Part shown: in pieces, positions 1-8,489 of the stretch
Layout: the number at the start of each line of letters is the position of its first letter
Position numbering within the stretch: position 1 is the first letter of the stretch
NCBI GenBank assembly: GCA_004347925.1
Contig: QNVD01000236.1
Location: 1-8,489, forward strand
Direction: 5' to 3'
Origin: Hadesarchaea archaeon
Lineage (GTDB): Archaea; Hadarchaeota; Hadarchaeia; Hadarchaeales; WYZ-LMO6
Length of the DNA stretch: 8,489 nucleotides
The notes under the pieces: generated by a model
The model's input: only the letters and a program-made list of their open reading frames with translations
What the model was told of the DNA's origin: nothing
Databases searched by the model: none
Translations under genes and position numbers: made by a program

Positions 1-75
1 CATCTCGTAGGCGTAGGTGCCCAGGCCCCCCACGAAGAAGGGGGGATACTCGAAGGAGAAGTAGAGGATCCTCAT
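1..75 (-). CDS. Glycosyltransferase, GT4/GT5 (glycogen synthase-like) family, N-terminal fragment
   Basis: Only the first 25 codons are inside the window; the gene runs off the left edge. The translation begins MRILYFSFEYPPFFVGGLG and continues TYAYEM. The opening beta strand followed by E-Y-P-P and then G-G-L-G is the typical N-terminus of GT-B fold glycosyltransferases of the GT4/GT5 type (glycogen/starch synthase and related sugar-nucleotide transferases), where the Gly-Gly loop lies at the nucleotide-sugar site. Substrate and product cannot be told from this fragment. The ATG at 75-73 lies about 26 bp from a TATA-like TTAATA on the same strand, so the transcript may be nearly leaderless. 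The gene diverges from the iron regulator at 217. The family assignment is fairly secure and the exact enzyme is not. Confidence 0.75.
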   Translation of the reverse strand, partial: MRILYFSFEYPPFFVGGLGTYAYEM

Positions 76-98
76 CCCTTTCCCCCCATCCCCTGCAC

Positions 99-104
99 TA
101 TTAA
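99..104 (-). promoter_or_regulatory. TATA box for the leftward glycosyltransferase gene
   Basis: The minus strand reads CTTAATAG here. Its centre is about 26-27 bp upstream of the ATG at 75, which places the expected archaeal transcription start at or within a few bases of the start codon. Inferred from position and composition only. Confidence 0.45.
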
Positions 105-140
105 GCCTATCTGGGCAGGGTATAAGCGTTACTGTAATTA

Positions 141-178
141 AAACACGTGGAATCCTTCTGTGCTAACCCTGCGTGTTT
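141..178. repeat. 7-bp inverted repeat in the divergent intergenic region
   Basis: AAACACG at 141-147 is the exact reverse complement of CGTGTTT at 172-178. The arm centres are 31 bp apart, close to three helical turns. It lies just upstream of the TATA box of the iron operon and between it and the divergent glycosyltransferase promoter. It could be a second regulator site, or chance. Confidence 0.25.
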
Positions 179-187
179 CCTTATGCC

Positions 188-193
188 TATAAA
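188..193 (+). promoter_or_regulatory. TATA box of the dtxR-feoB operon
   Basis: TATAAA is centred about 26 bp before the ATG at 217. Archaeal transcription usually begins about 25 bp downstream of the TATA centre, so the mRNA probably begins at or beside the start codon (leaderless). No convincing SD precedes the ATG, which fits. The box overlaps the left arm of the inverted repeat at 191-212. Confidence 0.65.
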
Positions 194-212
194 TTTAGTT
201 GAGCCTAAATTT
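191..212. promoter_or_regulatory. Probable DtxR-family operator (iron box), perfect 8-bp inverted repeat
   Basis: AAATTTAG (191-198) and CTAAATTT (205-212) are exact reverse complements around a 6-bp spacer TTGAGC. The TTTAG...CTAAA core resembles the TTAG-N-CTAA half-sites of DtxR/IdeR and the TTTAGG...CCTAAA half-sites of MntR-type operators. It begins inside the TATA box and ends 4 bp before the ATG at 217, so a bound repressor would block TBP/TFB or polymerase. The adjacent gene encodes a DtxR-family protein, so autoregulation of the operon is the simplest reading. The symmetry is observed and the binding is inferred. Confidence 0.7.
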
Positions 213-216
213 TGGG

Positions 217-837
217 ATGGCCACCGAGAGCTCGGAGGAATACCTGGAGGCGCTCTACCGCCTGAAGGAGAGGGGGGAGACCCCCACCACCACCAAGGTG
301 GCGAGGGAGCTGGGGGTGGCCCCCTCCAGCGCCACCCTCATGCTGAAGAAGCTGGCGGAGAGGGGTTACCTCAGGCGCCAACCCTACCGGGGAGTGACCC
401 TCACCGCCAGAGGGGAGAGGGTGGGGAGGAGCATCCTCAGGAAGCACAGGGTGATGGAGAGGTTCCTGAGCACCCTGGGGCTCTCCCCCTCCAAGGCCCA
501 CCGGAGGGCCTGCGAGCTGGAGCACCACATCCCCGACGAGGTGGAGACCGCCATCCACCGCAGGATGGAGGCCCAGAAGCCCCTCCCGGAGGGGGCGCCC
601 CCGGATTCCCTTCCCCTCACGGGCCTTCTGGAGGGGCAGAAGGGGGTGGTCTCCTTCCTCTCGGGCGGGACCCGCTCCTGCCGCAGGCTGGCCGACCTGG
701 GGATCACCCCGGGAACGGAGGTGGAGGTCCTCAAATCCGCCCTCTTCCGGGGACCCCTCCTGCTGAGGGTGAGGGGGACCACCCTGGCGGTGGGGAGGGG
801 CCTGGCCTCCAAGATCCTGGTGAAGCCCCTCGGGTGA
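217..837 (+). CDS. DtxR/MntR-family metal-dependent repressor with C-terminal FeoA-like domain
   Basis: A 206-residue iron-responsive repressor of the DtxR/IdeR/MntR family. Residues 1-70 form the winged helix-turn-helix (TTTKVARELGVAPSSATLMLKKL, given here as its positions 24-46), residues 71-120 the metal-binding dimerisation region, and about 135-205 a FeoA/SH3-like domain with the signature RLADLGITPGTEVEVL at 157-172. Candidate metal ligands by alignment with MntR are E8, E11, H77, C99, E102 and H103. MntR has Glu at position 99, whereas DtxR/IdeR has Cys in its C-x-x-E-H motif, so this protein looks more like an iron than a manganese sensor. Start chosen at ATG 217: a TTG at 199 is also in frame, but it lies inside the inverted repeat and too close to the TATA box. 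FeoB follows after 4 bases, so the fused domain may also stand in for FeoA. Family very sure, metal inferred. Confidence 0.92.
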   Translation: MATESSEEYLEALYRLKERGETPTTTKVARELGVAPSSATLMLKKLAERGYLRRQPYRGVTLTARGERVGRSILRKHRVMERFLSTLGLSPSKAHRRACELEHHIPDEVETAIHRRMEAQKPLPEGAPPDSLPLTGLLEGQKGVVSFLSGGTRSCRRLADLGITPGTEVEVLKSALFRGPLLLRVRGTTLAVGRGLASKILVKPLG

Positions 838-841
838 AGGG

Positions 842-2752
842 ATGGAGAAAAGAATCAGGATAGCCCTGGCCGGCAACGCCAACGTGGGGAAGTCGGTGAT
901 CTTCAACCACCTGACCGGCCTGCACCAGCACATAGGCAACTGGCCCGGGAAGACGGTGGAGAAGGCGGAGGGCACCCTGTACTTCAGGGGAAGGCTCATA
1001 GACGTGATCGATCTGCCAGGGATCTACTCCCTCTCCACCTTCTCGCTGGAGGAGAGGATCTCCCGGGAGTACATAGCCAAGGAGAAGCCCGACGTGGTGA
1101 TCAACGTGGTGGATGCCTCCGCCCTGGAGAGGAACCTCTTCTTCACCCTACAGCTGCTGGAGCTGGAGCCCAAGATGGTGGTGGCCCTCAACCAGCTGGA
1201 CATGGCGGAGAGGAGGGGGGTAAAGGTCGACCCCAGGGCTCTGGAGAAGCTGCTGGGGGTGCCCGTCGTTCCCACCGTGGCCGTGAGGGGGAGGGGGATG
1301 CACGCCCTCCTCGAGAAGGCGCTGGAGGTGGCGGAGGGGAAAAGGCGGAGGCCGCGCAGGCTCTCCTACGGCAGGGAGATCGAGAGGAGGGTCAGCCGCC
1401 TCCTTCCCCTGCTGGAGGGAACTGAAACCGGATATCCCCCCCGCTGGCTCGCCCTGAAGCTCCTGGAGGGGGACGAGGAGATAAAAAGGCTGGTGAGGAG
1501 GATCCGCCCCAGGGCGGCGGAGCTGGCGGAGAAGTACGCGAAGGAGCTGGAGAAGCTGTACGGGGAGAAGGCCCCCCTCCTCCTCACCTCCCGCCGGTAC
1601 AGCCTGGCCAGCCGCATAGCCAACGGGAGCCAGAGGCTCTCCCCCCGTCCTTCCCCCACCGGGAGGATGGATGCCCTCACCACCCACCCCGTGCTGGGGT
1701 ACCTCCTCCTGGCCGCCGTCCTCCTCTCCCTCTTCCTCACGGTCTTCTGGGTGGGTTCGAGGGTGGAGGAGGCTCTGGAGAGGGTAACCGACCCCCTGGT
1801 GAGGGCCGCCTCGGAAAGGTTCGGGGAGCTGGCGGGGGAGGGGGTGTTAGGAGGGATCCTGGCGGGCCTCACCATCGCCCTGCCCTTCGTCCTCCCCTTC
1901 TACGTGCTCCTGACCCTGCTGGAGGACACCGGGTACCTGGCCAGGGCGGCCTTCCTGATGGACGGGCTGATGCACAGGGTGGGGGTGCACGGGAAGGCCT
2001 TCATCCCCCTCCTGCTGGGGTACGGCTGCAACGTCCCGGCCTGCCTTGGCTGCAGGATCATGGAGACGGAGAGGGAGAGGACCCTCTCCATCTTCCTCTC
2101 CACGCTGGTGCCCTGTGCCGCCCGTACGGTGGTGATCCTGGGGCTGGTGGGAAGGTTCGTGGGAATAGGCTGGGCGGTGGGGCTCTACCTGCTGGATCTG
2201 CTCGTGATCCTGCTCCTGGGTAGGCTGGCCTACAGGGTGCTTCCCGGGGAGCCCATGGGTCTCATCCTGGAGATCCCCCCCTACCGCCGCCCCCACCTCC
2301 CCACGGTGCTGAGGGGGAGCTGGGAGAGGACCAAGGACTTCCTCTACGTGGCCCTCCCCTTCATCCTGGGGGGAAGCCTCCTCCTCACGTCCCTGAGGAT
2401 GGCGGGGCTCCTGGACTCCTTCTCCAACCTCCTCAGCCCCCTCACCGTGGGCTGGCTGGGCCTTCCGGCGGCAGCTGGGGTGGTCCTCCTCTTCGGCGTG
2501 CTCAGGAAGGAGCTGACCCTCATCATGCTCACCCTCCTCCTAGGCTCCGACCTATCCCTCCACCTCACCCCGGCCCAGATGATCACCTTCGCCACCGTGA
2601 CCATGTTCTACTTCCCCTGCGTGGCCACCCTGGCGGCCCTGGTGAGGGAGGTGGGCTGGAGGAAATCCCTGGCCATAGCCTTTTCGGAGATCCTCTTCGC
2701 CCTCTGGCTGGGAGGGGTGATGTTCAGGATCCTCACCCTGGCGGGCCTCTGA
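842..2752 (+). CDS. feoB: Ferrous iron transporter FeoB
   Basis: A 636-residue G-protein-coupled Fe(II) importer of the cytoplasmic membrane. The N-terminal GTPase domain shows G1 GNANVGKS at 11-18, the G2 threonine T38 in [10 protein letters not shown]3 DLPG at 57-60 and G4 NQLD at 117-120. The G5 loop, VAVRGRG at 146-152, departs from the usual S-A. A helical guanine-nucleotide-dissociation-inhibitor-like linker covers about 175-260. The membrane part runs from about 283 to the end, with the first gate motif GYGCNVPA at 393-400 (C396), the second gate region FGVLRKEL at 551-558, and a conserved PCVATL with C593. It is shorter than the roughly 770-residue E. coli protein but in the usual range for archaea. 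GGTGA at 833-837, overlapping the upstream stop, serves as SD for the ATG at 842. No separate FeoC gene is seen. It is cotranscribed with the upstream repressor and so is probably iron-repressed. Confidence 0.96.
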
Positions 2753-2768
2753 GGCCTTGCGGATAAAG

Positions 2769-2776
2769 TTTAAATA
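2769..2776 (+). promoter_or_regulatory. TATA box of the ferredoxin gene
   Basis: TTTAAATA, preceded by the purine-rich GATAAAG that could act as a BRE, is centred about 25 bp before the ATG at 2798. This predicts a leaderless or near-leaderless mRNA, and no SD is present before that ATG. It separates the ferredoxin from the feoB operon transcriptionally, although read-through across the 45-bp gap is possible. Confidence 0.65.
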
Positions 2777-2797
2777 CCGTCCGGATTATGAAAAAAA

Positions 2798-2977
2798 ATG
2801 CCACCCAAAATAGACCAGGAGAAGTGCTCGGGCTGCGGGGAGTGCGTGAACGCCTGCCCCGTAAGCGTGATCGAGGTGAACAACAAGAAGGCCAAGGTGG
2901 TGAAGCCCGACGACTGCGTGGACTGCAGGGCCTGCGAGGCCGTCTGCACCACGGGTGCCATCACCTTCCCCGAATGA
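2798..2977 (+). CDS. Small 2[4Fe-4S] ferredoxin
   Basis: A 59-residue protein with two clostridial-type iron-sulfur motifs: C10-C13-C16-C20, followed by Pro21, and C40-C43-C46-C50. This pattern predicts two [4Fe-4S] clusters and low-potential electron transfer in the cytoplasm. The second motif lacks the usual Pro after its last cysteine (Thr51 instead). The N-terminus MPPKIDQEKCSGCGECVNAC is typical of minimal archaeal and clostridial ferredoxins. The start at 2798 is fixed by the good TATA spacing and by the reading frame; a nearby ATG at 2788 opens a different frame without the cysteines. The gene lies 45 bp after feoB and ends 3 bp before the convergent radical SAM gene. It is a plausible electron donor for that radical SAM enzyme, or a general ferredoxin; the partner is not known. 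Confidence 0.93.
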   Translation: MPPKIDQEKCSGCGECVNACPVSVIEVNNKKAKVVKPDDCVDCRACEAVCTTGAITFPE

Positions 2978-2980
2978 GGC

Positions 2981-4042
2981 TCAGAGGGCTTCCAGCACCG
3001 AGAGGTCTGCTGAGCTGACGTAGAGAGCCTCCTCCCTCTCCAGCGCCTCCCCTATCCTCCTCAGGACCTCCTCCTTATCCCTGGGAAAGAGGTAACCTTC
3101 GTAATCCTGCTTCAGCACCCACCTGGGACCCCCGGGGGTGAGGTAGAAGGGGTTGGCGAAGTGATCGAAACAGAGCCTCCCCGAGAACTCCAGCTCCTCC
3201 ACCAGCAGCTCCAGCTCCCTCAGCTCCCCGTGGGGGCTCTGGAGCCTGAACTTTCCCTCCCTCACCTCCTGGAAGAGGGGGGTGCCCCTCAGGGGGACCA
3301 GCCTCCTCACCCTCACGAACTCGGGGTTAACCTCGTTCACGACCCTGGCCGTGCCCCTGGCGTGCTCCTCCCACCTCTCCTCTCCCCCCAGCCCCAGGAT
3401 GAAGTACAGGGAGAGCTCCATGCCCGCCTCCCTCGCCCTCCTCCCCCCCTCCACCACCTGCTGGGGAGTCAGGCCCTTGTTCATCCTCCTCAGCACCTCC
3501 TCGTCCCCGCTCTCGAGCCCCACGTGAAGCCTGGAGAGCCCGGCCTCCCTAAGCCTCCTGAGCTCGTGCTCCGACTTCCTGAAGAGGGACCTCCCCCTGG
3601 CATAGCAGGTGATCCTCTCCATCTCCCCCAGCCTCCTCCCCACCTCCTCCAAGATCCCCACCAGCCTGTCGGTGGGCACCAGGAGGGCATCCGCATCCTG
3701 CAGGAAGAGGGTCCTCCCACCCGAGAAGAACCAGGAAAGGAGATTTTGGAGTCCATCCCTCCGCCCCTCCGGCAGGTCGGGGAGGAGCTCCCAGGCCTCC
3801 TCCCCCACCTCCTGCAGGATCTCCACGGCCCTGCCCAGTCCCCTCACCTCCTCCTTCACCTCCTCCTCCCCCCTTATCGAGAATCTCCCCCTCCCGTAGG
3901 GCTTGCCGTAGCAGAACTTGCACAGGGACCAGGGGCAGTTTCTGGTCACCCTGAGGAGCAGGGAACAGCTCCCCCCCTCCGAGGGGGGACGGATGGGGCC
4001 CACCTCGTGCTGGAAACTCCTGAGCTCCTCCAGCCCCCTCAT
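2981..4042 (-). CDS. Radical SAM protein (Elp3/MiaB-like core, COG1032-type)
   Basis: A 353-residue radical S-adenosylmethionine enzyme of unassigned substrate. The cluster ligands lie in TRNCPWSLCKFC: C36, C41 and C44. The spacing is therefore C-x4-C-x2-C, not the textbook C-x3-C-x2-C. Other barrel signatures are FLQDADALLVP at 113-123, HVGLESGDEEVLRRMNKG at 173-190 (SAM ribose/amino-group contacts in this family) and FILGLGGE at 214-221. After about residue 245 there is a C-terminal part with no extra cysteine cluster (only C291), so no SPASM-type domain is evident. Its ATG at 4042 overlaps the TGA of the upstream deacetylase gene (ATGA), and GGAGGG at 4049-4054 acts as SD. The two are almost certainly cotranscribed. 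The family is sure; the reaction is unknown. Confidence 0.9.
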   Translation of the reverse strand: MRGLEELRSFQHEVGPIRPPSEGGSCSLLLRVTRNCPWSLCKFCYGKPYGRGRFSIRGEEEVKEEVRGLGRAVEILQEVGEEAWELLPDLPEGRRDGLQNLLSWFFSGGRTLFLQDADALLVPTDRLVGILEEVGRRLGEMERITCYARGRSLFRKSEHELRRLREAGLSRLHVGLESGDEEVLRRMNKGLTPQQVVEGGRRAREAGMELSLYFILGLGGEERWEEHARGTARVVNEVNPEFVRVRRLVPLRGTPLFQEVREGKFRLQSPHGELRELELLVEELEFSGRLCFDHFANPFYLTPGGPRWVLKQDYEGYLFPRDKEEVLRRIGEALEREEALYVSSADLSVLEAL

Positions 4043-4782
4043 CCGAAACCCTCCAAGAAGGCCCTGACGTTCCTTCCCAGCACGGAGAGGTTATATCCCC
4101 CTTCCAGCACCCCGTACCTCCTGCCCCCGCACTTCCTCAGGGACCACTCCTTCACCATCCTCCCCATCTCTTCGTAGTCCTGGGTGCTCAGGGTTCCCCC
4201 CCAGTCCTCCTGATGGTTGTCGAACCCGGCCGAGACCGCCACCAGCTCGTAGTCCTCCCTTTCGAGGAAGGAAGCCACCCCCTCCAAGATATCCTCCCTC
4301 CTCCCCTCCGCGTGATGGTAGGAGACCTCCCTAGAACCCGAGAAGATGGCCGCCGTGCCGTCCCCGTAGTGAAGATCGAAATCCACCACCACCGCCCTTC
4401 GAATCCTCCCAGACCTCAGCAGCCTCCGGAGGGAAATGGCCAGGTTGTTGAAGTAGCAGAAGCCCCAGAAGCTGCTGGGTCCCGCGTGGTGCCCGGGGGG
4501 CCGGATCAGGGCGAAGGAGGGCTCCCCCTCCATAGCCAGCTCCGAGGCCTTCACCGCCCCTCCCGCCGCCAGGAGGGCCACGGGATAGACCGAGGGGAGG
4601 GCCTTCACCCTCTGCAGGTGGGAGGGGGAATGCACCAGCAGGATCTCCTCCTCCCTCGCGGGCTCCGGCTCCACGAACTCAAAGCCCCTGAGCTCCCTCA
4701 CGATGGCCTCCATCCTGCCGGGCGCGGAGGCGGGATCGGAGGAGTAGACGGTCCTGAAGTTCTCGCTGTAAACCACCTTCAT
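4039..4782 (-). CDS. Histone deacetylase superfamily protein (zinc-dependent, compact)
   Basis: A 247-residue arginase/HDAC-fold amidohydrolase predicted to remove acetyl groups from lysines or polyamines. Key motifs are present: RPPGHHA at 94-100 with the catalytic His pair H98/H99; FCYFNN at 108-113; the zinc ligands D136 and H138 in DFDLHYGDGT (most relatives have HHGNGT); SAGFDNH at 184-190 with the third zinc ligand D188; and EGGYN at 227-231 with the transition-state Tyr230. All catalytic residues are kept, but the protein is shorter than the common 300-plus residues, with the region around 150-170 much reduced. Start ATG 4782: it restores the family's MKVVYSE N-terminus, while the open frame further upstream to 5796 is antisense to the M42 gene. 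Substrate is unknown; archaeal histone, Alba or acetylpolyamine are options. It is the first gene of a two-gene unit with the radical SAM gene. Confidence 0.93.
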   Translation of the reverse strand: MKVVYSENFRTVYSSDPASAPGRMEAIVRELRGFEFVEPEPAREEEILLVHSPSHLQRVKALPSVYPVALLAAGGAVKASELAMEGEPSFALIRPPGHHAGPSSFWGFCYFNNLAISLRRLLRSGRIRRAVVVDFDLHYGDGTAAIFSGSREVSYHHAEGRREDILEGVASFLEREDYELVAVSAGFDNHQEDWGGTLSTQDYEEMGRMVKEWSLRKCGGRRYGVLEGGYNLSVLGRNVRAFLEGFG

Positions 4783-4805
4783 CCTCCTTCCTTCCACCTC
4801 TCGGG

Positions 4806-4816
4806 AAAAAGCTTTT
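4806..4816. promoter_or_regulatory. Symmetric A/T block, probable shared TATA region of a divergent promoter
   Basis: AAAAAGCTTTT is the only A/T-rich stretch in the 57-bp gap between the deacetylase (start 4782, minus) and the aminopeptidase (start 4840, plus). Its core AAAAGCTTTT is a perfect palindrome centred near 4811.5, about 28 bp from one ATG and 29 bp from the other. It could serve as TATA element in both directions. It matches the archaeal TATA consensus only moderately. Confidence 0.45.
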
Positions 4817-4839
4817 GAGCGCCAGGGAGAAGGAGGGTG

Positions 4840-5886
4840 ATGTCCGGGATGAGGGAGCTGCTGGAGAGGCTTTCCAACGCGGTGGGGGTCTCGGGAAGGG
4901 AGGACGAGGTGGCGGAGGTGGTGAGGGCGGAGCTCCAGGGACACGTGGATGAGATAAGGAGGGATGCCATGGGGAACCTCATCGCGGTGAGGAAGGGCTC
5001 CGATCCCTCCTGCATGGTGGCGGCCCACCTGGACGAGATAGGGCTGATGGTGAAGCACATAGACGAGAAGGGCTTCATAAGGTTCGTTCCCCTGGGGGGA
5101 TGGTTCGAGCAGACCCTCCTGAACGAGAGGGTGGTCTTCCGCACCAAGAGGGGTCCCGTGTACGGGGTGATAGGCTCCAAGCCCCCCCACCTGCTGGAGG
5201 AGGAGGAGAGGAAGAAGCCGGTGAAGGTGGAGAACATGTTCATAGATGTGGGGGCCAGGAGCGAGGCCGAGGTAAAGGAGGCCGGCATAGGGGTGGGATC
5301 CGTGGCCTGCCTGGACCGCCAGGTGAGGCCCCTCCTGAACGAAAGGGTCACGGGAAAGGCCTTCGACAACAGGGCGGGGCTGGCGGTGATGATAGAGGCC
5401 ATCAAAAACACGAAGAGCAAGCACACCCTTTACGCCGTGGGCACGGTGCAGGAGGAGGTGGGGCTCAAGGGGGCCAAGACCTCCGCCTTCGGCCTCCAGC
5501 CCTCCGTGGCCCTGGCCCTGGACGTCTCCCTTCCGGGTGACTACCCTGGGATGGAGAAGAAGGACTCCTCCCTGGAGCTGGGCAAGGGCCCCTCCCTCAC
5601 CGTCACGGACGCCAGCGGCAGGGGCATCATCGTCTCGGAGGCGGTGCTCCGCTGGCTCACGGAAACCGCCGAGGCCCACGGGATTCCCTACCAGCTGGAC
5701 GTGGCCAGGGGAGGAACCACCGACGCCACCGCCATCTCCCTCACCAGGGCGGGGATCCCCACGGGGGTGATAAGCATCCCTACCCGCTACCTCCACTCCG
5801 GGGTGGAGGTGCTGGATCTCTCCGACCTCAAGGCCGCCAGCGAGCTGGTGGCTAGGGCCCTGGAAAGGGTGGGGGAGTACTTCTGA
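4840..5886 (+). CDS. M42-family metallo-aminopeptidase (TET-type)
   Basis: A 348-residue cytosolic aminopeptidase of the tetrahedral (TET) M42 family, which trims peptides left by the proteasome and other proteases as a self-compartmentalising dodecamer. The dinuclear metal site is complete: H63 in AAHLDEIG, bridging D176 in AFDNRAG, E206, D228 in ALDVSLPGD and H319 in RYLHSGVE. The catalytic acid/base residues D65 and E205 (VQEEVGLKGA at 203-212) are also present. Length and motif order match the family. Start chosen at ATG 4840, 3 bases after the SD AAGGAGG (4830-4836); an in-frame GTG at 4837 and ATG at 4849 are alternatives. A DUF-like PDZ-type insert domain covers about 70-165, as in relatives. 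The gene diverges from the deacetylase and ends 3 bp from the convergent exported-protein gene. Substrate preference is not predictable from the sequence. Confidence 0.95.
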   Translation: MSGMRELLERLSNAVGVSGREDEVAEVVRAELQGHVDEIRRDAMGNLIAVRKGSDPSCMVAAHLDEIGLMVKHIDEKGFIRFVPLGGWFEQTLLNERVVFRTKRGPVYGVIGSKPPHLLEEEERKKPVKVENMFIDVGARSEAEVKEAGIGVGSVACLDRQVRPLLNERVTGKAFDNRAGLAVMIEAIKNTKSKHTLYAVGTVQEEVGLKGAKTSAFGLQPSVALALDVSLPGDYPGMEKKDSSLELGKGPSLTVTDASGRGIIVSEAVLRWLTETAEAHGIPYQLDVARGGTTDATAISLTRAGIPTGVISIPTRYLHSGVEVLDLSDLKAASELVARALERVGEYF

Positions 5887-5889
5887 AGC

Positions 5890-6438
5890 TCAGAGGTGTA
5901 TCCTGACGTTATCCGATTCCATGCTGAGCCTCAGCTCCTCCGCCACTATGTAGGTGTTCTGCATCTGGACGGCCCAGGTGAGGGGGGGATACATGTGGGC
6001 ATCGGCCGTCTCACCGGTTCCCAGACCCATCAGCCCCCCTAACAGGGGAATCCCCTGCTTCACGCGGGAACCGTCCAGGACCAGGTGGCTCAGGGGAAGC
6101 AGGTTCAGGACTATGATGTCGGTTTCCATGTACTTCGCCTTCAGGTAAAAGTTCTCGGCATCCACGCTCTTCAGCTCTATCCAGGAGCCATCCACCAGGA
6201 TCCTGACGTTATCGAAGTGGATGGAAGGGGAGGTGACCACCGTGACGTTCTCGTTCTCGTATCCCACGATGTGCAGCTCGCTCCAGGTGTAGGAGTAGAA
6301 GGCCCAGATCTTGAAGGTCTTACCCGGATTCCCCAGCAGGGGGGTGGCGAGCAGCAGGGGAAGCACTGCCACCAGCGGAAGGGCCTTCCCGAAGCCTTTG
6401 AAAAAGGAAAAGGGCTGGCGTCCGGTTCTAGCTCTCAA
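5890..6438 (-). CDS. Exported beta-rich protein of unknown function, last gene of the envelope operon
   Basis: A 182-residue protein I do not recognise. Residues 1-18 carry several Arg/Lys, 19-36 are a hydrophobic helix (ALPLVAVLPLLLATPLLG), and the rest alternates polar and hydrophobic residues in short stretches (SIHFDNVRILV, NFYLKAKYMETDIIVLN, SDNVRIHL), which suggests a beta-strand-rich domain outside the membrane. A signal peptide or N-terminal anchor is likely. The start is a TTG at 6438: GGTGA (minus strand of 6445-6449) precedes it by 6 bases, and no ATG gives the hydrophobic leader. It overlaps the upstream DUF6230-like gene by 11 bases, so coupled translation is likely. Its C-terminal part shows faint similarity in pattern to that protein, which could mean the same fold or an old duplication. 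Composition is less GC-rich than the iron and peptidase genes. Function unknown. Confidence 0.75.
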   Translation of the reverse strand: MRARTGRQPFSFFKGFGKALPLVAVLPLLLATPLLGNPGKTFKIWAFYSYTWSELHIVGYENENVTVVTSPSIHFDNVRILVDGSWIELKSVDAENFYLKAKYMETDIIVLNLLPLSHLVLDGSRVKQGIPLLGGLMGLGTGETADAHMYPPLTWAVQMQNTYIVAEELRLSMESDNVRIHL

Positions 6439-6919
6439 GCTTTATCACCATGTTCCCGAGGTCCAGGGAGGCCACGCTCATCTCGGTTACCCAGGCGCTG
6501 ACGTTCTCCACGTAGAGGGTGTCCGCGGTCACCGCGAAGTCCTTACCGCCGTAGGGCCCTATCTTCTGATTGCTGGCCGTCATCTTGGCGGCCACAAAGT
6601 TATCGCACTTCATGAGCACCCCGCTCGCGGAAGCCTGCGGGCTCTGGATGATGGCCCTCACCTTCAGGCCTCCCAAGCTCATCTCCTTGACTATTTCGAG
6701 CTGAGAGATGGTCGCACTGCTCAGTTCCTGGAAGATCTTGTTTCCGTAGTTGTCCATGCTCCCCGCGTACATGTTGAGGTTACTGCCGTTGATGCTCCCG
6801 GCCTTCAGCTGAAAGTCGCTGACGGGCATGGCCAGTCCCACCCCCGTCACCGTGGAGAGGACCACCACGCCCACCACCGACGCCAGCCCTATCGCCGCCA
6901 TTTTCCCGAACCCTTCCAT
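6428..6919 (-). CDS. DUF6230-like membrane-anchored or secreted protein
   Basis: A 163-residue protein with one N-terminal hydrophobic helix (about 8-30, ending GVGLAMPVS) and then a beta-rich domain with many small and polar residues. The pattern PVSDFQLKAG at 32-41, LMKCDNFVAAKMTASN at 102-117, and a C-terminal repeat-like run TLYVENVSAW to LGNMVIKLE recalls actinobacterial DUF6230 proteins (VSGQQFKVSA..., ATNLFVDL..., DADATFTNIEIG), often mislabelled cholesterol esterase. There is no serine-hydrolase motif, so no enzymatic call is made. A single cysteine, C105, is present. The ATG at 6919 has a near-perfect SD AAGGAGGTG (minus strand of 6925-6933) 5 bases upstream. It follows a DUF6114-containing membrane protein after 35 bases, the same neighbour pair seen in actinobacteria, which strengthens both assignments. 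Gene boundaries are sure; family name is from memory of the pattern. Confidence 0.72.
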   Translation of the reverse strand: MEGFGKMAAIGLASVVGVVVLSTVTGVGLAMPVSDFQLKAGSINGSNLNMYAGSMDNYGNKIFQELSSATISQLEIVKEMSLGGLKVRAIIQSPQASASGVLMKCDNFVAAKMTASNQKIGPYGGKDFAVTADTLYVENVSAWVTEMSVASLDLGNMVIKLES

Positions 6920-6938
6920 TTCTCCACCTCCTTATTCT

Positions 6939-6961
6939 GTCATAGGAATCCTTCCTATGAC
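6939..6961 (-). promoter_or_regulatory. Perfect 10-bp inverted repeat (RNA hairpin or operator) between operon genes
   Basis: GTCATAGGAA (6939-6948) and TTCCTATGAC (6952-6961) are exact reverse complements around a 3-base loop TCC. The element spans the TAG stop of the DUF6114 gene (6957-6955) and ends 5 bases before the SD of the DUF6230-like gene. In the operon mRNA it would fold into a tight stem-loop. Possible roles are an mRNA processing or stability boundary, translational control of the downstream gene, or a protein-binding DNA palindrome. No U-tract follows, so a terminator is unlikely. Confidence 0.6.
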
Positions 6962-7941
6962 CCTGAAGCCGGGCGCCACGCGTAGGCGTGGGCTCCGGCC
7001 GCTATGCAGAAGAGGGAGCCCAGCAAGGCTCCACCCAAGGTCCCCATCCAGGAGAGGGCGGCCAGGATGACCAGGAAGAGGCCCACCACCCTGCAGGAAT
7101 CCCTCCTGGGGAACATGGCCATGATCGCCGCCAGCGCCAGGCAGGAGCTTCCCAAGAACATCCCCCAGAAGACGAGGGAGGTGTACAGGTACATGGGGAA
7201 GAACTTCAGGGGCACGTACAATATCATCAAACCCCCCAGCACCGCACAGTAGATCCCCCAGAACGGATACCTCCCCCTTAGGGCTTCCCAGCGCTCCCTG
7301 ACCCTGGGTAGCCTCCCCACCAGCAGGGGGAGGAAAAGGGCCACGACCACGTAGGGGACGAGGGGCACGGCCCACATGATGGCCAGCAGGATGAGGAGGG
7401 GAGGGGCGGGGAGGAAGCCCCCTATGGAGAGATCGAGGTAGAAGAGGAAGCCCAGCAGCAGGGAGATCCCCACCAGGGTCTGGGTCACCACCTTCCCGGT
7501 GGAAGCCAGGTCACGCTGAACGTAATCCATCACCACCAGCCCGATGAAGGCCAGCAGGAGGGTGGTCAGGAGGAGGCTCACGGCCAGGGTGAAGGAGAGG
7601 AGGGAGGAGGAGGAGCGGTGGTACCAGAGCGCGAGCAGGGAAACCGCCAGGAGGGGAGGGAAGAAGAGGTGCTTTTTGTTCCAGAAGTTGAGGAAGCCCA
7701 GGCCTATGGTGACGGCCAGGGAGTTCCATTTCTCCCCCAGGCCCCTGAGGAGGGAAAAAGAAGGAAAACGGAGGCGACCCCCGGGCGATCCCCCCACCGG
7801 TTCTGGAACCTCCACCGGGGTGAACACCTCCTGAACACTTTCCGTTTCCTGGGGGCATCCAGCGCCGGAGTCTCCCCCGTCGCCCGCGTTTCCGAGGACC
7901 CGTTTGAGAGACTCCGCCGCGTCTAGGATCCCCACGGTCAC
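6955..7941 (-). CDS. Polytopic membrane protein with C-terminal DUF6114-like domain
   Basis: A 328-residue integral membrane protein. Residues 1-90 are a soluble, flexible, Gly/Pro/Glu-rich cytoplasmic-type N-terminus. Then come hydrophobic segments at about 92-106, 114-138, 152-170 and 178-208, followed by a charged loop RVRERWEALRGR at 213-224. The last part (225-323) has four more segments and matches my recollection of actinobacterial DUF6114 proteins: PFWGIYCAVLGGLMILYVP at 226-244, a GSSCLALAAIMAMF stretch, GLFLVILAALSW at 287-298, GGALLGSL at 303-310, and a terminal GAHAYAWRP. Actinobacterial DUF6114 proteins are short and consist mainly of this unit, so the added N-terminal membrane domain is a fusion or extension. 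The GTG at 7941 overlaps the TGA of the upstream gene (GTGA), indicating coupled translation; a GTG at 7935 is an alternative. Function unknown; no enzymatic or transporter motif is visible. Confidence 0.78.
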   Translation of the reverse strand: MTVGILDAAESLKRVLGNAGDGGDSGAGCPQETESVQEVFTPVEVPEPVGGSPGGRLRFPSFSLLRGLGEKWNSLAVTIGLGFLNFWNKKHLFFPPLLAVSLLALWYHRSSSSLLSFTLAVSLLLTTLLLAFIGLVVMDYVQRDLASTGKVVTQTLVGISLLLGFLFYLDLSIGGFLPAPPLLILLAIMWAVPLVPYVVVALFLPLLVGRLPRVRERWEALRGRYPFWGIYCAVLGGLMILYVPLKFFPMYLYTSLVFWGMFLGSSCLALAAIMAMFPRRDSCRVVGLFLVILAALSWMGTLGGALLGSLFCIAAGAHAYAWRPASGS

Positions 7942-8267
7942 CCCTGCGCCGGCTTATTCGCCGTTCCCTCCAGCAGCTTCTTTATCTCCTCCACGCTCCT
8001 GTCCAGCGCCGACAGGAGGGCCCCACTGACGTCCTGCGGGGTGATGCTGTTCAGGGCCTCCTCGATCATCCGCTCCAGCTTCTCCTCCATCCTCTTCTTG
8101 GTCCTCTGAATCAGGGAGGCCTTGAACTCCCCCATCTTCAGTTTGTCCAGCCCCTCCAGGATGGACTGCCTCAGGGTGGGCTCTATGAGCCCCCTCAGTT
8201 CTTCGGAAAGGCTCTGCTGGAGTTCCTTTTTCATCAGTTCGTAGACCTCGTCCTCTTCCATTTTCAT
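7938..8267 (-). CDS. Small charged helical protein, first gene of the envelope operon
   Basis: A 109-residue soluble protein rich in Glu, Lys, Leu and Met, predicted almost wholly alpha-helical. Amphipathic runs lie at about 4-27, 29-45, 47-73 (KKRMEEKLERMIEEALNSI at 57-75) and 78-101, with a disordered tail ANKPAQG. Helical-bundle or coiled-coil oligomerisation is plausible. There is no signal peptide, so it should be cytoplasmic, where it could contact the soluble N-terminus of the membrane protein encoded next. I do not recognise the family. The open frame extends up to an ATG at 8354, but that extension contains the strong TATA box at 8315-8323, so the start is placed at ATG 8267, about 26 bases after the predicted transcription start, with GGAAGAG 6 bases before it. 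TTG 8282 and ATG 8261 are alternatives. Its stop overlaps the next start. Confidence 0.75.
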   Translation of the reverse strand: MKMEEDEVYELMKKELQQSLSEELRGLIEPTLRQSILEGLDKLKMGEFKASLIQRTKKRMEEKLERMIEEALNSITPQDVSGALLSALDRSVEEIKKLLEGTANKPAQG

Positions 8268-8314
8268 TCTAAGCTCTTCCAAATCTTCCCCGCTTTTTTC
8301 CCTCTCAGGATGCC

Positions 8315-8323
8315 TTTTATAAA
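8315..8323 (-). promoter_or_regulatory. Strong TATA box of the four-gene envelope operon
   Basis: The minus strand reads TTTATAAAA, a textbook archaeal TATA box. Expected transcription start is near 8293, giving a leader of about 26 bases before ATG 8267. It is the best TATA match in the window. Because it lies inside the longest version of the reading frame starting at 8354, it argues for the shorter protein. Confidence 0.65.
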
Positions 8324-8415
8324 GAACGGGCGGGAGTGGGGAAAAAGGGTACATAGCTTAACAATTTTGTAACACGGAAAAACTTTGAAGAAACGGCCCG
8401 GAGAGGAGGGAAGGA

Positions 8416-8421
8416 TTAATA
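8416..8421 (+). promoter_or_regulatory. TATA box for the rightmost plus-strand gene
   Basis: TTAATA (in GGATTAATACTT) is centred about 27 bp before the ATG at 8446. No good SD precedes that ATG, so the mRNA is probably leaderless. The GAGAGGAGGGAAGG just upstream is purine-rich, and parts of it could act as BRE. Confidence 0.5.
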
Positions 8422-8445
8422 CTTCGGCGGGCTTACCGGGATGGA

Positions 8446-8489
8446 ATGAAGCTGAACATCCCCACGGAGAACGAAAAGCTTAAGAAGCT
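8446..8489 (+). CDS. N-terminal fragment of an unidentified protein (possibly HD-domain family)
   Basis: Fourteen complete codons, MKLNIPTENEKLKK, precede the window edge. The start is supported by the TATA box at the right spacing. The I-P-T-E-N-E-K-L-K-K opening recalls the N-termini of some archaeal HD-domain phosphohydrolases, but 14 residues are too few to name a family with any weight. The gene diverges from the envelope operon across about 178 bp (8268-8445), which contains only the two promoters that I can see. Confidence 0.5.
   Translation, partial: MKLNIPTENEKLKK

What the first reader, a model, noticed from the sequence alone, without database searches (positions are those of the whole stretch)
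5890..8267. Four-gene archaeal operon joining DUF6114-like and DUF6230-like proteins with two further unknown proteins
The sequence shows a tight minus-strand operon: a cytoplasmic helical protein, a multi-spanning membrane protein with a DUF6114-like C-terminus, a DUF6230-like exported protein and a second exported beta-rich protein. The first two genes overlap as GTGA and the last two overlap by 11 bp. From family knowledge, DUF6114 and DUF6230 genes are neighbours in Streptomyces and relatives, with no known function. Finding the same pair, in a row, with extra partners in an archaeon suggests a conserved envelope module: a membrane platform, two extracytoplasmic beta domains and a cytoplasmic helical partner. 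A role in lipid or surface-layer organisation is only a guess.
Basis: partly seen in the sequence, partly recalled or inferred. Interest (0 to 1): 0.75.

Follow-up and report, generated by a model that had tools for sequence, protein, structure and literature searches.

The report
Archaeal membrane hub and surface proteins
An archaeon of the order Hadarchaeales carries four neighbouring genes for a membrane protein, two exported proteins and a small soluble protein, a version of a gene pair also found side by side in salt-loving archaea and actinobacteria; the membrane protein likely holds its exported partner on the cell surface, but what that partner does there is still unknown.

Summary
Window 5890-8267 (-) is a four-gene operon in a Hadarchaeales genome. 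The same four genes in the same order occur in four of the phylum's 28 held genomes, all of one family; genes 1, 3 and 4 were not found in the other 24. DUF6114 passes Pfam's cut-off (43.4 bits, cut-off 27.9). The DUF6230 protein does not (24.1, cut-off 27.5), though its ortholog in a sister genus does (41.2). The 'GTGA' overlap is probably a start-codon error. The pair is not new to archaea: DUF6230 lies within 1 kb of DUF6114 in 77 of 80 scanned loci (21 of 23 haloarchaeal), and 42 of 45 DUF6230 matches in 33 genomes neighbour DUF6114. The DUF6230 core is predicted with confidence as all-beta, with four strands of 20-25 residues and no convincing PDB match. Its N-terminal hydrophobic segment is as conserved as the domain, unlike the signal of the fourth protein. 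Fusions fit a surface module: DUF6230 with PKD repeats or wall hydrolases, DUF6114 with signal peptidase I in one locus. I propose, as inference, that DUF6114 is the membrane receptor of DUF6230. Lipid handling, fibre maturation and esterase activity remain rivals.

The parts
8313..8324 (-). TATA-box-like element CTTTATAAAAGG upstream of the first gene
   Evidence: Sequence; same element in G002 and CTTTATATTAGG in G001 upstream of the orthologous gene. Promoter function inferred.
7938..8267 (-). Gene 1: 109-aa soluble protein, helical by inference from its sequence
   Evidence: ORF; no hydrophobic segment; matches in 4 of 28 genomes of the phylum; no hits in 4173 ORFs of 81 other loci; dN/dS 0.14.
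6955..7935 (-). Gene 2: 326-aa multi-spanning membrane protein with C-terminal DUF6114 (start at the conserved GTG 7935 rather than 7941)
   Evidence: Pfam PF19609 43.4 bits over cut-off 27.9; start from relatives; seven hydrophobic windows, two of them overlapping.
6973..7284 (-). DUF6114 domain (residues 220-323 of the 328-aa reading)
   Evidence: invariant R, P, F, G, S, G, W shared with haloarchaeal-type proteins in alignment A1.
6925..6933 (-). Shine-Dalgarno-like AAGGAGGTG before the DUF6230 gene
   Evidence: Sequence; function inferred.
6428..6919 (-). Gene 3: 163-aa exported DUF6230-related protein
   Evidence: Pfam PF19741 24.1 bits, E 4.7e-5, below cut-off 27.5; ortholog in G003 41.2 bits, above it; a hadarchaeal-only profile finds 37 of 4173 ORFs at E<=1e-3, and the 30 rows printed are all DUF6230 genes of DUF6114 loci.
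6839..6895 (-). Conserved N-terminal hydrophobic segment of gene 3 (residues 9-27), putative anchor
   Evidence: Hydropathy; residues 4-35 have identity 0.66 across four genomes, equal to the rest of the protein, against 0.35 and 0.62 in gene 4.
6431..6814 (-). All-beta domain of gene 3 (residues 36-163), predicted
   Evidence: AlphaFold2 mean pLDDT 80.6; ten-residue blocks from residue 31 on at 78-96; main strands 36-55, 59-82, 85-109, 126-149.
5890..6438 (-). Gene 4: 182-aa exported protein, beta-rich by inference, with an ordinary variable signal peptide
   Evidence: ORF; nine homologs; matches in 4 of 28 genomes of the phylum; AlphaFold2 poor, pLDDT 40.8; weak match to a protein of the second DUF6114 locus of G001, E 3.8e-5.

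Best explanation
The four genes form an envelope operon in which the multi-spanning DUF6114 membrane protein likely acts as a receptor that holds the exported DUF6230-related protein at the outer face of the cell membrane through that protein's conserved N-terminal hydrophobic segment. Shown: the gene set and its conservation, the close neighbourhood of the two families in three lineages, the conserved hydrophobic segment, the domain fusions. Predicted: an all-beta DUF6230 domain with four strands of 20-25 residues, following the membrane segment. Inferred: the physical contact between the two proteins; that the domain is a docking unit on which surface parts are displayed (PKD repeats in haloarchaea, wall hydrolases in two actinobacterial proteins, the domain alone here); that the second exported protein joins it outside; and that the small soluble protein works on the cytoplasmic face.
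For: (1) Neighbourhood: DUF6230 within 1 kb and on the same strand as DUF6114 in 77 of 80 scanned loci (misses L043, L046, and L104, where the contig begins 92 bases upstream). Since those loci were chosen by DUF6114, the less biased count is whole-genome: 42 of 45 DUF6230 matches in 33 genomes have DUF6114 within 1 kb. (2) The N-terminal hydrophobic segment of DUF6230 is as conserved as the domain in the four hadarchaeal genomes (0.66 and 0.66), more in haloarchaea (0.58 and 0.38), about equal in the bacterial set (0.32 and 0.30), while gene 4 of the same operon shows the usual pattern of a cleaved signal (0.35 and 0.62). (3) Fusions: DUF6230 followed by 4-6 PKD repeats in four ORFs of three Halorientalis loci; a DUF6230-like domain followed by transglycosylase and M23 peptidase in L060 and L102; DUF6114 fused to archaeal signal peptidase I in the second locus of G002 (68.7 bits, cut-off 51.85). 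(4) Second loci in G001 and G002 again combine DUF6114 with exported DUF6230-like proteins. (5) The four-gene order in four genomes and dN below dS.
Against: No contact between the two proteins was tested; no complex prediction was available. 24 of 65 DUF6114 matches have no DUF6230 match within 1 kb in the whole-genome search. That search missed at least four DUF6230 genes that pass Pfam's cut-off when scanned alone (L027, L044, L045, L047), so its counts are not complete; but other DUF6114 genes (L043, L046) have none even by my own profile. Three of 45 DUF6230 matches lack a DUF6114 neighbour. The signal-peptidase fusion is one case of six hadarchaeal DUF6114 proteins. DUF6230 in the SLT/M23 proteins and in three of the four PKD proteins rests on the profile built here, not on Pfam; in the fourth Pfam's score is below cut-off. 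The conserved hydrophobic segment could instead be a specially processed signal. Mirror-tree r = 0.92 has no control and mostly reflects shared descent.
Confidence: 0.45

Rival explanations
1. A lipid-handling module: the long-stranded beta sheet of DUF6230 forms a hydrophobic face or groove that binds lipids taken from the membrane beside DUF6114, as beta-groove lipid-transfer proteins do.
For: The predicted domain is made of long strands without a helix, and the positions conserved across the three lineages are hydrophobic, aromatic or small. The label 'cholesterol esterase' in actinobacteria (recalled; see the esterase rival) would fit lipid binding.
Confidence: 0.22
2. DUF6230 is an extracellular ester hydrolase (cholesterol esterase), with DUF6114 as an accessory membrane protein.
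For: [quoted passage not shown] 2007; I saw only its reference and passages citing it). That this family is DUF6230 is my recollection of annotation practice and comes from no call.
Against: No serine, histidine or aspartate is conserved across hadarchaeal, haloarchaeal and bacterial members together, though a lineage-specific activity is not excluded by this; the predicted domain is all-beta, not alpha/beta-hydrolase; 94 of 96 members match DUF6230 in Pfam at E<=1, and hydrolase-type families appear only as chance-level rows in single members (for example BAAT_C, E 0.14).
Confidence: 0.08
3. A secretion and maturation module like SipW-TasA: DUF6114 marks or helps to process a special class of signal peptide, and the beta proteins assemble into extracellular fibres.
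For: DUF6114 is fused to signal peptidase I in G002's second locus. In G001's second locus another signal peptidase I gene lies 3.5 kb from DUF6114, and a T2SSE/PilB3-type ATPase gene 2.2 kb from the module. In B. subtilis TasA is cleaved by a dedicated archaeal-type peptidase, SipW (PMC10269814, abstract and passages).
Against: The window shows no signal peptidase or pilus gene among nine ORFs scanned, and 5 of 6 hadarchaeal DUF6114 proteins have no signal peptidase match. Of the two exported proteins beside G001's second locus that look TasA-like by eye, one has no family match and the other a BACON_2 domain.
Confidence: 0.15

Closest known systems
DUF6230-DUF6114 gene pair of actinobacteria (Microbispora, Leifsonia, Streptomyces, Kitasatospora and others)
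   Same: Both families, co-directed and next to each other; DUF6230 with an N-terminal hydrophobic segment.
   Different: Order reversed (DUF6114 downstream in 41 of 42 adjacent pairs over all 33 genomes). A TetR-type gene upstream in 24 of 57 bacterial loci (cluster; one member confirmed). Genes 1 and 4 absent from the loci.
Haloarchaeal DUF6230-DUF6114-exported protein clusters (Natrinema, Natrialba, Natronococcus, Halorientalis)
   Same: Archaeal; same pair plus, in 17 of 24 loci, a second exported protein.
   Different: Order reversed; their third gene is unrelated to gene 4 by profile comparison (hhalign probability 0.3%); DUF6230 sometimes fused to PKD repeats.
Second DUF6114 loci of the same hadarchaeal genus (G001:C1, G002:C17)
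   Same: DUF6114 followed by a DUF6230-like gene in a tight operon; a gene-4-like protein in G001 (E 3.8e-5).
   Different: A 294-aa membrane-plus-beta protein and, in G002, signal peptidase I fused to DUF6114. No match to the 294-aa protein in the window's own 88%-complete genome.
SipW-TasA type secretion of matrix fibres
   Same: Dedicated membrane factor encoded beside its exported beta-rich client (analogy only).
   Different: No signal peptidase among the window ORFs scanned; no match of DUF6230 members to a TasA-type family in Pfam.

Membership tests
PF19609 DUF6114 | Profile score above Pfam's curated cut-off (27.9 bits) | tested here: met
   43.4 bits, residues 220-323, profile 3-106 of 106.
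PF19609 DUF6114 | Shared conserved residues of the membrane domain (R..PF.G, S, G, W) | tested here: met
   Seven invariant columns across 12 haloarchaeal-type and 4 hadarchaeal sequences (A1).
PF19741 DUF6230 | Profile score above Pfam's curated cut-off (27.5 bits) | tested here: not met
   24.1 bits, E 4.7e-5 for the window protein; its ortholog in G003 scores 41.2, above the cut-off. I therefore call it DUF6230-related.
PF19741 DUF6230 | Homology to the gene next to DUF6114 in other phyla | tested here: met
   Profile of 11 hadarchaeal proteins finds 37 of 4173 ORFs at E<=1e-3; the 30 rows printed are all DUF6230 genes of DUF6114 loci.
PF19741 DUF6230 | Gene neighbour of DUF6114 | tested here: met
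   35 bases downstream of it in the window, order reversed relative to other phyla.
Cholesterol esterase / alpha-beta hydrolase | Conserved nucleophile-His-acid residues | tested here: not met
   No such residue conserved across the three lineages in A4.
Beta-groove lipid-transfer proteins (LptA, AsmA/TamB, TULIP) | Sequence or fold match | tested here: inconclusive
SipW-TasA system | Dedicated signal peptidase encoded with the exported protein | tested here: not met
   None among nine window ORFs scanned; present only at second loci of relatives.
Anti-phage defence systems | Match to PADLOC models | tested here: inconclusive
   None for genes 2-4; gene 1 one weak match, E 0.0033, 15.3 bits.

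The most novel reading that the evidence does not exclude
DUF6114 and DUF6230 are the two halves of an undescribed surface-anchoring system shared by Archaea and Bacteria: a membrane receptor and a docking domain of a new all-beta fold, onto which lineages mount adhesive repeats, wall hydrolases or nothing, with hadarchaea having built an enlarged version that includes a receptor fused to its own signal peptidase.
Probability: 0.3. Interest if true: 0.7.

Novelty: new variant of a known kind. Interest (0 to 1): 0.45.

Why it matters
Two Pfam families without a stated function turn out to be close neighbours in three distant lineages. The fusions (surface repeats, wall hydrolases, signal peptidase) and the conserved hydrophobic segment turn 'unknown' into a testable claim of receptor and docking domain at the cell surface, and haloarchaeal or Streptomyces laboratory strains could serve to test it. 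The DUF6230 domain is also predicted with confidence without a convincing counterpart among solved structures in the searches made.

Tried and rejected
Internal repeats in DUF6230: best half-to-half alignment reached by 66 of 300 shuffles, so not supported. Common origin of gene 4 and DUF6230: direct alignment reached by 82 of 500 shuffles and hhalign probability 14% or less. The only link is indirect, through the 157-aa protein of G001's second locus (E 3.8e-5 with the gene 4 profile, 2e-4 with the DUF6230 profile, among 394 frames), so I leave it open. Gene 4 against the third gene of haloarchaea: no relation by profile. Structure of gene 4: pLDDT 40.8, not used. No convincing fold match for DUF6230 in the PDB or viral models (the best viral row, a tail protein, has E 2.5e-3, probability 0.93, TM 0.23), nor a sequence relative in the PDB (antibody light chains from E 0.081 on, taken as chance; gene 4, one row at E 0.71). 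That does not show a new fold. Plasmid and phage searches gave only Natronococcus. Phage families: none at E<=0.01. Literature: the search for DUF6230/DUF6114 gave one paper, of which the one passage holding the term only lists a DUF6230 gene among promoters. In the listings I saw no functional study of either family; these searches used other words. The GlnR paper with a 'putative cholesterol esterase' (passages) could not be tied to DUF6230. Trees: in the concatenated tree hadarchaeal pairs (both loci) are monophyletic at 0.993 and haloarchaeal ones at 0.991, and the two are not recovered as sisters; recent transfer is not suggested, but rooting is unknown.
Full report
What is there. The window is contig C153 of a 1.24-Mb genome held as 88% complete. 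Some homologs of its proteins are named 'Candidatus Hadarchaeales archaeon' by NCBI (P0007 and P0009, P0015), so the host is taken to be a member of that order. On the minus strand lie four co-directed genes. Gene 1 (7938-8267) encodes a soluble 109-aa protein. Gene 2 (6955-7935 by the conserved start) encodes a multi-spanning membrane protein with a C-terminal DUF6114 domain. Gene 3 (6428-6919) encodes a DUF6230-related protein with one N-terminal hydrophobic segment. Gene 4 (5890-6438) encodes an exported protein without a supported family.

Is it real. The same four genes in the same order lie in G001, G002 and G003, close to the same M42 peptidase gene. Most substitutions against G002 fall on third codon positions, and dN/dS is 0.14-0.24 for the four genes. 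A TATA-like box upstream of gene 1 is shared with G002 and, changed, with G001. The overlap of genes 3 and 4 is 11 bases in the window and G002, 14 in G001, absent in G003. The 4-base overlap of genes 1 and 2 disappears if the start shared by the relatives (MGIL) is used. In the phylum, gene 1, the DUF6230-related gene and gene 4 match in the same 4 of 28 genomes. DUF6114 over the cut-off is in the same four, with one weak match elsewhere. In 394 genomes sampled from the closest relatives outward, the window's own included, again only these four have a DUF6230 match.

Family assignment. DUF6114 is above Pfam's cut-off. The DUF6230 match is below it for the window protein and above it for G003. 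A further test: a profile of hadarchaeal proteins alone was run against 4173 open frames of 81 DUF6114 loci from other organisms. It gave 37 frames at E<=1e-3, and each of the 30 rows printed is a DUF6230 gene of its locus. A seeded iterative profile found DUF6230 in 78 of 81 loci, and pairs within 1 kb on one strand in 78 of 81; without the seed locus L024 this is 77 of 80. Of 96 members in alignment A4, 94 match PF19741 at E<=1.

The pair is wider than the finding says. A scan of genomes with a mixed DUF6114 alignment kept the best 80 of 203 confirmed places. By their titles 23 are haloarchaea or relatives (21 with DUF6230 beside DUF6114), and 57 are bacteria, nearly all actinobacteria, one a Paludifilum (56 with it; the exception is cut by the contig start). 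In the whole genomes behind 34 of these loci (33 genomes), 42 of 45 DUF6230 matches have DUF6114 within 1 kb, 41 of them downstream. Conversely 41 of 65 DUF6114 matches have a DUF6230 match as neighbour. That search misses some genes: L027, L044, L045 and L047 have DUF6230 genes beside DUF6114 that pass Pfam's cut-off when scanned alone (33.3-37.1 bits), yet their genomes gave no match. In the hadarchaeal loci the order is reversed. Smaragdicoccus and a Nocardiaceae bin carry arrays with five DUF6230 genes and several DUF6114 genes.

Clues to function. First, fusions. In Halorientalis, DUF6230 is followed by 4-6 PKD repeats in four proteins; Pfam itself reports DUF6230 in only one of them, below cut-off (22.1 bits), the rest by my profile. 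In L060 and L102 a DUF6230-like domain (63.9 and 56.9 bits by my profile, not listed by Pfam) precedes a transglycosylase and an M23 peptidase. In the second DUF6114 locus of G002 one open frame joins signal peptidase I (TIGR02228, 68.7 bits, cut-off 51.85) to DUF6114 (31.9 bits, cut-off 27.9); the window's DUF6114 protein and the four others of this family have no signal peptidase match. These put DUF6230 next to the membrane segment of surface proteins, and DUF6114, in one case, beside the machinery of exported-protein maturation. Second, the hydrophobic segment of DUF6230 is unusually conserved, with gene 4 of the same operon as an internal control. Third, the domain is predicted as all-beta with four strands of 20-25 residues (pLDDT 80.6 overall, 78-96 per block in the core), and no convincing counterpart was found. 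Fourth, positions conserved across lineages are hydrophobic, aromatic or small, with no candidate catalytic residue shared by the three.

Second loci in hadarchaea. G001:C1 and G002:C17 hold a further DUF6114 gene, each followed by a DUF6230-like gene (E 2.5e-4 and 6.9e-19 by the hadarchaeal profile among 394 frames). Both also carry a 294-aa membrane-plus-beta protein; the G002 one aligns with DUF6230 at a score reached by 0 of 500 shuffles. In G001 there is a 157-aa relative of gene 4 (E 3.8e-5). This repeats the plan 'DUF6114 plus several exported proteins' at a second place. The window's own genome shows no second DUF6114 and no 294-aa protein, but it is incomplete.

Explanation. I propose that DUF6114 is the membrane receptor of DUF6230: it binds the conserved hydrophobic segment and fixes the beta domain on the outer face, where the domain stands alone or carries further parts. 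In the window, gene 4 would join outside and gene 1 would act at the cytoplasmic face; nothing but the operon supports these last two steps. Contact, retention of the segment and the role of the domain are all untested. Rivals are lipid handling, a SipW-TasA-like maturation and fibre system, and an esterase. The esterase reading comes from the 'cholesterol esterase' label, whose link to DUF6230 I recall but could not check; the paper behind it (Xiang et al. 2007) I saw only in reference lists and citing passages.

Verdict. The hadarchaeal operon is a new variant of a known, functionally unexplained gene pair, of moderate interest: the pair's breadth, the fusions and the conserved segment make one clear hypothesis testable.

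Noticed in passing
window 199-837 (+) and 842-2752 (+): DtxR-type iron regulator with a C-terminal FeoA domain directly 5' of FeoB: a compact iron-uptake unit.
   Followed up: no
window 2981-4042 (-) and 4039-4779 (-): A radical SAM gene overlaps a histone-deacetylase-like gene by 4 bases; the two are neighbours in G001 (L008) and G003 (L011) as well, and G002 (L012) has the radical SAM gene near the module.
   Followed up: partly
window about 2798-2977 (+): A short frame with two CxxCxxCxxxC clusters looks like a ferredoxin; the ORF list shows only overlapping frames there.
   Followed up: no
L010:9046-10200 (-): Signal peptidase I fused in one frame to DUF6114; one of six hadarchaeal DUF6114 proteins.
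   Followed up: partly
L041:6668-8449, 8712-10727; L038:6627-8813; L040:6536-8602: Halorientalis proteins with an N-terminal DUF6230-like domain and 4-6 PKD repeats.
   Followed up: partly
L060:1334-4171 (-), L102:2194-4638 (-): Actinobacterial proteins with a DUF6230-like domain followed by transglycosylase and M23 peptidase, divergent from the DUF6230-DUF6114 pair.
   Followed up: partly
L046:4417-6387 and L043:4348-6390: Haloarchaeal membrane proteins (656 and 680 aa frames) with DUF6114 at the C-terminal end (Pfam-tested in L046, 77.6 bits) and no DUF6230 found within the locus.
   Followed up: no
L092, L056: Arrays with five DUF6230 genes interleaved with DUF6114 genes and another exported protein family in Smaragdicoccus and a Nocardiaceae bin.
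   Followed up: no
L009:12215-17279: Beside the second hadarchaeal locus of G001: a 633-aa protein with signal peptidase I, a DUF5305 protein and two exported proteins that look TasA-like by eye; one matches no family, the other a BACON_2 domain.
   Followed up: partly
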